Source of the DNA: Tichowtungia aerotolerans
GTDB taxonomy: Bacteria > Verrucomicrobiota > Kiritimatiellia > Kiritimatiellales > Tichowtungiaceae
Direction of reading: 5' to 3'
NCBI RefSeq assembly: GCF_009905215.1
Contig: NZ_CP047593.1
Coordinates: forward strand, 1,926,900 to 1,990,899
DNA length: 64,000 bases
Part shown: positions 1-64,000 of the stretch, piece after piece
Layout: every line of letters begins with the position of its first letter
Position numbering within the stretch: the stretch's first letter is position 1
Notes under the pieces: model-generated
Database searches by the model: none
The model's input: only the letters and a program-made list of their open reading frames with translations
Told to the model about the DNA's origin: nothing
Program-made: the position numbers and the translations under genes

Positions 1-3000
1 TCGACGGGGATGACCTTGATGAATTTCTTCAGGGTGTTGTTCCAGTCGGTAAGCAGTCGCTCCGCCTTCGGGCTGCCGGTCAGGGCGAGATGCTTTTCGA
101 CGCGATCGCGGAGGAACGCAAGATCCTCTTTTTCCAGCGGGTCAAAATTGACCATTTCCGGGTTGCATCGGTTTTGGATGAAGTCTCCCGCTTCGTCGAG
201 AACGTAGGCAATTCCGCCGGACATTCCCGCCGCGAAGTTGCGGCCGGTCGGGCCGAGGATGACCGCGCGGCCGCCGGTCATGTACTCACAGCCGTGGTCA
301 CCGATTCCTTCGACCACGGTGATGGCTCCGGAGTTGCGGACGCAAAAACGCTCCCCGGCCAGCCCGTTGATGAATGCTTCTCCTTTGATGGCTCCGTAGA
401 AAGCGACATTGCCGATCAGAATATTTTCTTCCGCTTTGAAGCTGGATGCTTCCGGTGGACGGATGATCAGGCGTGCGCCGGAAAGCCCCTTGCCGAAGTA
501 GTCGTTGGCGTCGCCTTTCACATTAAAGGTGATTCCGTGAGCGCTGAATCCGCCAAAGCTCTGGCCGCTGTTGCCGGTACAGTTGATCGTGATGGTGTCT
601 TCCGGCAGTCCTTCGGCGCCGTATTTTTTGGAGATCTCATGCGAGAGCATTGCGCCGACGGTGCGGTAGATGTTCTTGAGTTCCACATTGATGACGACTT
701 TCTCGCCTTTTTCGAGCGCAGGAGTAGATTGTCTGATCAGTTCGTGGTCGAGCGCCTGGTCGATTCCATGATCCTGCTTTTCGGTACAGCGGATTCCGAT
801 GGAGGCATCCACTTCCGGTTTGTAGAGGATCTTTGAATAGTCGAGGCCCTGGGCTTTCCAGTGGGCAACCGCTTTCTGAACGTTCAGGCGTTCGGAATGA
901 CCGACCATTTCATCAATGGTGCGGAAGCCGAGTTCGGCCATGATACTGCGCAGATCTTCGGCGATGAAACGGAAGAAGTTGACGACGTATTCCGGTTTGC
1001 CCGCGAATTTTTTACGCAGTTCCGGGTCCTGAGTGGCAACCCCGACAGAGCAGGTGTTCATGTGGCACAGGCGAAGCATAATGCAGCCCATGGTGATGAG
1101 CGGCGCGGTGGAAAATCCGTACTCCTCGGCACCGAGGAGGGCGGCGACGGCGACGTCGCGGCCGGTGAGTAGTTTTCCATCGCATTCGACGCGGATCCGG
1201 CTGCGCAGGTTGTTGAGAACCAGCGTCTGCTGGGTTTCGGCGAGGCCGAGCTCCCACGGAAGTCCTGCGTGTTTGATGGATGCCTGCGGCGAAGCGCCCG
1301 TTCCTCCGTCGTATCCGGAAATCAGGACGACGTCCGCTTTTCCTTTTGATACGCCGGCAGCAACCGTTCCTACACCGACCTCAGACACAAGTTTCACGTT
1401 GATGCGGGCCGACGGGTTTGCGCTCTTCAAGTCATAGATGAGCTGGGAGAGATCTTCGATCGAATAGATATCATGGTGTGGCGGCGGCGAGATGAGCGTC
1501 ACATACGGTGTGGAGTGGCGTGTTTTGGCGATCCACGGTTTCACTTTGTGGCCGGGCAGCTGTCCGCCTTCTCCCGGCTTGGCGCCCTGTGCCATTTTAA
1601 TCTGAAGTTCGTCGGCGTTGGTCAGGTAGTGGCTGGTGACACCGAAGCGTCCGGACGCCACCTGCTTGATTGCGGAGCGGCGCAGGTCGCCGTTTTCATC
1701 CGGCGTAAAACGTTCGGCATCCTCTCCTCCCTCGCCGCTGTTGGATTTTCCGCCGATACGGTTCATTCCGATCGCGAGCGTCTCGTGTGTTTCCTGCGAA
1801 ATAGACCCGTAGGACATCGCGCCGGTTTTGAAACGTTTGACAATTTCCGTCCACGGTTCGACCTCACTCAGCGGAACGGGCTCGGCGGATTTATCAAACT
1901 CGAACAGTCCGCGCAGTGTGGCAAGGTTTTTGCTGTTGTCATTGATGAGCTCGGCGTATTCGTAATAGCGGTCAACGCTGTCGGTCCATGTGGCTTCCTG
2001 CAGTTTGGCGACGGCCAGCGGGCTGAGGATGTGCTCTTCACCGTTGCGGCGCCACTTATAGGCTCCGCCGATGTCGAGTTTGAGATTGCCGGCAACCTTG
2101 CGGGCCGGGAATGCGGATTTGTGACGGGCTTCCGCCTCTTTGGCAATGTCGTCGAGGCCGATCCCTTCGATGCGGGATGCGGTCCCGGTGAAGTAGTGGT
2201 GGATGACGTCGCTGTTAATACCGACGGCTTCGAAGATCTGGGCGCCGCGATAGGAGTGCAGGGTGGAGATCCCCATCTTGGACATTACTTTGAGCATGCC
2301 CTTGTTGATGGCCTTGATGAAGTTGCTGTTCGCGGTGGCGGAATCACCGTCGAGCAGTCCCTCCTGGATCATGCTGTCGAATGTTTCGTAAGCCATGTAG
2401 GGGTTGATCGCGCCGGCGCCGTAGCCGAACAGCAGGCAGAAGTGGTGGACTTCGCGCGGCTCGCCGGATTCGATTACGAGACCGGCCTGTGTGCGCTGGA
2501 GTTTGCGGATCAGGTGATGATGAACCGCACCGGTTGCCAGCAGCGCCGGAATCGGGGCCTTTTCTTTGTCGGCGCCGCGATCGGAAAGAACCAGTAGCGT
2601 GCAGCCGTCTTTGATGGCCTTCGATGCGTTTTCGCACAGTTCCGCCAGTGCGGCTTTCAGGCCGTCACCGCCGTCTGCGACGTTGTAGAGCATCGGCAGC
2701 GTAACCGCTTTGAGGCCTTCGCGGTCGAGCTTCTTGATTTTAGCCAGCATCTCGTTGGTGAGGATCGGTTGTTTCAGTTTGAGCTGACGACAGTGCAGCG
2801 GGGTCTCTTCAAACAGGTCCTGTTCGGTGCCGATATTAGTCCGTACAGAGGTGACGCATTTTTCGCGTATGGCGTCGAGCGGAGGGTTGGTGACCTGCGC
2901 AAAGAGCTGTTTAAAGTAGTTGTAAAGCAACTGCGGCTTTTCGGCCAGCACAGCGAGCGGCGTGTCGATTCCCATTGCACCGGAAAGTTCTGTGCCGGTT

Positions 3001-4490
3001 TTCGCCATCGACATTAGAATATGGTTCTGGTCCTCCATGGTGAACCCGAACATGCGCTGGCGTTCATTGATGGTTTCTCTGTCAGCCGGGGCTGTTTTTT
3101 CGGTTGGGAGTGTTTCAAGGTCGACGAGATTTTCTTTCAGCCATTCTCCGTAAGGCTGCTGTTGAGCCAGCTCGCTTTTGATTTCTTCATCGGGAACGAT
3201 GCGGCCTTTTTCCATGTCTACCAGGAACATGCGGCCCGGCTCAAGACGTCCTTTATATTCCACGTTGGCGGGGTCGATGTCCACGATGCCGGTTTCTGAC
3301 CCCATGATCACATAGCCATCCTTGGTGACGACATAGCGTGAGGGACGCAGGCCGTTACGGTCGAGGATTGCGCCGAGGCAGGTGCCGTCGGTGAACGGAA
3401 TCGAGGCCGGGCCGTCCCATGGCTCCATCAGGGTGGAGTGATACTCGTAGTAATCCTTTTCCTGCTGAGACATCGTTTTGTGGTTCTGCCATGCTTCGGG
3501 AATCAGCATGCTCATTACGTGCGGCAGCGAGCGCCCGGTGTGGTAGAGCAGCTCAACCGCCTGGTCGAGCGAGGCGGAGTCCGACAGGCCGGGCTGGATA
3601 ATCGGGAACAGACGCTCGATGTTGTCACCGAACAGGGTGGATTTGAACAGACCCTGGCGGGCGTTCATCCAGTTGAAGTTTCCGCGCAGCGTATTGATTT
3701 CGCCGTTGTGGCAGAGCACGTGAAACGGCTGAGCCAGTTTCCATGCCGGGAAGGTGTTGGTGCTGAAGCGCTGATGAACGAGCGCCAGGGCGCTCTCAAA
3801 TTTTGGATCGAGAAGGTCGGGGTAGTAATGCTCCATCTGCTCCGGCAGCAGCAGGCCCTTATAGATGATGATCCGGCAGGTCAGGGTTGGGATGTAAAAA
3901 TCATCCTTGTTCACCATGTCGGAGTGGAAAATGGCATTTTCCGCCGTCTTGCGGATGAGGTAAAGCTTGCGGTCGAAGGTGCGTTCGTCGGTGATTCCTT
4001 CCCCGCGGCCGATGAAAATCTGCATCATGGCCGGCTCGGACTTTCTGGCGATGTGGCCGATGCCGGAGTTATCGGTCGGAAGCTCACGCCAGCCGAGGAG
4101 GGTTTGTCCTTCGGACTCAATTGCTTTTTCCAGGGTTTGGATACACTGAGCGCGTTCTGCTTCATCCTGCGGCAGGAAAACAAGGCCGGTGCCGTATTCT
4201 TTTTCGCCGGGGAGTTTGATACCGATCTCTGCGCATTGTTCTTTATAGAAGGCATGAGGGATCTGAAGCAGGATCCCCGCACCGTCGCCGGTGAGCGGGT
4301 CGGACCCTGCCGCGCCGCGGTGAGTCAGGCGCACCAGAATTTCGAGCGCGTGGTGAATGATATCGTGTGATTTTTTTCCGTGCAGGTTGCAGATGAATCC
4401 TACGCCGCAGGCATCATGTTCATTTTGCGGGTGATACAATCCCTGCGGGTTCGGAAAGTGTTTCGGTTGAGCAGTTGAATTTTTATTCAT
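1..4490 (-). CDS. gltB: Glutamate synthase large subunit (bacterial GltB), partial at window edge
   Basis: Makes glutamate from glutamine and 2-oxoglutarate with NAD(P)H, normally together with a GltD subunit in the cytoplasm. The reading frame is open for about 1496 codons from ATG at 4490 to the window edge, and only a short C-terminal end is missing. The N-terminus carries the Ntn-glutaminase motif DACGVGF, with the nucleophile at Cys28 behind a propeptide. The 3Fe-4S cluster motif ([12 protein letters not shown] followed by SVGVATQ) lies near 1030-1080. An AGAGG ribosome site sits about 7 nt before the ATG. The last visible codons still match the family (KKFIKVIPV). GltD is expected beyond the left edge. 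A second, unrelated-architecture glutamate synthase lies at 21-26 kb. The identification is secure. Confidence 0.95.
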
Positions 4491-4846
4491 AACAAGCCTC
4501 TGTCTCAAAAACGGCAATACCCGATCTTTTCGCTCTTGTTTTGCGGCGAAGGTAGAATATCCCTTTCGGTTTGTCTACAAAACCTGTTTCTTTTTTCGAA
4601 CCAAGGCCGCTCCGTTCAGGGGTGAAAACTCTAACAGAGTTTTTCAGACCTTGGAAGTCATAGTATGACGGATTTTTTCTTTTTCCAATAGTTGGGAAAT
4701 CCCGGGAGGCCGTTGATCGGGTCTGATTCGACCGCACCGCAGGGCAACGGAACAAAAGGGAGTCGGATACATATGGTATTCAGAGTCTTTTCCCTGTAGA
4801 AAACGGTGTCGGCTACGAACATTCTGAATTTGATGAGAGGCGGTTT
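4491..4846. other. Divergent intergenic region between gltB and cupin gene
   Basis: This 356-bp stretch holds the leaders of two divergent genes. Short minus-strand reading frames here have no ribosome site and low-complexity content, so I do not call them. A small inverted repeat, TTTTCCAA-TAG-TTGGGAAA at about 4681-4699, resembles hairpins at 42483-42501 and 61779-61830. No riboswitch or RNA gene was recognised. Confidence 0.5.
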
Positions 4847-5392
4847 ATGGCGGAAAAGCATCACATAATCAAAGAGGTTCGGGGGTTTTATGCGGTACAG
4901 TCGCTTTGCGTGCTGCGGCGGACTCCCGGTGTCAGTTTTGATGCGGTTTCCATGAAGCGGTTGGGTCGCATTGATGCTGTTGATCGGGTCATTCATCAGG
5001 GCGGTGCGGTGTCGCCGGGTCCGGTTGGTTCGGTCGCTCGACCATGGTATATGCATACAGCGCAGGTGGATAATCTGCTGGTACTGCATGGGAAACGGGT
5101 TGTAGATATCTACCATTCTGATCATGGACTGCATCAGTTTGAAATTACTGCTGATCGTGTTTGTCTGGATGGAAAACTTCTCTTTGACGGACCGGCAATG
5201 CTGACGTGGTACCGGCATGTTTTTCACCGGGTACAAAGTGATCACCAGGTTGGTTCCGCCTCTCTTAATTTCGCTTTGCGCGATGAGTCCTTTGACTTGG
5301 ATACCAATTTTTCAGTGTATCGGCTGGATACTGAAACCGGCGGGTTTGAAGTAATCCGGAAAGGGAGTCTTGACCAACCCGGCGGCAACTGA
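4847..5392 (+). CDS. RmlC-like cupin-fold protein, function unknown
   Basis: A 181-aa protein with no signal peptide or membrane segment. The central motif WYMHTAQVDNLLVLHGKR and the later HVFHRV resemble the metal-binding and sugar-nucleotide epimerase-like cupins, but the substrate cannot be read from the sequence. ATG at 4847 has a GAGAGG site 6-7 nt upstream, and no longer in-frame start with a ribosome site is present. It stands alone, divergent from gltB. Two hairpins follow its stop. The fold assignment is by pattern only; it could equally be a conserved hypothetical of another beta-barrel family. Confidence 0.7.
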   Translation: MAEKHHIIKEVRGFYAVQSLCVLRRTPGVSFDAVSMKRLGRIDAVDRVIHQGGAVSPGPVGSVARPWYMHTAQVDNLLVLHGKRVVDIYHSDHGLHQFEITADRVCLDGKLLFDGPAMLTWYRHVFHRVQSDHQVGSASLNFALRDESFDLDTNFSVYRLDTETGGFEVIRKGSLDQPGGN

Positions 5393-5398
5393 CAGTAG

Positions 5399-5488
5399 CC
5401 TTGTTTCAGCCGATTATTGAACAAGGCAGCGCGGCCCTGTTCCAGCTCTGGGAAGTTTTTTGGGTGCAGATACGGGCTGGAACTTTTT
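5399..5488 (+). terminator. Hairpins downstream of the cupin gene
   Basis: Two inverted repeats follow the stop at 5392. CCTTGTT/AACAAGG pairs over about 5399-5426. GTTCCAGC at 5439-5446 pairs with GCTGGAAC at 5476-5483 and is followed directly by TTTTT. The second has a long loop but has the layout of a factor-independent terminator. Confidence 0.45.
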
Positions 5489-5559
5489 ATGCCGGTGCTG
5501 ATTTGTTGAACGGGTTTTGTTTTTCCGCAGTGCAGCGTTCGGACTCATCAAATTTCCGG

Positions 5560-5787
5560 TCAGCATAGAGAAGCCGGCGTAAATGATTTCGATGTACACT
5601 TCATTGTTGCCGAAGGTCCAGCGATGGCCCCTCCGGCCAGCTGAGTCAGGATGTCGGTTTCACGACAGGATTCCAGATACTTCAGAGAGAGGGAAACGGT
5701 CGGTGCAGCGGAGGACTTCGCTGCCAGGTCGAGGCAGTCATTCAGCCGGGGCGGAGTTCCGGTAATGAGGTAGGTGATACTTTTCAT
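5560..5787 (-). pseudogene. Possible remnant of an unidentified gene
   Basis: A 75-codon frame starts at ATG 5787 just downstream of the Rrf2 remnant, in the same direction. Near 5600 the coding-like pattern seems to shift to another frame (GHRWTFGNNEVYIEIIYAGF), which continues to about 5414. This looks like one gene broken by a frameshift, but I do not recognise the family and the ribosome site is poor. It could be non-coding. The rest of 5489-5824 shows nothing else. Confidence 0.25.
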
Positions 5788-5824
5788 ATAAAGTCTATCT
5801 GGTTAGTCGCGTTTGGCTTAAAAT

Positions 5825-6198
5825 TTATATGAGTTCCGCGACGGTGGCGGTTTCCATTTTCTGTGCGATGAAACCGCGGATGTCGCTGAAAACCTTTATT
5901 AATTTCGGGCTGTTTTCAGCGGGGGTGTGCTCATAAAAGTATTCGCTGACGGATCCGACCGGGGCCAGTGCGCTGTCCATCAGCCGAACCGCCTCCGCCA
6001 GGGAAATCTGATCCGGCGATTTGACGAGCTGATAGCCGCCGGTTTTGAGAAACAGCAGAATCTGCTCCAGGAATTCTTTGGAATGTTCCGCCGTTCCGCA
6101 ATTGTCTGGATTGTCAGAAGCCCCCTCCCGTAATTGGCCGAAAGCTCAATCATTGCCAGGCAGGCGTCCAAAGGCTGGAGTCGCCGTTTCCAAATCCT
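5825..6198 (-). pseudogene. Decayed Rrf2-family transcriptional regulator
   Basis: Conceptual translation gives an Rrf2 winged-helix protein: RIWKRRLQPLDACLAMIEL, then LLTIQTIAERRNIPK, then, after a one-base shift near 6073, EFLEQILLFLKTGGYQLVK and a tail ending AELI at the TAA at 5825-5827. The start codon is also lost: the position expected to be ATG reads CC before AGGATT. The Rrf2 cysteine triad is absent. Family members sense Fe-S status or redox in the cytoplasm, but this copy cannot make the full protein unless the shift is a sequencing error. It lies directly behind the lipase gene (stop at 6219). Confidence 0.7.
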
Positions 6199-6218
6199 GG
6201 AAAAAGAACAGGGGGGGA

Positions 6219-7643
6219 TTAAGGAGCCAGGAATGAATCGAACCAGAGTTTAGCTGCCTGGAGGCACGGAAAGAATCCATCGGAGTGATCACCCGCCGGA
6301 TAGGGGTCGAAGAGGGATACCAGATTGGTCGATGCGCCGGCCTCGATGAATGCGTTCATAGCCGTGACCGAATTGCTGTACGGGACGATGGTGTCTGATG
6401 CGCAATGGAAGAAGCAGGTCGGGGTGGTCGGGACCCAGTCACGGTAGGTGTCGTTTTTCCGAAGGGCAGCTGCGAATGGGTGGTTTTCATCACTCTTTAC
6501 TTCGTTGATGAACGTTTCGGTGAAGATTTCGCGCGGGACTGCCGGCATTTGGTCGTTGATCTCATATCCGTAGTGGTTCCCATCGAAGAGGGGCGGGAGA
6601 GTGGAGGCATATGGTTCGTTGAAGAAATCCGTGATCGTGCCGAAGCTGTAAACCGAATTAAGGCCCAGAATAACATAGGGAATATATGCCGGATAATTAT
6701 AGGATTCTCCGGAAAAGATCAGCGGTTTCATAACGCCGGACAGGTCGTGCGGGCCGGCCATCGGCGCTGACGCTGTAAGCGGGAATTCATCAGCATGATT
6801 CTGCTCCAGCTCTTTTTGCAACGCCAGAGTGGCGTGTCCGCCTTGCGAATAGCCGGCAATGAACAACTGTCCGTTGGGTTGGGGCAGTTCCGTGTAGCTT
6901 TCCAGAACAAATAATGCGGCGCGCATCATGTCTACGGCAGAGGTTGCTTCTGAGCGGGCATGAAGATAAGGATGTGTGCCGGAAGATGCGCCAAAGCCGG
7001 GATAGTCCGGCATGCATACGGCATAGCCGCTTGACGCCAGCAGAGCCCCGGCAAGACCTTCGCCGTAAACATGTCTGACTGAAGGCACCTCTTCATTCGC
7101 AAACATGGTTCCGTGCAGCAGGGAGATCGCAGGAATTTCGGCGGGTGGTTGAGGAAAGGAGTCAATGCCGACAGGCATAATCAGCAGTCCGGAAGCGTTG
7201 GTGGAGATATGGCGCGCATCAAATGTGGAATAGTTGATGGTTACGGCGGCTACGCAATAGGTGACCAGGTTTGTTGGAACACCATAGTATTCGCAGATAT
7301 TGACAAGATTTGTGGTATCAATGATCCCGAGCATCTGAGCGTCAGTGACAGTTCCCCGACTGACATGATTGACTTTATAAAAAGTCGAAGGCGCGGAGAT
7401 GTCTTCGGACCAGTTGGTTGCCGAACCGGGCCACTCGTCATGACCGCCCGCCGGGGACCATATGCTGTCGGAAAGGTTGGTGCTGGTCAGCAGTTCAAAT
7501 CCGTCGCTGTCGGGGTGTGCCGGCTCGGTCCATTCCAGCAATACCTGCTGTGAAGGCGTTGTTATAAGTTGAGTGATGGACGCTCCGAAGACGTTTAGCG
7601 CAGTCAGTGCGCCGCAAATGAAGATGTTGAATTTTTTCTTCAT
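6219..7643 (-). CDS. Secreted alpha/beta hydrolase, secretory-lipase-like
   Basis: A 474-aa exported hydrolase. It has an N-terminal signal peptide (MKKKFNIFICGALTALNVFG), a short beta-rich segment at about 25-90 of the kind seen in PVC secreted proteins (LLTSTNLSDSIWSP), then an alpha/beta-hydrolase domain. The nucleophile elbow is GYSQGG, and likely acid and base are in CASDTIVPYSNS and GDHSDGFFPC. The layout resembles fungal and actinobacterial secretory lipases, so an ester substrate is likely but unproven. ATG at 7643 abuts the stop of the upstream lipoprotein gene (TAAATG), so the two are probably cotranscribed and translationally coupled. Confidence 0.8.
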   Translation of the reverse strand: MKKKFNIFICGALTALNVFGASITQLITTPSQQVLLEWTEPAHPDSDGFELLTSTNLSDSIWSPAGGHDEWPGSATNWSEDISAPSTFYKVNHVSRGTVTDAQMLGIIDTTNLVNICEYYGVPTNLVTYCVAAVTINYSTFDARHISTNASGLLIMPVGIDSFPQPPAEIPAISLLHGTMFANEEVPSVRHVYGEGLAGALLASSGYAVCMPDYPGFGASSGTHPYLHARSEATSAVDMMRAALFVLESYTELPQPNGQLFIAGYSQGGHATLALQKELEQNHADEFPLTASAPMAGPHDLSGVMKPLIFSGESYNYPAYIPYVILGLNSVYSFGTITDFFNEPYASTLPPLFDGNHYGYEINDQMPAVPREIFTETFINEVKSDENHPFAAALRKNDTYRDWVPTTPTCFFHCASDTIVPYSNSVTAMNAFIEAGASTNLVSLFDPYPAGDHSDGFFPCLQAAKLWFDSFLAP

Positions 7644-8183
7644 TTAAAATCTGGTTCCTTCCGGTCCCCGGCTCACGTTATCCAGCCTGATACGTTTTGT
7701 GCCGCTCAGCTCGTAGACCTCCACGCCATCGATCGGCTCCACCACCACTTCGTATTTTTTGCCGGTCTCCGGAGTGAACACAGAGGTGGTGAACTGACAT
7801 TGATAGGAGTGGCGGGCGCTGGTTTGGTAACGGGTGCGATAAAGATTGCGCAGCGGAACTCCGGCTTTGACCGTTTTGGATAATGGCGCTTTTCCGCAGC
7901 TGCCGAGCAGGGCGGGATGGTCAGAGAACTGTTCGGATTCATAGGCGTAGACCGCCGTCGATTGAACGACTCCATGCCTGCTGGAAAAGCTCTCTCCCGC
8001 AAAGCTGTCGATATCGGTTTCCGGAATGACTTCCCCGGTGATTACAGAGAAAAAGTGCTCTTTGCCGGTATCCTGAATGTACACAACTGTGGCGGTGGGC
8101 CCAGTCCATCCCGACATGTAAATGCCGGCACATCCCGACAGTAAAACGACCGCAATCCCGCAAATCAACCATTTAAGCTTCAT
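7644..8183 (-). CDS. Small lipoprotein, function unknown
   Basis: About 179 aa with a type II signal peptide whose lipobox is LLSGC near residue 18, so it should be anchored to a membrane by a lipidated Cys. I choose ATG at 8183, which has AAAGG 5 nt upstream, over the earlier ATG at 8198, which adds MRKVD without a ribosome site. The mature part is polar with no recognised domain. It has several Tyr and Ser residues and two Cys (GSCGKA and SYQCQF) that could pair. It is the first gene of a two-gene unit with the lipase-like gene; whether it assists that enzyme is a guess. Confidence 0.7.
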   Translation of the reverse strand: MKLKWLICGIAVVLLSGCAGIYMSGWTGPTATVVYIQDTGKEHFFSVITGEVIPETDIDSFAGESFSSRHGVVQSTAVYAYESEQFSDHPALLGSCGKAPLSKTVKAGVPLRNLYRTRYQTSARHSYQCQFTTSVFTPETGKKYEVVVEPIDGVEVYELSGTKRIRLDNVSRGPEGTRF

Positions 8184-8312
8184 ATCAACCTTTCGCATAG
8201 TCCCTGATAAAGACGGGATTATTATACAGGCTTGATGAGCTTTACAGGTTTTTTGTGCTCTTAAAATAATTGGCGCAAGATCAATCTCACGGTCTCGTGC
8301 CGTGCCGGTGCA

Positions 8313-9191
8313 TTACTGTTTTTCTGTGTAACTCGACTCGGTAATGGCGAACGGAGTTTGGATGGCATTATTAACCGCTTCTTTGATAACGGGCAGAAGC
8401 GTCTTCGGCACTTCAGTCGCATCAGGCACCCATGAAACCTCCTCGATCGAGGCTCCGGTCAGCGTTTTGACCCAGGTCATTCCCACAATGTACCGTCCAA
8501 GGTTCAGGGACATATGGAAACCGTCGCGGGTCAGTGTGTCTCCGATATAACTGGTGCGCATGTTCTGGATGGCAGTTCCGGACGGAATAATGAAATCAAA
8601 TGCTTTGTTCGGCGCAATTTTTTTCGTAACAGCAGTGACGATGGCGTTGTACATGGTCATCTGATCTTTGTCGTATTTTGCAAAGCCGCCGTGGCTGCTG
8701 TCCTGCTGATAGGCCCAGATCATCTGCCAGCCGAGTTTGGCGTCCGGGTTGGTTTTCCTGCTGTTGATATAGGTGATCAGATGATCCAGATCGGCGTTGT
8801 AGGTTTCCGGCAGTCCGCTGCAGTGACTGACCTGCTGAATGGTAATAATGTCCCACGGTTCATCCAGCAGTCCGTATTCCATCGTGCTGTTTCTGCGGTC
8901 AATCCATGTGCCGGATGTGTTTTTCCGATAATTGTAGTCCGTGATGTCAGCCTTCGCACTCCTCCAGTGCCGCTCGAGCGAGCAGCCTCCGATCACCAGG
9001 TTGCCAAGGGTTACCTCCTGAATTCCCGCATTGGTCGCGATGGAGTAGGCATGCTCCAGGCCGTCCACGCTGAAGCTGTTTCCGATTGCCAGAATCCTGA
9101 TGGACCTGGGCGGGGTTGTTGATTCCGCTGAGAGGCTTGTGTTTGCAAGAAACAACCCGGCGAGACTGGCGATGAGAATATATTTTTTCAT
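8313..9191 (-). CDS. Secreted DUF4886 / SGNH-like hydrolase
   Basis: Encodes about 292 aa from ATG 9191. It has a clear signal peptide (MKKYILIASLAGLFLANTSLS) followed by RILAIGNSFSVDG, the GNSF(S) block of DUF4886, a family of the SGNH-hydrolase superfamily. DGFHMS near the C-terminus supplies the expected Asp/His pair. The open frame extends upstream to 9356 but that part is Arg-rich and would place the signal peptide internally, so the later start is preferred despite a weak ribosome site. DUF4886 proteins are usually presumed to be carbohydrate esterases; the substrate here is unknown. Divergent from the MATE gene. Confidence 0.8.
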   Translation of the reverse strand: MKKYILIASLAGLFLANTSLSAESTTPPRSIRILAIGNSFSVDGLEHAYSIATNAGIQEVTLGNLVIGGCSLERHWRSAKADITDYNYRKNTSGTWIDRRNSTMEYGLLDEPWDIITIQQVSHCSGLPETYNADLDHLITYINSRKTNPDAKLGWQMIWAYQQDSSHGGFAKYDKDQMTMYNAIVTAVTKKIAPNKAFDFIIPSGTAIQNMRTSYIGDTLTRDGFHMSLNLGRYIVGMTWVKTLTGASIEEVSWVPDATEVPKTLLPVIKEAVNNAIQTPFAITESSYTEKQ

Positions 9192-9475
9192 AGCAGGTAA
9201 GGATAGCAGATCCTGAACGGACAGCAATTCGAATACCTGAACAGAAGCCTTTTCGACTTTCAGATTTGCCAGTCTCTTCCTTTCGGTCCCGGCCCGTTCT
9301 GTTCGGGAACGGTTCGAGTTGACAACCGGACCGATTTCAGTAGGTTTTTGCGCCAACAGAGACTCTGGTAACCGGCTGAGGTTCTTGTGGGTTCCTTCCT
9401 GCTCTTCCGGTTGTATTCCAGCTTCTCACGAAGGGGCTCCGGTGTGTTGTGCACAAAAGAAACCACGGAGTTCGC

Positions 9476-10789
9476 GTGAGAAAATATCTATCCATTATTC
9501 GAGAATTGCTGTTTTTTATGCTGCCGGTGCTGGGGGGCAGGGTCAGTGAAATCCTGTTCGGGGTCGGTGATGTGCTGGTGGCCGGGCGCTATTCCATTGA
9601 GGTCCTTGGCGCGATGGGCGTTGCCTCCGCATTCTTCTTTCCGTTCCTGGTGTTCGGGGGCGGCATTATGTCTGCGATCAGTCCCATCAAGGCGCGGCTG
9701 CTCGGCGCAAAGCAGCCGACGCATCAGGTTCCGATTTCATCCCTGGCACTGGCGGCCTGGATCGGCGGGGCGCTCACCGTTCTTTCGCTGCTGGTGACCC
9801 GGTTTGTGGTGCCCCTGATCGGGTATGAGGCGGGCTTCGAGCGGCTGATACAGACCTACCTCTACATCTGTGCGTTTTCCATTGTGCCGGCGCTGCTTTT
9901 TTCCGCACTCAAAGAGCTGCTGCTGGCGCGGTCCATAACGATGGCCCCCAATCTGCTGCTGTTTGTCTTCAACTTTTTCAATATCGCAATGAATGCGTGG
10001 CTGATGTTCGGCTGGGGACTGGGGATCGCCGGCGCGGCCATCGCCACCGTGCTGTCCCGCACGCTGATGCTGGCGGCGCTGTATGCCTATTCGCGCAGCC
10101 GGCTCTCCTGGCACCCGAAAATCTGCAGCCGAACGGTCCGCGAGGTCTGGAGCGTCGGCCTGCCCGCCGGCGTGATTCCGCTGATGACGGCTCTGCTGTT
10201 TGCGCTGGTGGCGATTCTGGCCGGCCGGATGTCGGTGGTGACGGCGGCGGCCAACAATGTGCTCATCAATGTCACCTCATTGACCTATATGATCCCGCTG
10301 TCGCTGTCGGGGGTGACCGCCGTGAAGGTCGGCCGCGCCTACGGCGCCGGGAGCCTGCGGAGCGTGAAAGAGTACGCGGTGGCCGGGGCGCTGGTCGGAA
10401 CTCTGCTGGCGGCGGTCAGCGCGGTGCTGTTCCTCGCGGTGCCCGAGGGGATTGTGAGCATTCTGACCAATCAGGCCGACGTCATTGCGCTGGGAGCATC
10501 GCTGCTGCTGTTCGTGGCCATCTATCAGATCCCCGATGCGCTGCAGGATGTGCTCATCGGCGCGCTGCGCGGCATGGGCGAAACCCGAATCCCGCTCGTC
10601 CTGACGGGCATCAGCATGTGGCTGATCGGCCTGCCCGCCGGATGCTGGCTGGCCTATGCGCGCGGCATGGAATCGGCCGGGCTCTGGGCCGGGCTCTCAA
10701 TCGGCCTGGTGACCGACGGCATTCTGCTGCTGTTCTTTTTCCGGCGCAAACTGCGGGCGCTGCGCACGGCGCCCGAAAGTCTTTGTTAG
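9476..10789 (+). CDS. MATE-family multidrug/solute exporter
   Basis: A polytopic inner-membrane protein of about 437 aa with roughly 12 hydrophobic segments arranged as two MATE halves. The first half begins LPVLGGRVSEILFGVGDVLV and the second PLSLSGVTAVKVGRAYGAG. MATE proteins export cationic drugs or metabolites in exchange for H+ or Na+. I choose GTG at 9476 (GGAG 6 nt upstream) over GTG at 9449. No drug-resistance or biosynthetic partner lies nearby. Substrate unknown. Confidence 0.88.
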   Translation: MRKYLSIIRELLFFMLPVLGGRVSEILFGVGDVLVAGRYSIEVLGAMGVASAFFFPFLVFGGGIMSAISPIKARLLGAKQPTHQVPISSLALAAWIGGALTVLSLLVTRFVVPLIGYEAGFERLIQTYLYICAFSIVPALLFSALKELLLARSITMAPNLLLFVFNFFNIAMNAWLMFGWGLGIAGAAIATVLSRTLMLAALYAYSRSRLSWHPKICSRTVREVWSVGLPAGVIPLMTALLFALVAILAGRMSVVTAAANNVLINVTSLTYMIPLSLSGVTAVKVGRAYGAGSLRSVKEYAVAGALVGTLLAAVSAVLFLAVPEGIVSILTNQADVIALGASLLLFVAIYQIPDALQDVLIGALRGMGETRIPLVLTGISMWLIGLPAGCWLAYARGMESAGLWAGLSIGLVTDGILLLFFFRRKLRALRTAPESLC

Positions 10790-10879
10790 TTGGCCAAAAA
10801 GACGGGCTAATCCCTTTTGTTCAATATCCGTTTCTGTTAAATCAGCTTTTTGCGCAGATAACGAACCGGGAGATACGAC

Positions 10880-12280
10880 ATGGGTGGCTTTTTTGGAGCG
10901 GTTTTAAACCGGGACTGTGTTTCGGATGTGTTTTATGGGACGGATTATCACTCCCACTTGGGAACCCAGCGCGGCGGGATCGCAACGCTGAGTGATGACG
11001 GCAGTTTTACTCATTTCATTCATGACATTCGCAATGCCCAGTTCCGCTCAAAGTTTGACAGCGACTTTGATAAAATGAACGGAAAGATGGCTATCGGCGT
11101 CATCAGCGACTATGAAGACCAGCCGTTGATCATTAACTCCCGGCACGGCCGCTACGCCATTGCCACGGTTGGCGCCGTTCAGAATGCGGCGGAACTGGAG
11201 GAGGAAGCCTGTGCTGCCGGAGTTCATTTCTCCGAAATGAGCGGCAACGAGGTGAATCCTACGGAGCTCATCGCGCATCTGATCAACCAGGGGAGTGATT
11301 TCGCGGACGGGCTCGCCGGCGCGCAGGAGGCGATTGAGGGATCCGCCTCGATTCTCCTGCTGACGAAAGACGGAATTTATGCCGCACGCGACAGGCTGGG
11401 CCGGACGCCGGTGATTGTCGGAAAAGGCGAAGACGGCTATGCGGTCACGCTGGAAACCTGTGCGCTGCCCAACCTGCAGTATTCTGTTGAGCGCGAGCTC
11501 GGCCCCGGCGAGATTGTCCGGATCACCGCGGAGTGCGTGGAACGCTTGAAATGCCCCGGCGACTGCATGAAGTTCTGCACGTTCATGTGGGTCTATTATG
11601 GTTATCCGGCCTCCTCCTATGAAGGGCACAACGCGGAGGATGTTCGCAATGAGTGCGGGCGGAAGCTGGCTCAGGCCGATGACGTGACCGCCGACTGCAC
11701 CTGCGGCATTCCCGATTCCGGCACGGCCCATGCCCTCGGATACGCTCAGGAGTCCGGGCTTCCGTACCGGCGCTCCTTCGTAAAATACACCCCCACCTGG
11801 CCGCGCAGCTTTATGCCGCAAAACCAGACGGAACGGAATCGTGTTGCAAAGATGAAGCTCATTCCGGTTCGTGAGTTTATTGAAGGCAAGCGGCTGCTTT
11901 TCTGTGAAGACTCCATCGTGCGCGGAACGCAGCTTCAGGACACCATCGACCGGCTCTACACCGAATACGGCGCCGAAGAAATCCATATGCGCGCGGCCTG
12001 CCCGCCGCTGGTCTTCGGCTGCAAATACCTCAACTTTTCCCGCTCGCGCTCCATCGACGCACTCGCAACGCGCATTGCCATCAAAGAGCTGGAAGGCGAG
12101 TACAAACATCTCGATGAATATGCCGATGCAACCTCTGAAAAATATGAGGCCATGGTGGAAAAAATCCGCGAGCGCCTCAATCTGACCAGCCTGAAGTTTC
12201 AGACGCTGGACGACCTGGTCGACGCCATCGGGCTGCCCAAAGAAAAACTCTGCACCTACTGCTGGGACGGACAGGAATAG
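10880..12280 (+). CDS. Amidophosphoribosyltransferase-like protein lacking the glutaminase Cys
   Basis: A 466-aa PurF homologue in domain order: N-terminal Ntn-glutaminase-like domain (1 to about 230) and a phosphoribosyltransferase domain with the PRPP motif LLFCEDSIVRGT at about 340. Canonical PurF begins MCG, and that Cys releases ammonia from glutamine. Here the protein begins MGGFFG, so the nucleophile is Gly. The start is firm (GGGAG 7 nt before the ATG at 10880), and the first nearby Cys (NRDCVSD) is not at the N-terminus. It may use free ammonia, or act as a regulatory or phosphoribosyl-transferring relative. The C-terminus LCTYCWDGQE is Cys-containing. A terminator follows. Confidence 0.85.
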   Translation: MGGFFGAVLNRDCVSDVFYGTDYHSHLGTQRGGIATLSDDGSFTHFIHDIRNAQFRSKFDSDFDKMNGKMAIGVISDYEDQPLIINSRHGRYAIATVGAVQNAAELEEEACAAGVHFSEMSGNEVNPTELIAHLINQGSDFADGLAGAQEAIEGSASILLLTKDGIYAARDRLGRTPVIVGKGEDGYAVTLETCALPNLQYSVERELGPGEIVRITAECVERLKCPGDCMKFCTFMWVYYGYPASSYEGHNAEDVRNECGRKLAQADDVTADCTCGIPDSGTAHALGYAQESGLPYRRSFVKYTPTWPRSFMPQNQTERNRVAKMKLIPVREFIEGKRLLFCEDSIVRGTQLQDTIDRLYTEYGAEEIHMRAACPPLVFGCKYLNFSRSRSIDALATRIAIKELEGEYKHLDEYADATSEKYEAMVEKIRERLNLTSLKFQTLDDLVDAIGLPKEKLCTYCWDGQE

Positions 12281-12303
12281 AGCACGTCCTTAATAGTGTG
12301 CAT

Positions 12304-12334
12304 AAAAGCCCCCCCCCGCTGGGCGGCTTTTTTT
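12304..12334 (+). terminator. Terminator after the PurF-like gene
   Basis: AAAAGCC pairs with GGCTTTT around a C-rich loop, followed by a T run. It lies 24 nt after the stop codon. The arms are symmetrical, so it may also stop minus-strand transcription from the gene at 12459. Confidence 0.7.
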
Positions 12335-13345
12335 GATTGGATGAACAGGATGCTGGTCACAGCTCGGCTGCCGACCTTCTTTGCTTTTCCTGTGCCGGGA
12401 CAGCGCTTCACGTTTTATACGGAACTTGTCGGTTTTGTATCAGCTTGCGGAGCCGGGTTCAGCTTCTTGCTGTATGCAGACGACGGTATACGAGCATGGC
12501 CGCCCCGGAGAGTAAGATGAGCGAACAGGTTGTTGGTTCCGGGATGGTTTCCACAAACTTTGAGAAGACAAGCTGGTCTGCTCCGATGCCTAGAAACTTG
12601 ACGGTGGTCTGTTCGGTTCCATCCTCGTTTTGGAAGGTGAATCCATCGGGATCGAGCGCATCGGTGAGCGAGTATCCGTTCAGAACACCTCCGCTGAAGT
12701 GTGTCCAGTTCCAGTAATCGAAAGTACGGGCTCCTGTTGTGGTATAATAAGCCTCTAAGGTGCCATCAAGCGACAGGTTATACCAAAAGCCGTCTTCTGC
12801 GGCGATCCCCAGCCCCGCCGCGGGGTTCAGGCCATCCAGGTCTCCGCCGCCGGAGAACTGAGTCCACGAGTAATCCGCTACGAGCGCTCCGCCAACGCCG
12901 TAAAACGACGTGGTGTCGTCAGCATCCACAAGATAGTATCCATCGTCCATCAGATCCACGAACCCGGAATTGCCGACGATGTTCTCGCCGTTGTGCGGCC
13001 CGCCACGGAGGGGCTGGGTGGAAATGTCGGCCACTCCAACCAGAGTTGTATAATTGTACTGTTCTCCGAAACCGCCGGAATCTGCAATACGCAGTTCGCC
13101 GTCCTCAACTCCCAGAAAATTTGGGTGGGAGAGCATGGATTCCAGCGATGAACCGGCGAATTCATAGCGGCCTGATCCGGACAGTGTGTAGCGATTCATG
13201 TCGTAGGTGGCGGCTCCGGTAAATTCGTTGTAAGTAACAATCGACAACACTCCTGCATGGGACTGGGGGAGAGCCATCAGCAGGAGAGTCGGCACGAGCC
13301 TTCTGACATGCAGAAGGCCCGGTCCAAATGGATGTGCACGATTCC
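12327..13345. repeat. Direct repeat copy A of a duplicated secreted-protein gene and flank
   Basis: This stretch matches 17332-18510 in the same orientation. The match covers about 90 bp of 3' flank (12328-12418) and most of the coding region (12535 to about 13345), at roughly 90% identity or more by eye. The two copies differ by the insert between these blocks: 116 bp here (12419-12534) and 275 bp in the other copy (17421-17695), each encoding a different protein C-terminus. Confidence 0.75.
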
Positions 13346-13394
13346 TGTTCATCAAACAATTTGTCCTTATCTGCGTTCTTGTGTGTGATTTCAT
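12459..13394 (-). CDS. PEP-CTERM secreted protein (copy A)
   Basis: A 311-aa exported protein. ATG at 13394 has AAAGGA 6 nt upstream. An N-terminal export signal ends near LPQSHAG (about residue 47). The body is acidic and rich in Gly, Asp and Tyr, with repeated FSGG motifs and no known catalytic motif. The C-terminus IPEPTTCSLILLSGAAML followed by VYRRLHTARS is a PEP-CTERM signal (PEP motif, one hydrophobic helix, basic tail), which is recognised and processed by an exosortase during export to the cell surface or matrix. A close paralogue at 17425-18546 shares the body but ends differently right after IPEP. Function unknown. Confidence 0.85.
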   Translation of the reverse strand: MKSHTRTQIRTNCLMNRNRAHPFGPGLLHVRRLVPTLLLMALPQSHAGVLSIVTYNEFTGAATYDMNRYTLSGSGRYEFAGSSLESMLSHPNFLGVEDGELRIADSGGFGEQYNYTTLVGVADISTQPLRGGPHNGENIVGNSGFVDLMDDGYYLVDADDTTSFYGVGGALVADYSWTQFSGGGDLDGLNPAAGLGIAAEDGFWYNLSLDGTLEAYYTTTGARTFDYWNWTHFSGGVLNGYSLTDALDPDGFTFQNEDGTEQTTVKFLGIGADQLVFSKFVETIPEPTTCSLILLSGAAMLVYRRLHTARS

Positions 13395-13515
13395 TGGTTT
13401 CCTTTTTTAAATACATCGGAAAAACCCTTATCCAAAAGGCTGGAGAAAATTCCCGAAAGTTTTTTTGGGGGCTTTATAGAAGAAGAACCGGTGAGCTGTT
13501 TTGATTGTTCGCGAT

Positions 13516-13770
13516 TTATGAGAGGAAGAGGCGGCGGTATGCAAAAAGACCACCGCCGATATAGCCATTCGCCGAATTCTCGATAGCCGCGCCGTTCAGG
13601 ATCGACAGGGAATTACCCGAACTGTTGTTTCCCACAGCCACACCGTTAAAGGAATTTGTCTGCGCGACGTCGTAGACGGCAGCCGTGCCGTTTTCAAGCG
13701 TCAGACTGTTTTGAGCCGTCGCGACGTGCGTGCAGCCGGCCATAAATGCAATGAATAATTTTTTCATCAT
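13516..13770 (-). pseudogene. Internally deleted secreted PEP-CTERM-type gene
   Basis: An 84-codon frame from ATG 13770 (AAAGG just upstream). It has a signal peptide (KKLFIAFMAGCTHVATA), then about 50 residues of a beta-helix/autotransporter-like repeat (SLTLENGTAAVYDVA, GNSLSILNGAAIENSANGY), then abruptly GGGLFAYRRLFLS, which looks like the tail of a PEP-CTERM helix without the PEP motif or most of the helix. The simplest reading is a longer gene reduced by an in-frame deletion. It may still be made as a short secreted peptide. The motif at 13876-13892 upstream is shared with neighbouring secreted-protein genes. Confidence 0.55.
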
Positions 13771-13875
13771 AATACCTTTCTTATTCAAAACGAATCTAAG
13801 TTGTTACCAACAAGGAGAATCAGTATAAGCGTTTTTTTGAGAGAAAGGGGGTAAAAGAGGCGGGGTGTTATCGCG

Positions 13876-13900
13876 GTTTATGTGGCTATTTTGGTAAAAA
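13876..13900 (-). promoter_or_regulatory. Shared upstream element of secreted-protein genes
   Basis: Read on the minus strand the core is AAAATAGCCACATAAAC. Related sequences lie about 90-115 bp upstream of three other minus-strand secreted-protein genes: 14820-14843 (AAATAACCACGCAAA), 17244-17260 (CAGCCACACAAAT) and 18661-18684 (AAATAGCCACATAAA). Position and recurrence suggest an activator or sigma-factor site, possibly for a PEP-CTERM regulon. This is inference. Confidence 0.5.
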
Positions 13901-13960
13901 ACGGGGGGCGAGTTCGTTTGGGATGCCGAACCAAACCGTTTTTTGTGTTTTCTGCGGTGA

Positions 13961-13994
13961 ACCATGGCCGGTGCTGCCGACCACCGGCCATGGT
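13961..13994. repeat. Perfect 13-bp inverted repeat (hairpin)
   Basis: ACCATGGCCGGTG at 13961-13973 and CACCGGCCATGGT at 13982-13994 pair perfectly around an 8-nt loop. There is no T run, so it is not an ordinary intrinsic terminator; it could be a REP-like element or a regulator site. Confidence 0.7.
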
Positions 13995-14088
13995 CCAGAT
14001 TCCGCAACTGCCGCCGCGGAGGGCCAAAAACTCCCGGCAGGAGAAGAAGGCGCCGGAAGCCTTTGGGTTCTCCCGTGGCGGAATTTTT

Positions 14089-14727
14089 TTATGAAAGGCA
14101 GCAGACGAAGAGGTATTTTCTGCCGGTAAGGTCTGTTAACGTATGTCTTGCCGATTCGGGAACGGGTTTCACTGTGATTGTCGGGTTCAGCACATCATAA
14201 TGGTAGGTCTTATCCTTTTCCATGTTCCCGCTTGGGTCGAAAAAATATAGAGATGGACCGGCTACATAGGAAACCTGGAGGGCATTGAAATTCACGGTTA
14301 GATGATGGAGCAGTGTATATGGGTCCGGAGCCTGACCATTGGTTCCGCCGGAATAGCCGCTCTTAAAACAGATGCTTCCCAAATGAAACCAATACTCACC
14401 CAGACAGGATGGTCCGGGGAGTGAGAAAAAGTCGTAAATATCGGTAAATCCTTCAGAAATGCTTCCGCCGAACGAATATATTCCATCGAACCCATCCGAT
14501 CCTGAGAGAGTGAAGGAAATATCGCCAACGGCGCAGAAATCGACATGTTTATTATCATCAGCCGGTTGAACGGGAGTAGTGTCGAAAACGCCGGACCACA
14601 CAAACTGCGCGTTTTGCAACGGACCAAGCGGGCCGGAAAAAGATCCTGAATAGGTGATCTTAACCAGTTTAGCCTGAGTTGCAAAGGTCGCTGCAAAAAC
14701 AACAACAGCAAGGATATTCTTTTCCAC
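14089..14727 (-). CDS. Secreted protein (copy B) with eroded PEP-CTERM signal
   Basis: A 212-aa protein with an N-terminal signal peptide (EKNILAVVVFAATFATQA). The start is GTG at 14727, with AAAGGG upstream in the same context in which the paralogue at 16481-17149 has ATG. The body matches that paralogue: PLQNAQFVWSGVFDT, LSGSDGFDGIYSFGG, SGYSGGTNGQAPDPYTLL. The C-terminus reads KPVPESARHTLTDLTGRKYL and then FVCCLS. It keeps the start of a PEP motif (PES), but the hydrophobic helix and Arg tail are disrupted. The protein is probably exported but no longer handled by exosortase. No enzymatic motif seen. Confidence 0.72.
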   Translation of the reverse strand: MEKNILAVVVFAATFATQAKLVKITYSGSFSGPLGPLQNAQFVWSGVFDTTPVQPADDNKHVDFCAVGDISFTLSGSDGFDGIYSFGGSISEGFTDIYDFFSLPGPSCLGEYWFHLGSICFKSGYSGGTNGQAPDPYTLLHHLTVNFNALQVSYVAGPSLYFFDPSGNMEKDKTYHYDVLNPTITVKPVPESARHTLTDLTGRKYLFVCCLS

Positions 14728-15257
14728 GCTCTTTCCCTTTATTGAATGAAAGCAATTGATAACAAAGGATGGATGTGTTCCTGGGAGAAGGGAATGGAAG
14801 TCGCGAGGTATTTACGCAGTTTGCGTGGTTATTTCAGCGAAAACGAGCTGACGGGAGGGGCGGAAATAGATGCGGTCGGGTTCACTCGAACTGTCGGGCG
14901 AAGAAGTCGAAGTCGATCAGGGGAAGCCGCTCGGCTCCGGGATCATTCTGTCTGCACCGACTTTCTTCGCAAAGGCCAGAGGGAGCCAGACAACCGCTTC
15001 TTTTTCTGAAGGGATAACAGGATACGGGCAAAGCTCCGTCATCGCCCACCGTTGAACTGCTGCAGTTCTCCGGAGCCGCGCACGGTTTTTCTCAACTCGT
15101 TGAAAAAAGAGATGCGCGGAGGTCCAGCTTTTTTCCAATGGCTGAATACGCAGGCGCTGGCTGGAGTTAAGGTGGTGGAAAACGGTTTTTTGAAAAAATA
15201 ACCCGAACGTTTTCCGTATTATGTTTTAATATGTAGACAGAACGGAGGTTCATTAAG
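14728..15257. other. 530-bp region without a confident gene
   Basis: Contains the upstream element for copy B (14820-14843) and several overlapping short frames on both strands. One plus-strand stretch near 15050-15165 (VELLQFSGAAHGFSQLVEKR) faintly resembles the C-terminus of an alpha/beta hydrolase, but no continuous gene can be assembled. It may be a gene remnant. The last 70 bp hold an AT-rich promoter-like stretch (TATTATGTTTTAATATG) before the META gene. Confidence 0.4.
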
Positions 15258-16295
15258 ATGAACGTGTTTAGAAATGGATTTCTGGCGGGTATGGTCGCCC
15301 TGCTTCTGCAGGGATGTTCCACAATACCACAAAACAGTGTTTACTGGGTGAGGGGCTTTAAAGTGGAGGGTTCCGCCGGCGCGGGAAAAATGAAAAGCCT
15401 GCAGGTCTACAGAGGCGATCACCTTGCCGATGCGACGTGGGAAAATTTTCACGCCCTGATCGCCGGGTTTGACTTTGAGCCCGGGTTCCTGAAGAAGATT
15501 GAGGTGAAGGAAGAAAACCTGGCGCTTGAAACGTTGCCCGCCGATACGTCTTCAATTAAATATACTCTTGTTCAGGAATTGGAGAGACTGGCGGATCCTT
15601 GTTTTGAGCTCGAAGGCGATTGGATTCTTGCATCGATCAGTTCGGGGCCGGTTAACCGGATGGTTAAGCTTCCGACGTTAAGCCTGTCGCTGAATGAAAT
15701 GCGGATCAGCGGTTCGGGCGGGTGCAATCATTATTCGGCGGCTGTCAGCAGGTTGACCGACAGCAATATTATGCTGGGTCCGGTTGCTGCCACGAAGCGT
15801 GCTTGTGTAAACAAAAATATTGAGGCCGATTATCTGGCAAATCTGAATAGAGTAAAACAATACGCTCTGGTTGATTCCAGACTGGTTTTCTCAGACGAGA
15901 AAGGAACGGAGCTGCTGGCGTTTATCAAAAAAAGTGAGCCGCCTGCCGATCCGAGACTGCATGATGTCTGGGGACTTCTTCGCATTGCCGGCAAAACCGT
16001 CAGCCCGAAGCAAGGGCCGCATCTGGAAATCAACCTGACTGACAAACAGGTGTTCGGGAATGACGGGTGCAATGATTTCCGGGGAGCCATCGAACATGCA
16101 GCCGGCAGTTCAATTACATTGGGCACAATCGCTTCAACCCGGAAAATGTGTATGGATATGGAGGTGCCTGATGCGTTCAGCAAAGCTTTGGGGAATATGG
16201 CAGGCAAAGCTGTAAGTTATAAGATTTCCGGATTAACCCTCGTCTTTCTGGATGCCGACGGCAACGAGTTGCTGGCGTTTAAAAAAGCAGATTAG
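15258..16295 (+). CDS. Lipoprotein with DUF4377-like and two META (HslJ-like) domains
   Basis: A 345-aa exported lipoprotein with lipobox LLLQGC near residue 20. After it comes a DUF4377-like segment (about 28-95, VYRGDHLADATWENFHALIA), then two META domains at about 110-225 and 230-345. Each META domain carries the GGCN or DGCN signature and a later Cys (GSGGCNHYSA with ATKRACV; GNDGCNDFRG with STRKMCM) and ends ELLAF. META-domain proteins such as HslJ are linked to stress or antibiotic tolerance, but no biochemical role is established. The GGAGG site is about 10 nt before the ATG. It interrupts a block of minus-strand paralogues. Confidence 0.85.
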   Translation: MNVFRNGFLAGMVALLLQGCSTIPQNSVYWVRGFKVEGSAGAGKMKSLQVYRGDHLADATWENFHALIAGFDFEPGFLKKIEVKEENLALETLPADTSSIKYTLVQELERLADPCFELEGDWILASISSGPVNRMVKLPTLSLSLNEMRISGSGGCNHYSAAVSRLTDSNIMLGPVAATKRACVNKNIEADYLANLNRVKQYALVDSRLVFSDEKGTELLAFIKKSEPPADPRLHDVWGLLRIAGKTVSPKQGPHLEINLTDKQVFGNDGCNDFRGAIEHAAGSSITLGTIASTRKMCMDMEVPDAFSKALGNMAGKAVSYKISGLTLVFLDADGNELLAFKKAD

Positions 16296-16297
16296 AG

Positions 16298-16312
16298 TCG
16301 CCCGGCGGGCGA
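16298..16312 (+). terminator. Small hairpin after the META gene
   Basis: TCGCCC-GGC-GGGCGA is a perfect 6-bp stem directly after the stop codon, followed by an AT-rich but not T-only stretch. It is a weak terminator candidate. Confidence 0.4.
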
Positions 16313-16414
16313 ATTTAATCTGATGTGAGAAAAGGCTGCGGTTTTTGATAAGCGCTTGGGTTTTCGGTTGCAGGAGAAGAAGAGTAATCATTCCGCCTTA
16401 ACACTCGAACAGCC

Positions 16415-16452
16415 AAAAACTCCTGGGAAATAAGGAAAACCCAGAAGTTTTT
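16415..16452 (-). terminator. Terminator of the copy B' gene
   Basis: AAAAACTCCTGGG (16415-16427) pairs with CCCAGAAGTTTTT (16440-16452) at 12 of 13 positions. Read on the minus strand it ends in a T run about 30 nt after the stop of the gene at 16481. Confidence 0.65.
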
Positions 16453-16480
16453 GGGGTTCTTCAATGAGGAGAACCAAAGT

Positions 16481-17149
16481 TTATGGAAGGAAGCGGCGGT
16501 CGTGGCGCCGGAAGAAGAAGAGCCCTCCGCTGGCGAGGCCGATTAAAGTGAGTGTCGCCGGTTCGGGAACCGCCTCTACTGTTATCGCCGGATTCATTAC
16601 AGTATACATGTATATGATAGGATTTTCTGGGTCATGAGCAGAAGGGCTGGAGAGCAAGAGCTCGTCCATATACAAAAACCGGGAGTCATTAAAATCCAGA
16701 GTCAGATTGTTGAGCAGAGTATTGGGGTCCGGCGCCAGCCCATCGGTTCCCCCGGAATAACCGGCACTGAAATAGGTGCCTCCTGAAGTAAGAGTGTACT
16801 CTCCTAAGGACAAAGGCCCGTAGAATAATAAGAATACATCATATTCTGGATAGAAGTACTCGTTGATCTGCCCGGTAAAGGAATATGTTCCGTCGAGACC
16901 ATCCGATCCTGATACGGTGACGGACACATTATCAACGGCATAGAAGGCTGCGGCATATATATTATTTTGAGCGGGAGAGGTGTCGAATAAGCCGGACCAC
17001 TCGAACTGCGCATTCTGCAGGGGCCCGTTCCCGGGCCATTCATTGCCTGTCTTATTAAAAAAAGTTCCTGAGAAAGTGACCTCAACCAGTTCCGCCAGAG
17101 TTGACAGAGCTGTAAAAAAAACGGCCATGACGAGGATCTGCTTTTTCAT
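16481..17149 (-). CDS. PEP-CTERM secreted protein (copy B')
   Basis: A 222-aa protein from ATG 17149 (AAGGA 6 nt upstream), with signal peptide MKKQILVMAVFFTALSTLA. The body is shared with 14089-14727 (PLQNAQFEWSGLFDTSP, SGSDGLDGTYSFTGQ, SAGYSGGTDGLAPDPNTLL). The C-terminus VPEPATLTLIGLASGGLFFF then RRHDRRFLP is an intact PEP-CTERM signal. It is predicted to be exported and anchored or released by exosortase; no catalytic function is visible. The upstream element at 17244-17260 is shared with neighbouring genes. No exosortase gene is in the window. Confidence 0.85.
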   Translation of the reverse strand: MKKQILVMAVFFTALSTLAELVEVTFSGTFFNKTGNEWPGNGPLQNAQFEWSGLFDTSPAQNNIYAAAFYAVDNVSVTVSGSDGLDGTYSFTGQINEYFYPEYDVFLLFYGPLSLGEYTLTSGGTYFSAGYSGGTDGLAPDPNTLLNNLTLDFNDSRFLYMDELLLSSPSAHDPENPIIYMYTVMNPAITVEAVPEPATLTLIGLASGGLFFFRRHDRRFLP

Positions 17150-17331
17150 GCTCTTCCTTTCTTTGTTCAACAAGAGCGATCAAACAACTGATGTTGAATG
17201 TTTTTCAGGGAAAAGAGGATGGGAGATGCGGGGAATTGGTGTGATTTGTGTGGCTGCTTGCCTGTAGACGGACATACAGCATTCCCGGCAGAGACTTCCC
17301 TCAAAACACGAAGATTGCGCAACGACGGTTG

Positions 17332-18510
17332 TTTTTTGATGGAATGAACAGGATGCTGGTTACAGCTCGGCTGCCGACCTTTTTACTTTTTCTGTGCCGG
17401 GGCAGAGCTTCACGTTTTATTACTTTACTGCATTTTATCCAAACTGAAGAATTTCTGATCCTGATCCGCCTTTACATAAATAATGATATTTGAGCCGGAC
17501 GCTGTGGAATAGCTGAGGTTTGTTTCGATGAACGGATCCAGCCCGTTTGTTGACTGTCCAACTACGCTCCATGCGGTATTGGTTGTCAGCTCTTGTGCGG
17601 TTTTCAGATAAAAGAGTTCCGGGTTGTTACTATTGACTTCCAACTTCATCACTGTCGATGAAGCGGAAGAGATCCCCATAAATTCCGCCGTGTCCGGTTC
17701 CGGGATGGTTTCCACAAACTTTGAGAAGACAAGCTGGTCTGCTCCGATGCCTAGAAACTTGACGGTGGTCTGTTCGGTTCCATCCTCGTTCTGGAAGGTG
17801 AATCCATCGGGATCGAGCGCATCGGTGAGCGAGTGTCCGTTCAGAACACCTCCGCTGAAGTGTGTCCATGTCCAATAATCGAAAATACGGGCTCCTGTTG
17901 CGGTATAATAAGCCTCCAGGGTGCCATCGAGCGACAGGTTGTACCAAAGGCCGTCTTCTGCGGCGATCCCCAGCCCCGCCGCGGGGTTCAGGCCATCCAG
18001 GTCTCCGCCGCCGGAGAACTGAGTCCACGAGTAATCCGCGGCGAGCACCCCGCCAACACCGTAAAACGACGTGGTATTGTCAGCATCCACCAGATAGTAT
18101 CCATCGTCCATCATGTCCACAAACCCGGAATTGCCGACGATGTTTTCTCCGTTGTGCGGCTCGCCGCTGAGGGGCTGGGTGGAAATATCGGCCACTCCGA
18201 TCAGGCTCACATAACTGTACTGTTCTCCGGAACCGCTGGAGTCTGCAATACGCAGTTCGCCGTCCTCAACCCCCAGAAAATTCGGATGGGAGAGCATGGA
18301 TTCCAACGATGCTCCGGCGAATTCATAGCCGCCTGATCCGGACAGTGTGTAGCGGTTCATGTCGTAGGTGGCGGCTCCGGTAAATTCGTTGTAGGTAACA
18401 ATCGACATCATCCCTGCATGGGACTGGGACAGCATCATCAGCAGGGCGGCAGGCACGAGTTTTCTGACATGCAGGAGACCCGGTCCAAATGGATGCGTGC
18501 AATGTGTCCT
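17332..18510. repeat. Direct repeat copy A' of the duplicated secreted-protein gene and flank
   Basis: The homologous partner of 12327-13345. The 3' flank (17332-17420) and coding body (17696 to about 18510) match copy A, but the 275 bp in between encode a different C-terminus. Confidence 0.75.
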
Positions 18511-18546
18511 GTTCTCCAAACAGTTGGCTTTTGTCCGATCTTTCAT
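17425..18546 (-). CDS. Secreted paralogue (copy A') with non-PEP-CTERM C-terminus
   Basis: A 373-aa protein from ATG 18546; the longer frame to 18594 adds a polar leader before the export signal. Residues up to about 280 are nearly the same as copy A (12459-13394), including LDPDGFTFQNEDGTEQTTV and VETIPEP. Immediately after IPEP the sequence changes to an approximately 92-residue beta-rich tail (VNSNNPELFYLKTAQELTT, ending KFFSLDKMQ), a type of C-terminus common on secreted PVC proteins. The protein therefore lost its exosortase anchor and is likely soluble or held by another system. Function unknown. Confidence 0.82.
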   Translation of the reverse strand: MKDRTKANCLENRTHCTHPFGPGLLHVRKLVPAALLMMLSQSHAGMMSIVTYNEFTGAATYDMNRYTLSGSGGYEFAGASLESMLSHPNFLGVEDGELRIADSSGSGEQYSYVSLIGVADISTQPLSGEPHNGENIVGNSGFVDMMDDGYYLVDADNTTSFYGVGGVLAADYSWTQFSGGGDLDGLNPAAGLGIAAEDGLWYNLSLDGTLEAYYTATGARIFDYWTWTHFSGGVLNGHSLTDALDPDGFTFQNEDGTEQTTVKFLGIGADQLVFSKFVETIPEPDTAEFMGISSASSTVMKLEVNSNNPELFYLKTAQELTTNTAWSVVGQSTNGLDPFIETNLSYSTASGSNIIIYVKADQDQKFFSLDKMQ

Positions 18547-18660
18547 GGTCTCACCGTCTTTTTTTACAGTTTCGTTTGAATACCTTATTTCCACGAGCAG
18601 GGGCTAATATAGGCCCTTTGCTCGAGAAAAAGAGATGAGAGCCATGAGGAACCGTTGTGC

Positions 18661-18684
18661 TTTATGTGGCTATTTGCGGAAAAA
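18661..18684 (-). promoter_or_regulatory. Shared upstream element (copy A' gene)
   Basis: On the minus strand this reads TTTTTCCGCAAATAGCCACA (18665-18684) followed by TAAA, matching the element at 13876-13892. It lies about 115 bp before the ATG at 18546. A TATATTAG stretch near 18606-18613 lies between the element and the start and could be the -10 region. Confidence 0.5.
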
Positions 18685-18732
18685 TGTGCTGGGAGAGGGG
18701 GGTGGTTGAAAATTTTGTGAATATGACTTGAA

Positions 18733-19071
18733 TCAGATTTTTCCGGCCTGCTGAGACAGCAGCTTTCTCCGAGCTTCTCCCAGCAGGAGCCGCAGCCGAT
18801 ACCGTGCAGCCTCGTCAAGGGGAATCAGCATTGTATTGTACTTTGTTCCCATCAAGACATGGTAGCGAACCTCTCTCATAAAACATTTTCCTTCGAGAAC
18901 CCCCATCAGAAACGCTGCGGGTCCGTCTCCTTCCAGAGCCAACGAAGACCACTCGATGGAAATCTTTTTTATCGGAACGAAATGAAACAGGAGCCGGATC
19001 ACCTCGCCATCACGAAACACGTAACTGCTCAGGGGCATCCTGAAGATAAGAGTCGTATTTTTTTGTGGCAC
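18733..19071 (-). CDS. Hypothetical protein, 112 aa
   Basis: No family recognised. Predicted to be cytoplasmic: no signal peptide or membrane segment. The N-terminal half is beta-rich and hydrophobic (EVIRLLFHFVPIKKISIEW) and the C-terminal half is helical and basic (ARYRLRLLLGEARRKLLSQQ). GTG at 19071 has GGAAG about 8 nt upstream; a later ATG (MPLSSYV) is possible. The TTTTTTGAGAGAAA stretch in the upstream region resembles one upstream of 13770. It may be unit-mates with the gene at 19155-19754. Confidence 0.5.
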   Translation of the reverse strand: MPQKNTTLIFRMPLSSYVFRDGEVIRLLFHFVPIKKISIEWSSLALEGDGPAAFLMGVLEGKCFMREVRYHVLMGTKYNTMLIPLDEAARYRLRLLLGEARRKLLSQQAGKI

Positions 19072-19154
19072 AGCCGGTTCTTCCAGTTGGTTTTTTGAGA
19101 GAAAAGGAGAGCTTGATATCGTTTGATCATTTTCGTAAGCGATTCATCCATACG

Positions 19155-19754
19155 TTATGTAAACAGCATGGCAGCGCTTGCAACTCCATTCAGTATGGCA
19201 TCCCGTTCGTTGCGCAGGCGCAGCCAGCACAGGATGTGTTCGAACGCATGCTGCTTGTGAGTGCGTGCGTCCTGTTCCTTCCAGTCTGAATGATCTTTCA
19301 GGTGTGTGTTGTGGATGAGGGGGGCTCCCTCCAGCCAGGTTCCTACGGCCAAATCAAATGCGGATTCTGTTTCTGTCAATGGATTTAGATGAGGACATTC
19401 AGAGAATGAAATAAGAAGAGGAAGGATCCGTATAACAGCTTTCTGAGCCCGAATTCCTTGGAAAGTATGAACCATCGATTTGTTTTCTATTGTCATGTCT
19501 AAGTACTGGTATCCCCAGATATCAGCGAGAAAGTCGGCAAGCGGATTAAGACAGTCAACAAGCCGGCAGGTCTTTCCGCATGGAGGGCGTCTGGCCGCGC
19601 AGGAAGGGAAATATGACTGTCCATTATCGGGGCTGGAAGCACCTTTCTTTCCGGGTTCCAGCACAAACTCTTCCCCGGTTTCCTTTCGAATTTTTATGAC
19701 CACGCCAGACCTCCAACTACGATTGAATATCACGATTATCGTTTGATCGGACAC
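19155..19754 (-). CDS. Hypothetical Cys-containing protein, 199 aa
   Basis: No family recognised. The start is GTG 19754 with AGGTG upstream. Residues 1-35 form a short beta-like segment (TIIVIFNRSWRSGVVIKIRK). A cluster of Cys follows (SCAARRPPCGKTCRLVDC, about residues 51-68), with another Cys in FSECPHL, so metal or Fe-S binding is possible. The C-terminal third is His/Arg-rich and helical. No signal peptide. It stands upstream of the 112-aa gene on the same strand. Confidence 0.5.
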   Translation of the reverse strand: MSDQTIIVIFNRSWRSGVVIKIRKETGEEFVLEPGKKGASSPDNGQSYFPSCAARRPPCGKTCRLVDCLNPLADFLADIWGYQYLDMTIENKSMVHTFQGIRAQKAVIRILPLLISFSECPHLNPLTETESAFDLAVGTWLEGAPLIHNTHLKDHSDWKEQDARTHKQHAFEHILCWLRLRNERDAILNGVASAAMLFT

Positions 19755-20058
19755 GTGTTGGCACCTGAAACAATGGCGAAGATTAGGACATTCTGTGACT
19801 AGGTTTGGATGTTTGTCACAGACGCCGGGTCATGTCGGATAAACAAAACGTCAGACCTTTTCGCGGTAAGGAGTTGTCATCCGTCGCAGGGTCTTGCTGT
19901 TTGGTATGCAGGGTTTCAATCCAAAATAGCAGCGTGAAAACTTCACAGAATTTACCTTGCAGGTAACTAATTTCTTTAGAAATGCACATTTGTTGGGTAC
20001 CCTAAACCCATCCTAAAAGGCGACCTTATTTATTTAAGGGAAGGAGATCTGGATCGTT
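19755..20058. other. Intergenic region between hypothetical gene and AraC gene
   Basis: Divergent promoter region of 304 bp. An inverted repeat near 20000-20015 (GGGTACCCTAAACCC) lies about 45 bp before the AraC start and could be an operator. No gene or RNA recognised. Confidence 0.4.
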
Positions 20059-20994
20059 ATGGCTGAAATTTTGACCCATCATATAAGGAGTCTTCTTGAA
20101 AAGCCGAAACGTCCGACGCTGAGAAGCATCGGTCACTATCGCTTGGATCGAGAGCACTACGTTTATGATGAATTCAACAATCATCTTCTGCTGGCCTGGG
20201 TGATCAAAGGACGTTTTTTAATTCAAACCGACGGGGTGGAATTTCTGGCAAATGAAGGCTCTTTATTTGTGATAACGCCGCCCGCCAGTCTGCGCAATAT
20301 CAAGGCTAGCCCGGAGTTGGAGTTTTGCTGGATTACCATTGATGGTGCTCTTGCTGACAGGTATTGCCGGACACGAGGTCTCTGGACCGATCTTTTCAAA
20401 TATGACAATGCCCCCGTGGAACGAATCAATGAGCTGGGAGAGCAGCTTAAGTGGGCCCAGACAAAACAGGCGATCAGGCAGGTCTCTGATTTGACCATGT
20501 TGCTGCTGGACAGTATGACCGGCAACATCATGCGTTACGCAATCAACAAAGAAATCATCAAGGCAAAGACACTCATTCATTCTGCAATTGATCAGCCCCG
20601 GCTGAGTGTAGACTGGCTGGCTGATCAAATGGGCATGCATCGCAAAAGCCTCTATAGCCTGTTCAAGAAGGACACGGGGAGTTCTCCCCAGCAATATATC
20701 CAGCGTGTACGAATGAATAGAATCTGCCGCTTTTTGAAATATTCGGGTGTGGATTCCCGCGGAGCGGCCAAAGCGGCAGGATACGCAGATACGGCCTATT
20801 TTACCAAGATGTTTCCCAAACTGTTCGGGAAGACACTTGAAGAATTTTCAAAGGTCCCTTGCTGTTTCGACTATGCTTGTCCGGATGCTCTTTGCTCATC
20901 ATGCAGTATCTGCCCGGAAGAAAAGAGAATGAGCAGAAAAGGTCGGACGGTTTCCGGCTGCCTCCCAAAGATCAGTCTTGACCTGAAAAGATAA
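20059..20994 (+). CDS. AraC-family transcriptional regulator with Cys-rich tail
   Basis: A 311-aa regulator. The N-terminal about 150 residues form a cupin-like sensing domain (AWVIKGRFLIQTDGVEFLA). The AraC double helix-turn-helix lies at about 185-275 (LSVDWLADQMGMHRKSLYSL; AAKAAGYADTAYFTKMFPKL). After the DNA-binding domain there is an unusual tail with seven or more Cys (VPCCFDYACPDALCSSCSIC, and later VSGC) that could bind metal or Fe-S. An AAGGAG site is about 11 nt before the ATG. The upstream effector gene is not obvious; it may regulate the neighbouring split glutamate synthase or itself. Confidence 0.85.
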   Translation: MAEILTHHIRSLLEKPKRPTLRSIGHYRLDREHYVYDEFNNHLLLAWVIKGRFLIQTDGVEFLANEGSLFVITPPASLRNIKASPELEFCWITIDGALADRYCRTRGLWTDLFKYDNAPVERINELGEQLKWAQTKQAIRQVSDLTMLLLDSMTGNIMRYAINKEIIKAKTLIHSAIDQPRLSVDWLADQMGMHRKSLYSLFKKDTGSSPQQYIQRVRMNRICRFLKYSGVDSRGAAKAAGYADTAYFTKMFPKLFGKTLEEFSKVPCCFDYACPDALCSSCSICPEEKRMSRKGRTVSGCLPKISLDLKR

Positions 20995-21018
20995 AGCCGC
21001 CCGGTGAGGGGCGGCTTT
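20993..21018. terminator. Bidirectional terminator between AraC and glutamate synthase genes
   Basis: AAAGCCGCCC and GGGCGGCTTT form a perfect 10-bp stem with a 6-nt loop, located between convergent genes and overlapping the AraC stop codon. A and T runs on both sides fit termination in both directions. Confidence 0.75.
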
Positions 21019-21041
21019 CGGGGTTTTGCTATGTTTGGAAA

Positions 21042-23351
21042 TTACGCTTCCGGCGTCGGGGCGTCGGCCATGGTCCAGATCCCGCAGGGGCAGACGCCCT
21101 GGCAGATTCCGCAGCCGATGCAGAGGTCGTCGTCGGAGACATATTCGAAGGTGCCGTCGTCGTTGACCCGGCGCGTGATGGCCTTCTCCGGGCAGGAGTG
21201 CAGGCACATTTCACAGTCGCGGCAGGTTCCGCAGCTGATGCAGCGGTTGTGGTCTTCCTGCGGCCGTTCCATGTAGTCGGTGGTGTCGACGGCCGAGAAG
21301 TAGTCGAGTGACAGGCGCTCCTTCGGAATGTTGATGCGCGGGCGAACGGCGAAGGTCTCGCCGTTGAGCTCAGCATTGATCCGCAGGGCGACTTCGCGCC
21401 CGGCGCCGATCGCCTCGACGAGCAGGCCGAGTTTGGTCAGGTCGCCGATGGCGTAGACGTTTTCTTCGAGCTTGCAGCCGTCGCCGGTTTTGAGGTAGCC
21501 GCGGTCGGTTTCCGCTTCCGGCAGGATGCCGTCAAGTTTCGGGGCCTCCCCGATACAGCAGAAGACGGTGTCGGCTTCGAGGACGGTGCCGTCGTTGAGC
21601 TTGACGCCGTCTTCGGTGATTTCGGAAGTGAAGGCCGGCCAGATCAGTTTCGCGCCGAGTTTTTCGGCGTGGTCAATTTCGTCCTGGAAGGCGGCCGGCT
21701 GCTGCACGTCGAGGGCGGTGACCTCTTTCGCGCCGCAGGCGTATGCGCCGAAGATCACGTCCATGCCGGAGTTGCCGCAGCCGATGACGACGACTTTGTC
21801 GCCGACCTCCGGACGCTGCCCGGCGTTGACCTGCTTGAGGAAGTCGAGGTAGGAGGCGATGCGCTCTTTGCCCGGCCACGGCGGCAGCTTCGGCGAATAG
21901 GCGCCGATGGCGAGCACGACGTAGTCGTAGGATTTCTTGAGCTCTTCGTATTTGGCGACGTCCACAGTTGTGTTCGTAACAAATTCGATGCCGGCCTTCT
22001 CGATGCGCTCGATTTCCGCCTCGATCGTGGCGGTTTCGAGACGCTCGCGTGACACGGCATTGACCAGCTTGCCGCCGATGACTTCATCCTTGTCGAAGAC
22101 GGTGACCTCGTGTCCGCGCAGGCGGAGCATCCAGGCGGTGGTCAGTCCGCCGACCCCGGCGCCGACGATGGCGACTTTTCTGCCGGAGCTCTCGGCGGGC
22201 AAATCCATGCTGACGCTGGTGGACTGGCGGCCGAGCCCTTTGATGTTTGCGGCCGAGTCGACCGCGCAACGGGTGCACTCCTGCATGCAGAGGTTCGGGC
22301 AGACCGCGCCGCAGACCGATCCCGGGAACGGCGTGTATTCGAGAACCAGCTTGTAGGCGTCTTCGTAGCGCCCCTCGCGCAGCAGGTTGAAGCGCGTCTG
22401 CGACGGAATGCCCGCCGGGCAGCCCGCTTCGCACGGCGCCATGAAGGCGGCGTTGAGCCATTCGGGAATGCGCAGGCGGTCGCTGCCGCGGTTGACCATG
22501 GAGACGACGGAGTGGTCATCCTCATAGATATCGCCGAAGATTCCGCCTTTGATCCAGTCGTTCGCGCGGAAGGCGTTCATCGGTTTCTTTGCGGATTTCT
22601 GCGCGCGCTCTTCGTAGGTCTTGGCGGCGACTTTTTTCCACTGCGAAAAGTCGGTGACTTCGGCAAGGCACTCCTCGCGGTCGATCTTTTTCAGGAAGTC
22701 CGGCAGCCCGGCCTTCAGGAACGCGATGTCCTGTTCGTCGAGGTCGAGGATCTTGGTGGTGGCCGTGGCGATGCCTTCGGCGTTGCCGCGGAAGTAGACG
22801 GTTCCGCCGACCATCCCGGCGCAGGCGCGGTCGCCGAGAACGCTGTCGAACTCTTCGGAGTCGACGCCGCAGACGACCGCGGTGCCGCCGCCCATGAATT
22901 CAAAGGAGAACGATCCGGTGTTTTTGAGCACCCAGAACTGCGGGGCGTCGTAGGCCGGATCGTGCTTCATCAGCGAGCCGGAGCGGGTGCCGACGCGCCC
23001 GCCGATGTAGATGTTGCCGGCCGCGGCGCAGTGGGCCGTGGTGTCGCCGCTGTCGCCTTTGACGATGATCTCGCCGCCGGCGTTGAGCCAGCCGGTGTCG
23101 GCGGAGGCGGAGCCCTCCACGACAACCGTCGTGCCTTCGAGTGCCATCGAGCCGACGCGCTGGCCGGGGTTGGTGACGCTGAAGCGCACCGTGCCCTGTT
23201 CGTTCCAGAGCGGACCGCCGATATTGTGCTGGCCGCAGCCGTCGATGACGAATTCATTCTCGCCCTGCTCCATGCCGGCGTAGATTTCCTGCAGGAGTTC
23301 CTGCGTGGACATCCGCTGGTTGCCTTCTACACTTTTGATTTGATAAGCCAT
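21042..23351 (-). CDS. Split glutamate synthase: GXGXG domain fused to GltD-like FAD oxidoreductase and ferredoxin
   Basis: 769 aa, cytoplasmic. Domains in order: GXGXG beta-helix domain normally at the GltB C-terminus (about 30-200); Fer4_20-type Cys cluster (CEAGCPAG ... CGAVCPNLCMQECTRC, about 307-362); FAD Rossmann motif VAIVGAGVGG (about 393); NADPH motif VVVIGCGNSG (about 521); and a C-terminal double ferredoxin (CISCGTCRDCEMC, CIGCGICQGVC). It should supply electrons and the channel domain for the amination catalysed by the FMN subunit upstream. Last gene of a three-gene unit (26104 to 21042), 12 nt after its partner. The fusion of GXGXG with GltD distinguishes this from gltB at 1-4490. 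Confidence 0.88.
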   Translation of the reverse strand: MAYQIKSVEGNQRMSTQELLQEIYAGMEQGENEFVIDGCGQHNIGGPLWNEQGTVRFSVTNPGQRVGSMALEGTTVVVEGSASADTGWLNAGGEIIVKGDSGDTTAHCAAAGNIYIGGRVGTRSGSLMKHDPAYDAPQFWVLKNTGSFSFEFMGGGTAVVCGVDSEEFDSVLGDRACAGMVGGTVYFRGNAEGIATATTKILDLDEQDIAFLKAGLPDFLKKIDREECLAEVTDFSQWKKVAAKTYEERAQKSAKKPMNAFRANDWIKGGIFGDIYEDDHSVVSMVNRGSDRLRIPEWLNAAFMAPCEAGCPAGIPSQTRFNLLREGRYEDAYKLVLEYTPFPGSVCGAVCPNLCMQECTRCAVDSAANIKGLGRQSTSVSMDLPAESSGRKVAIVGAGVGGLTTAWMLRLRGHEVTVFDKDEVIGGKLVNAVSRERLETATIEAEIERIEKAGIEFVTNTTVDVAKYEELKKSYDYVVLAIGAYSPKLPPWPGKERIASYLDFLKQVNAGQRPEVGDKVVVIGCGNSGMDVIFGAYACGAKEVTALDVQQPAAFQDEIDHAEKLGAKLIWPAFTSEITEDGVKLNDGTVLEADTVFCCIGEAPKLDGILPEAETDRGYLKTGDGCKLEENVYAIGDLTKLGLLVEAIGAGREVALRINAELNGETFAVRPRINIPKERLSLDYFSAVDTTDYMERPQEDHNRCISCGTCRDCEMCLHSCPEKAITRRVNDDGTFEYVSDDDLCIGCGICQGVCPCGIWTMADAPTPEA

Positions 23352-23363
23352 AATACAATCTCC

Positions 23364-25004
23364 TTAGCAGGCGTACTGAATGCCGAGTTTGTTGGCGACG
23401 GCTTCGTCGGTGGAGACGAGCGCGTCGGAGCGTCCGACCGGCAACGAGCTGTTGCCGATCGGCGCCATCATCTTTTTCATTTCGGAATCGAAGGCCAGCA
23501 CGTAGTCGACAATGTTCTGGGCGGCCTTGTCGATGTCGAGGCGCTTGACCAGCTTCTTCTCCTGCGTGGTCAGGCCCGCCGGGCAGAGGCCGGTGTTGCA
23601 GGCGTTGCAGCGGCCGCGGTCGTTGCCGACGCAGCCCATGAGCTGCAGCAGGATTTTCGAAACGAAGACGCCGTTGGCGCCGAGGCAGATCACCTTGAAG
23701 GCGTCGGCGGCGGCGTTGCCGGTCAGTCCGATGCCGCCGGCGGCCCACAGCGGGATCTGGCCCTGGCGCCCCTGGGCGACGGCGGCGTTGTAGCAGTCGC
23801 GCACCTTGGAGACGACCGGGTGCCCGGTGTGGTCGAGCGAGATTTCGTTCGCCGCGCCGGTTCCGCCCTGGATGCCGTCGATCAGGTAGCCGCCGACGAT
23901 GTTGTAGGGGTCGCGCAGCAGGTTGTTGTAGATCGAGACCGAGCTGGCGGTGGCCGAGGTTTTGATGGCGACCGGCACGCGGAACTTGAAGGCCGCGTTC
24001 AGGGAGAGGAACATTTTCTGCACCGACTCCTCAATGGAGTAGAGTCCCTGATGGTTCGGCGGCGAGAGCAGGTCCGATTTCGGCACGCCGCGGATCGCCT
24101 GAATGTGTTTGGCCACTTTCTGGGCCATCAGCAATCCGCCGTCGCCGGGCTTCGCCCCCTGGCCGATTTTGATGATGATGCCGGCCGGGTCGGCGACCAT
24201 GTCGGGCATCGCCTTGATGATGCGGTTCCAGCCGAAGTGGCCGGAGGCGATCTGCAGGATCATGTATTTGAGCAGTTCGCTCTTGAGCAGGCTGACGGGC
24301 ATGCCGCCCTCGCCGGAGCACATGCGGATTGGAATGCCGCACTCTTCGTTGAGGTAGGCGGTCGCCATCGAGATGGCTTCCCAGCAGCGGGTGGAGAGCG
24401 CGCCGATGGACATGTCCGAAAAGACGAGCGGATAGATCCAGTTGACGGTCGGCAGCGGCTTGTCCATCTGGAGCGTGCCGTCGGGGCCGACGCTCAGCGG
24501 GAGCTGTTCGGGCGGAAGGATGCGGCCGAAGGGCGCGCGCATGTCGAAGGTGTGGCGCAGCGCGTCGAGCGACGGGTCGGTCATCTGCGAGATGCGGCCG
24601 ACGACGATTTTGTCGAGCGTGCGGTCTTCGACGCCGAGGTTGGAGCGGCCGCCGCGCTTGGGCATGCCGGCGGAGCGGTTGACAAAGTTCCAGCGGTTGT
24701 CCTCGTTGCGGACCGGGCGGATCGCGCGGTTCGGGCAGACCTTTTCGCACATGCCGCAGCCGGTGCAGCGGTGTTTGATGTCGGCGACCTGCCGGATGAC
24801 CGGGACGGCGCGTTTGGCGGCGGCCTGCGGGTTGGGGGCGACGCCTTCGGAGAAGGTGACGCCGCGGCCCTCAACGCCGGCTTCGATGGCGCCGAAGGTG
24901 CAGGCGGCCGTGCAGCTGCCGCACATCTTGCATTTGTCTTCCGACCATTCGATTGTCCACGGCAGGTCGTTCGGGGTGATGTCGTTGATTTTTACTGTTT
25001 GCAT
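23364..25004 (-). CDS. Split glutamate synthase FMN-binding subunit with ferredoxin domains
   Basis: 546 aa from ATG 25004, with GGAGG 7 nt upstream inside the end of the preceding gene. Two 4Fe-4S motifs lie at the N-terminus (CKMCGSCTAAC about 23-33; CTGCGMCEKVC about 80). The FMN/TIM-barrel synthase domain follows (MCSGEGGMPVSLL; IIIKIGQGAKPGDGG; DGIQGGTGA), and the cluster motif CVGNDRGRCNACNTGLCPAG lies near 480. It converts 2-oxoglutarate and ammonia to glutamate using electrons from the FAD subunit. The frame overlaps the stop of the amidotransferase gene by 13 nt, indicating an operon. Archaeal-type architecture. Confidence 0.9.
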   Translation of the reverse strand: MQTVKINDITPNDLPWTIEWSEDKCKMCGSCTAACTFGAIEAGVEGRGVTFSEGVAPNPQAAAKRAVPVIRQVADIKHRCTGCGMCEKVCPNRAIRPVRNEDNRWNFVNRSAGMPKRGGRSNLGVEDRTLDKIVVGRISQMTDPSLDALRHTFDMRAPFGRILPPEQLPLSVGPDGTLQMDKPLPTVNWIYPLVFSDMSIGALSTRCWEAISMATAYLNEECGIPIRMCSGEGGMPVSLLKSELLKYMILQIASGHFGWNRIIKAMPDMVADPAGIIIKIGQGAKPGDGGLLMAQKVAKHIQAIRGVPKSDLLSPPNHQGLYSIEESVQKMFLSLNAAFKFRVPVAIKTSATASSVSIYNNLLRDPYNIVGGYLIDGIQGGTGAANEISLDHTGHPVVSKVRDCYNAAVAQGRQGQIPLWAAGGIGLTGNAAADAFKVICLGANGVFVSKILLQLMGCVGNDRGRCNACNTGLCPAGLTTQEKKLVKRLDIDKAAQNIVDYVLAFDSEMKKMMAPIGNSSLPVGRSDALVSTDEAVANKLGIQYAC

Positions 25005-26104
25005 CGCAGGACCTCCAGGTCGTTGTTGATGATGACCGTCTCGCGCTCGTTGGTGTAGATGTCTTTGGACGCGTCGCGGTTCGGCATGATGTCGTTGAGT
25101 CCGCAGACCTCGGAGGAGAGGGCCACGGTGTCGCCCTCCCGGCCGATGACGACGGGCCGCAGTTTTTTTGAGTCGCAGGTGTTGATCATCGTTCCGTCGG
25201 GCAGGACGCCGATGATGGTGTTCGGGCCGTTGATTTCCAGGTGCGGCAGCGACTGGCGGATCGAGAGCAGGACCTGGGCGTCGTCGCGCGTTTCGATCTG
25301 GTCGAACGGCAGCGGGGTGATGACGTGCTTGAAGTAGGTGAGCGGCCACTTCAGCTGGCGGTGGACGTAGTGCAGGGTGTAGAGGAAGCACTGCGAGTCG
25401 GACTCGAAGCCGATGTAGGAGCGGTGCAGGTTTTTCTGGCACTCTTTGTTTTTGACGTAGAAGGTGTTTTCGCCGTTGGCCAGCACGGTGTAGCCCTGGT
25501 TGAAGAAGGGGTGCGCGGCGTAGCGGACGATGTCGTAGTTGGTGTTCTGGCGGCACTGGACGGTGATGATTTTCGCCATCAGCTTGTCGTTCTTGTTCCA
25601 GAGGTCGAAGTAGGTCCCGATATCCTTCGGGTTGCCGATCTCCTTGAGCGTCAGCACGTCCGGCCAGAAGGAGTAGACGAAGCCGATTTTGTCGCCGGCG
25701 TCTTCGAGCACCCTGCGCAGTTCGAGGCGGATGCCGGTCAGCAGCTCCTCCTTTTCCGCCTGCGGGGCGTTGGCCATCAGTTTGGGATAGTCCCAGTTTT
25801 CGAAGTGGTAGTGCTGCATCAGTTCGATGTCGAGGCCGGTGGCGTCATTTTTCTTCGGCGACCAGTGGAACGCGAGGGAGAATCCTTTTTCGCGCATGAA
25901 GTCCTCGACAATCTTCACGCCGGCATCGGTGCAGGCGTAGGACATCAGCGGCTTGTCCTTGTAGTCGGCAAACACGCCGCCGAGATCCTGCATCACCATG
26001 GCGAAGCCGGAGTTGTCGTGCCCCTTCTGCTGCGATTGCATCAGGCAGAGCGCGGTGGACGGATGAACGAAATCTTTGCTTTTAATTGCACCAATTCTGC
26101 ACAT
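24992..26104 (-). CDS. Split glutamate synthase glutaminase (class II amidotransferase) subunit
   Basis: 370 aa. Begins MCRIGAIKSKDF, with the catalytic Cys at position 2 as expected for class II (Ntn) amidotransferases after Met removal. Further on are QQKGHDNSGFA and a substrate-binding region (GFESDSQCFLYTLHYV). It should release ammonia from glutamine for the FMN subunit encoded next. First gene of the three-gene unit. A 242-bp AT-rich region lies upstream and should contain the promoter; no clear operator was found. Confidence 0.9.
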   Translation of the reverse strand: MCRIGAIKSKDFVHPSTALCLMQSQQKGHDNSGFAMVMQDLGGVFADYKDKPLMSYACTDAGVKIVEDFMREKGFSLAFHWSPKKNDATGLDIELMQHYHFENWDYPKLMANAPQAEKEELLTGIRLELRRVLEDAGDKIGFVYSFWPDVLTLKEIGNPKDIGTYFDLWNKNDKLMAKIITVQCRQNTNYDIVRYAAHPFFNQGYTVLANGENTFYVKNKECQKNLHRSYIGFESDSQCFLYTLHYVHRQLKWPLTYFKHVITPLPFDQIETRDDAQVLLSIRQSLPHLEINGPNTIIGVLPDGTMINTCDSKKLRPVVIGREGDTVALSSEVCGLNDIMPNRDASKDIYTNERETVIINNDLEVLRCKQ

Positions 26105-26346
26105 AGGTAAGCCCGCCTTTCTTTATTTCCTCAGAACCAAGGGGGACGCGCAATTGCGGGACCCCTGTTGGAATAAAAATGGTGGGGAAGAGTACGTTAT
26201 TCTGCGACAGGGTCAATACGTAAACAGATAAAAATTTACACTTATGTTTTCAAATGAACTACAGTTACAAAATTGTATCCATCGTTTAGCATGAAAGTCA
26301 TATTTGTTTGGGAGTCAGTGGTTTTGTTCTGGATTGTGTGTTGATT

Positions 26347-26895
26347 TTAGAAAATCAGCAGTCCCAGCGCGCCGCCGGCGACGATGTATAGAATCGGCGA
26401 GGCGGGCTTGAGGCGATATGCCAGAGCGAGTCCGGCAAACAGGAGCAGCGCGGGAATACTGAAGGCGGATTCACCGTCAGGCGAGACCGGAATGAACAGC
26501 GCTTTCTGGAGAATAAACCATGCGGCCGAGGCGATCAGCCCGAGCGCTGCCGGGCGGATTCCGCTCATGACGCCTTTTACCGCCGGGCGGGACGCAAAGT
26601 TCTTCATCCATGCGGCAATTATCATGATGATGATCAGTGAAGGGGAGATTATTCCGAGAGTCGCGACGAATCCCCCGGCGATTCCGGCGAGCTTAAAGCC
26701 TGCAAAGGTGGCCATGTTGATGCCGATGGGGCCCGGCGTGGACTGGCTGATGGCGACCATGTCAATAAACTCGGTCTGGCGGATCATGCCGCTGTTCACG
26801 ACTGATTCCTGCAGCAGCGGCAGGCTGGCCAGTCCGCCGCCGATGGTGAACAGGCCGATTTTGAAAAAGGTCAGATAGAGGTTCAACAGAGTCAT
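26347..26895 (-). CDS. Chromate-transporter-family (CHR) protein, second half
   Basis: A 182-aa membrane protein made of one CHR domain: FFKIGLFTIGGGLASLPLL, the family FxxGG motif, and STPGPIGINMATFAGFKLAG. Short CHR proteins work as pairs in which the two encoded halves have opposite membrane orientation. Here the start overlaps the stop of the upstream CHR gene by 4 nt (ATGA). The family moves chromate and perhaps sulfate out of the cell; the substrate of this pair is unknown. Confidence 0.85.
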   Translation of the reverse strand: MTLLNLYLTFFKIGLFTIGGGLASLPLLQESVVNSGMIRQTEFIDMVAISQSTPGPIGINMATFAGFKLAGIAGGFVATLGIISPSLIIIMIIAAWMKNFASRPAVKGVMSGIRPAALGLIASAAWFILQKALFIPVSPDGESAFSIPALLLFAGLALAYRLKPASPILYIVAGGALGLLIF

Positions 26896-27446
26896 GCCCT
26901 GGCCCTTCGTTTGCGGGAGAAAAGCCAGCCGGCGGCGCCGGCGGCGAGAATGATCGGGACCGGGGCGGCGCCGAAGGCTACGACGGCCGCAAAGGCGCCG
27001 GCCGTTAAAGCAATCTCCCAGGGGCTCTTCCAGCTTTTTCGGGCCAGTGAAATCAGGGTTCCTGCGAGCAGCATGGCCACGGCCACGCGGATTCCTTTGA
27101 AGGCTTTTTGGACGAATGGGTTGGCCTGTATGGACGGGATCAGCGCGGCAATCAGCAGAATGATGATCAGCGACGGGGTGACCATTCCGGCGGTTGCGGC
27201 CACGGCTCCGGCAATGCCGCAGCGTTTAAAGCCGATAAAGGTGGCGGTATTGATGGCGATAATTCCGGGGGTGGCCTGGCCGATTGCGTAGTAATCGAGC
27301 AGTTCCCGGTCGTCGGCCCATCCCCGTTTTTCGACCAGTTCGCTGCGCAGCATCGGCAGCATCACGTAGCCTCCGCCGACCGAGAACAGCCCGATCCGAA
27401 AAAACAGGCTGTAGAGAACAGCCATTTCATTCAGTAATTTCTTCAT
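26892..27446 (-). CDS. Chromate-transporter-family (CHR) protein, first half
   Basis: A 184-aa membrane protein with one CHR domain: FFRIGLFSVGGGYVMLPML and QATPGIIAINTATFIGFKR. It is paired with the downstream CHR gene through a 4-nt overlap, typical of the two-component short-chain ChrA type. It lies divergently from pgk across a 157-bp gap. There is no ChrB-like regulator nearby, so chromate specificity is uncertain. Confidence 0.85.
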   Translation of the reverse strand: MKKLLNEMAVLYSLFFRIGLFSVGGGYVMLPMLRSELVEKRGWADDRELLDYYAIGQATPGIIAINTATFIGFKRCGIAGAVAATAGMVTPSLIIILLIAALIPSIQANPFVQKAFKGIRVAVAMLLAGTLISLARKSWKSPWEIALTAGAFAAVVAFGAAPVPIILAAGAAGWLFSRKRRARA

Positions 27447-27539
27447 GGAGTGGTGCAGTATTCAGAAACGATTTCCGGACCGCAAGGCGAATAGCGGAAA
27501 CAGTGCCCGGTCGGCCTGTTGAATGATTCAGCCGCATGA

Positions 27540-27567
27540 TTGACTATGCCCCTGTTTTCTCTATGAT
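27540..27567 (+). promoter_or_regulatory. Sigma-70-type promoter of pgk
   Basis: TTGACT at 27540-27545 and TATGAT at 27562-27567, separated by 16 bp, lie 36 bp before the ATG at 27604. Both boxes are close to consensus. Confidence 0.6.
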
Positions 27568-27603
27568 GCGGGCTCATTTTCAACTAAAAAAAGGGATTCT
27601 GTT

Positions 27604-28806
27604 ATGAATAAAATGACGATTCGTGATCTCGACGTGAAGGGCAAAAAGGTCCTCATGCGTGTAGACTTTAATGTGCCGGTGAAAGACGGCGTGGTTGGCG
27701 ACGACACCCGCATTACCGCGGCGCTTCCGTCCATCAACTATGTTCTCGAAAACGGCGGCTCGCTCATTCTGATGAGCCACTGCGGGCGCCCGAAAGGCGA
27801 AAAGAACATGGAGTTCACTCTTAAGCCGGCCGCTGATCGCCTCGCGGAGCTGGTTGACGCTAAAGTTACCCTCGCTCCCGACGTGATCGGTCCGGAAGTG
27901 AAAACCCTCGTGGATGCGATCCAGCCCGGCGAAATCGTTGTGCTCGAAAATGTCCGCTTCTATAAGGAAGAAGAAGGGAAGGGCTGTACTCCGGAAGAAC
28001 AGGACGCGTTTGCCAAAGAACTCGCCTCCTACGGCGATGTTTATGTTTCCGACGCGTTCGGAACCGCTCACCGCGCCCATGCCTCTATGGCCGTTGTCAC
28101 CAAATACATCGACCAGTGCGCCGCCGGCTTCCTGCTCGAAAAGGAAATTGAATACCTCGGCAAAACGCTCGAAGCTCCGGAAAAACCGTTTGTGGCCATC
28201 ATCGGCGGTGCCAAAATTTCCGGTAAAATCGACGTGGTCACCAACCTGATGGACAAATGCGACGCCATTCTGATCGGCGGCGGCATGGCCTACACCTTCT
28301 ATAAAGCCATGGGCAAAGATATCGGTGGTTCACTTGTTGAAGAGGATAAAATCGAACTCGCCGGCGAAATCCTGAAACAGGCCGAAGGAAAAGGTGTGAA
28401 GCTGATGCTTCCGGTCGACAACATCGTCGCCGATGCTTTCTCTGCTGATGCCAACACCAAAACCGTCGGCGACAGCATCGAAGACGGCTGGATGGCTCTC
28501 GATATCGGACCGGAAACCATCAAAGCCTATTGCGCTGAAGTGGCCGGAGCCAAAACCGTCGTTTGGAACGGCCCGATGGGCTGCTTCGAAATGGCGCCGT
28601 TTGCCAACGGAACCTTCTCTGTCTGCGAAGCGGTTGCCAACTCCGACAGCATCAGCATCATCGGTGGCGGCGACTCTGTTTCCGCTGTGAAGAAATCCGG
28701 TGTGGCTGATAAAATGAGCCATGTCTCCACCGGTGGCGGCGCCTCCCTCGAATTCATGGAAGGCAAACAGCTTCCCGGCATTGTCGCTTTGACTGACAAA
28801 GCGTAA
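27604..28806 (+). CDS. pgk: Phosphoglycerate kinase
   Basis: Glycolytic enzyme converting 1,3-bisphosphoglycerate and ADP to 3-phosphoglycerate and ATP in the cytoplasm. 400 aa, the usual length. Motifs seen: [14 protein letters not shown] and SHCGRPKGE (substrate side), [11 protein letters not shown] and GGMAYTF (hinge region), [10 protein letters not shown] and [11 protein letters not shown] (nucleotide side). The AAGGG site is 8 nt upstream of the ATG. It is transcribed alone from its own promoter and ends at a strong terminator. Confidence 0.97.
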
Positions 28807-28823
28807 AGAGTTCCGGTGCTTAT

Positions 28824-28864
28824 AAAAAAAGACGCTTCCAGTTTGCTGGAGGCGTCTTTTTTTT
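28824..28864. terminator. Bidirectional terminator after pgk
   Basis: GACGCTTCCAG-TTTG-CTGGAGGCGTC, flanked by A7 and T8, forms a near-perfect 11-bp stem. It lies between pgk and the convergent AraC gene and can serve both. Confidence 0.85.
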
Positions 28865-28928
28865 CAGCAGATCGAAACGAGTGGTTCCGATGGCATAAAC
28901 TCAGAGCGCATGCTCTTCCTTTAAGGCG

Positions 28929-29924
28929 TCAGTTCTCGGTGAGTCTTTGGATGCGCTGCAGTTCCTCCTGATCGCTTCGGAAGTCGACGTTGGACCATTT
29001 TTTCAGTTCCGCTTCGGTGAGGCCGGTGGCGTGGGTGCGGTACTGAGAGGGCGTCATGCCGGTGACGTTTTTGAAGGTGTTTGCAAAATACTGGCTGGAA
29101 CTGAAGCCGCATTCGAAGGCGATATCGATGATTTTTATGTCGGTTTCCCGCAGCAGGGTTTTGGCGCGTTCCATTCGAAGTCGCCCGAGGTATTCCATCG
29201 GAGTGCTTCCGGTCAGTTTCTGGAAGACCGTGTTGAGCCGGGTGCGCTGGATGCCGCAGTGCTCCGCCATTTCTCTCAGCGTCCACTGCTGGTCGCAGTT
29301 GGAGGAGAGCTGAGCCAGCAGGCTTTGCACTTTTTTTTCGGACCAGTTGTGATTGTCTGTGTTGACTGCTTCGCCGGTGACGATGCGTTTCAGTTCCACC
29401 AGCACCATGCGAAGCAGGCTGATGGAATGGGCTGCGCGCAGATCATGAGAGCTCTGCAGTTCACCGATCAGTTCCGGCATCAGTTGCCGCATGGCCGGTG
29501 TCGCGCTGAAGCAGTGTTGGGCGCTGGATGAGAAAACGGAGCTGAGCGTTTTCATTTCCTTTGTGCTGAATCCGAGATTTTCGGGGAAGCGGAACTGTTT
29601 GCGGGGGCGGGGGTAATCTTCCTTCAGGTGAAAGAGAATATGCCAGACCTGGTTGTCCGGTTCCTTGGGATTCAGGCTTCCGTGCACCTGCCACGGCAGA
29701 GTGAAAAAGATCGAGCCCGATTCCACTTTTTCCTGAGTGCCCTCCACCATCCATTCCAGCATTCCTTTTTCCACATAGGTGATTTCCATGCCCCGGTTCT
29801 TATGCGGAGCAAGATCCGTACAGCGGAAATGTCCATAGCTGATGATTTCTTTCATGACAGAGCAGGGTGCCATGAGCGCATGAGATTTGCAACGGGTTCG
29901 TGTGACGCTGAAGGGGGCGGGCAC
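28929..29924 (-). CDS. AraC-family transcriptional regulator
   Basis: About 331 aa from GTG 29924; starts at MAPCSV (near 29872) or MKEI (near 29854) are also possible because no site has a strong ribosome signal. An N-terminal cupin-like domain (GMEITYVEKGMLEWMVEG) is followed by a helical linker and a C-terminal AraC DNA-binding domain (WTLREMAEHCGIQRTRLNTV; IDIAFECGFSSSQYFANTFK). Such regulators usually sense a sugar and activate catabolic genes. It lies next to the beta-helix/sulfatase locus but points away from it; a role in that locus is possible, not shown. Confidence 0.88.
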   Translation of the reverse strand: MPAPFSVTRTRCKSHALMAPCSVMKEIISYGHFRCTDLAPHKNRGMEITYVEKGMLEWMVEGTQEKVESGSIFFTLPWQVHGSLNPKEPDNQVWHILFHLKEDYPRPRKQFRFPENLGFSTKEMKTLSSVFSSSAQHCFSATPAMRQLMPELIGELQSSHDLRAAHSISLLRMVLVELKRIVTGEAVNTDNHNWSEKKVQSLLAQLSSNCDQQWTLREMAEHCGIQRTRLNTVFQKLTGSTPMEYLGRLRMERAKTLLRETDIKIIDIAFECGFSSSQYFANTFKNVTGMTPSQYRTHATGLTEAELKKWSNVDFRSDQEELQRIQRLTEN

Positions 29925-30431
29925 GTTTAAGGATCACTTGGCTTCTGCTGTTTGAAGACATGACGAAAAAAACTGGGCTGGGTGCAAGGTTTGCTGAGAT
30001 CGTCAGGCGATCTAAGATATCGATCTGATGTAGTTTTTTGTTATATGCAGGAACTTGTTGTGCTGTATTTTTTTTCGTTTGTTGCGTGTGACAGGGACGT
30101 CATTGTTTTGCTGTGTTTCTGGGGTGTATTTCTTGGATAAGTTTGCGGGGTTGACCGATTTACAGCCTGGTTTTTAGAAATTTCTTACGCAAAATAATGA
30201 TTTTATCGCGTAAATTTTTCTTGATTTTCGTTGTGTATTTCGTTTTTATAAGGCGAGTAAATAATATGCGGGCATAAAGGCGGGGGGAACCTTCATATAA
30301 TTTCGTCTGTTCAGAATGAGCTGTTGGGTTTTCTGTTGAGATCTGAGCACATGGTTTTCTGTTTTTTCTTTTTATAAATTGGTGATTTTTCGCTGGTTGG
30401 TTTGGTTAGAAAGTAAACAAAGGAGGGGCAG
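29925..30431. other. 507-bp AT-rich regulatory region before the beta-helix gene
   Basis: No gene. It contains a TTACGC (30185-30190) / GCGTAA (30208-30213) inverted repeat and further TTTTCGTT stretches, resembling other promoters in the locus. The strong site AGGAGGGG at 30421-30428 precedes the GTG start. No RNA was recognised. Confidence 0.55.
30185..30214. promoter_or_regulatory. Candidate operator, TTACGCAAAA type (beta-helix gene 1)
   Basis: TTACGCAAAA at 30185-30194 faces GCGTAAA at 30208-30214. Related sequences occur at 39034-39043, 39105-39114, 40240-40249, 48939-48970 and 49731-49740, always in upstream regions of genes of cassette 1. A binding site for the LacI protein encoded at 39126 is the likeliest reading, but this is inference. 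Confidence 0.45.
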
Positions 30432-33400
30432 GTGAAGGAAATAATATGGTCGTTAATGATTGCTGGTCTGTTGCAGGCACAAGTCTCGGCTTTTGCATTC
30501 TCCTTGCAGGGCGGGATTGTTACGCAGGGGGCAGGAACGCTGTATGTGGGGCCTTCTCGACCATACCAGACGATTAACGAAGTACTGGCTTATCTGTCTG
30601 ATAAGAAGATCGCAGGAGATGTAACGATTGCTGTTGATCCGGGCCTCTATACGAATGTTGATCCGATTTTAATTACTCATCAGGATGCCCATCGGATTTC
30701 CATCGTGGGGAACAGCGCGCTCAGCGTGGATTCCATCATGCTGAGCAGTGGCGCCATTGTTTCCACGACTGCTAAGGATGTGTCGGGTAATGCCTCTTTT
30801 GGACCTGCATCCAATGTGGATTATTACGAGGTTGTCATCACAATTCCTTCTGCCGATGTCGGCAAAGTGTCTGCTGGAGATTATGTGCTGATTCGGGACA
30901 CATCTGGGGACCTGGATGACGCACATCAGGTGTTTCAGGGAACCTGGGAGGTTGCTGCGGTTCAATCAAGTTCTTCTCAGATAACTATCAAGCATCGATA
31001 TCCTCTTTATCCGTTTCCTGAAAATGAAAATGGTGGTTTGCTGAATATTACAGGAGGGCAGATCATCGTCTTAAATACGGTTCTGAAATTCTATGCCTCT
31101 TCAGCGTTTGTGGTGGAAGGCAGGCAGCTGCAGTCTCTCAAAAACCTGGCGATCATCGGTGATTACCGGCCGGCGATGGACCCCGAGGATCTGTATGCAA
31201 GCAATCCAGGACTGACAAGCAATGAATATGCGACGGTTTTGGTCAACCATACCGATCGGTCCGATGCCAATGCTTGGGGGCATGGCTTCCACGGCGTTCA
31301 GGCCCAGTTGGGTGGAAATATTAAATTAGATCGTTATGTTGGGGTCGCTCAATTTGACGGGCAGGGAGTCAGTGCTCACCCTGCCTGTTATGTCGAAGCA
31401 GATCGAACGGCCTGTTCTGCCAATGAACGAAGAGGGTTTTATCCTACGCAGACGGCCTATATGAAGTGCGTGGGAACGATTGCCAGTGCCAATAATACAG
31501 ATGGATATATTTCTGATCTGAACGCTGTTCTGGAGATGGAATCTGCGATTGCTGCCGGAAATAAGGAAAACGGAGTTCTCGCCCTTCATAAAGGAAGGGT
31601 ATCAGTGAAAAGCTCGGTCAGTTCTGGTAACGGATTTCAGGGGTTTTCAGCCCGGGGAGGGCTTAGTGAGCTGATGCTGACGACGATGGGTACTTCTAAA
31701 AACTGGGCGGTACATAATCTGATAAACGGTGTTTATGCGGCGGATGGAGCTGAGGTACGGATGGCTTATACCTGGTCGAAAAACAATCTGGGAGACGGAA
31801 TAAAAGGAGCCCCTTTCACGGAATGGTTTTTGGGAACCAACGACAACTCGTACAGTAATGGCGGGGATGCCTGGGCTTTTGAGTCGCCGGACCTTGTTGA
31901 AAGCAACTGTGATTATGCAGCGTGGACTACGCACAGTATGCCCTGTGTTTCAAAGGCATGGAGTTCTGACACCCGCAGTAAAATTATTCTGCTCGACGAT
32001 GACAAAGGACCCTACGAAGCTCATTACACAATTGATCCTTTACAGGCTCAGAGTTCGACCAATTTCCATACTTTGAATGATTTCTTTGAATTCCTGGATG
32101 ATTACCGTATTCAGGCCAACGGGAAGATGCTGAATGTTGAATTGGCCTATGGCGTTCATCACTGCGGGGAAAGTGTGGTGATTGATCATCCGGATGCAGG
32201 CAGAATAAAAATCTACGGGAAGCGCTTTACTGCAAACGAGTATATTGATGTCCGGATTCTGAGTACCGTTGATGTGACAGAGTATTCCAACTTCTGTACA
32301 GCCGAACTGCTTCTGGTTGAAGCATATCTGCCCCGGGTGGATGTGGGCGATTATATCAATATCTATAAAAGCAGTACGGATGACGGTTCGGACCATGAAG
32401 TATTCCAGGGAGCGTGGGAGGTTGTTGCGAAAAATGAGCCCGCGAATACTGTTACCGTTAAAATTCTGGAGAGGGAATCGTCCCTTGTTGCCCGGCTTAC
32501 AGGTTCGACGCTGTCCGGAGTGTCGGGCGGGTATGTGACGGCCAAGGTGCTGAAGAGTGTACTGAAGTTCTATGCCGCGGATGGTATCATCATTGATAAT
32601 ACGCTGCTGGGCGATCTCTCCGGGGTGTGTATTGTCGGAGATTACAAGGGGCTCACCAATCCTCCGGATTATGGATCCAATCCTCCGGATGTTTTCACGA
32701 ACCAGACGATTCTGGATCGGTTGGCAGGAGCTTATACGAATGGCTGGGAGTCTTATAACGGACTGTATGTGCAGAGCAATGGGGCGGTCAATATTTCGGG
32801 GGCGTCCTGTGTCTGTGAGTTTTCAGGGTCAGGAGTGTATGTGTCGAACGGATCGGTTGTTGAAAGTTTTCTGCACAGAACACTGAGTTTGGCTGTGGTG
32901 TCCCTGAGTGCCAATCGAATCAACGGAGCGTACAGTGTGCAGGATTCAACATTCTGGGCAAAAGCTTCGACCGCTGCACACAATCATCAGGGGGGGTATG
33001 GGGCCGATGATCACAGTACGTTGTACGTTTCTTTGTCTACTGCCGTTGCGAACAGGGGCTCGGGATATTTTGTTGATGACAACAGCATGCTGTCCGGCCA
33101 CTCCTGTGAGTCGGTTTTTAATCTGGATCACGGATATTCTGCCGAGAATAATTCGCATGCTTCGGTCGCCGAAAGTGAGGGGCGAGAGAACGGGATCGAC
33201 GGGTATTACTGTTATGATTCGACCGGGGCTTTGGAGTATTCAGAAGCGGTCGGCAACGTGCGGGACGGGTTTCATTTTATAGAAAGCGTCGGCCGGATGT
33301 ACAATGTGAAGGCGGATGCCAATGTGAACGGTATTTACGCAAAAGATTATGACAGCCTGGCACTTCATAAAACGTATCTTTCTGCACCGAATTCAGTGAT

Positions 33401-33524
33401 TCAAAACCAGTCTTCAGTTGGAGCGTTTGCAGATAAAAATGCGGTGATTGATTTAACCAATATCTCTTTCTTTTCGAACGGTACCAATACCGTTGAGGTC
33501 AGCGGAGGCATAATCATCGATTGA
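30432..33524 (+). CDS. Secreted right-handed beta-helix protein, cassette 1
   Basis: 1030 aa. The start is GTG 30432 with AGGAGGGG 3 nt upstream. A signal peptide (MIAGLLQAQVSAFAF region) is followed by two homologous halves. Each half has a 'vDVGDYvnI ... EVFQGxWEV' segment and a 'TVLKFYA ... LxxxxVGDY' segment, at about 135-250 and 635-770. The C-terminal part is a Ser/Gly/Asn-rich parallel beta-helix (NGVLALHKGRVSVKSSVSSG type repeats). Such folds include polysaccharide lyases and glycosidases; no catalytic residues can be assigned, and it could be a binding or surface protein. A close paralogue lies at 57580-60669. Confidence 0.8.
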   Translation: MKEIIWSLMIAGLLQAQVSAFAFSLQGGIVTQGAGTLYVGPSRPYQTINEVLAYLSDKKIAGDVTIAVDPGLYTNVDPILITHQDAHRISIVGNSALSVDSIMLSSGAIVSTTAKDVSGNASFGPASNVDYYEVVITIPSADVGKVSAGDYVLIRDTSGDLDDAHQVFQGTWEVAAVQSSSSQITIKHRYPLYPFPENENGGLLNITGGQIIVLNTVLKFYASSAFVVEGRQLQSLKNLAIIGDYRPAMDPEDLYASNPGLTSNEYATVLVNHTDRSDANAWGHGFHGVQAQLGGNIKLDRYVGVAQFDGQGVSAHPACYVEADRTACSANERRGFYPTQTAYMKCVGTIASANNTDGYISDLNAVLEMESAIAAGNKENGVLALHKGRVSVKSSVSSGNGFQGFSARGGLSELMLTTMGTSKNWAVHNLINGVYAADGAEVRMAYTWSKNNLGDGIKGAPFTEWFLGTNDNSYSNGGDAWAFESPDLVESNCDYAAWTTHSMPCVSKAWSSDTRSKIILLDDDKGPYEAHYTIDPLQAQSSTNFHTLNDFFEFLDDYRIQANGKMLNVELAYGVHHCGESVVIDHPDAGRIKIYGKRFTANEYIDVRILSTVDVTEYSNFCTAELLLVEAYLPRVDVGDYINIYKSSTDDGSDHEVFQGAWEVVAKNEPANTVTVKILERESSLVARLTGSTLSGVSGGYVTAKVLKSVLKFYAADGIIIDNTLLGDLSGVCIVGDYKGLTNPPDYGSNPPDVFTNQTILDRLAGAYTNGWESYNGLYVQSNGAVNISGASCVCEFSGSGVYVSNGSVVESFLHRTLSLAVVSLSANRINGAYSVQDSTFWAKASTAAHNHQGGYGADDHSTLYVSLSTAVANRGSGYFVDDNSMLSGHSCESVFNLDHGYSAENNSHASVAESEGRENGIDGYYCYDSTGALEYSEAVGNVRDGFHFIESVGRMYNVKADANVNGIYAKDYDSLALHKTYLSAPNSVIQNQSSVGAFADKNAVIDLTNISFFSNGTNTVEVSGGIIID

Positions 33525-33701
33525 CAGAGGGCCGATTCGGTGTTCGGAGAGAGACTCTGTTTCGGGACAATTCCGGACTGCCCTGTTCCGCTGGCAGCCC
33601 ACTGGGAGGAGCTGGGCATTGGAGCGGGTTTTTTGGGAGCGATACAGAATTGAAAGAGCCTGTTACCGACGGGCGATCTGCATAGTGGGGACCGTGAAAA
33701 T

Positions 33702-35153
33702 ATGAGCAGGAGGCCCAATATCATTTTCATTCTGTGTGATCAGATGCGCGGAGATTGTCTTGGCTCGGACGGGAATCCGGTGATACAGACTCCAAATCTG
33801 GATCGTTTGGCCGGGCAGGGGACCCGTTTTCTCCACGCTTACTCTGCTGTTCCGTCATGCATTCCTTCCCGCGCGATCCTTTGGTCCGGACAGAGTCAGT
33901 GGCACACTGGAGTGCTGGGAATGAACCGGGACGATGTGATTCCCTGCGATTTTCCTCACACGCTTGCCGGCGAACTGACGGCCGCCGGTTATCAGACGCA
34001 GCTGGTTGGTAAGGGGCATTTTGAGCCGCAGCGTGCATCGATGGGGTTTGAACAGACGGTGCTTGATGAATCCGGCCGTATGCCTGACAGCGATTTCCGT
34101 CAGTGGTTCAGCCTGCACGCTCCCGCGGGTGTCACGCCGGACGACCATGGAGTCGGCTGGAATTCGTGGCATGCCTGCGCATGGCATACAGATGAGGCGC
34201 TCCATCCAACATCCTGGACGGTCAGCCGGTCAATTGAGTTTCTGAAAGAGCATGACCGCGGTCGTCCGTTTTTCCTCAACATCTCTTTTGCCCGGCCCCA
34301 TTCGCCGTACGATCCGCCGGCCCGCTGGTTCTCCTGTTATGAACGGCAGGAGCTTCCCGACGCATTCGTCGGTGACTGGGCGCAGATGCATGATGATCCC
34401 GAAACGGCGAAGAAGGAAGATGCCTGGCGCGGAACGATGTCGCCGGAGCAGGTTCATCGGGCACGGTCGGGATATTACGGATCGATTTCATTCATGGATG
34501 AGCAGATCGGACGGTTGCTTGAGTGGATGGAGCGGGAGATTCCGGACGAATTGGAGAACACCTGGTTTCTGTTTCTGTCGGATCACGGCGATATGCTGGG
34601 CGATCACAACCTGTGGCGTAAAACCTATGCCTATGAAGGGAGTGCGCGGGTTCCGTTTTTGATTGCACCTCCAAAAAAAATGCAGGGTGATGTTCGTTTG
34701 GTTGCTGATGAAGTGGTGGAGCTGCGTGATGTGATGCCGACAGTCCTGGGCATGGCCGGTGTGCCGGTTCCCTCCGCCGTGGATGGTAGAAGCCTGATTC
34801 CTCTGTTAAATGCTCCGGCAGAGGATTGGCGCACGTATATTCACGGAGAGCACCGAGCCTGTTATTCACCGGAACAGGAAATGCATTATGTTACAGACGG
34901 TCGGCGCAAATTTATCTGGTTGCCCCGTATTCAACGGGAACAGTTCTTCGACCTGGAAGCCGATCCCGGCGAATATGAGGATCTGATTGAGGGGGCAAAT
35001 CGGCAGGGTGAAATTCAGCGTTGGCGCGGATACCTGATTCGGGAGCTTGAGTCCCGGAGATGCGGGTGGGTTAAAAATGGAAAGCTGGTAGCACCCGATT
35101 CGGAGCCGCTGGTGTCACCGTTTGAAAAACATCGCTGGACCGGTTCGGATTAA
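33702..35153 (+). CDS. Sulfatase (S1 family), no signal peptide
   Basis: 483 aa. N-terminal metal-binding block NIIFILCDQMRGD, then SCIPSR, matching C-x-P-S-R, whose Cys would be converted to formylglycine. A second Asp/His cluster is FLFLSDHGDMLGDHNLW. It hydrolyses a sulfate ester, probably on a sugar; the substrate is not known. There is no export signal, so it is predicted to be cytoplasmic. It follows beta-helix gene 1 after 177 bp and converges on the DUF3604 gene. The maturation enzyme is not in the window. Confidence 0.88.
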   Translation: MSRRPNIIFILCDQMRGDCLGSDGNPVIQTPNLDRLAGQGTRFLHAYSAVPSCIPSRAILWSGQSQWHTGVLGMNRDDVIPCDFPHTLAGELTAAGYQTQLVGKGHFEPQRASMGFEQTVLDESGRMPDSDFRQWFSLHAPAGVTPDDHGVGWNSWHACAWHTDEALHPTSWTVSRSIEFLKEHDRGRPFFLNISFARPHSPYDPPARWFSCYERQELPDAFVGDWAQMHDDPETAKKEDAWRGTMSPEQVHRARSGYYGSISFMDEQIGRLLEWMEREIPDELENTWFLFLSDHGDMLGDHNLWRKTYAYEGSARVPFLIAPPKKMQGDVRLVADEVVELRDVMPTVLGMAGVPVPSAVDGRSLIPLLNAPAEDWRTYIHGEHRACYSPEQEMHYVTDGRRKFIWLPRIQREQFFDLEADPGEYEDLIEGANRQGEIQRWRGYLIRELESRRCGWVKNGKLVAPDSEPLVSPFEKHRWTGSD

Positions 35154-35177
35154 GTTGCGGAAAAAGGGCTCGAACAC

Positions 35178-37415
35178 TCAACCAGCAGTGATCCATACCG
35201 GGCTGGACCAGGCCTGCTGACCGTCCTTCTGGATGACGTGCAGATAGAAATAAGACTCCCTGGCCGGGGCTGCAGGATCTTCCCATTCAATTTCTGTATC
35301 GAATTCGGCAGCATCCTGTTTCCAGACGGTTTCTCCGTTGCGGATGATTTCCACGGTTTGCAGCGCATCTTGAGCGTGTACGGTCGCTTGGCAGCGGATG
35401 ATGTCTGCCGATCCTTCGCTACCCATCGGGATGCCTGATACATTGAAGTCGAGCAGCATTCGCGCGCCGGTGGTCGCATAAGTCTTCCGTTCGCGCAGGG
35501 CGTGGATCATGGCTTTGCGGGAAAGCTCCGGCATAACGGCGGCGGTAAGTCCGCAGCGATAGAGCAGTACCGCGGCAAAGGCATGCGGGGTTTGACCCTG
35601 TCGGTTCGGATCTTCTGAAGAAAAGCCGGGATGGGCTTCGTGGCAGTCGCCGCCGCCGGTGAAGCCGAGCTTTGCGCCTTGCTGCAGAAGATCGTTTGCG
35701 CTGAGTCCGTTGGGGTTGGTTTTTGCAAAATTCGGGATCAGCGGGTTGTCGCGGATATCGCTCGCGCCCCACATGGAATAGATTTCAATAAACCGCTCCA
35801 CGTCGGGATCATGGAGGTCCCACTTCAGTCCGTGCGCCAGCCCGCCGTGCGGTCCGCCGACAACCTCGCGGTCGCCGTGAAAATGGTTCCAGACCGTGTT
35901 AAGGTTGCGCTGCGGCCCGTACATTCCGCGAAACAGCTGAAGCCGCTCGCGGGATGTGTAGACGTTCCGGTGAACCTGCCGTCCGGCCCATTCGTAGCCG
36001 ACCAGTGTTACAAACCGTCCTTTTTCATTCTGCCGGTTGGTAACATCCTGCATCCAGCGCCATTCATTGTCGGAAAAATAGCAGGCGTGATCCGCCGCCG
36101 CTGCAAATTCCAGGCAGCCGACTTCGCGCGCGTGGCGCCACAGTTTCTCATAAGTTCCGGAGCCGTCGCTTCGTTCGGTATGCGCATGAATTTCGCCCCA
36201 GAAGATCGGTTCGGTCGTGCTGTCCTCCGGCAGCAGTTCCATCGGGTTGCTGCGCGCCAGCAGCTTGCCGTTTTTTTTGCGCGCTTCGGCCCGGTACACC
36301 CCGGGCGTGAGCGAAGGCAGGACGATGCGGAAGGTGTGGTGTGATGCAAAGCAGTTTTGCGGCGCGGTCGACCAGACCTCCCGGCCGTCGGTCAGCAGCA
36401 GTACGTCGAAATCGGTGTCCGGTGCGCCGCCTTCCGGAATGTTGCGAAAGTGGTCGGTGAATACTCCGCGCAGCTCCAGTTGTTGTTCGGTGCAGAACCG
36501 CCGGCCGGGGAGAGTCAGGTGCAGCCGTTCCGGAGGTCCTGCAGCAAATGTGACCGAGTGGGTGTTTCCGGGAAGCAGGCTGACCGGCAGGCGGCCGTTG
36601 CCGAGAGCTGTTGCTGCATTCAGGGGCGGTGTGTTGGAATACCAGTATTTACGTTCGCTTTCAGACCAGATCTGGGGAAACAAAAACGTCCGGTCTGTTC
36701 GATAGCTCAGTTCAAACGTATCGCCTGCGGCAAACGGCTGGTCGAGCCGACAGATGATATCCGTTTTTTCGTGGGATTCTTCCGAAGACTCGATCGTGCA
36801 GATCTGAACCGGTGTGCCTGGGGAAATAATAGTGAAGCCTGTTGCTTCCGGATTGCCGGTCTGCGGCAAATCAAATGCCTTGGGAATGGAAAAGCGGACC
36901 AGCGCTCCGGCGGGCAGTCCGCAGGGGCCGGCTTCGTACCGTACGGTGAAGGTGACCGGCTCGCCGACCGGAACCCGTGACGGGCTGATGGTCGTTTTCC
37001 CTGCTTCTGCGCGGCTTATTCCCCAGAGCTTCCGTTCGGCCTCCTCCAGCATTTCATTGCTGAAGGTCATTTCCGGGTCTGAAGAGACCACCAGGTGCGA
37101 GCTGGCTGCTTCCGGCACGGATATCCCGCTGACCCGAAGCTGCGAGAATCCGAGCGGCATGTCGACCACTCCGTAATCAACCCAGCGAAAACCGCGTGGG
37201 TTTGCATTGTCACGTGGCGGAAATTCGCTGTCGTTGACCCGGACGACCGGCGCTGTGGCGGGCGTCAGCATCCAGAGGCGGCGCGGTTCCGTTTCTGTTC
37301 CGGGCAGCCAGAATGTCATGTCCAGCAGGCCGGTGCCGTGATAGGCCTGCAGGTCATTCAATGCAAAAATCCGGCTGTGCCGTGTTCCTAAAACGCTGCT
37401 CGGTTTGTTGTTCAT
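35178..37415 (-). CDS. DUF3604 protein with PHP-like metal-binding motifs
   Basis: 745 aa, no signal peptide. The N-terminal about 400 residues are beta-rich. The DUF3604 domain follows, with WGEIHAHTERSDGSGT and AAAADHACYF, His/Asp motifs of the PHP phosphoesterase type; NHFHGDREVVGGPHGG and GGGDCHEAHPG complete the metal site. The C-terminal about 90 residues form another beta domain. The activity of the family is not established; a hydrolytic role on a sugar substituent is possible in this locus. AGGAAG 5 nt before ATG 37415. It lies 26 bp downstream of the acetylesterase-like gene and likely shares its transcript. Confidence 0.85.
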   Translation of the reverse strand: MNNKPSSVLGTRHSRIFALNDLQAYHGTGLLDMTFWLPGTETEPRRLWMLTPATAPVVRVNDSEFPPRDNANPRGFRWVDYGVVDMPLGFSQLRVSGISVPEAASSHLVVSSDPEMTFSNEMLEEAERKLWGISRAEAGKTTISPSRVPVGEPVTFTVRYEAGPCGLPAGALVRFSIPKAFDLPQTGNPEATGFTIISPGTPVQICTIESSEESHEKTDIICRLDQPFAAGDTFELSYRTDRTFLFPQIWSESERKYWYSNTPPLNAATALGNGRLPVSLLPGNTHSVTFAAGPPERLHLTLPGRRFCTEQQLELRGVFTDHFRNIPEGGAPDTDFDVLLLTDGREVWSTAPQNCFASHHTFRIVLPSLTPGVYRAEARKKNGKLLARSNPMELLPEDSTTEPIFWGEIHAHTERSDGSGTYEKLWRHAREVGCLEFAAAADHACYFSDNEWRWMQDVTNRQNEKGRFVTLVGYEWAGRQVHRNVYTSRERLQLFRGMYGPQRNLNTVWNHFHGDREVVGGPHGGLAHGLKWDLHDPDVERFIEIYSMWGASDIRDNPLIPNFAKTNPNGLSANDLLQQGAKLGFTGGGDCHEAHPGFSSEDPNRQGQTPHAFAAVLLYRCGLTAAVMPELSRKAMIHALRERKTYATTGARMLLDFNVSGIPMGSEGSADIIRCQATVHAQDALQTVEIIRNGETVWKQDAAEFDTEIEWEDPAAPARESYFYLHVIQKDGQQAWSSPVWITAG

Positions 37416-37441
37416 TCCGCTTCCTGATGTTCCGTGATTCT

Positions 37442-39016
37442 CTATTGCATATTGTAGTAGTAATTTCCCTCGGTTCGGAGCGGGAAATCATCTGTTCGGA
37501 AAGGAGACGCCGGTAAACCGTCGGTATTGAATAGGGTGGGGACAATCCACTGCTTCCATGCGTAGCGCACTTCCTGCGGTTTCCTGACGGAAGGCGAAGA
37601 GATCCGGATTTTTCCATCGATCAGCTCCGCCCGGGCCGGAATGAAGTTTTTGTCTTTGCCGCAGATTTGAAAACCGCTGACCGGTTCGTTTTTTAACATG
37701 AGTTCCGACCCGAAGGTGCTGAAAGTCAGTTCGATAAACCCATTATCGCGCGTTGCTTTTTTAAGCTGCGGGCCGCGAGTGACAAGGTTGGTTTCGCCGT
37801 AGACCATCTGGCGGGCAAGCAGGGCGAGGCGGGTTCCGACTTTGCCCTTGGAGTGGGGGTGAATGTCTTTGAGGTCGCCGCCGTCGAGCAGAACGGCCAT
37901 GCCGGTGTTGGGGACGTTGAGGTCTGCCCACAGCTGCGCATCGCGCAGTTCGGGCCACCCGGGGGAGGCCGAGGTGGCAGGGCCCAGGGGCGGAAGCTGG
38001 ACAAAGAGAAACGGCATGTCGCTGTTTTGGAAGGCGGAGCGCCAATTCTCGATAAGGGCCGGGAAGACCTTGCGGTAGTGGGCGCTGGTTTCCGTTTTTG
38101 CGTTGTTCTCTCCCTGATACCAGATAGCTCCGCGGACGGTGTAAGGAACGGCTTGCGCCAGCATGGTTTCGTGAAGGCCGCCGGGACGTTTGGTGTTGTG
38201 CGGGCCCATTTTCCAGACAGGGCGGGGATTGGGGGTTTCTTTTGCGGTTTTTTTGCGGGCAAACTCCCTTTTTGCTGCTTCAAATTCCTCCAGATACTTT
38301 TCGTAGTCGCCTTCGGCCGGGAATTCTGTCCGGCAGTATGCCTCGTAGGGTTTTAAAACCTGTTCGGCTAGCTCCGGGCTGTTTTGGAAGGCCCGTCGGC
38401 TGATCCAGGCTTCGGCCGGGGTTCCGCCGACGGCACAGGCGATGATGCCGATCGGCACATCGCCCAGAGCCTTACGAAGGTTTTTTGCAAAGTAATAGGC
38501 GCTTCCGGAAAAGTCCTGAACGCTTTGCGGAGCGGCCGTCTGCCATTGAGGGGTCGGGCTGCTGTCTCCTTCAAAATCCTTGCGCGGAACCGTGACAAAG
38601 TGAAGAAGTGGATCGCTTGCCTCGCTGATATCCTGCGGGTGTTCCCTGAACCGTTTCATGGTTCCGGCCATGTTGGACTGTCCGCCGGCCAGCCAGACCT
38701 CTCCGACGAGAACATTTTCGATTGCCGATTTGTGATTTCCGTTCGAGGTGGAGCAGATCAGTGTGCGCGGTTCGCAGGAGGCATCCATCGGATCCAGCGT
38801 AACAAGCCAGCGCCCCTGGGGGTTGGCGGTTACGGTTTTTTTCTGTTCAGCAAACGAGATCGCAACCGTTTCCTGGGGATCGGCGATTCCCCAGATACGT
38901 ATCGGAGCGTTTTGCTGGAATACAGCGTTGTCGGTAAAAATGGGCGCGAGTTGCACGGTGGCCATGCAGGATATTGATGCTGTTATTACTGCAATTACTA
39001 TCTGTTTTTTTCTCAT
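37442..39016 (-). CDS. Sialate O-acetylesterase-like SGNH hydrolase
   Basis: About 524 aa from ATG 39016, with signal peptide (MRKKQIVIAVITASISCMA). N-terminal beta domain (QLAPIFTDNAVFQQNAPIRI) then an SGNH hydrolase: LAGGQSNMAG (Ser nucleophile), WYQGENNAK, and KDIHPHSKGK with the Asp/His pair. Removes O-acetyl groups from sialic acids or acetylated plant/algal sugars outside the cytoplasm. The frame extends to 39283, but that part would cross the divergent lacI gene and precede the signal peptide. Likely regulated from the shared 109-bp region to lacI. Confidence 0.88.
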   Translation of the reverse strand: MRKKQIVIAVITASISCMATVQLAPIFTDNAVFQQNAPIRIWGIADPQETVAISFAEQKKTVTANPQGRWLVTLDPMDASCEPRTLICSTSNGNHKSAIENVLVGEVWLAGGQSNMAGTMKRFREHPQDISEASDPLLHFVTVPRKDFEGDSSPTPQWQTAAPQSVQDFSGSAYYFAKNLRKALGDVPIGIIACAVGGTPAEAWISRRAFQNSPELAEQVLKPYEAYCRTEFPAEGDYEKYLEEFEAAKREFARKKTAKETPNPRPVWKMGPHNTKRPGGLHETMLAQAVPYTVRGAIWYQGENNAKTETSAHYRKVFPALIENWRSAFQNSDMPFLFVQLPPLGPATSASPGWPELRDAQLWADLNVPNTGMAVLLDGGDLKDIHPHSKGKVGTRLALLARQMVYGETNLVTRGPQLKKATRDNGFIELTFSTFGSELMLKNEPVSGFQICGKDKNFIPARAELIDGKIRISSPSVRKPQEVRYAWKQWIVPTLFNTDGLPASPFRTDDFPLRTEGNYYYNMQ

Positions 39017-39125
39017 TTTTAGTTCTTTTTTCGTTATTTGCGCTAGCATATCGTAAAGATGACTTGGTTCAAGTTCGTATTTCCTATAAAAAGAGGACGA
39101 AAAATAACGCAAAAAGGAATGCTGT
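39017..39125. promoter_or_regulatory. Divergent promoter between acetylesterase-like gene and lacI-1
   Basis: 109 bp containing two motif copies in opposite orientation: TTATTTGCGC (39034-39043) and TAACGCAAAA (39105-39114). The second covers the AAAAAGGA ribosome site of lacI, so binding there would suit autorepression. Promoter boxes are not unambiguous. Confidence 0.5.
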
Positions 39126-40124
39126 ATGAATCTTAACGCTGTTGCAGAACGTGCCGGGGTCTCTGTTGCGACCGTTTCCCGTGTGATTAACAATCGGGAG
39201 GGGGTTTCGCGGGCAAAGGCGGAGGAGATTCGGCAGATCATCAACGAACTCGGATTTGTGCCGAAACCGCGCGCGGCGCGCATCAGTTCTCCTCAGTTTC
39301 CTGAGGGGGTTCGTTACGGGAATATTGCGGTTCTGGTGCTGGGGCAGGGCTATGTCGGAGCGGCGGAGCTTTTTGTGCGCCAGCTGGGGCCGATCTGCCG
39401 GGGCTTGTCGCGGTTCGGAATTGCGCCGATTGTCTGTCTGGATGTTCAGACGCCGAAGGAGATGCCCGTGATTCTGCAGAAAAAGCAGATCGACGGGATT
39501 CTGATTTTTGGCGATATGAACGATATGCTGCGTGATTATTTCGATGGGATTCCGGTTTTTTGGATGACATCGCATCACGAAGGTTCGGATACACTGATTT
39601 TAACAGGGAATCGTGAAGTCGGTCATCTTGGCGCGCGTTATTGCCATGAAAAAGGGTGCCGTAAGGTCGTCGCAATCGGTGCGCATCAGGGGCCCGAGGT
39701 GTGGACGAGCCGATGTGAGGCGTTCGCCGAGATGGCGAAGGGTTTTTCGATGGAGAGTTCTTTGCTGCTGGGGGGAGTTCTTCCGGATATGGAAGCCTCT
39801 ATTGATCAGGTTGTCGTGGAAAATGCCGATTTGTTTCAGGCGGCAGATGGGATCTTTTTCCAGGCGGATCGGCTTGCGGCTTATGCGTATCCGGCGCTTC
39901 ATCGTGTTGGCGTGTTTGATGCGGGTAAAAAGCCGGTGGTGATTTCCTGTGGCGGAGAACGGAGCTACCTGAGTGGGCTGAGTCCTCGTCCGGTCAGCAT
40001 AGATATCGGGGCGGATTTGCTGGGAAAACAGGCTGTTGAGCAGATTCTTTGGCGCATTCGTTATCCTGAAGAAACGCGACATTTTTCCGTGGTGATTCAG
40101 CCGGAGATTGTTGACCCATTCTGA
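39126..40124 (+). CDS. LacI-family repressor, cassette 1
   Basis: 332 aa. HTH MNLNAVAERAGVSVATVSRV (1-20) then INNREGVSR and the hinge-helix region, followed by a periplasmic-binding-protein-like sensing domain. The recognition helix sequence VSVATVSRV is GalR-like. It probably represses the surrounding catabolic genes until a sugar or sugar acid binds. Paralogue at 56482-57474 has an identical recognition helix but a different hinge. ATG 39126 with AAGGA 7 nt upstream. Terminator follows. Confidence 0.92.
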   Translation: MNLNAVAERAGVSVATVSRVINNREGVSRAKAEEIRQIINELGFVPKPRAARISSPQFPEGVRYGNIAVLVLGQGYVGAAELFVRQLGPICRGLSRFGIAPIVCLDVQTPKEMPVILQKKQIDGILIFGDMNDMLRDYFDGIPVFWMTSHHEGSDTLILTGNREVGHLGARYCHEKGCRKVVAIGAHQGPEVWTSRCEAFAEMAKGFSMESSLLLGGVLPDMEASIDQVVVENADLFQAADGIFFQADRLAAYAYPALHRVGVFDAGKKPVVISCGGERSYLSGLSPRPVSIDIGADLLGKQAVEQILWRIRYPEETRHFSVVIQPEIVDPF

Positions 40125-40184
40125 TGGGGCTTGTCTGTCGAACCTGTCGGTCAGGATCTGATCTCCCCTGTCTCAAATAAATTG

Positions 40185-40214
40185 GGCCGCTCGTGATGTA
40201 GCGGCCATTTTTTT
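40185..40214 (+). terminator. Terminator after lacI-1
   Basis: GGCCGCT and AGCGGCC form a perfect 7-bp stem with an 8-nt loop, followed by ATTTTTTT. Confidence 0.8.
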
Positions 40215-40239
40215 CTCGAAACGGGTTCCTGCTGCTTTG

Positions 40240-40284
40240 TTTCGCAAAAACATATATTTTCGCGAAAAATTAAATTGAAATTAC
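40240..40284 (+). promoter_or_regulatory. Candidate operators before the aldolase gene 1
   Basis: TTTCGCAAAA (40240-40249), a perfect palindrome TTTTCGCGAAAA (40257-40268) and GAAATTAC (40277-40284) lie 55-100 bp before the GTG start. The first belongs to the cassette-1 motif group and the last to the cassette-2 group (GTAATTTC). Confidence 0.4.
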
Positions 40285-40338
40285 CCGAAACAGTGGTATT
40301 TTTCTATAAAAAGTGAACGTAATATAGCTGGAGATGAT

Positions 40339-41280
40339 GTGAGAAAAAATATTTCAGATGGTGTTTGGCCGGTGATGCTGACCCCTTTTGAGGAGACTGG
40401 CCGGATAGACTGGCGGGGACTCGAGTTGCTGACAGAGTGGTATATTTCGCAGGGGGTTCATGGATTGTTCTCTGCATGCCTTTCGAGTGAGTCGCTGCAT
40501 TTGTGTTGCGCCGATAAGCTGGAGATGGTTCGGCGGGTGGTTGAGGTTGCAGATAAACGTGTTCCGGTGGTTGCGGGTGTGATGGGGGCGGCCGATTGTT
40601 CCGAGCGGATCAGGATGGTGCGGCAGGTGATTTCGTTCGGAGCGGATGCTGCTGTGATGACCCTTTGTGATCTGGTTCCGGAAGGCGCCGGGGATGAACT
40701 TTGGATTGAAGAGATGGAACAGCACCTGAAGGAGCTGGCCGGTGCTCCGCTCGGGCTTTATGAGTGTCCTAAACCCTATCACCGTCGGTTGACGCCGTTG
40801 CTGACGGAGTATGTGACGGATCGTTCCGAATTTCTTTTTCTGAAGGAAACCTCCGGTGACTTAACTGAAATGGAGCGCAAGAGCCGGGCGGGGAAGAAAT
40901 CCGGGCTGAAAATATTCACCGCCAGTGCGGTGACATTGCGTGAAGCGCTGGATCGGGGCATCAACGGATTCAGCGGGTTGCAGGCAAACGTCTGGCCGTC
41001 GCTGCTCGTGAAACTGTTTGAGTGCCGGCGGGAAAATCCGGAGCTGGCCGATCGGTTGCAGCAGTTCTTTATTGATTATAATTGGGCTGTTGGACTTCAG
41101 CATGCCTATCCCGCGGGTGCCAAGCTCTATTTAAAGAAGGCCCATGGACTGAACATCGGAAGCTTTTCTCTGCTGAATGGGGCGTCGGCAGGAGAGAAGG
41201 AGGAGCGGTGGACGGACGAGCTGGTTCAGACGGTTCGCAGGTTTGCGGAAAAAACAGACGATGCGCTTGCAACGGTTTAA
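40339..41280 (+). CDS. DHDPS/NAL-family aldolase, cassette 1
   Basis: 313 aa. A class I aldolase-fold TIM barrel: the Schiff-base Lys is in FLFLKETSGD (about 162) and the second-shell Tyr in LGLYECPKPY. The carboxylate-binding motif that is GxxGE in DHDPS and N-acetylneuraminate lyase is GLFSACLSSE, so the substrate probably differs from both. The family includes sialic acid lyase and 2-keto-3-deoxygluconate aldolase. GTG start with GGAG 6 nt upstream. The oxidoreductase and symporter genes follow on the same strand. Confidence 0.85.
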   Translation: MRKNISDGVWPVMLTPFEETGRIDWRGLELLTEWYISQGVHGLFSACLSSESLHLCCADKLEMVRRVVEVADKRVPVVAGVMGAADCSERIRMVRQVISFGADAAVMTLCDLVPEGAGDELWIEEMEQHLKELAGAPLGLYECPKPYHRRLTPLLTEYVTDRSEFLFLKETSGDLTEMERKSRAGKKSGLKIFTASAVTLREALDRGINGFSGLQANVWPSLLVKLFECRRENPELADRLQQFFIDYNWAVGLQHAYPAGAKLYLKKAHGLNIGSFSLLNGASAGEKEERWTDELVQTVRRFAEKTDDALATV

Positions 41281-41292
41281 GGGATGGGCGAT

Positions 41293-42474
41293 ATGACGAA
41301 AGAATTGGCAGAGAAAAAAATAAAGATCGGTTTGGTCGGCTGTGGTTTTCGGATTTGGGGTGTTGTGCGTCATATGGCGTCACATCCTGATTTTAAAAAC
41401 GTGGAAGTGACCCATGTCTTCGACCCGGATCCTGAATACGGCACGATTATTCGCGACGAGTGGGCGCCGGAACTCCAGTTTGTTGACAGTTATGAAGAGA
41501 TCCTGCGCAACCCGGAGATCGACTGGGTGATGATCGGGTCCTGGAACTGCTTTCATGCGGAGCAGGTGATTGCCGCTTTCGAGGCGGGCAAGCATGTCTT
41601 CTGCGAAAAACCGCTGGCGACCCAATTTGAGGATTGTGTCGCCATGCGCAAGGCCTGGAGAGAAAGCGGACGGCAGTTTGTGATCGGCTTCACGCTGCGC
41701 TATTCGCCGCACTATCGAAAAATAAAAGAGTTGGTTGTTTCCGGAGCGATCGGGGATCTGGTCAGCTTTGAATTTAATGAAACCATCTCCTTCGATCACG
41801 GCGGATATATTATGGGCGGCTGGCGCGGCGACCGTTCCAGGGCCGGAACGCATCTGCTGGAAAAATGCTCGCACGACATCGACATCGTTAATTGGATCGT
41901 CGACGCGCCGGTTGCCCGGGCCGCCTCTTTCGGCGGGCTTGACTTTTTCACGCCTGAAAACGAAAAGCACATGGAGCGGATTGGGGCCTCGCCGGAGGGG
42001 AAGCAGGCTTACAGAGCGCATGTCGGGGGCCGGATGGGCAACCCGTTCACGGCCGAGAAAAGCATTATCGACAATCAGGTTGCGATTCTGGAGTACAAGA
42101 ACGGAGTGCGCGCGACGTTTCACGCCAACTGCAATGCGGCGATCATTGAGCGGCGCATGTATTTGTGCGGAACGGAAGGAACGCTTCGTGCCGATGTGAT
42201 TCAGGGAAAAGTCGAGGTCCAGCGGATTGGATATGATATCGAAACGGAAACGATTCGAACCAACACCTGCAACAGTCACGGCGGCGGCGATGCGGTGCTC
42301 GGCAAAGAACTGCTCGACTGTATGGTGAGCGGCGCGGAGCCGGTTTCCAGTTTGGACGACGGTTTTCGCGCAGCGATTACCTGTTTTGCAATCGATGATG
42401 CCATGGATTCGCGGCAGGTCGTGAATCTGGACACATATTGGCAGCAGGCCGGGTTTCAGCCGTTGGAAAAATAA
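41293..42474 (+). CDS. Gfo/Idh/MocA-family oxidoreductase, cassette 1
   Basis: About 393 aa, cytoplasmic. N-terminal NAD(P)-binding fold (KIGLVGCGFRIWGVVRHM) and the family motif KHVFCEKPLA; the C-terminal sheet domain includes GTHLLEKCSHDIDIVNWI (HDIDI, usual catalytic region). Probably oxidises, reduces or isomerises a sugar or sugar acid with NAD(H). ATG 41293 gives a normal ribosome spacing; ATG 41284 is also open and nearly abuts the aldolase stop. Very close to the copy at 61854-63020. In this context it could process 2,7-anhydro-sialic acid or another ulosonic acid, unproven. Confidence 0.9.
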   Translation: MTKELAEKKIKIGLVGCGFRIWGVVRHMASHPDFKNVEVTHVFDPDPEYGTIIRDEWAPELQFVDSYEEILRNPEIDWVMIGSWNCFHAEQVIAAFEAGKHVFCEKPLATQFEDCVAMRKAWRESGRQFVIGFTLRYSPHYRKIKELVVSGAIGDLVSFEFNETISFDHGGYIMGGWRGDRSRAGTHLLEKCSHDIDIVNWIVDAPVARAASFGGLDFFTPENEKHMERIGASPEGKQAYRAHVGGRMGNPFTAEKSIIDNQVAILEYKNGVRATFHANCNAAIIERRMYLCGTEGTLRADVIQGKVEVQRIGYDIETETIRTNTCNSHGGGDAVLGKELLDCMVSGAEPVSSLDDGFRAAITCFAIDDAMDSRQVVNLDTYWQQAGFQPLEK

Positions 42475-42482
42475 ACCGGAAA

Positions 42483-42501
42483 TTTTCCATGGATTGGAAA
42501 A
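42483..42501. repeat. Small intercistronic hairpin
   Basis: TTTTCCA-TGGAT-TGGAAAA, a perfect 7-bp stem between the oxidoreductase and symporter genes. It resembles sequences at 4681-4699 and 61779-61830. Confidence 0.55.
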
Positions 42502-42538
42502 CGGTGATGTACTTCAAACAGAGATTGGGTAGAGGCAG

Positions 42539-44110
42539 ATGACTTTAGGATGGCTGGATATTCTGGTATTGGTGTTGTACTTCGGTGTGACGATCGGCAT
42601 GGGATTTTTCTTCGCCCGGAAGAACACGGATACCGAGGAGTATTTTCTCGGCGGGCGCTCGCTTCCCGGCTGGGCGATCGGGTTGAGCCTGCTCGGTACA
42701 TCGATCAGTTCCGTTACATTTGTGGCGTTCCCGGCGGATACATTTAAGACCACCTGGATTCGTTTTCTGCCGCATATGGTTTTCCCGCTGGTGACATTGA
42801 TTTCCGCCAGGCTCTTCCTGCCGTTTTTCCGGCGCGGAACCATTTCCTCGGCCTACGAATATCTCGGTGAACGATATGGTGGATCCATCTCCTGTTATGC
42901 CGCATCCGTCTTTTTTCTGATTCAGGTTATTCGCACCAGTACCATTGTTTATTTGATTTCTCTGTTGATGCAGACGATTACCGGGTTGGATATTATTTAC
43001 TGCATTCTGTTGTCGGGTGGAATTACCGCCGTTTATACCACGAGCGGTGGATTTGATGCGGTGATCTGGACGGATGTGCTGCAGACTCTGACGCTGATTT
43101 TCGGTTCGGTCCTGATCCTGATTATTATCTCGTGTAATCTGCCCGAAGGGTTCAGTCAGATTATTTCCACCGGGGTCGAGTTCAATAAGTTCTCATTTCA
43201 TCAGCTGGCAGCTAACGGAGAGCTGCAGCCGCTTGCGCATGGGTTTTCTCTTTCGGAAAAAACCGTGATGATGATGTTGATCGTTGGGTTCGTCAATTTC
43301 CTGACCGGCCAGTTCGATCAGACCGCTGTGCAGCGCTGGTGTTCGGCAAAGTCGGCCAAAGAGGCCCGTCGTTCAATCTATTTCCTCATGTGTTCCAGCC
43401 TCCCGGTCTGGGGGAGCTTTATGCTGGTCGGTACCGCCATTTGGGTCTATTTCCATTGTTTCCCGGATGCGGCGGCCTCGCAGATGCTCGATGGCACCCG
43501 CAAAGCGGAAGAGATTGTTCCCTATTTTGTGATCCATTATCTGCCGCCGGGCATCACCGGTTTGGTGATTGCCGCCGCTATGGCGGCGGCGATGTCCTCC
43601 TTGAGTTCCAGTATTAACGCGGCGAGCATGGTCTGGGTGCGCGACATTTACCGGAAATTCATGGTCAAGGATCGCGACGACAAGCATTACCTGCGCATCG
43701 GGTTTGTTGCGTCCGGGGTGGTGTCTGTGCTGATGATGATCGGGGCTTACTGGCTGTATACTGCGCCGACCAAGACATTGATTGATTTCGGAATGATTTT
43801 AAACTCGCTGACCATGAGCGGGCTGGCCGGTGTTTTTCTGATCGGCATGTTCACCCGTCTGGCGGATTCGCGCGCGGTCTGGGCGGGCATTCTGTTCAAT
43901 ATGGCTTTCTCTGGTTATGCGCTGCTGTCGGACCGTGCGCTGCTTCCTGAGGCTCTGTGCATTCCATTCGATCTCTATTTCACCTCGATTGTCGGCAATG
44001 TGATCATGATAGGGGTTATCGTTGTTGCTGCCCGTTTCGTTTGGCGAAGCAAAAAAACGAATTTAAAAAACCTGACGTTTCGCGATCAGGAAAAAACAGC
44101 GCTGCTTTAG
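42539..44110 (+). CDS. SSS-family sodium/solute symporter, cassette 1
   Basis: 523 aa, inner membrane, about 13 hydrophobic segments. Typical SSS sequence: RKNTDTEEYFLGGRSLPGW, TSGGFDAVIWTDVLQ (sodium-site region), GQFDQTAVQRWCSAKS, and AAMAAAMSSLSSSINAAS. It imports the product of extracytoplasmic cleavage together with Na+. SSS members carry sialic acid, sugars and other solutes. A partial paralogue begins at 63047. Confidence 0.92.
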   Translation: MTLGWLDILVLVLYFGVTIGMGFFFARKNTDTEEYFLGGRSLPGWAIGLSLLGTSISSVTFVAFPADTFKTTWIRFLPHMVFPLVTLISARLFLPFFRRGTISSAYEYLGERYGGSISCYAASVFFLIQVIRTSTIVYLISLLMQTITGLDIIYCILLSGGITAVYTTSGGFDAVIWTDVLQTLTLIFGSVLILIIISCNLPEGFSQIISTGVEFNKFSFHQLAANGELQPLAHGFSLSEKTVMMMLIVGFVNFLTGQFDQTAVQRWCSAKSAKEARRSIYFLMCSSLPVWGSFMLVGTAIWVYFHCFPDAAASQMLDGTRKAEEIVPYFVIHYLPPGITGLVIAAAMAAAMSSLSSSINAASMVWVRDIYRKFMVKDRDDKHYLRIGFVASGVVSVLMMIGAYWLYTAPTKTLIDFGMILNSLTMSGLAGVFLIGMFTRLADSRAVWAGILFNMAFSGYALLSDRALLPEALCIPFDLYFTSIVGNVIMIGVIVVAARFVWRSKKTNLKNLTFRDQEKTALL

Positions 44111-44132
44111 CGTGGTAAGAAAGGAGATCTGA

Positions 44133-45362
44133 ATGAAAACAGGAAAGATATGGAGTAGGCTGTTTCTGTGTGTGTGCTGCAGTTCATTCGTCTTATCGGT
44201 AGCGGCAGTTGAAGTCCGCCGGGTGGAATCTCCGGCTCCGGAGGCTCCGATCCGGCTGGCGACCGGTTTGCTGAAATCCCCGGACGACGCGACGTGGGGA
44301 CTGCCTGAGATTCCAGACGCGGAGGTGAAGACCGTTTACCGCGGAAACACGGAGACGGGTACGTTTGTAAATCATCCGCAGCTTGCGGTTTTTAAAGACA
44401 GAATGTACGTGGCTTTTCAGCTCTGTCCGGCGAATGAAGATTCAAGCGATTCGGTCGCCGTCTACAGTTCCAGTACAGACCTGAATAAATGGACTGCTCC
44501 GGAAGTGATTGGGCCGCCGGCCGATGGGCATATCTTCCGGGCGAGCGCCGGCTGGATGCAGGACGATGACCATCTGTATGCATTAATTATCCGCCGGGAT
44601 GATACGGGACAGATTACATCGACCGAATATCGCGCAAGCACCGACGGGCAGAACTGGTCTGAACTCGGCATGCTGCTGCCGGACATGATGGCGGGCGGCA
44701 ATAGTCGGGCCGTTACACCCGGCGGACGGATGCTCATTCTGGGGCATGGCCATCACGACGACGAGGGGCAGTTTGTCCGTGATGCCCGGTCGTATTATCA
44801 CGACGGCGGTGATCTTTTGAAAAACTGGAAGCGGAGTGTTTATCCGCAGGAGACGGTGGAGGTTGCCAGGCAGGGCCGGTTCATGGGACGAGAGGTGGAG
44901 GCGCACTGGTTTCGCCGTCCGGATGGTATGCTGGTGCTGGTGTCTCGCGATATTCTGCGGTCCGGTTATGTGATGGCTGCTGAAAGCAGAGACGACGGTG
45001 CGAGCTGGGGCAGATCGCTGCTGACGAACATTCCCGATTCGTCCAATAAGCAGTGTGCCGGAAGCCTGCCGGACGGAACCTGCTACATGATTACAACCCC
45101 GGGGCCGGTGGAGAAAAACGATCGTCTTCAGCCGCGCACGCCGCTGGTTCTCTGGCTGAGCGACGACGGCGTTGTGTTTGACCGCGCTTTTCTGATTCGT
45201 CGTGCACCGGCGCCGCTTCGGTTTGAAGGAAAGAGCAAGACCTTTGGCTACAGCTATTTCAGCAGCCTGGTTCATGACGGAGTTCTTTACATCGCCTATG
45301 CGACCAATAAAGAGGATATCGAGATGTCCTGCATTCCGCTGGAGGCATTAGAAAGAAAATGA
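44133..45362 (+). CDS. Secreted sialidase-fold protein 1
   Basis: 409 aa with signal peptide (KIWSRLFLCVCCSSFVLSVA). Beta-propeller with Asp-box-like motifs (STDGQNWSE; SRDDGASWG) and an exo-alpha-sialidase-like end (LYIAYATNKEDIEMS). Family members are glycoside hydrolases or their relatives; the Arg triad of true sialidases cannot be confirmed by eye. AAAGGAGATCTG precedes ATG. The next gene encodes a close paralogue and overlaps by 4 nt. Expected to act on a glycan outside the cytoplasm. Confidence 0.8.
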   Translation: MKTGKIWSRLFLCVCCSSFVLSVAAVEVRRVESPAPEAPIRLATGLLKSPDDATWGLPEIPDAEVKTVYRGNTETGTFVNHPQLAVFKDRMYVAFQLCPANEDSSDSVAVYSSSTDLNKWTAPEVIGPPADGHIFRASAGWMQDDDHLYALIIRRDDTGQITSTEYRASTDGQNWSELGMLLPDMMAGGNSRAVTPGGRMLILGHGHHDDEGQFVRDARSYYHDGGDLLKNWKRSVYPQETVEVARQGRFMGREVEAHWFRRPDGMLVLVSRDILRSGYVMAAESRDDGASWGRSLLTNIPDSSNKQCAGSLPDGTCYMITTPGPVEKNDRLQPRTPLVLWLSDDGVVFDRAFLIRRAPAPLRFEGKSKTFGYSYFSSLVHDGVLYIAYATNKEDIEMSCIPLEALERK

Positions 45363-46615
45363 AGATCAATAGAATAAAACCGGTTGTTTGTGCAGTCGTT
45401 ATGCTCGCTGCGGGAGGGGAGTCCGGAGAGACGCGCCGGGCTGAGGCGCCGAATCCGTCGGCGCCGCTTCGGCTGGCAGGCGGGCTGCTGAATGGTGCGG
45501 ATGATGCGACATGGGGATTCCCGGAAATCCCCGGTGCGTATGTGCGGGTGATTTACCGGGCGGATGAACAAACCGGAACGTTCGTGAACCATCCTCAGCT
45601 GGCCTTCTTTAAAGGTCGAATGTACGCGGCCTTTCAGCTTTGTCCGGCGAATGAGGATTCCTCCGATTCCGTTGCCGTTTACAGCTCCAGTTCGGATCTG
45701 AACGAATGGACTGTGCCGGAAGTGATTGGCCCGCCAGATGTCGGCAATACCTTTCGGGCCAGCGTCGGCTGGCTGCAGGATTCCGACCGTCTCTATGCGC
45801 TGATTCTTCGCCGGGATGAAACATTTGAAGTTGCCCAGACTGAATACCGCTTCAGTACGGACGGAGCAAACTGGTCAGACCTGCAGGTGTTGATTCCGGA
45901 CATGATGGGGTCCGCCGGCGGGCGGGCGGTTATCCCCGGCGGACGCATCCTGATGCTGGGTCACGGCAACCGTGAAGTGGATGGCCGAAGCCAGCGCGAG
46001 ACGCTGGTCTATTATCATGCCGGCGGTGATTTTTCCACGGGTTGGAAGCAGGCGGATACGCCGCAGGAAATTCTGAAATACAGCAGTGCGGATAAGGTGA
46101 CCGCCCGCGGAATTGAGCCGGACTGGTTCCGTCGTCCGAACGGGGAGCTGGTACAGGTTTATCGGGATATTGTCAGGAGCGGTTATGTTCTGGCTTCTGT
46201 GAGTACCGATGACGGAGAGCGCTGGAGTGTTCCGCTTCTGACGGATATTCCCGATTCGTCCAATATGCAGTGTGCCGGGAACCTGCCGGATGGAACATGC
46301 TATATGATCACAACGCCGGGGCCGGTGGAGAAAAATAACGACCGGCTGCAGCCGCGCACGCCGCTGGTTCTCTGGCTGAGTGAGGACGGTGTTGTATTTG
46401 ACCGTGCGTTTCTGGTTCGTCGCGCTCCGCCCAGGCGCCGCTTTGAAGGAAAAAGCAAAACCTTCGGTTACAGCTATGTCGGCAGTCTGGTGCATGACGG
46501 GGTCCTGTATATTGCTTATGCGACCAATAAGGAGGATATCGAAATGTCCTGTATTCCTCTGAACAGTTTGAAAGGGACAGATGTTACGGCCGGTCGCAGG
46601 AGCGCTGGTTTTTAA
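45359..46615 (+). CDS. Sialidase-fold protein 2
   Basis: 418 aa, tandem paralogue of the preceding gene (shared stretches QLCPANEDSSDSVAVYSSS and LQPRTPLVLWLS). It starts at ATG 45359 within the stop of the first gene (ATGA). The N-terminus (KPVVCAVVMLAAGGESGETR) is a weak signal peptide. Asp boxes STDGANWSD and STDDGERWSV. The C-terminus has a short extra tail (TAGRRSAGF). Substrate unknown; the pair may have split specificity or form a complex. Confidence 0.78.
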   Translation: MKINRIKPVVCAVVMLAAGGESGETRRAEAPNPSAPLRLAGGLLNGADDATWGFPEIPGAYVRVIYRADEQTGTFVNHPQLAFFKGRMYAAFQLCPANEDSSDSVAVYSSSSDLNEWTVPEVIGPPDVGNTFRASVGWLQDSDRLYALILRRDETFEVAQTEYRFSTDGANWSDLQVLIPDMMGSAGGRAVIPGGRILMLGHGNREVDGRSQRETLVYYHAGGDFSTGWKQADTPQEILKYSSADKVTARGIEPDWFRRPNGELVQVYRDIVRSGYVLASVSTDDGERWSVPLLTDIPDSSNMQCAGNLPDGTCYMITTPGPVEKNNDRLQPRTPLVLWLSEDGVVFDRAFLVRRAPPRRRFEGKSKTFGYSYVGSLVHDGVLYIAYATNKEDIEMSCIPLNSLKGTDVTAGRRSAGF

Positions 46616-46632
46616 AGGTAGGGAGATGGAGA

Positions 46633-48042
46633 ATGCGAGTTATATATTTTGACCTCGATTGTGTGCGCCCGGACCATTTGGGCTGTTACGGTTACAACCG
46701 TCCGACTTCACCGAATATTGACCGAATGGCGGCAGAAGGGGTGCGGTTTACCAACTATTACTGTACGTCTTCGCCGTGTCTTCCGTCGCGTTCCGGACTT
46801 TATTCCGGACGTTACGGAATCCGCAGCGGAACCCTTTCCAATCATGGAGCCGGGGCGGAATTTCATATAGAGAAAGAACTCTACTGCGGTCCGAAGCCGG
46901 AAAACGAAATTTTCCCGCGTCAGCTTCGCCGCCACGGACTGGATACCTACTGCTTCTCCACATTTGCGGATCGACACAACGTCTGGTGGTGGTCTGCCGG
47001 CTGGACGGAATTCCATACACCGAACCTGAAAGGCGGGCTGGATACCGGCGCGGAAATCAATGAAAAGGTGCTGCCGTGGCTCGAGAATAATGCGCGTAGG
47101 GATAACTATTTTCTGCATATCAATTACTGGGATGCCCACCGGGTTTACAGCAAAGACCCTTCGTGGGCTGAGCCGTTGAAGGATTACCCCGTTGCTCAGG
47201 AATGGCCGGATGAAGCGACGATTGCCAGGCATCAGAGCGTGACCGGCCTGTTTACGGCCGCAACTCAGCCGTACGGAGATCATGTCAAAAAGGATAAAAA
47301 GGATTTCAACAAAAGTCCTCATCCACTGATGGCCGATACGGTTTCCTGCCGGGCTGATTTTGAACTGATGGTGACCGGATATGATGCGATGATCCGTTAT
47401 GTGGATGATCACATCGGCCAGGTTCTGGAGCTGCTTGAAAAACAGGATGTGCTGAAAGATACAGTGATCATTGTTTCGGCCGACCACGGTGATTCGTTCG
47501 GAGAGCACGCGGTCTACACGGACCATGTGAATGCGGACAACTGTATTCACAACATTCCGCTCATCATTCGCTGGCCGGGTGTAACCCGTCAGGGAGGTGT
47601 GGATGAGCATTTCATGGCCAATGTGGATTTTGCGCCGACGCTTTGTGACATGCTGGGCGTTCCGGCAGTGGAGCAGTGGGACGGGAAGTCCTATCGAAAC
47701 AATCTGGAGGGCGGGGCGCTTCCGGAGGACCGTGATTTTATTGTTTGGGACACTGCACTCTATACCGTGCAGCGGGCGGTTCGGACCAAACAGTATCTCT
47801 ATATGCGCACCTACGATTCGAGCGATTACAACAATTGGGAGGACGAGGAGCTGTATGACATGACAAAGGACCGCTATCAGACGGAAAATATCGCCGGACA
47901 GAAGCCTGAGGTGATCGCCGAGTGCCGCCGGCTGATGGCGGACTGGGTGGCGGAACAGCGGGCTAAGCCTGGTTTTGTTTCCGATCCGCTCGCTGAAGTG
48001 CTCAAGGAGCGCGGCAAGCCGGTCCCGGCGGAATTATTATAA
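46633..48042 (+). CDS. Sulfatase, no signal peptide
   Basis: 469 aa. N-terminal metal motif IYFDLDCVRPDHLGCYG, formylglycine site SSPCLPSRSG (CxPSR), and IIVSADHGDSFGEHAVY with the second metal/substrate cluster. No signal peptide. Cleaves a sulfate ester, probably on a sugar entering through the symporter; substrate not assignable. Follows the sialidase-like gene by 17 bp and precedes an esterase gene by 32 bp, so all belong to one transcript. Confidence 0.9.
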   Translation: MRVIYFDLDCVRPDHLGCYGYNRPTSPNIDRMAAEGVRFTNYYCTSSPCLPSRSGLYSGRYGIRSGTLSNHGAGAEFHIEKELYCGPKPENEIFPRQLRRHGLDTYCFSTFADRHNVWWWSAGWTEFHTPNLKGGLDTGAEINEKVLPWLENNARRDNYFLHINYWDAHRVYSKDPSWAEPLKDYPVAQEWPDEATIARHQSVTGLFTAATQPYGDHVKKDKKDFNKSPHPLMADTVSCRADFELMVTGYDAMIRYVDDHIGQVLELLEKQDVLKDTVIIVSADHGDSFGEHAVYTDHVNADNCIHNIPLIIRWPGVTRQGGVDEHFMANVDFAPTLCDMLGVPAVEQWDGKSYRNNLEGGALPEDRDFIVWDTALYTVQRAVRTKQYLYMRTYDSSDYNNWEDEELYDMTKDRYQTENIAGQKPEVIAECRRLMADWVAEQRAKPGFVSDPLAEVLKERGKPVPAELL

Positions 48043-48074
48043 ACAGCGTCGGTTCGTCAACATAGGAGGGTGTG

Positions 48075-48899
48075 ATGAAAACGAAATTACTCCTGATTGT
48101 TGTGGTCGGAATGTTCAACTGCCTGCAGGCCGTTGAAACAGCGGTTCCCGATAAAGAAATTGTCTACAAGCAGGTCGGTGATGTTGTTTTAAAACTGCAT
48201 GTGTTTGATCCGCCGGGGCATTCCGGGACGAAAAAGACGTCCGCAGTTGTGTTCTTTTTCGGCGGAGGGTGGCTCGGAGGGTCGCCTTCTCAGTTTTATC
48301 GTCAGAGTCACGATCTGGCTTCTCGGGGAATGGTTGCGATTTGTGCAGAATACCGGGTGAAACGGGTTCACGGAACAAGTCCTCGTGAATGTGTGAAGGA
48401 TGGAAAGTCTGCCATGCGCTGGGTGCGTTCCCATGCGGAGGAGTTGGGAATTGATCCGGATCGGATTGTTGCCGGCGGGGGGTCTGCTGGCGGACATATT
48501 GCGGCGGCCGTTGCTCTGTTGGATGGGTTTAATGACAAGGATGATGATCTTTCGGTCAGCCCGAGACCAAATGCTCTCGTTCTCTTTAATCCGGTGTTCA
48601 ACAACGGTCCGGACGGCGGATATGGTTACGACCGGGTGCGGGATTACTGGCAGGAATTTTCGCCAATGCATAATATCGACCGGGATGCCCCACCGACTTT
48701 GGTGCTTCAGGGAACCAGGGATAAATACATTCCGGTTTCTACGGTTGAGCAATACAAAGAGCTGATGGAGCAGAGCGGGGCGCGTTGCGATCTGGTTCTG
48801 TATGAAGGTGACGGACATGGCTTTTTTAATGAGTTCAGATATGTGGAAACGATGACGGAGGTGGAGCGTTTTTTGGCTTCGCTCGGTTGTCTTCAATAG
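48075..48899 (+). CDS. Secreted alpha/beta-hydrolase esterase
   Basis: 274 aa from ATG 48075 (AGGAGG 5 nt upstream). Signal peptide (TKLLLIVVVGMFNCLQA). Motifs: FFFGGGWLGG (oxyanion region), GGGSAGGH (Ser nucleophile), GTRDKYIP (Asp), DGHGFF (His). Fits the bacterial BD-FAE/acetyl-esterase-like group that removes acyl groups from polysaccharides. Last gene of the run that begins with the aldolase gene, before the LamG genes, whose promoter region lies at 48900-49007. Confidence 0.85.
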   Translation: MKTKLLLIVVVGMFNCLQAVETAVPDKEIVYKQVGDVVLKLHVFDPPGHSGTKKTSAVVFFFGGGWLGGSPSQFYRQSHDLASRGMVAICAEYRVKRVHGTSPRECVKDGKSAMRWVRSHAEELGIDPDRIVAGGGSAGGHIAAAVALLDGFNDKDDDLSVSPRPNALVLFNPVFNNGPDGGYGYDRVRDYWQEFSPMHNIDRDAPPTLVLQGTRDKYIPVSTVEQYKELMEQSGARCDLVLYEGDGHGFFNEFRYVETMTEVERFLASLGCLQ

Positions 48900-48938
48900 G
48901 ACGCAGTTGAGGGAAGGGTGATTGTTTCCGGAGCTTTG

Positions 48939-48970
48939 TTTTGCGTAAATTTGCGTTTTATTTTGCGTGA
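48939..48970 (+). promoter_or_regulatory. Three tandem TTTGCGT motifs before the LamG gene
   Basis: TTTGCGT occurs at 48940, 48950 and 48962 (starts), 10 and 12 bp apart, so on roughly one face of the helix, 40-70 bp before the ATG at 49008. Same core as the TTACGCAAAA motif found elsewhere in the cassette. Confidence 0.5.
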
Positions 48971-49007
48971 AAGTTTATTGGTTGGTTAACGAGGAGAGGG
49001 GTGTTTT

Positions 49008-49715
49008 ATGCTGAAGGTTTGTGGTTTTATGTTTTCATTTTTGCCGGCGGTTTTTTCTGTTCATGCAGGATTGATCGCGCATTGGAACTTTGATGATGGG
49101 ACATGCAGCGATGTGGTCGGGGGGTTGCATGGGACGCCGAACGGCAATGTCTCCTTTGTTGATTCCGGGCATCCGACGCTTGGAAAAGCGGTTGCGTTCG
49201 GAACTGTTAAAGATTCGGATTATATTGCTCTTGGGGATCTCAGTTCGTTGGGAGTCGGCTCGGGAAGTTTTACGCTCTCGTTGAGGATGAAACATGCTGC
49301 TCAGTCATTGTCTGGAGAGGTCAGTCCTTTGTTCTGGGACAGTCAGACCGGCTCTGCGGGGAAAGGGTATGACGGCATTAAGATCGCTTTACGCAAGGGC
49401 AGTGACGGCAATAATGCGGGCCGGGTTTTTGCGTCCGTTGGCGGGCCGGACGGTAAGGTTTTGCTTAAAGGGAGGCGCGTGGATGATGACGAATGGCATC
49501 TGGTTGTTATTCGCTATGACTCTGACACGGATGAGCTGATGTATTTTGAGGACGGTCTGCATGTTTATTCACGGGATGCGTTCGGGGTTTATGTGTTGAA
49601 TCGATCGGAGTCCGGCAAGAAAACGCTGCTGGGCAACGGGTTCGGCGGAATGATTGATGATGTGCGGGTTTACGATACTGCGTTGAGTGATGAGGAGTTG
49701 GCCGGTTTGTTGTAA
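49008..49715 (+). CDS. Secreted LamG-domain protein
   Basis: 235 aa with signal peptide (MLKVCGFMFSFLPAVFSVHA) then a single LamG/concanavalin-like jellyroll (LIAHWNFDDGTCSDVVGG; FGGMIDDVRVYDTALSDEEL). No catalytic motif; probably a glycan-binding protein. The C-terminus lacks any anchor. Shares its layout with each half of the next gene. Confidence 0.85.
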   Translation: MLKVCGFMFSFLPAVFSVHAGLIAHWNFDDGTCSDVVGGLHGTPNGNVSFVDSGHPTLGKAVAFGTVKDSDYIALGDLSSLGVGSGSFTLSLRMKHAAQSLSGEVSPLFWDSQTGSAGKGYDGIKIALRKGSDGNNAGRVFASVGGPDGKVLLKGRRVDDDEWHLVVIRYDSDTDELMYFEDGLHVYSRDAFGVYVLNRSESGKKTLLGNGFGGMIDDVRVYDTALSDEELAGLL

Positions 49716-49730
49716 GTGTATTTTTTAGAG

Positions 49731-49740
49731 TTACGCAAAA
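49731..49740. promoter_or_regulatory. TTACGCAAAA motif before the double-LamG gene
   Basis: An exact copy of the 10-mer at 30185-30194, with further TTGCGTTG (49750) and TTTTTCGTTATTTC near 49783 downstream, all within 115 bp of the start at 49847. Confidence 0.45.
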
Positions 49741-49846
49741 AAAATAGTATTGCGTTGATTTGTGTTGTTATTTTCGTTGACATTTTTCGTTATTTCTTTC
49801 ATCGTATGAGGCGTAGGGTGAGCCACAGGTAAAAGGAGGATAAAAA

Positions 49847-51652
49847 ATGAGAAGGTTGTATACATGTTTGCTGGTCGGTTTGCTGGCGGTGTCGTCTGCG
49901 TCGGCAGCGCTGGTTGCACACTGGGACTTCAGTGACGGTACCTATAATGATAAGGCCGGGAGCCTGGACGGAGCAGCGAACGGATCGGTCGCAATTGTGG
50001 ATTCCGGCAGTTTGCATTTCGCGAAGGCGGTGCAGACCGGTTCGGCGAAGGGGACGGACTATTTAAATGTCGGGGATCTCGGAACGCTCGGTATTTATAC
50101 CAACAGTTTTACGGTTTCGCTGTGGATTCATCATGCATCCAGTTTAACAACCGATGAGTTCTGGGACAGTATGAGCGGGTCGTCGTCTGTGGGGTATGAG
50201 GGAATCGCCGCTTCGGTCCGGGCAAGCAACGCCAGTGATGCCAATAAGGTTTATATGAACGTTGGGGACGGATCGACGGCGAAGGCGCTTCTGAAAAACG
50301 CACAGGTGTCGGATGGAGCGTGGCACTGGGTTGTGGTTCGTTATGATGCCGGTACGGGGGAGCTGAAATATTTTGAAGACGGTGTTCATATTGCCGGTGA
50401 AGACGAAGTCAAATACGGCTGTTCGCTGGTGAGGGAAGACGGTCGGGACCTGTGGTTGGGTGACGGGTTCGGCGGGATGATCGGTGATGTGCGTATCTAT
50501 GATACTGCTTTGTCTTTCACGGAAAACGGAGAGGGAGCTGTAGTCGGCGGGGAGCTGTATGGATTGTATGGATCTCCGTTGGTGGCCCATTGGGATTTCA
50601 GCGATGGAACCTATGAGGATCAGGCCGGGAGCCTGGACGGAACGGCAAATGGATCGGTTTCAATTGTCGATTCCGGCAGCCCGTATTTCGCGAAGGCGGT
50701 GCAGACCGGTTCGACGAAAGGGACGGACTATTTGAATGTGGGGGATCTCGGAACGCTCGGCATTTATACCAACAGTTTTACGGTTTCGCTTTGGGTTAAC
50801 CATGCGTCCAGTTCCACAACCGATGAGTTCTGGGACAGCCTGAGCGGAACTTCTACCTCGGGGTATGAAGGGATTAAAGGGTCGATTCGGGCATACAATG
50901 TCAGTAATGCCGATAAAGTTTATATGAATGTCGGGAACGGATCGACCACGATGGCGCTTCTTAAAGGTGCTGTAGTTTCAGACGGGGAGTGGCATTGGCT
51001 TGTGATTCGCTATGATTCCGAAACCGGTGAGCTGAAATATTTTGAAGACAGTGTTCACATTGTCGCGGAAGATGAGATCAACGGTTCCTGTTCACTGGTT
51101 CAGGAGGCGGGTCGGAATCTCTGGCTGGGTGATGGATTCGGCGGGATGATTGGTGATGTCCGGATTTATAACAAAGCACTTTCATTTACAACGGACGAAA
51201 ACAACGAGCTGGTCGGAGGAGATCTGTATGAGATCTACACAGGTTCTGAAGAGGACGCTGTCGACTTTTCCGGATGGTTGAATATGTACCCCACGCTCGG
51301 AACGTCCACCAACTATACGGATGACCCGGATGCGGACGGCATGAACAATCTGCTTGAATACGCTTTGGGCGGAATCCCGACGGATTCCGATGCTGTGGAT
51401 GTATTGCCGACTTCTTTTGCAGAGAGTAACTGGATGCTTTATGTCTACAATCGCCGCCTGGATGCCTCAAGCCGCCAGTTGAGCTATTCGGTTGTTTCCG
51501 GTGCCGACCTGACGCTGGAGGCGATGACCAATGCGACTGAAGAAATCGGTTCATCTGTAATTGATGCCGGCTTTGAAGTCGTAACCAACCGTGTTCCAAT
51601 GGATTTGGAACCCAGGCAGTTTGTGACCCTGAAGATTGAGGTCGCGGAGTAG
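49847..51652 (+). CDS. Secreted protein with two LamG domains
   Basis: 601 aa. Signal peptide (MRRLYTCLLVGLLAVSSASA), two nearly identical LamG domains at about 20-240 and 245-460 (each VAHWDFSDGTY ... GFGGMIGDVRIY), then a C-terminal region with DDPDADGMNNLLEYALGG and a beta-rich tail seen on many secreted PVC proteins. The second domain looks like a recent duplication of the first. Probably a glycan-binding or cell-surface protein. Terminator follows. Confidence 0.85.
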   Translation: MRRLYTCLLVGLLAVSSASAALVAHWDFSDGTYNDKAGSLDGAANGSVAIVDSGSLHFAKAVQTGSAKGTDYLNVGDLGTLGIYTNSFTVSLWIHHASSLTTDEFWDSMSGSSSVGYEGIAASVRASNASDANKVYMNVGDGSTAKALLKNAQVSDGAWHWVVVRYDAGTGELKYFEDGVHIAGEDEVKYGCSLVREDGRDLWLGDGFGGMIGDVRIYDTALSFTENGEGAVVGGELYGLYGSPLVAHWDFSDGTYEDQAGSLDGTANGSVSIVDSGSPYFAKAVQTGSTKGTDYLNVGDLGTLGIYTNSFTVSLWVNHASSSTTDEFWDSLSGTSTSGYEGIKGSIRAYNVSNADKVYMNVGNGSTTMALLKGAVVSDGEWHWLVIRYDSETGELKYFEDSVHIVAEDEINGSCSLVQEAGRNLWLGDGFGGMIGDVRIYNKALSFTTDENNELVGGDLYEIYTGSEEDAVDFSGWLNMYPTLGTSTNYTDDPDADGMNNLLEYALGGIPTDSDAVDVLPTSFAESNWMLYVYNRRLDASSRQLSYSVVSGADLTLEAMTNATEEIGSSVIDAGFEVVTNRVPMDLEPRQFVTLKIEVAE

Positions 51653-51672
51653 CGCGGATTTGGGGCCGTAAC

Positions 51673-51708
51673 GGGGGTGGCAGCAGGATTGCCGCCCCTT
51701 TGGGTTTT
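51673..51708 (+). terminator. Terminator after the double-LamG gene
   Basis: GGGG(T)GGCA pairs with TGCC(G)CCCC around a 7-nt loop, followed by TTTGGGTTTT. It lies within the extended frame of the next gene, arguing for that gene's later start. Confidence 0.65.
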
Positions 51709-51811
51709 CAGTCGCCGACATTTGAATCGTTCGGTACGTATTCCGTTTCGAGCAGGGGCCTGCTGTGCTTTTTTTGTTGTTCAGAGTGTGTGTTCAGAAA
51801 GGACTGATGCA

Positions 51812-54800
51812 GTGAGATATACAGGAGTGATTGTGGGACTGCTGATGGCAGCAGGGATTCTTTGCGCTGAAGACGTTTCGGCCCGGTGGGGTTTCGACGG
51901 AACGGATCGTTCCAGCGAGTTGAGCTGGACGGGCGCAGCCTCAGTCGAGACGCTTCCGGAAAAGGCGCGGCAGGGAGTCGTGAGTCTGGAGCTTCCGGAG
52001 GACCGGGCCATTCTTAACAGCGGCCTGATTGCGGAGCAGTTTGCAGATAAAAACTGGAGTCTCAGTCTTCTGTTTCGTCATGATCGTCTTCCGCCAGATG
52101 GCGAGGGGGCCGGTGACAGCATGATTTTGTTCCAATCGGATCGACTGACGGTGGCTTTGCGCCGGGGCAATGACGGCGGGAATGCCGGTAAGATTTTTGC
52201 GACGCTGAATGCGGATCAGGGGAAAACTCTCTTTAAGCCGAATGTGCGTGTCGATGACGGGCGGTGGCATGAGTTTGCATTGCGGGCGGATGCAGAAAAA
52301 AAAATCATCCAGGTCTTTCTTGATGGAAAGCTGTATTCCGATCGTGATTTTGAAGGAACCGCTTTGCTGTTTGAGAAAAACGGCCTGTTCGAGATCGGGC
52401 CCGGGGCGGGCTCGCAGGTCGATGAGTTGCGCATTTTCAATACGGCTCTCAGCGATCCGGAGCTGTTCAGCAGCTTTAAGTATGCGCTCTGTGGAATGGA
52501 TAAGCTGGGTCCGGCTCAGGGAATCAACTCGGTTCGGATTCTTCTCTCCCCGGATCTGCCGGAGCCGTGCCGCTTTTATGCGGAACGTTTTGCGGCTCAT
52601 CTGATGCTGCGGGCTCCGGCTGTTCGGGTTGCCGTTGATTTTTTTTCCGGGGGGGAGCAGCCTGTCGCGAACGAACTGCTTCTGTGCGCTTCCATTGCTG
52701 CCGATGATGAGCTGTCCCCCGGTCCCGAGGGGTATGCTGTTGGGCTGGCCGCGGCCGGCGACGGATATCAGGGTCGGGTGATCGGTGCTGATGCGCGCGG
52801 CGTTCTGTATGGACTGGGACGATTGCTTTATCTTTCCGAGAAAGCGGGGCCATGGATTCGGTGGCCTGAGTTCAACGAAGCTTCGGCTCCCCGCGTTGCG
52901 CTTCGTTCGATGAACGGCTCATTCAAACATTCCATGGACAGTGGCGCTGCAAAAAAGACCGGTGCGCGCGCCTGGAGTGAAGAAGAGGGGATCGCTTACT
53001 GGGAGGAATATCTTTTCCTTGGGGTCAATGCTTATACCTACGGTCGGGGACGGGTTCCCCCTGTTAATCTGGAAAAGTATACTCAAAGCGCCGGGGTCGA
53101 GGGCGTTTCTCTGAAGATGGATCAGCTGTGCACAAGCTATGGAATGGCATGTTATTATCCACAGTCGGTCAATGGGCTCGGTAAAGCCAATATGAAGTCC
53201 GGTTGGAATGCGCTGAGCCGGGTCGGCAGGCTCGACCCGCACTTGGCCTGTCCGTCGGTTCCGGAAGCCCGCGCCGCCATCCTTCAGGTTTGGGAAGCGT
53301 ATGCCGAAGAGTGCGGCAACCTGGACTTCGTAACCCTGAAGTCCGCGGATCTCGGCGGGTGCCATTGTGAGAAGTGCCGTGAGGACTGGGCTGCGGTTTT
53401 TTATAACCTGTGCTGTGATATTGCCCGATCTGTTCATCAATGGAAGCCGGGCGCCAAGGTGTATTTCACGAATCAGGAAATGAATATGGAGGAAAACGAG
53501 CGGCTCTTCAGGCTGATGCGCGAGGATGAGGAATGTCCGCTGACCGGGTATGTCTACTCCCCGGGTGGAAGTGAAAACTCCACCTACGGTTACATTCTTA
53601 AAAACCCCCGCTGGGACCGCTATCCGGGTATTTCCCCCAATACCACCTTCCTGAAATCCCGTCTCAGTTACCTGCGGCCCGATCAGGACATCTTGGTGTC
53701 TGCCGACATCACCCATTGGAAGCGTGCGGGGAGTGCGGTACCTTATGTCGATCCGCTGATGTCGGAGATCTATGCCCGCCGCACCTACAATGCGCGTCCG
53801 AAAAACTATGAAAAGGTGTTTCGCGAGCGCATGCCTTACAGTAACGGATTTATCGGCTATTCGGAGGGAATCTTCGATGACTTCAACAAGTTCCTGATGC
53901 TGCGCCTTTCCTGGAATCCCGATCTTTCGGCCGAAGAAATTGCCTCCGAATATTATACATATCATTGCGGCCCGGACGCCGGTCGGCTGCTGGCCCGTGC
54001 GGTATTTATCGGGGAGCGGATTCGAGAAAAGCCGTTCCGTTCCTGCGGCGAAAACATCCGCCGCTACCGGGAACTCGTTCAGAAGGCGGGCGAATGCATG
54101 CCGCCGGAATACCGCACGGGAAACTGGCGTTACGGGCAGATGGTCGTCCGCTCGCTGGTCGATTCCTATGTCTGGCAGCGTTCGGAATTTCAGAGGCAGC
54201 AGGTCGAGCAGGCTGGACGGATCCTGAACACTGTGCTGAGGTCTGGTGATCCGGCCGAGGAAATTCGGTCCGCCGTGAGTGCGCTGTCGCAGTCCTTCGA
54301 ATCCGACCTTCCTGCGCAGGCGCGGGCGGCTGATGACGAAGTCGATGCAGCGATCGGGATTCGCTGTTTTGCATTGACCAAAATGGAGCGCATTGACTCT
54401 GCGGGTGTATTCTGGCTGAAAGCGCAGCTCGAACCGCTTCTGCAGGAAACAGATGCTGCGGAGATGACAGATCGCCTGATGCAGATTCTCAACTACGACA
54501 AGGTGGGTCCCGGCGAGTTTTATGACAACTGCGGAACGATCGATCAGCAGCCGCATTACGACTTCGACAGCGGCGAGCTCTATTACGGAACCGGATCGTG
54601 GCCGCAGGAAACCCGTCCGTCCCAGCGCTGGTATAATTATTCTTTCGAGGCGCAGGACGGTTTGGGATTCTTCTATGAAGGGGTGGACCCGAATGCTCAG
54701 TATACTGTGACCGTCACCTGGCCGAATCCGACCGGGGTCAGCTTCGCGCTGAACAGTCCGAACGAATTTTTCATTTACGCCGACGGTGAACAGGTCGGTA

Positions 54801-54955
54801 AGGTCGTTCCACCGGACCGTGTTGAGCAGTTCACCTTTGATGTGCCTCGTTCTGTGACCGCAGACGGACGTGTACAGATCAGTCTTCGCAAAGTGCCGGA
54901 ACGCAGTCGATGCACCTGCGTTTCAGAAATCTGGCTTCGGAAAAAGAAATCATAA
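51812..54955 (+). CDS. Secreted LamG + DUF4838 protein (glycoside-hydrolase-like)
   Basis: About 1047 aa from GTG 51812 (AAAGGA upstream). The frame opens at 51677, but the later start gives a clear signal peptide (RYTGVIVGLLMAAGILCA) and avoids the terminator. An N-terminal LamG-type domain (about 25-205) precedes an alpha-glucuronidase/GH20-like N-domain and a DUF4838 TIM-barrel-like core (GLGKANMKSGWNALSRVG; LGGCHCEKCREDW). A C-terminal beta domain contains WPNPTGVSFALNSPNEFF. DUF4838 is considered a likely glycoside hydrolase; the substrate is unknown. Its TAA overlaps the ATG of the following sulfatase by one base. Confidence 0.82.
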   Translation: MRYTGVIVGLLMAAGILCAEDVSARWGFDGTDRSSELSWTGAASVETLPEKARQGVVSLELPEDRAILNSGLIAEQFADKNWSLSLLFRHDRLPPDGEGAGDSMILFQSDRLTVALRRGNDGGNAGKIFATLNADQGKTLFKPNVRVDDGRWHEFALRADAEKKIIQVFLDGKLYSDRDFEGTALLFEKNGLFEIGPGAGSQVDELRIFNTALSDPELFSSFKYALCGMDKLGPAQGINSVRILLSPDLPEPCRFYAERFAAHLMLRAPAVRVAVDFFSGGEQPVANELLLCASIAADDELSPGPEGYAVGLAAAGDGYQGRVIGADARGVLYGLGRLLYLSEKAGPWIRWPEFNEASAPRVALRSMNGSFKHSMDSGAAKKTGARAWSEEEGIAYWEEYLFLGVNAYTYGRGRVPPVNLEKYTQSAGVEGVSLKMDQLCTSYGMACYYPQSVNGLGKANMKSGWNALSRVGRLDPHLACPSVPEARAAILQVWEAYAEECGNLDFVTLKSADLGGCHCEKCREDWAAVFYNLCCDIARSVHQWKPGAKVYFTNQEMNMEENERLFRLMREDEECPLTGYVYSPGGSENSTYGYILKNPRWDRYPGISPNTTFLKSRLSYLRPDQDILVSADITHWKRAGSAVPYVDPLMSEIYARRTYNARPKNYEKVFRERMPYSNGFIGYSEGIFDDFNKFLMLRLSWNPDLSAEEIASEYYTYHCGPDAGRLLARAVFIGERIREKPFRSCGENIRRYRELVQKAGECMPPEYRTGNWRYGQMVVRSLVDSYVWQRSEFQRQQVEQAGRILNTVLRSGDPAEEIRSAVSALSQSFESDLPAQARAADDEVDAAIGIRCFALTKMERIDSAGVFWLKAQLEPLLQETDAAEMTDRLMQILNYDKVGPGEFYDNCGTIDQQPHYDFDSGELYYGTGSWPQETRPSQRWYNYSFEAQDGLGFFYEGVDPNAQYTVTVTWPNPTGVSFALNSPNEFFIYADGEQVGKVVPPDRVEQFTFDVPRSVTADGRVQISLRKVPERSRCTCVSEIWLRKKKS

Positions 54956-56331
54956 TGAAGACGCCGAACATCATTTTCATGATGGCCGATGACATGGGAA
55001 TCGGCGACCTTGGCTGCTGCGGCGCCGAAAAAATTCCAACCCCGAATATGGATCGGCTGGCGAAAGAAGGGATGCGTTTTACGGATGCACACTCGTCATC
55101 GGCGGTCTGCACGCCGAGCCGTTACTCAGTGATGACCGGCCGTTATTGCTGGCGCACCCGCCTTAAAAAATTTGTTATCGGCGGGTTCGGCGCGCCGCTG
55201 ATTGAGCCGGAACGCGAAACGCTGGGATCACTTTGTAAAAAAGCGGGTTATACAACAGCCGCCATTGGGAAATGGCACATGGGGTTCACCTGGTATGATA
55301 AGACGGGCGCTCCTCTGCAGGTGCCGGAATGTGACGCGCTGGATGTCGATGGGTTTTATGTTGACTACGTACGCGGTATCAGCGGCGGCCCGACCGAACT
55401 CGGTTTCGATTATTATTATGGCATTGCCGGCTCGCTCGATATGCCGCCTTATGTGCTGATTGAAAACGACCAAATGGTCGAGCTGCCCGATCGTGAAAAG
55501 GAAGTTTATTACAATCAGCAGCGTCGAGGGTTGCAGATGCCGGGCTTTAAAGACGAAGAAGTCGATGTGACTTTTGCCAAAAAAGCAGCGGCTTATATTG
55601 AAGAACAGGCGGGGTCGGAACAGCCCTTTTTTCTCTATATGACTCCGGCCTCGCCGCATCGTCCCTGCGATATCCGTCCGGAATTTGTGAAGGACAAAAG
55701 CGATGCCGGTGATCGCGGAGATATGGTGGTCTTATTCGACTGGATGGTCGGGCAGGTGCTGGGGGCTCTGGATCGTACTGGTCAGGCAGAAAACACGTTG
55801 ATCGTTGTGACTTCAGACAACGGCGCGCGCGTTGTCTGTGCCAATGGTGAAGACTATGGGCATAAAGCGAACAGCATCTATCGCGGGCAGAAAGCAGATA
55901 TATGGGACGGCGGCCATCGCGAACCGTTTCTTGTCCGCTGGCCGGGTGTCGTGGAACCGGACACAACGACAGGTGCTCTGGCCTGCCTGTCGGACTTTTT
56001 TGCAACCGTCGGCGATATCGTCGGACAGGACGCATCCTGTGCGGAAGACAGCATCAGTCTGCTGCCGGTTCTGAAAGGTGAGCAGGCAGTAACGCGCGAA
56101 ACTCTGATTCATCATTCGGGCTTCGGCATGTTCTCCCTGCGCAAAGGTGATTGGAAACTGGTGCTCGGGTCCGGCTCCGGAGGGTTTACCGAGCCGGTCG
56201 GAGAAATCTCTGAACATGCCGGTCAGCTTTATAACCTGAAAGATGACCCATCTGAACAGACGAATCTTTGGAATGAGCACGCCGGTATAGTGCGCAGGTT
56301 GAAAGACGAGTTTGTGGATCTTATGACATAG
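54955..56331 (+). CDS. Sulfatase, no signal peptide
   Basis: 458 aa from ATG 54955 (TAATG overlap with the preceding gene); the frame upstream lies inside that gene. NIIFMMADDMGIGDLGCCG, VCTPSRYSVMTGRY (CxPSR formylglycine site) and TTAAIGKWHMGF are typical of arylsulfatase-A-like enzymes. No signal peptide, so probably cytoplasmic. It completes a DUF4838-sulfatase pair. Confidence 0.9.
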   Translation: MKTPNIIFMMADDMGIGDLGCCGAEKIPTPNMDRLAKEGMRFTDAHSSSAVCTPSRYSVMTGRYCWRTRLKKFVIGGFGAPLIEPERETLGSLCKKAGYTTAAIGKWHMGFTWYDKTGAPLQVPECDALDVDGFYVDYVRGISGGPTELGFDYYYGIAGSLDMPPYVLIENDQMVELPDREKEVYYNQQRRGLQMPGFKDEEVDVTFAKKAAAYIEEQAGSEQPFFLYMTPASPHRPCDIRPEFVKDKSDAGDRGDMVVLFDWMVGQVLGALDRTGQAENTLIVVTSDNGARVVCANGEDYGHKANSIYRGQKADIWDGGHREPFLVRWPGVVEPDTTTGALACLSDFFATVGDIVGQDASCAEDSISLLPVLKGEQAVTRETLIHHSGFGMFSLRKGDWKLVLGSGSGGFTEPVGEISEHAGQLYNLKDDPSEQTNLWNEHAGIVRRLKDEFVDLMT

Positions 56332-56399
56332 ATCTTTGTTGAGCTGAGTCCGGCATATATAAAATTTGCCATTGAATTTAGATATTCATGATATGTCTG

Positions 56400-56436
56400 G
56401 AAATTACTTTGATTTCAGAATCGTTTTTGTAATTTC
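56400..56436. promoter_or_regulatory. Candidate operator before lacI-2
   Basis: GAAATTAC (56400-56407) and GTAATTTC (56429-56436) are perfect 8-bp inverted arms 21 bp apart, 45 bp before the ATG. GTAATTTC recurs at 60775-60782 and its complement at 40277-40284. Confidence 0.5.
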
Positions 56437-56481
56437 AAACCAGCTATCATTTCCAAAAGATTATTTTTTCAGGAGAGATCT

Positions 56482-57474
56482 ATGAATCTTCAGGTTGTTG
56501 CAGAAAAAGCTGGCGTTTCAGTCGCAACGGTTTCGCGTGTGGTGAATAACCGGACTGGGGTGTCGGAAGACAAGGTAACGCGAATCCGAGCCGCGATTAA
56601 AGAGCTTGGGTTTGTTCCGAAAACCCGGATTCCCCGGTCGGTGCCGTCTGTGGCGCCGGATGGGGTGAAATATGGAAATGTTTTGATTCTGGTTGTCGGG
56701 ACTGGCCATCTTAGCGCCACAGAGCTGTTTGTTCGGCAGTTGGAGCCGATTTGTTTTGGGCTTTCAGAAAAAGGGTTCTCACCGGTTGTCAGTATGGGGG
56801 CGACATCTTTGAACCAAATGCCTCCGGTTGCTCAAAAACGACTGATCGACGGGGTTGTTCTCTTTGGGGAAGTTGAACAGGAGTTTCTCGACTTTTTTGA
56901 GGGGATACCTCTTCTTTGGATGACGTCGCACCAGGAAGGCAGTAATGCGTTTGTCCTTCCGGGAAATCGTGAAATCGGTCAGCTCGGCGCGGAGTATTGC
57001 CGGAACGAAAACTGCAGATTTGTGGTGGCGGTCAGTTCGGTTTTGGGCGCAAAAGTGTATGAGAGTCGTCATCGGACATTTATTGAGGCGGCTGAAAGTT
57101 TTGGTTTGGAGTGCAGTCTTTTACTGGGCTCGGAGGCAGATTCCATTGAACATTCAGTGAGCGCGGTGATCGAAAAAGAGATCGATCTGATCAAGAAAGC
57201 GGATGCGATCTTTTTTCCATCGGACCGCATCACTGCATTTGCGTATCCGGCGCTTTGCCGGGCCGGGATTTTCAAAAAGAGCAAGGTTCCGGTGGTGATT
57301 TCCTGCGGCGGGGAGAAAAACTATCTCAGCGGGCTGGATCCCCGGCCGGTCAGTATAGATATGGGGGCGGAACTGATTGGGCAGCAGGCGGTTGAACAGA
57401 TTGTCTGGCGGATGCGCCATCCGACCCAGAAGCGGCAGTTTTCCGTGGTGATTCATCCGGAGCTGACGGAGTAA
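56482..57474 (+). CDS. LacI-family repressor, cassette 2
   Basis: 330 aa. HTH MNLQVVAEKAGVSVATVSRV then VVNNRTGVSE, followed by the sugar-binding domain with long stretches shared with the paralogue at 39126 (ELFVRQLEPI; VVISCGGEKNYLSGL; RPVSIDMGAELIG). AGGAG 6 nt before the ATG. Probably represses the beta-helix, aldolase and oxidoreductase genes that follow, and itself. Confidence 0.92.
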   Translation: MNLQVVAEKAGVSVATVSRVVNNRTGVSEDKVTRIRAAIKELGFVPKTRIPRSVPSVAPDGVKYGNVLILVVGTGHLSATELFVRQLEPICFGLSEKGFSPVVSMGATSLNQMPPVAQKRLIDGVVLFGEVEQEFLDFFEGIPLLWMTSHQEGSNAFVLPGNREIGQLGAEYCRNENCRFVVAVSSVLGAKVYESRHRTFIEAAESFGLECSLLLGSEADSIEHSVSAVIEKEIDLIKKADAIFFPSDRITAFAYPALCRAGIFKKSKVPVVISCGGEKNYLSGLDPRPVSIDMGAELIGQQAVEQIVWRMRHPTQKRQFSVVIHPELTE

Positions 57475-57501
57475 TTTCTGAATGAAAATCTGAGTTGGGT
57501 A

Positions 57502-57515
57502 CGAAAACGCTTGCG
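57502..57515. promoter_or_regulatory. LacI/GalR-like palindrome before beta-helix gene 2
   Basis: CGAAAACGCTTGCG fits the general LacI-family pattern NNNAANCGNTTNNN with a central CG, 65 bp before the ATG at 57580. The recognition helix of both LacI proteins (SVATVSRV) is that of GalR, whose sites have this central form. Confidence 0.5.
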
Positions 57516-57579
57516 CTTGTAATATCAGCAATTGTATCATTGATTTCATGAAATTTCAGGCCGGGCAGTGGAGGGGATT

Positions 57580-60500
57580 ATGAGGCGGATGTTTTGGGGG
57601 TTTCTGGTTACGCTTGCAATGCATGCTCACCTTCTGGCGTTTTCGTTCACATTACAGGGCGGTATTGCCGAGCAGAGCTCCGGGACGCTGTATGTGGGGG
57701 CTTCCCGAACATATCAATCGATCCATGATGCGCTGGATTATCTGTCGGATAAGAAAATCACCGGGGATGTAACGATTGCTGTCGATCCGGGCGGGTATGA
57801 TTATGTGGAGCCGATCTGCGTTAATCACCAGGATGCGCATCGGATTACCATCGCCGGAAACTCCGGCGGCGGCGCGGATGTGATCACTCTGGGAAGCGGC
57901 GCGATTCTTTCTGTCGCAGCGAAAGATCGGGATGGCAATGCCAGTGTCGGACCGGCGTCGGACGTGGACTGTTATCTGGTTTCGATTTCAATTCCTTCGG
58001 CAGATGTCGGGAAGGTTTCTGCAGGAGATTATGTGTTGATCCGGGCGCTGACTGGCGATTTGAACGATGCATATGAGGTTTTCCAGGGAAGCTGGGAGGT
58101 TGCTGAAGTGGTTGCCGATCCGCCGCAGATGAAGATCAGGCACAGATATCCGATGTATCCGTTTCCGGTGAATGCAAGCAATGGGCTTCTGAATATTACG
58201 GGCGGACAGGCGATTGTGCTGAATACGGTCCTGAAGTTTTATGCCTGCGAGGGGATTACCGCGGAGGGCAGGAAGCTGGGGTCGATTCAGAACCTGGCGT
58301 TGGTTGGGGATTGTCGTCCGGTGATTGATCCGGCAAATCTGTATGTGAGCAATCCGGGGCTGAGCAGTGAGGATTACGCGACGGTTCTCGAAAATCATGC
58401 GAGCCGGGCTCTCGGTAATGCATGGGGTGCGGTGTTCCATGGTGTTCAGGCGGAACTGGGCGGCAATGTTTCGATCGACCGCTATGTAGGCATTTCCCAG
58501 TTCGATGGGCAGGGGGTCAGTGCGCTCGGCGGATCCTGTGTGACGGCGGACCGGACGGCCAGCTGCGCCAATGAACGCCGGGGTTTTTATCCGACGCAAA
58601 CTGCATATATGCGGTGTGATGAAACGATTGGCAGTGCGAATAATACCGATGGATATCTCGCGGACCTGAATGCAGTTCTGGAGATCGAGTCTGCTGCCGC
58701 TGCCGGCAACAGGGAGCAGGGCGTTCTGGCGTTACATAAAGGGCGGGTGTATGTGAAGAGCAGTGTTAGTTGCGGGAACGGAGTAGGAGGATTTTGTGCG
58801 CGCGCCGGGCTGAGTGAGATGCTGATGAGTACAACCGGTACGGCTAAAAACTGGGCAAAGAATAATCTGGGGCCCGGAGTTTATGCTGCGAATGGCGGAG
58901 AGATTCGAATGGCCTACACCTGGGTGAAAAACAATGCCGTTAATGGTGTGGACGGGGATTTGTTTTCAAAATGGTTTCTGGGCAGCGAAAACAACTCATA
59001 CAGCAATGGCGGGAACAGCTGGGATTTTGCTTCGCCGGATCTGGTGGTCAGCAACAGCGATTATACGGCGTGGAGTTATCACACGATGCCGTTCGCTGCA
59101 AAAACGTGGAGCTCGGACAACCGGAGAAAAATTCTGCTTCTGGACGACAATAAAGGTCCTTATGAGGCGCACTACACCATTAATCCATTGCTGCCTGCCG
59201 GCGGAGTGAATTTCAAAAATCTCTATGATTTCTTTGAGTTCATTGATGATTACCGCATTCAGGCGAACGGAAAGATGCTGAATGTGGAGTTGGCATACGG
59301 GGTTCACCATTATTACAAAACGCTGGTGATTGACCATCCGGACGCCTCAAAGATCAAAATTTACGGGAAGCGTCTGATTTCCAAAGAGTATGTGGATATC
59401 CGTATCCTTGATACGGTGGATGTCACCCGCTACTCAAATTACTGCACCGCCGAACTGCAGTTGGTGGACTCGTATGAGGATCGTGTGGATGTTGGTGATT
59501 ACCTGAATATCATCAGCAGTGATTCGAGTGACGGTTCCGATCATGAGCTCTTCCGCGGTGCGTGGGAGGTCATTGCTAAAAATGATACGACACATACTGT
59601 CACCATAAAGATTCTGCAAAGGGATGCGGGGCTGGCTTCACGGCTTGAAGCATCGAAGATTTCCGGCATATCGGGCGGGTATGTGACTGCAAAGCTGCTG
59701 AAGAGTGTGATCAAGTTTTATGCAGCTGACGGGATTGTTGTTGATAATACATTGCTGGGAGATCTTTCCGGCGTTTGCCTGATTGGTGATTATACCGGCT
59801 TAACCAATCCGCCGGATTACGCGGCGAACCCTCCGTCTGTATTCTCCAGCCAGACCATTCTGGACCGGCTGGCCTCGGCCTATACGAACGGTTGGGTTGA
59901 ATATGACGGGATCCATGTGATGGATACCGGGTCCATTAATATTTCCGGCGCATCTGCCGTCTGTGGATTTCCCGGGTCCGGAGCTTATGTTTCGAACGGA
60001 TCCGTGGTCGAAAACTTTATGCACAGAACCCAGAGCCTGGCGTTGATGACTGCATGTGCAAACCGGCGGAGCGGTGTGTATTGCACACAGGATTCAACCT
60101 TTCAGTCAAAAGCTTCCGGTTCGGTCCATAACCGGGCGAGCGGATATGTGGCGGATAGTAACAGTATGCTGTACGTTTCCATTGCTTCTGCAATTGCAAA
60201 TGCGGATTACGGCTTTTGCGTAGATGGTGACAGCATGCTTTCCGGAAACCGCACCAAGGCGCTGTTTAATCTGGACAGCGGTTATGTGACCACCGACCGG
60301 TCGCACTCCACCGCGGCGGAGAGTGAGTCCCGTGAAAACGGACTGCATGGGTATTATCTGTATGATTCCACCGGAGCGTTCGAATATTCGGTTGCGGATC
60401 AGAATGCGCAGTACGGGTTTGCACTGATTGAAAGTATCGGCCGGATGTACAGCCTGACGGTCAGCGGGCAGGGCTGCGGATTGTACGGGAAGGATTATGA

Positions 60501-60669
60501 CAGCCTGTATCTGCGCAAGACCTGGCTTTATTCCCCCAATTCGCTGATTGAAAATAATGATATTGGGGTGTGGGCAGACAAGAATGCGGTTCTCACCGTT
60601 ACGGGCAGCACGTTGTCCGGCAATCAGGTGGGGGTGAGTACGACCAGTGGAGGGGTTATTATTCAATAG
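57580..60669 (+). CDS. Secreted right-handed beta-helix protein, cassette 2
   Basis: 1029 aa from ATG 57580 (GGAGGGG 3 nt upstream; the GTG at 57568 overlaps that site and is rejected). Signal peptide (MRRMFWGFLVTLAMHAHLLA). Collinear with 30432-33524 over the whole length: TLYVGASRTYQSIHDALDYL, ANERRGFYPTQTAYMRC, NGKMLNVELAYGVHHYY, and the same two-fold internal repeat. It follows the LacI gene by 105 bp. Function unknown; a glycan lyase, hydrolase or surface binding role is possible. Confidence 0.82.
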   Translation: MRRMFWGFLVTLAMHAHLLAFSFTLQGGIAEQSSGTLYVGASRTYQSIHDALDYLSDKKITGDVTIAVDPGGYDYVEPICVNHQDAHRITIAGNSGGGADVITLGSGAILSVAAKDRDGNASVGPASDVDCYLVSISIPSADVGKVSAGDYVLIRALTGDLNDAYEVFQGSWEVAEVVADPPQMKIRHRYPMYPFPVNASNGLLNITGGQAIVLNTVLKFYACEGITAEGRKLGSIQNLALVGDCRPVIDPANLYVSNPGLSSEDYATVLENHASRALGNAWGAVFHGVQAELGGNVSIDRYVGISQFDGQGVSALGGSCVTADRTASCANERRGFYPTQTAYMRCDETIGSANNTDGYLADLNAVLEIESAAAAGNREQGVLALHKGRVYVKSSVSCGNGVGGFCARAGLSEMLMSTTGTAKNWAKNNLGPGVYAANGGEIRMAYTWVKNNAVNGVDGDLFSKWFLGSENNSYSNGGNSWDFASPDLVVSNSDYTAWSYHTMPFAAKTWSSDNRRKILLLDDNKGPYEAHYTINPLLPAGGVNFKNLYDFFEFIDDYRIQANGKMLNVELAYGVHHYYKTLVIDHPDASKIKIYGKRLISKEYVDIRILDTVDVTRYSNYCTAELQLVDSYEDRVDVGDYLNIISSDSSDGSDHELFRGAWEVIAKNDTTHTVTIKILQRDAGLASRLEASKISGISGGYVTAKLLKSVIKFYAADGIVVDNTLLGDLSGVCLIGDYTGLTNPPDYAANPPSVFSSQTILDRLASAYTNGWVEYDGIHVMDTGSINISGASAVCGFPGSGAYVSNGSVVENFMHRTQSLALMTACANRRSGVYCTQDSTFQSKASGSVHNRASGYVADSNSMLYVSIASAIANADYGFCVDGDSMLSGNRTKALFNLDSGYVTTDRSHSTAAESESRENGLHGYYLYDSTGAFEYSVADQNAQYGFALIESIGRMYSLTVSGQGCGLYGKDYDSLYLRKTWLYSPNSLIENNDIGVWADKNAVLTVTGSTLSGNQVGVSTTSGGVIIQ

Positions 60670-60743
60670 GTTGTTGTCGGACTGAGGCTGTGTGTTTTCA
60701 GTCTTTTAAATGGTATCAGGCAGGAGTTGGTCGCGTCGGTTAT

Positions 60744-60782
60744 GAAATAACTGAAAATAAAATAATATTTTCTTGTAATTTC
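60744..60782. promoter_or_regulatory. Candidate operator before aldolase gene 2
   Basis: GAAATAAC (60744-60751) and GTAATTTC (60775-60782) are near-complementary arms 23 bp apart, a layout close to that at 56400-56436, 35 bp before the ATG at 60817. Confidence 0.4.
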
Positions 60783-60816
60783 AAAGCGGAGAGGCTACTG
60801 TTCTCTAGGTTCAATT

Positions 60817-61764
60817 ATGAAAAACAAAGCAATATCAAATGGTATATGGCCGGTCATGCTGACTCCGTTCAAAGAACGGGATCAGATTGACTGGAAGGGT
60901 CTTGAAGAACTGACGGAGTGGTACATTGCGCAGGGCGTGCATGGTCTTTTTTCTGCCTGTCTTTCAAGTGAAGCGCTTGACATGAACGATGCAAACAAGC
61001 TGGCGCTGGTGCGCCGGGTTGTTGAAATTGCAGACGGACGCGTTCCGGTGGTTGGCGGTGTGATGGGCGTCGAAACACGGGAAAAGCGCATGGAAATGGC
61101 GCGGCAGGTTGTGGCTGATGGTGCGGCGGCGGCGGTGCTGACCTTCTGTGACGTTGCTTCTGAAGAAACATCGGATGAGGCCTGGGTTGAAGAAATGGAC
61201 CGTCATCTGGAAATTTCCGGCGGTATTCCGATGGGGGTGTATGAGTGTCCATGGCCTTATCACCGAATGATGACGCCGCTTCTGACCGAGTATGTGGCGC
61301 AGCAGCCGCAGTTCCTGTTTCTGAAAGAGACCTCCGGAAACCTATCGGAGATTGAGCGGAAGTGCCGGGCCGGAGCGCTGTCGGGGCTGAAAATTTTCAG
61401 CGCGGATGCAATCACAATTGCGGACGCGTATAAACTGGGAGTCAGTGGTTTCAGCGGACTGCAGACCAACCTCTGGGCGGCGCTTCATGTGAAGGCGTTT
61501 GAGTGTCGAAAAAGCAAGCCCGAACTTACGGATCGGTTGCAGGAATTTTTCAGGGAGTATAACTGGGCACTGAGCAAATCCTATCCGGCCAGTGCCAAAC
61601 AGTATCTGAAAACCGCCTGCGGACTCGATATCGGAAATCTTTCCTTCTTAAACGGAGCGGCGGTCGACGAGTCGGATCAGGAATGGATTGATGAACTGGC
61701 CAAAGCAATTCGGGGTTTCACTACGGAAGTTGCCGAGACAGCAGCAGATCTTGTGGCAGTGTGA
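60817..61764 (+). CDS. DHDPS/NAL-family aldolase, cassette 2
   Basis: 315 aa, paralogue of 40339-41280. Schiff-base Lys in FLFLKETSGN; Tyr in MGVYECPWPY; carboxylate motif again GLFSACLSSE instead of GxxGE. The conservation of this variant in both copies suggests a real difference in substrate rather than decay. The ribosome site is weak (AGG 8 nt upstream). Followed by a long hairpin and the oxidoreductase gene. Confidence 0.87.
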   Translation: MKNKAISNGIWPVMLTPFKERDQIDWKGLEELTEWYIAQGVHGLFSACLSSEALDMNDANKLALVRRVVEIADGRVPVVGGVMGVETREKRMEMARQVVADGAAAAVLTFCDVASEETSDEAWVEEMDRHLEISGGIPMGVYECPWPYHRMMTPLLTEYVAQQPQFLFLKETSGNLSEIERKCRAGALSGLKIFSADAITIADAYKLGVSGFSGLQTNLWAALHVKAFECRKSKPELTDRLQEFFREYNWALSKSYPASAKQYLKTACGLDIGNLSFLNGAAVDESDQEWIDELAKAIRGFTTEVAETAADLVAV

Positions 61765-61778
61765 TTTCATAATCAGCC

Positions 61779-61830
61779 CCAAGGGTTGGAAAAACAGACG
61801 ACAAAGGTCCGTTCTGTTTCCAAACCTTGG
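61779..61830. repeat. Long intercistronic hairpin
   Basis: CCAAGGGTTGGAAAAACAGA (61779-61798) pairs with TCTGTTTCCAAACCTTGG (61813-61830), about 17 paired bases with small bulges and a 14-nt loop. No T run follows, so it may be an mRNA processing or REP-type element rather than a terminator. Confidence 0.7.
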
Positions 61831-61853
61831 AGCAACAGAAAGAGGTTTCGGTG

Positions 61854-63020
61854 ATGAGCGGATCTTCCGGCTCCATAAAAATCGGTTTAATCGGGTGCGG
61901 ATTTCGAATCAAGGAAGTGGTGCGCTGCATGGCGCAGCATCCCGGGTTTGAAAAGGTGGAGATTGTTCAGGTGTTCGATCCGAACCCTGAATACGGGAGC
62001 ATCATTCGCGATGAATGGGCGCCGAACCTGCAGTTTGTGGATCGCTATGAAGCAATTCTGGAAAACCCCGAAATCGAGTGGGTAATGATCGGATCATGGA
62101 ACTGTTTTCATGCGCAACAGGCGGTTGCCGCATTCAGAGCGGGGAAGCATGTGTTCTGCGAAAAGCCGCTGGCGACGACGTTCGAAGACTGCGTGGCAAT
62201 GCGCAATGCGTGGAAAGAGAGCGGGCGGCAGTTTGTGATTGGGTTTACGCTGCGTTATTCCCCGCACTACCGGAAAATCAAAGAGCTGGTTTCTTCAGGT
62301 GTGATCGGAGATCTGGTCAGTTTTGAATTTAATGAAACCATTTCGTTTGATCACGGCGGCTACATTATGGGCGGCTGGCGCGGCGACCGCGCCAAGGCGG
62401 GAACGCACCTGCTGGAAAAATGCTCGCACGATATCGACATCGTGAACTGGATTGTCGGCGCTCCGGTTGCGCGGGTGGCATCCTTTGGCGGCCTCGACTT
62501 TTTTGTTTCGGAAAACGAAAAGAAGATGGAGCGGATTGGAAATTCGCCGGACGGGAAACCGGCATATATGGCGCATGTCGGCGGAAGAATGAAAAATCCG
62601 TTTACGGCCGACAAAAGTATCATCGATAATCAGGTGGTGATTCTGGAGTATAAAAACGGGGTTCGCGCTACGTTCCATGCCAACTGCAATGCGGCGATTC
62701 TCGAGCGCAGGATGTATCTGTGCGGAACCGAAGGAGCGCTGCGTGCGGATGTCATCTGTGGAGAAATCGAAGTGCAGCGAATCGGGTACGATACCGACCT
62801 TGAGGTGTTTGATACGAATACGGCCGACAGTCATGGTGGTGGCGACGATGTGCTGGGCAAAGAACTTCTCGACTGCATGATCGACGGGGCGGAGCCCGGT
62901 TCCAATCTGGAGGACGGGTTTCTGGCAGCGATCACCTGTTTTGCGATTGATGATTCGATGGGCAATCGGGCCGTGGTGGATTTGTTGCCGTATTGGAACA
63001 GGGCGGGGATTGAATTTTAA
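61854..63020 (+). CDS. Gfo/Idh/MocA-family oxidoreductase, cassette 2
   Basis: About 388 aa from ATG 61854 (AGAGG 8 nt upstream). Rossmann motif IKIGLIGCGFRIKEVVRCM, KHVFCEKPLA, and HDIDIVNWI. Long stretches are the same as the copy at 41293-42474, for example FVIGFTLRYSPHYRKIKEL and DLVSFEFNETISFDHGGYI. Cytoplasmic; expected to act on the same class of sugar acid as the paralogue. Followed by the symporter gene after 26 bp. Confidence 0.92.
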   Translation: MSGSSGSIKIGLIGCGFRIKEVVRCMAQHPGFEKVEIVQVFDPNPEYGSIIRDEWAPNLQFVDRYEAILENPEIEWVMIGSWNCFHAQQAVAAFRAGKHVFCEKPLATTFEDCVAMRNAWKESGRQFVIGFTLRYSPHYRKIKELVSSGVIGDLVSFEFNETISFDHGGYIMGGWRGDRAKAGTHLLEKCSHDIDIVNWIVGAPVARVASFGGLDFFVSENEKKMERIGNSPDGKPAYMAHVGGRMKNPFTADKSIIDNQVVILEYKNGVRATFHANCNAAILERRMYLCGTEGALRADVICGEIEVQRIGYDTDLEVFDTNTADSHGGGDDVLGKELLDCMIDGAEPGSNLEDGFLAAITCFAIDDSMGNRAVVDLLPYWNRAGIEF

Positions 63021-63046
63021 CGAATGGCTGGAATGAGAGTGCGGCA

Positions 63047-64000
63047 ATGAGTCTGAGTTGGATTGATATTTTAGTACTAGTGGTTTATTTCGCGCTGACG
63101 CTGGGAATCGGTGCCTGGTTTTCCCGAAAGAACACCAGTACGGAGGAATATTTTCTGGGTGGTCGGTCGTTCCCCGGCTGGGCGTTGGGGTTGAGTCTGG
63201 TGGGAACCTGCATGAGTTCTGTGACGTTTCTTTCCCATCCGGCCGATGCGTTTAAGACCTCTCTGATTCGCCTCACGATTGCGTTTAGTTTTCCGCTGGT
63301 TGCGCTGTTCGGAGCGTATGTGCTGCTTCCGTTTTTTCGGCGAGGAACTATTTCGTCGGCCTATGAATATCTGGCGCAGCGGTTCGGGCGCTCTGTGTCC
63401 TGTTATGCCGCCTGCATTTTCTTTCTGATCCAGATCATTCGCGTGAGCACGATCCTCTATTTGATTTCACTGCTGATTCATACGGTGACCGGTATGGACT
63501 TCGTGACCTGTCTTCTTGTCGCTGGTGGCGTGACCGCGCTTTACACCGTCAGCGGCGGTTTCGACGCGGTGATCTGGACGGATGTAATGCAGACGCTGAC
63601 GCTGATTTCAGGTTCTTTCATTATGATTGGGCTGATTATTTTCAAAACTGACGGCGGGTTCGCATCGTTGATTCAGGCGGCATTGGACCATGGCAAACTA
63701 TCGCTGGTTAAGGACATCAGCGCCGTGACCGGTCAGCTTGAGCCGATCGGCGGCGGTTTTTCTCTAGGCGAAAAAACGTTTGCGATGCTTTTGATCATGG
63801 GTGTGGTTCAGTTTATGAACAGTCAGTTCGACCAGACCAGTATTCAGCGCTGGTGTTCCGCTAAGTCACCCAAAGAGGCGCGCAAGGCGATTCTGGTGCT
63901 GGCGTTCAGCGCGGTTCCGATCTGGGCAAGCTTCATGTTCGCCGGAACCATGCTCTGGGCTTACTTCTATTTCAATCCGGACCCGGCTGTTAGCGAGATG
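63047..64000 (+). CDS. SSS-family sodium/solute symporter, cassette 2, partial at window edge
   Basis: 318 codons are visible from ATG 63047 and the frame runs off the right edge. Begins MSLSWIDILVLVVYFALTLG, then RKNTSTEEYFLGGRSFPGW, TVSGGFDAVIWTDVMQTLT and SQFDQTSIQRWCSAKSPKEA, collinear with 42539-44110. Inner-membrane Na+-coupled importer. The relative positions of aldolase, oxidoreductase and symporter are the same in both cassettes. Confidence 0.92.
   Translation, partial: MSLSWIDILVLVVYFALTLGIGAWFSRKNTSTEEYFLGGRSFPGWALGLSLVGTCMSSVTFLSHPADAFKTSLIRLTIAFSFPLVALFGAYVLLPFFRRGTISSAYEYLAQRFGRSVSCYAACIFFLIQIIRVSTILYLISLLIHTVTGMDFVTCLLVAGGVTALYTVSGGFDAVIWTDVMQTLTLISGSFIMIGLIIFKTDGGFASLIQAALDHGKLSLVKDISAVTGQLEPIGGGFSLGEKTFAMLLIMGVVQFMNSQFDQTSIQRWCSAKSPKEARKAILVLAFSAVPIWASFMFAGTMLWAYFYFNPDPAVSEM

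Follow-up and report, generated by a model that had tools for sequence, protein, structure and literature searches.

A Duplicated Secreted-Protein Gene of Tichowtungia aerotolerans with Two Unrelated C-Terminal Ends, and Similar Twins in the Kiritimatiellales

Introduction

Knowledge of PEP-CTERM proteins goes back to 2006. In the 'choice-of-anchor' families (NCBI/TIGRFAMs), the C-terminal anchor varies among proteins that share one type of body; the anchors are known ones, and the comparison is across species. The C-terminal domains (CTDs) of Type IX secretion are short Ig-like domains that end many unrelated secreted proteins. Homologous pairs in which one member has PEP-CTERM and the other lacks it were described by Haft et al. 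(2006, PMC1569441), together with rapid paralogous expansion.

In this study, we focus on a stretch of 64,000 nucleotides of the Tichowtungia aerotolerans genome (the window), in which two paralogous genes, A and A', encode one secreted body followed by two unrelated ends (Table 1). The end of A is PEP-CTERM-like, and that of A' is a folded domain that also ends many other secreted proteins of this genome. The same opposition between a PEP-CTERM gene and a tail-bearing paralogue recurs in the genomes of related bacteria that degrade polysaccharides.

Table 1. Features of the A/A' cluster, in positions of the window.
Feature	Position	Strand	Details and basis
Gene A: secreted body + PEP-CTERM-like end IPEPTTCSLILLSGAAMLVYRRLHTARS	12459..13394	-	311 aa; ORF, PEP-CTERM scores
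Gene A': body as in A + Ig-like C-terminal domain	17425..18594	-	ORF, alignment
Body block of A, homologous to A'	12535..13361	-	831-bp match, 91.1% (blastn)
Body block of A', homologous to A	17696..18525	-	last 95 bp up to the junction identical to A
A-only segment: PEP-CTERM codons past IPEP, stop codon, ~40 bp of 3' UTR	12419..12534	-	116 bp; gap between homologous blocks
A'-only segment: ~90-aa beta-sandwich tail + stop codon	17421..17695	-	275 bp; profile match 109 bits, AlphaFold2 model pLDDT 93.6
3' flank of A, homologous to A' flank	12329..12418	-	90-bp match, 91.1% (blastn)
3' flank of A', homologous to A flank	17332..17420	-	90-bp match with 12329-12418; flank alignment score
C': PEP-CTERM protein adjoining A', paralogue of C	16481..17173	-	PF07589 26.9 bits, alignment
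C: paralogue of C', degenerate PEP-CTERM region VPESARHTLTDLTGRKYLFVCCLS	14089..14727	-	alignment

Borders of the A/A' Pair

When the A region is compared with the A' region by blastn, two matching blocks are found and none further (831 bp and 90 bp, both at 91.1%), and they surround C-terminal segments of 116 bp and 275 bp that are unrelated, their longest common stretch being 7 bases. This is the layout that the first-pass annotation of this DNA had proposed, and its coordinates prove exact to the base. It had also placed the switch point at the IPEP codons, as we find too, with a single difference inside these codons, namely the third base of the last proline codon. The nucleotide alignment has sharp borders, with no gradual loss of identity, and the 95-bp run that directly precedes the junction is identical in A and A' (P = 0.00024, permutation within codon positions). 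Beyond the unmatched segments, the alignment of the two 3' flanks scores 138, for a shuffled maximum of 21.

The bodies of A and A' share 87% amino acid identity, and the length of A' is 389 aa if the start is a GTG or 373 aa if it is the ATG at 18546. The codon-aligned bodies give a dN of 0.042, a dS of 0.198 and a dN/dS of 0.21, so that both bodies are under purifying selection; both genes are real. Promoter and terminator scans returned hits at chance level only.

The C-terminus of A has the layout PEP, hydrophobic stretch, RR (basic cluster). It scores 12.7 bits against TIGR02595 and 14.4 bits against PF07589, under the respective curated cut-offs of 16 and 20.7, and 24.7 bits on a profile of PEP-CTERM proteins from its own genome and relatives that counts A among its rows. 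The genome encodes one clear exosortase (PF09721, 176.8 bits, cut-off 25.7), and seven of its proteins match PEP-CTERM above the cut-off of Pfam. In A', the sequence continues after the motif as IPEPDTAEFMG... into the folded domain, and no PEP-CTERM model of Pfam or NCBIfam matches the protein. The persistence of IPEP in A' without the hydrophobic and basic parts suggests that PEP-CTERM is the older end and that A' formerly carried one; the motif could also have reached A' through gene conversion from A. It is plausible that surface anchoring differs between A and A'.

The cluster contains a second pair of paralogues, C and C', in which C' retains PEP-CTERM while C has no match to the PEP-CTERM models of Pfam and NCBIfam. 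At ~13510-13770 (- strand), a short ORF starts in a signal-like manner, and its end (GGLFAYRRLFLS) resembles the latter half of a PEP-CTERM, with the PEP missing; this ORF is probably an internally deleted remnant. A META/DUF4377 protein is encoded on the opposite strand, at 15258-16295 (+), between the two paralogue pairs.

The Domain That Ends A'

The tail of A' is an Ig-like beta-sandwich of ~90 aa, modeled by AlphaFold2 at a pLDDT of 93.6 (the full-length model of A', at a pLDDT of 38, was unused). It scores 109.3 bits over positions 2-91 of the 93 in the tail profile, and 3 residues follow the match; this profile was built in this analysis with A' as one of its rows, yet a plain query with A' alone recovered the other copies. 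The first-pass annotation had seen here a soluble-type tail, a description that has to give way to that of a conserved domain with a confident fold, which ends many unrelated secreted proteins. The identity of the domain also bears on a neutral decay, in which A' would have lost a working PEP-CTERM and gained a random open frame. Decay does occur in this cluster, as the degenerate PEP-CTERM end of the neighbor C attests, but a conserved domain with such a profile score and such a confident fold refutes a random-frame origin of the tail, and we find neutral decay scarcely credible.

The genome of the window contains 11 strong copies of the tail, on secreted proteins with unrelated bodies. A' and nine others carry it within 3 residues of the protein end, and one carries it internally. 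None of these 11 tails has a Pfam or NCBIfam entry. Strong copies are limited to this order, the Kiritimatiellales, and to a few members of its class. Two further tail types are distantly related to that of A' (hhalign probabilities of 94-97%), and one of these sister types has ~40 strong copies in the window's genome. This genome holds ~50 copies of a C-terminal domain superfamily without a Pfam or NCBIfam model. Fold searches with the tail return generic Ig/FnIII-like beta-sandwich matches only, the best with a Z of 5.9, which give no functional clue, and a sequence search of the PDB gave nothing convincing. The superfamily so revealed, large and unnamed, may act as a tether, bind glycans or direct sorting.

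The last of these possibilities can be put in a stronger form: the tail of A' would itself be the sorting signal, and the twins would be anchored or exported by two systems, by analogy with the T9SS C-terminal domains of Bacteroidota. This proposal concerns function and is compatible with either of the accounts of origin given below. It draws on the extreme C-terminal position of the domain, its ~90 aa, its Ig-like fold and its presence within a single genome on dozens of secreted proteins with no relation to each other, as well as on the ~30 twins, in which either the domain or PEP-CTERM occupies this position. The position is not a strict one, however. Across the strict cases, 42 of 48 proteins end at most 5 residues after the domain, and in the other 6 it is internal, with 200-800 aa of further sequence behind it, which points more to a folded working domain than to a sorting signal alone. 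Moreover, the 11 tails scanned match no sorting-domain model, and SprA (SprA_N), taken as the mark of the T9SS machinery, was not found in the genome, a search to which the control genomes were equally silent. We therefore regard the tail as a sorting signal as doubtful, without being far-fetched. In the six internal cases (L283, L266, L267, L268, L273 and L290), the sequence that follows the tail is enzyme-like, and the gene of a tail protein may have fused with the one downstream.

Twins in Related Genomes

The pair is no local oddity: ~30 PEP-CTERM genes in six genomes have an adjoining paralogue that ends in the tail superfamily. Starting from the tail, 17 of 48 tail genes (A' included) are accompanied, on the same strand and at a distance of 30 bp to 4 kb, by a PEP-CTERM gene whose body is homologous, and these 17 are distributed over six genomes and 13 body families. 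One genome (G035) contributes 9 of its 14 tail genes for an expectation of 0.7 (P = 3e-9), pair statistics of this kind resting on draft genomes and rough expectations. The window's own genome has two further twins (L420 and L423).

A control set was assembled from loci chosen by PEP-CTERM alone and without a strict tail gene, and it comprises 37 PEP-CTERM genes. A homologous neighbor was found for 19 of them, and 13 of these neighbors end in the wider tail superfamily (L423 weakly, with an E of 0.02) according to profiles made solely from non-partner proteins of the window's genome. As for the remaining neighbors, three are truncated at the end of a contig, one finishes in a different way, and one has a tail type recognized by eye only. 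A single pair of PEP-CTERM with PEP-CTERM was encountered (L390), and it has itself a tail-bearing neighbor. Some 30 twins that oppose PEP-CTERM to one type of domain, and almost never repeat PEP-CTERM, constitute a natural control for the role of exosortase processing.

In 23 of 30 twins, the homology between partners ends at most 7 residues from the PEP motif; in the other seven, A/A' among them, the local alignment extends ~11-20 residues into the PEP-CTERM, a part in which the DNA of A and A' is unmatched. The tail partner is usually the longer one, often with a doubled body, as seen in 17 of 48 tail proteins in a half-against-half test, and A' departs from this pattern with a single body, the same as in A. 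A locus of another genome (L271, in G025) shows three adjoining tail-domain genes and one PEP-CTERM gene. Among the 16 pairs compared, A/A' is the only one with a matching 3' flank, and for this reason it is probably the youngest visible twin, with the best preserved borders.

Origin of the Pair

We favor, as reasonably probable, a duplication followed by a domain-precise replacement of the tail, giving one body in two versions with different surface fates. One PEP-CTERM surface-protein gene would have been duplicated with its 3' flank to give A and A', and the stretch of A' that runs from past the IPEP codons to ~40 bp beyond the old stop would then have been exchanged for the DNA of an Ig-like domain, both genes remaining functional. 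Gene conversion probably held the bodies similar up to the edge of the unmatched tail. With an exosortase processing signal on A and a folded tail on A', the same probably glycan-related body would be shown in two ways, and the twin design would have been built or retained many times in the Kiritimatiellales. The evolutionary part of this account is well supported, with the duplication, the sharp junctions, the identity of the domain, the purifying selection and the recurrence as its demonstrated elements; the functional part (two destinations, binding of glycans), the conversion and the direction of the swap we infer.

The same features could be imitated by an old two-tailed pair whose bodies, and perhaps whose 3' flanks, underwent conversion repeatedly and so came to mimic a recent duplication and swap. 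The identical 95-bp run is conversion-like and stops exactly at the junction, many pairs of related genomes have divergent bodies, and the tails nearest to that of A' (~36-47% protein identity) are not those of its own genome, in which none is close, but those of G035, which represents another family of the order (moderate support, 88/89). Against such an age, the match of the 3' flanks beyond an unmatched tail, which no other pair has, is most simply explained if the two genes descend as a whole from one ancestor, and within the order the body is without a relative, so an old shared pair would have left no trace. We consider the old pair rather unlikely.

Indeed, the search for relatives of the A/A' body came back empty from 43 genomes of the order, from a wider set of 194, from a scan of genome contigs and from viral contigs, and the ancestral tail is for this reason unreadable from an outgroup. 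The better weak matches to the body among relatives were rejected, as they involve the PEP-CTERM end alone. The phosphoglycerate kinase of the host has its relatives in Pontiellaceae and other Kiritimatiellales.

The first-pass annotation had spoken of a cassette exchange. Its evolutionary half stands: a C-terminal module was exchanged, with sharp borders on both sides, and an exosortase-type signal gave way to another end. A switchable event is another matter, and a programmed or phase-variable C-terminal cassette, for which the precise borders and the matching sequence on either side of the variable piece could speak, appears very improbable. A DNA search of the whole genome with the A' tail returned the tail itself and the flanks common to A, with no second copy and no silent cassette that could act as a reservoir or donor; inverted repeats were looked for at the A/A' junctions and none were found; and the nearest tails reach only ~36-47% identity in protein.

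Genomic Context and Possible Function

Ten hand-picked neighbors were scanned, and most proved to be polysaccharide-degrading or related enzymes (sulfatases, NAGLU, GH38, esterases, C5-epimerase and beta-helix proteins); LamG or HpiC1-like domains occur in some of the partner bodies. These neighbors and domains suggest that the twins, whose signal peptides were judged by eye, are glycan-related surface proteins made in two versions. One may go further and suppose that Kiritimatiellales possess an undescribed surface system, with the tail superfamily as its module for targeting or attachment, and that their polysaccharide loci routinely encode each body twice, one traveling via exosortase and one via a second route; this is a tentative idea, on the unlikely side.

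Comparison with Known Systems

The literature search found no text that links PEP-CTERM with Kiritimatiella-type names or with tandem-duplicate terms, and neither a defined replacement domain nor the twin rule was found in the literature searched, an absence that is no proof. As in SusD and the surface glycan-binding proteins of the utilization loci of Bacteroidota, the proteins described here are secreted, beta-rich, probably glycan-binding and encoded beside polysaccharide-degrading enzymes, but no family model of theirs matched above the cut-off. The resemblance to the Type IX secretion CTDs (Por_Secre_tail, TIGR04183; PF18962) lies in a short, Ig-like, C-terminal domain present on many secreted proteins; unlike them, the 11 tails scanned are without a match to the CTD models of Pfam and NCBIfam, and some copies are internal. 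With the 'choice-of-anchor' families, our twins share a type of body common to proteins with different C-terminal ends, but here both ends are on paralogues of one locus, and one of them is an undescribed domain. The closest system remains that of PEP-CTERM and exosortase (TIGR02595, PF07589, EpsH; PMC1569441), as A ends in such a module and the genome has both an exosortase and such proteins. It differs in that the partner has here, at the same place, a defined beta-sandwich, and this repeatedly, in neighboring twins.
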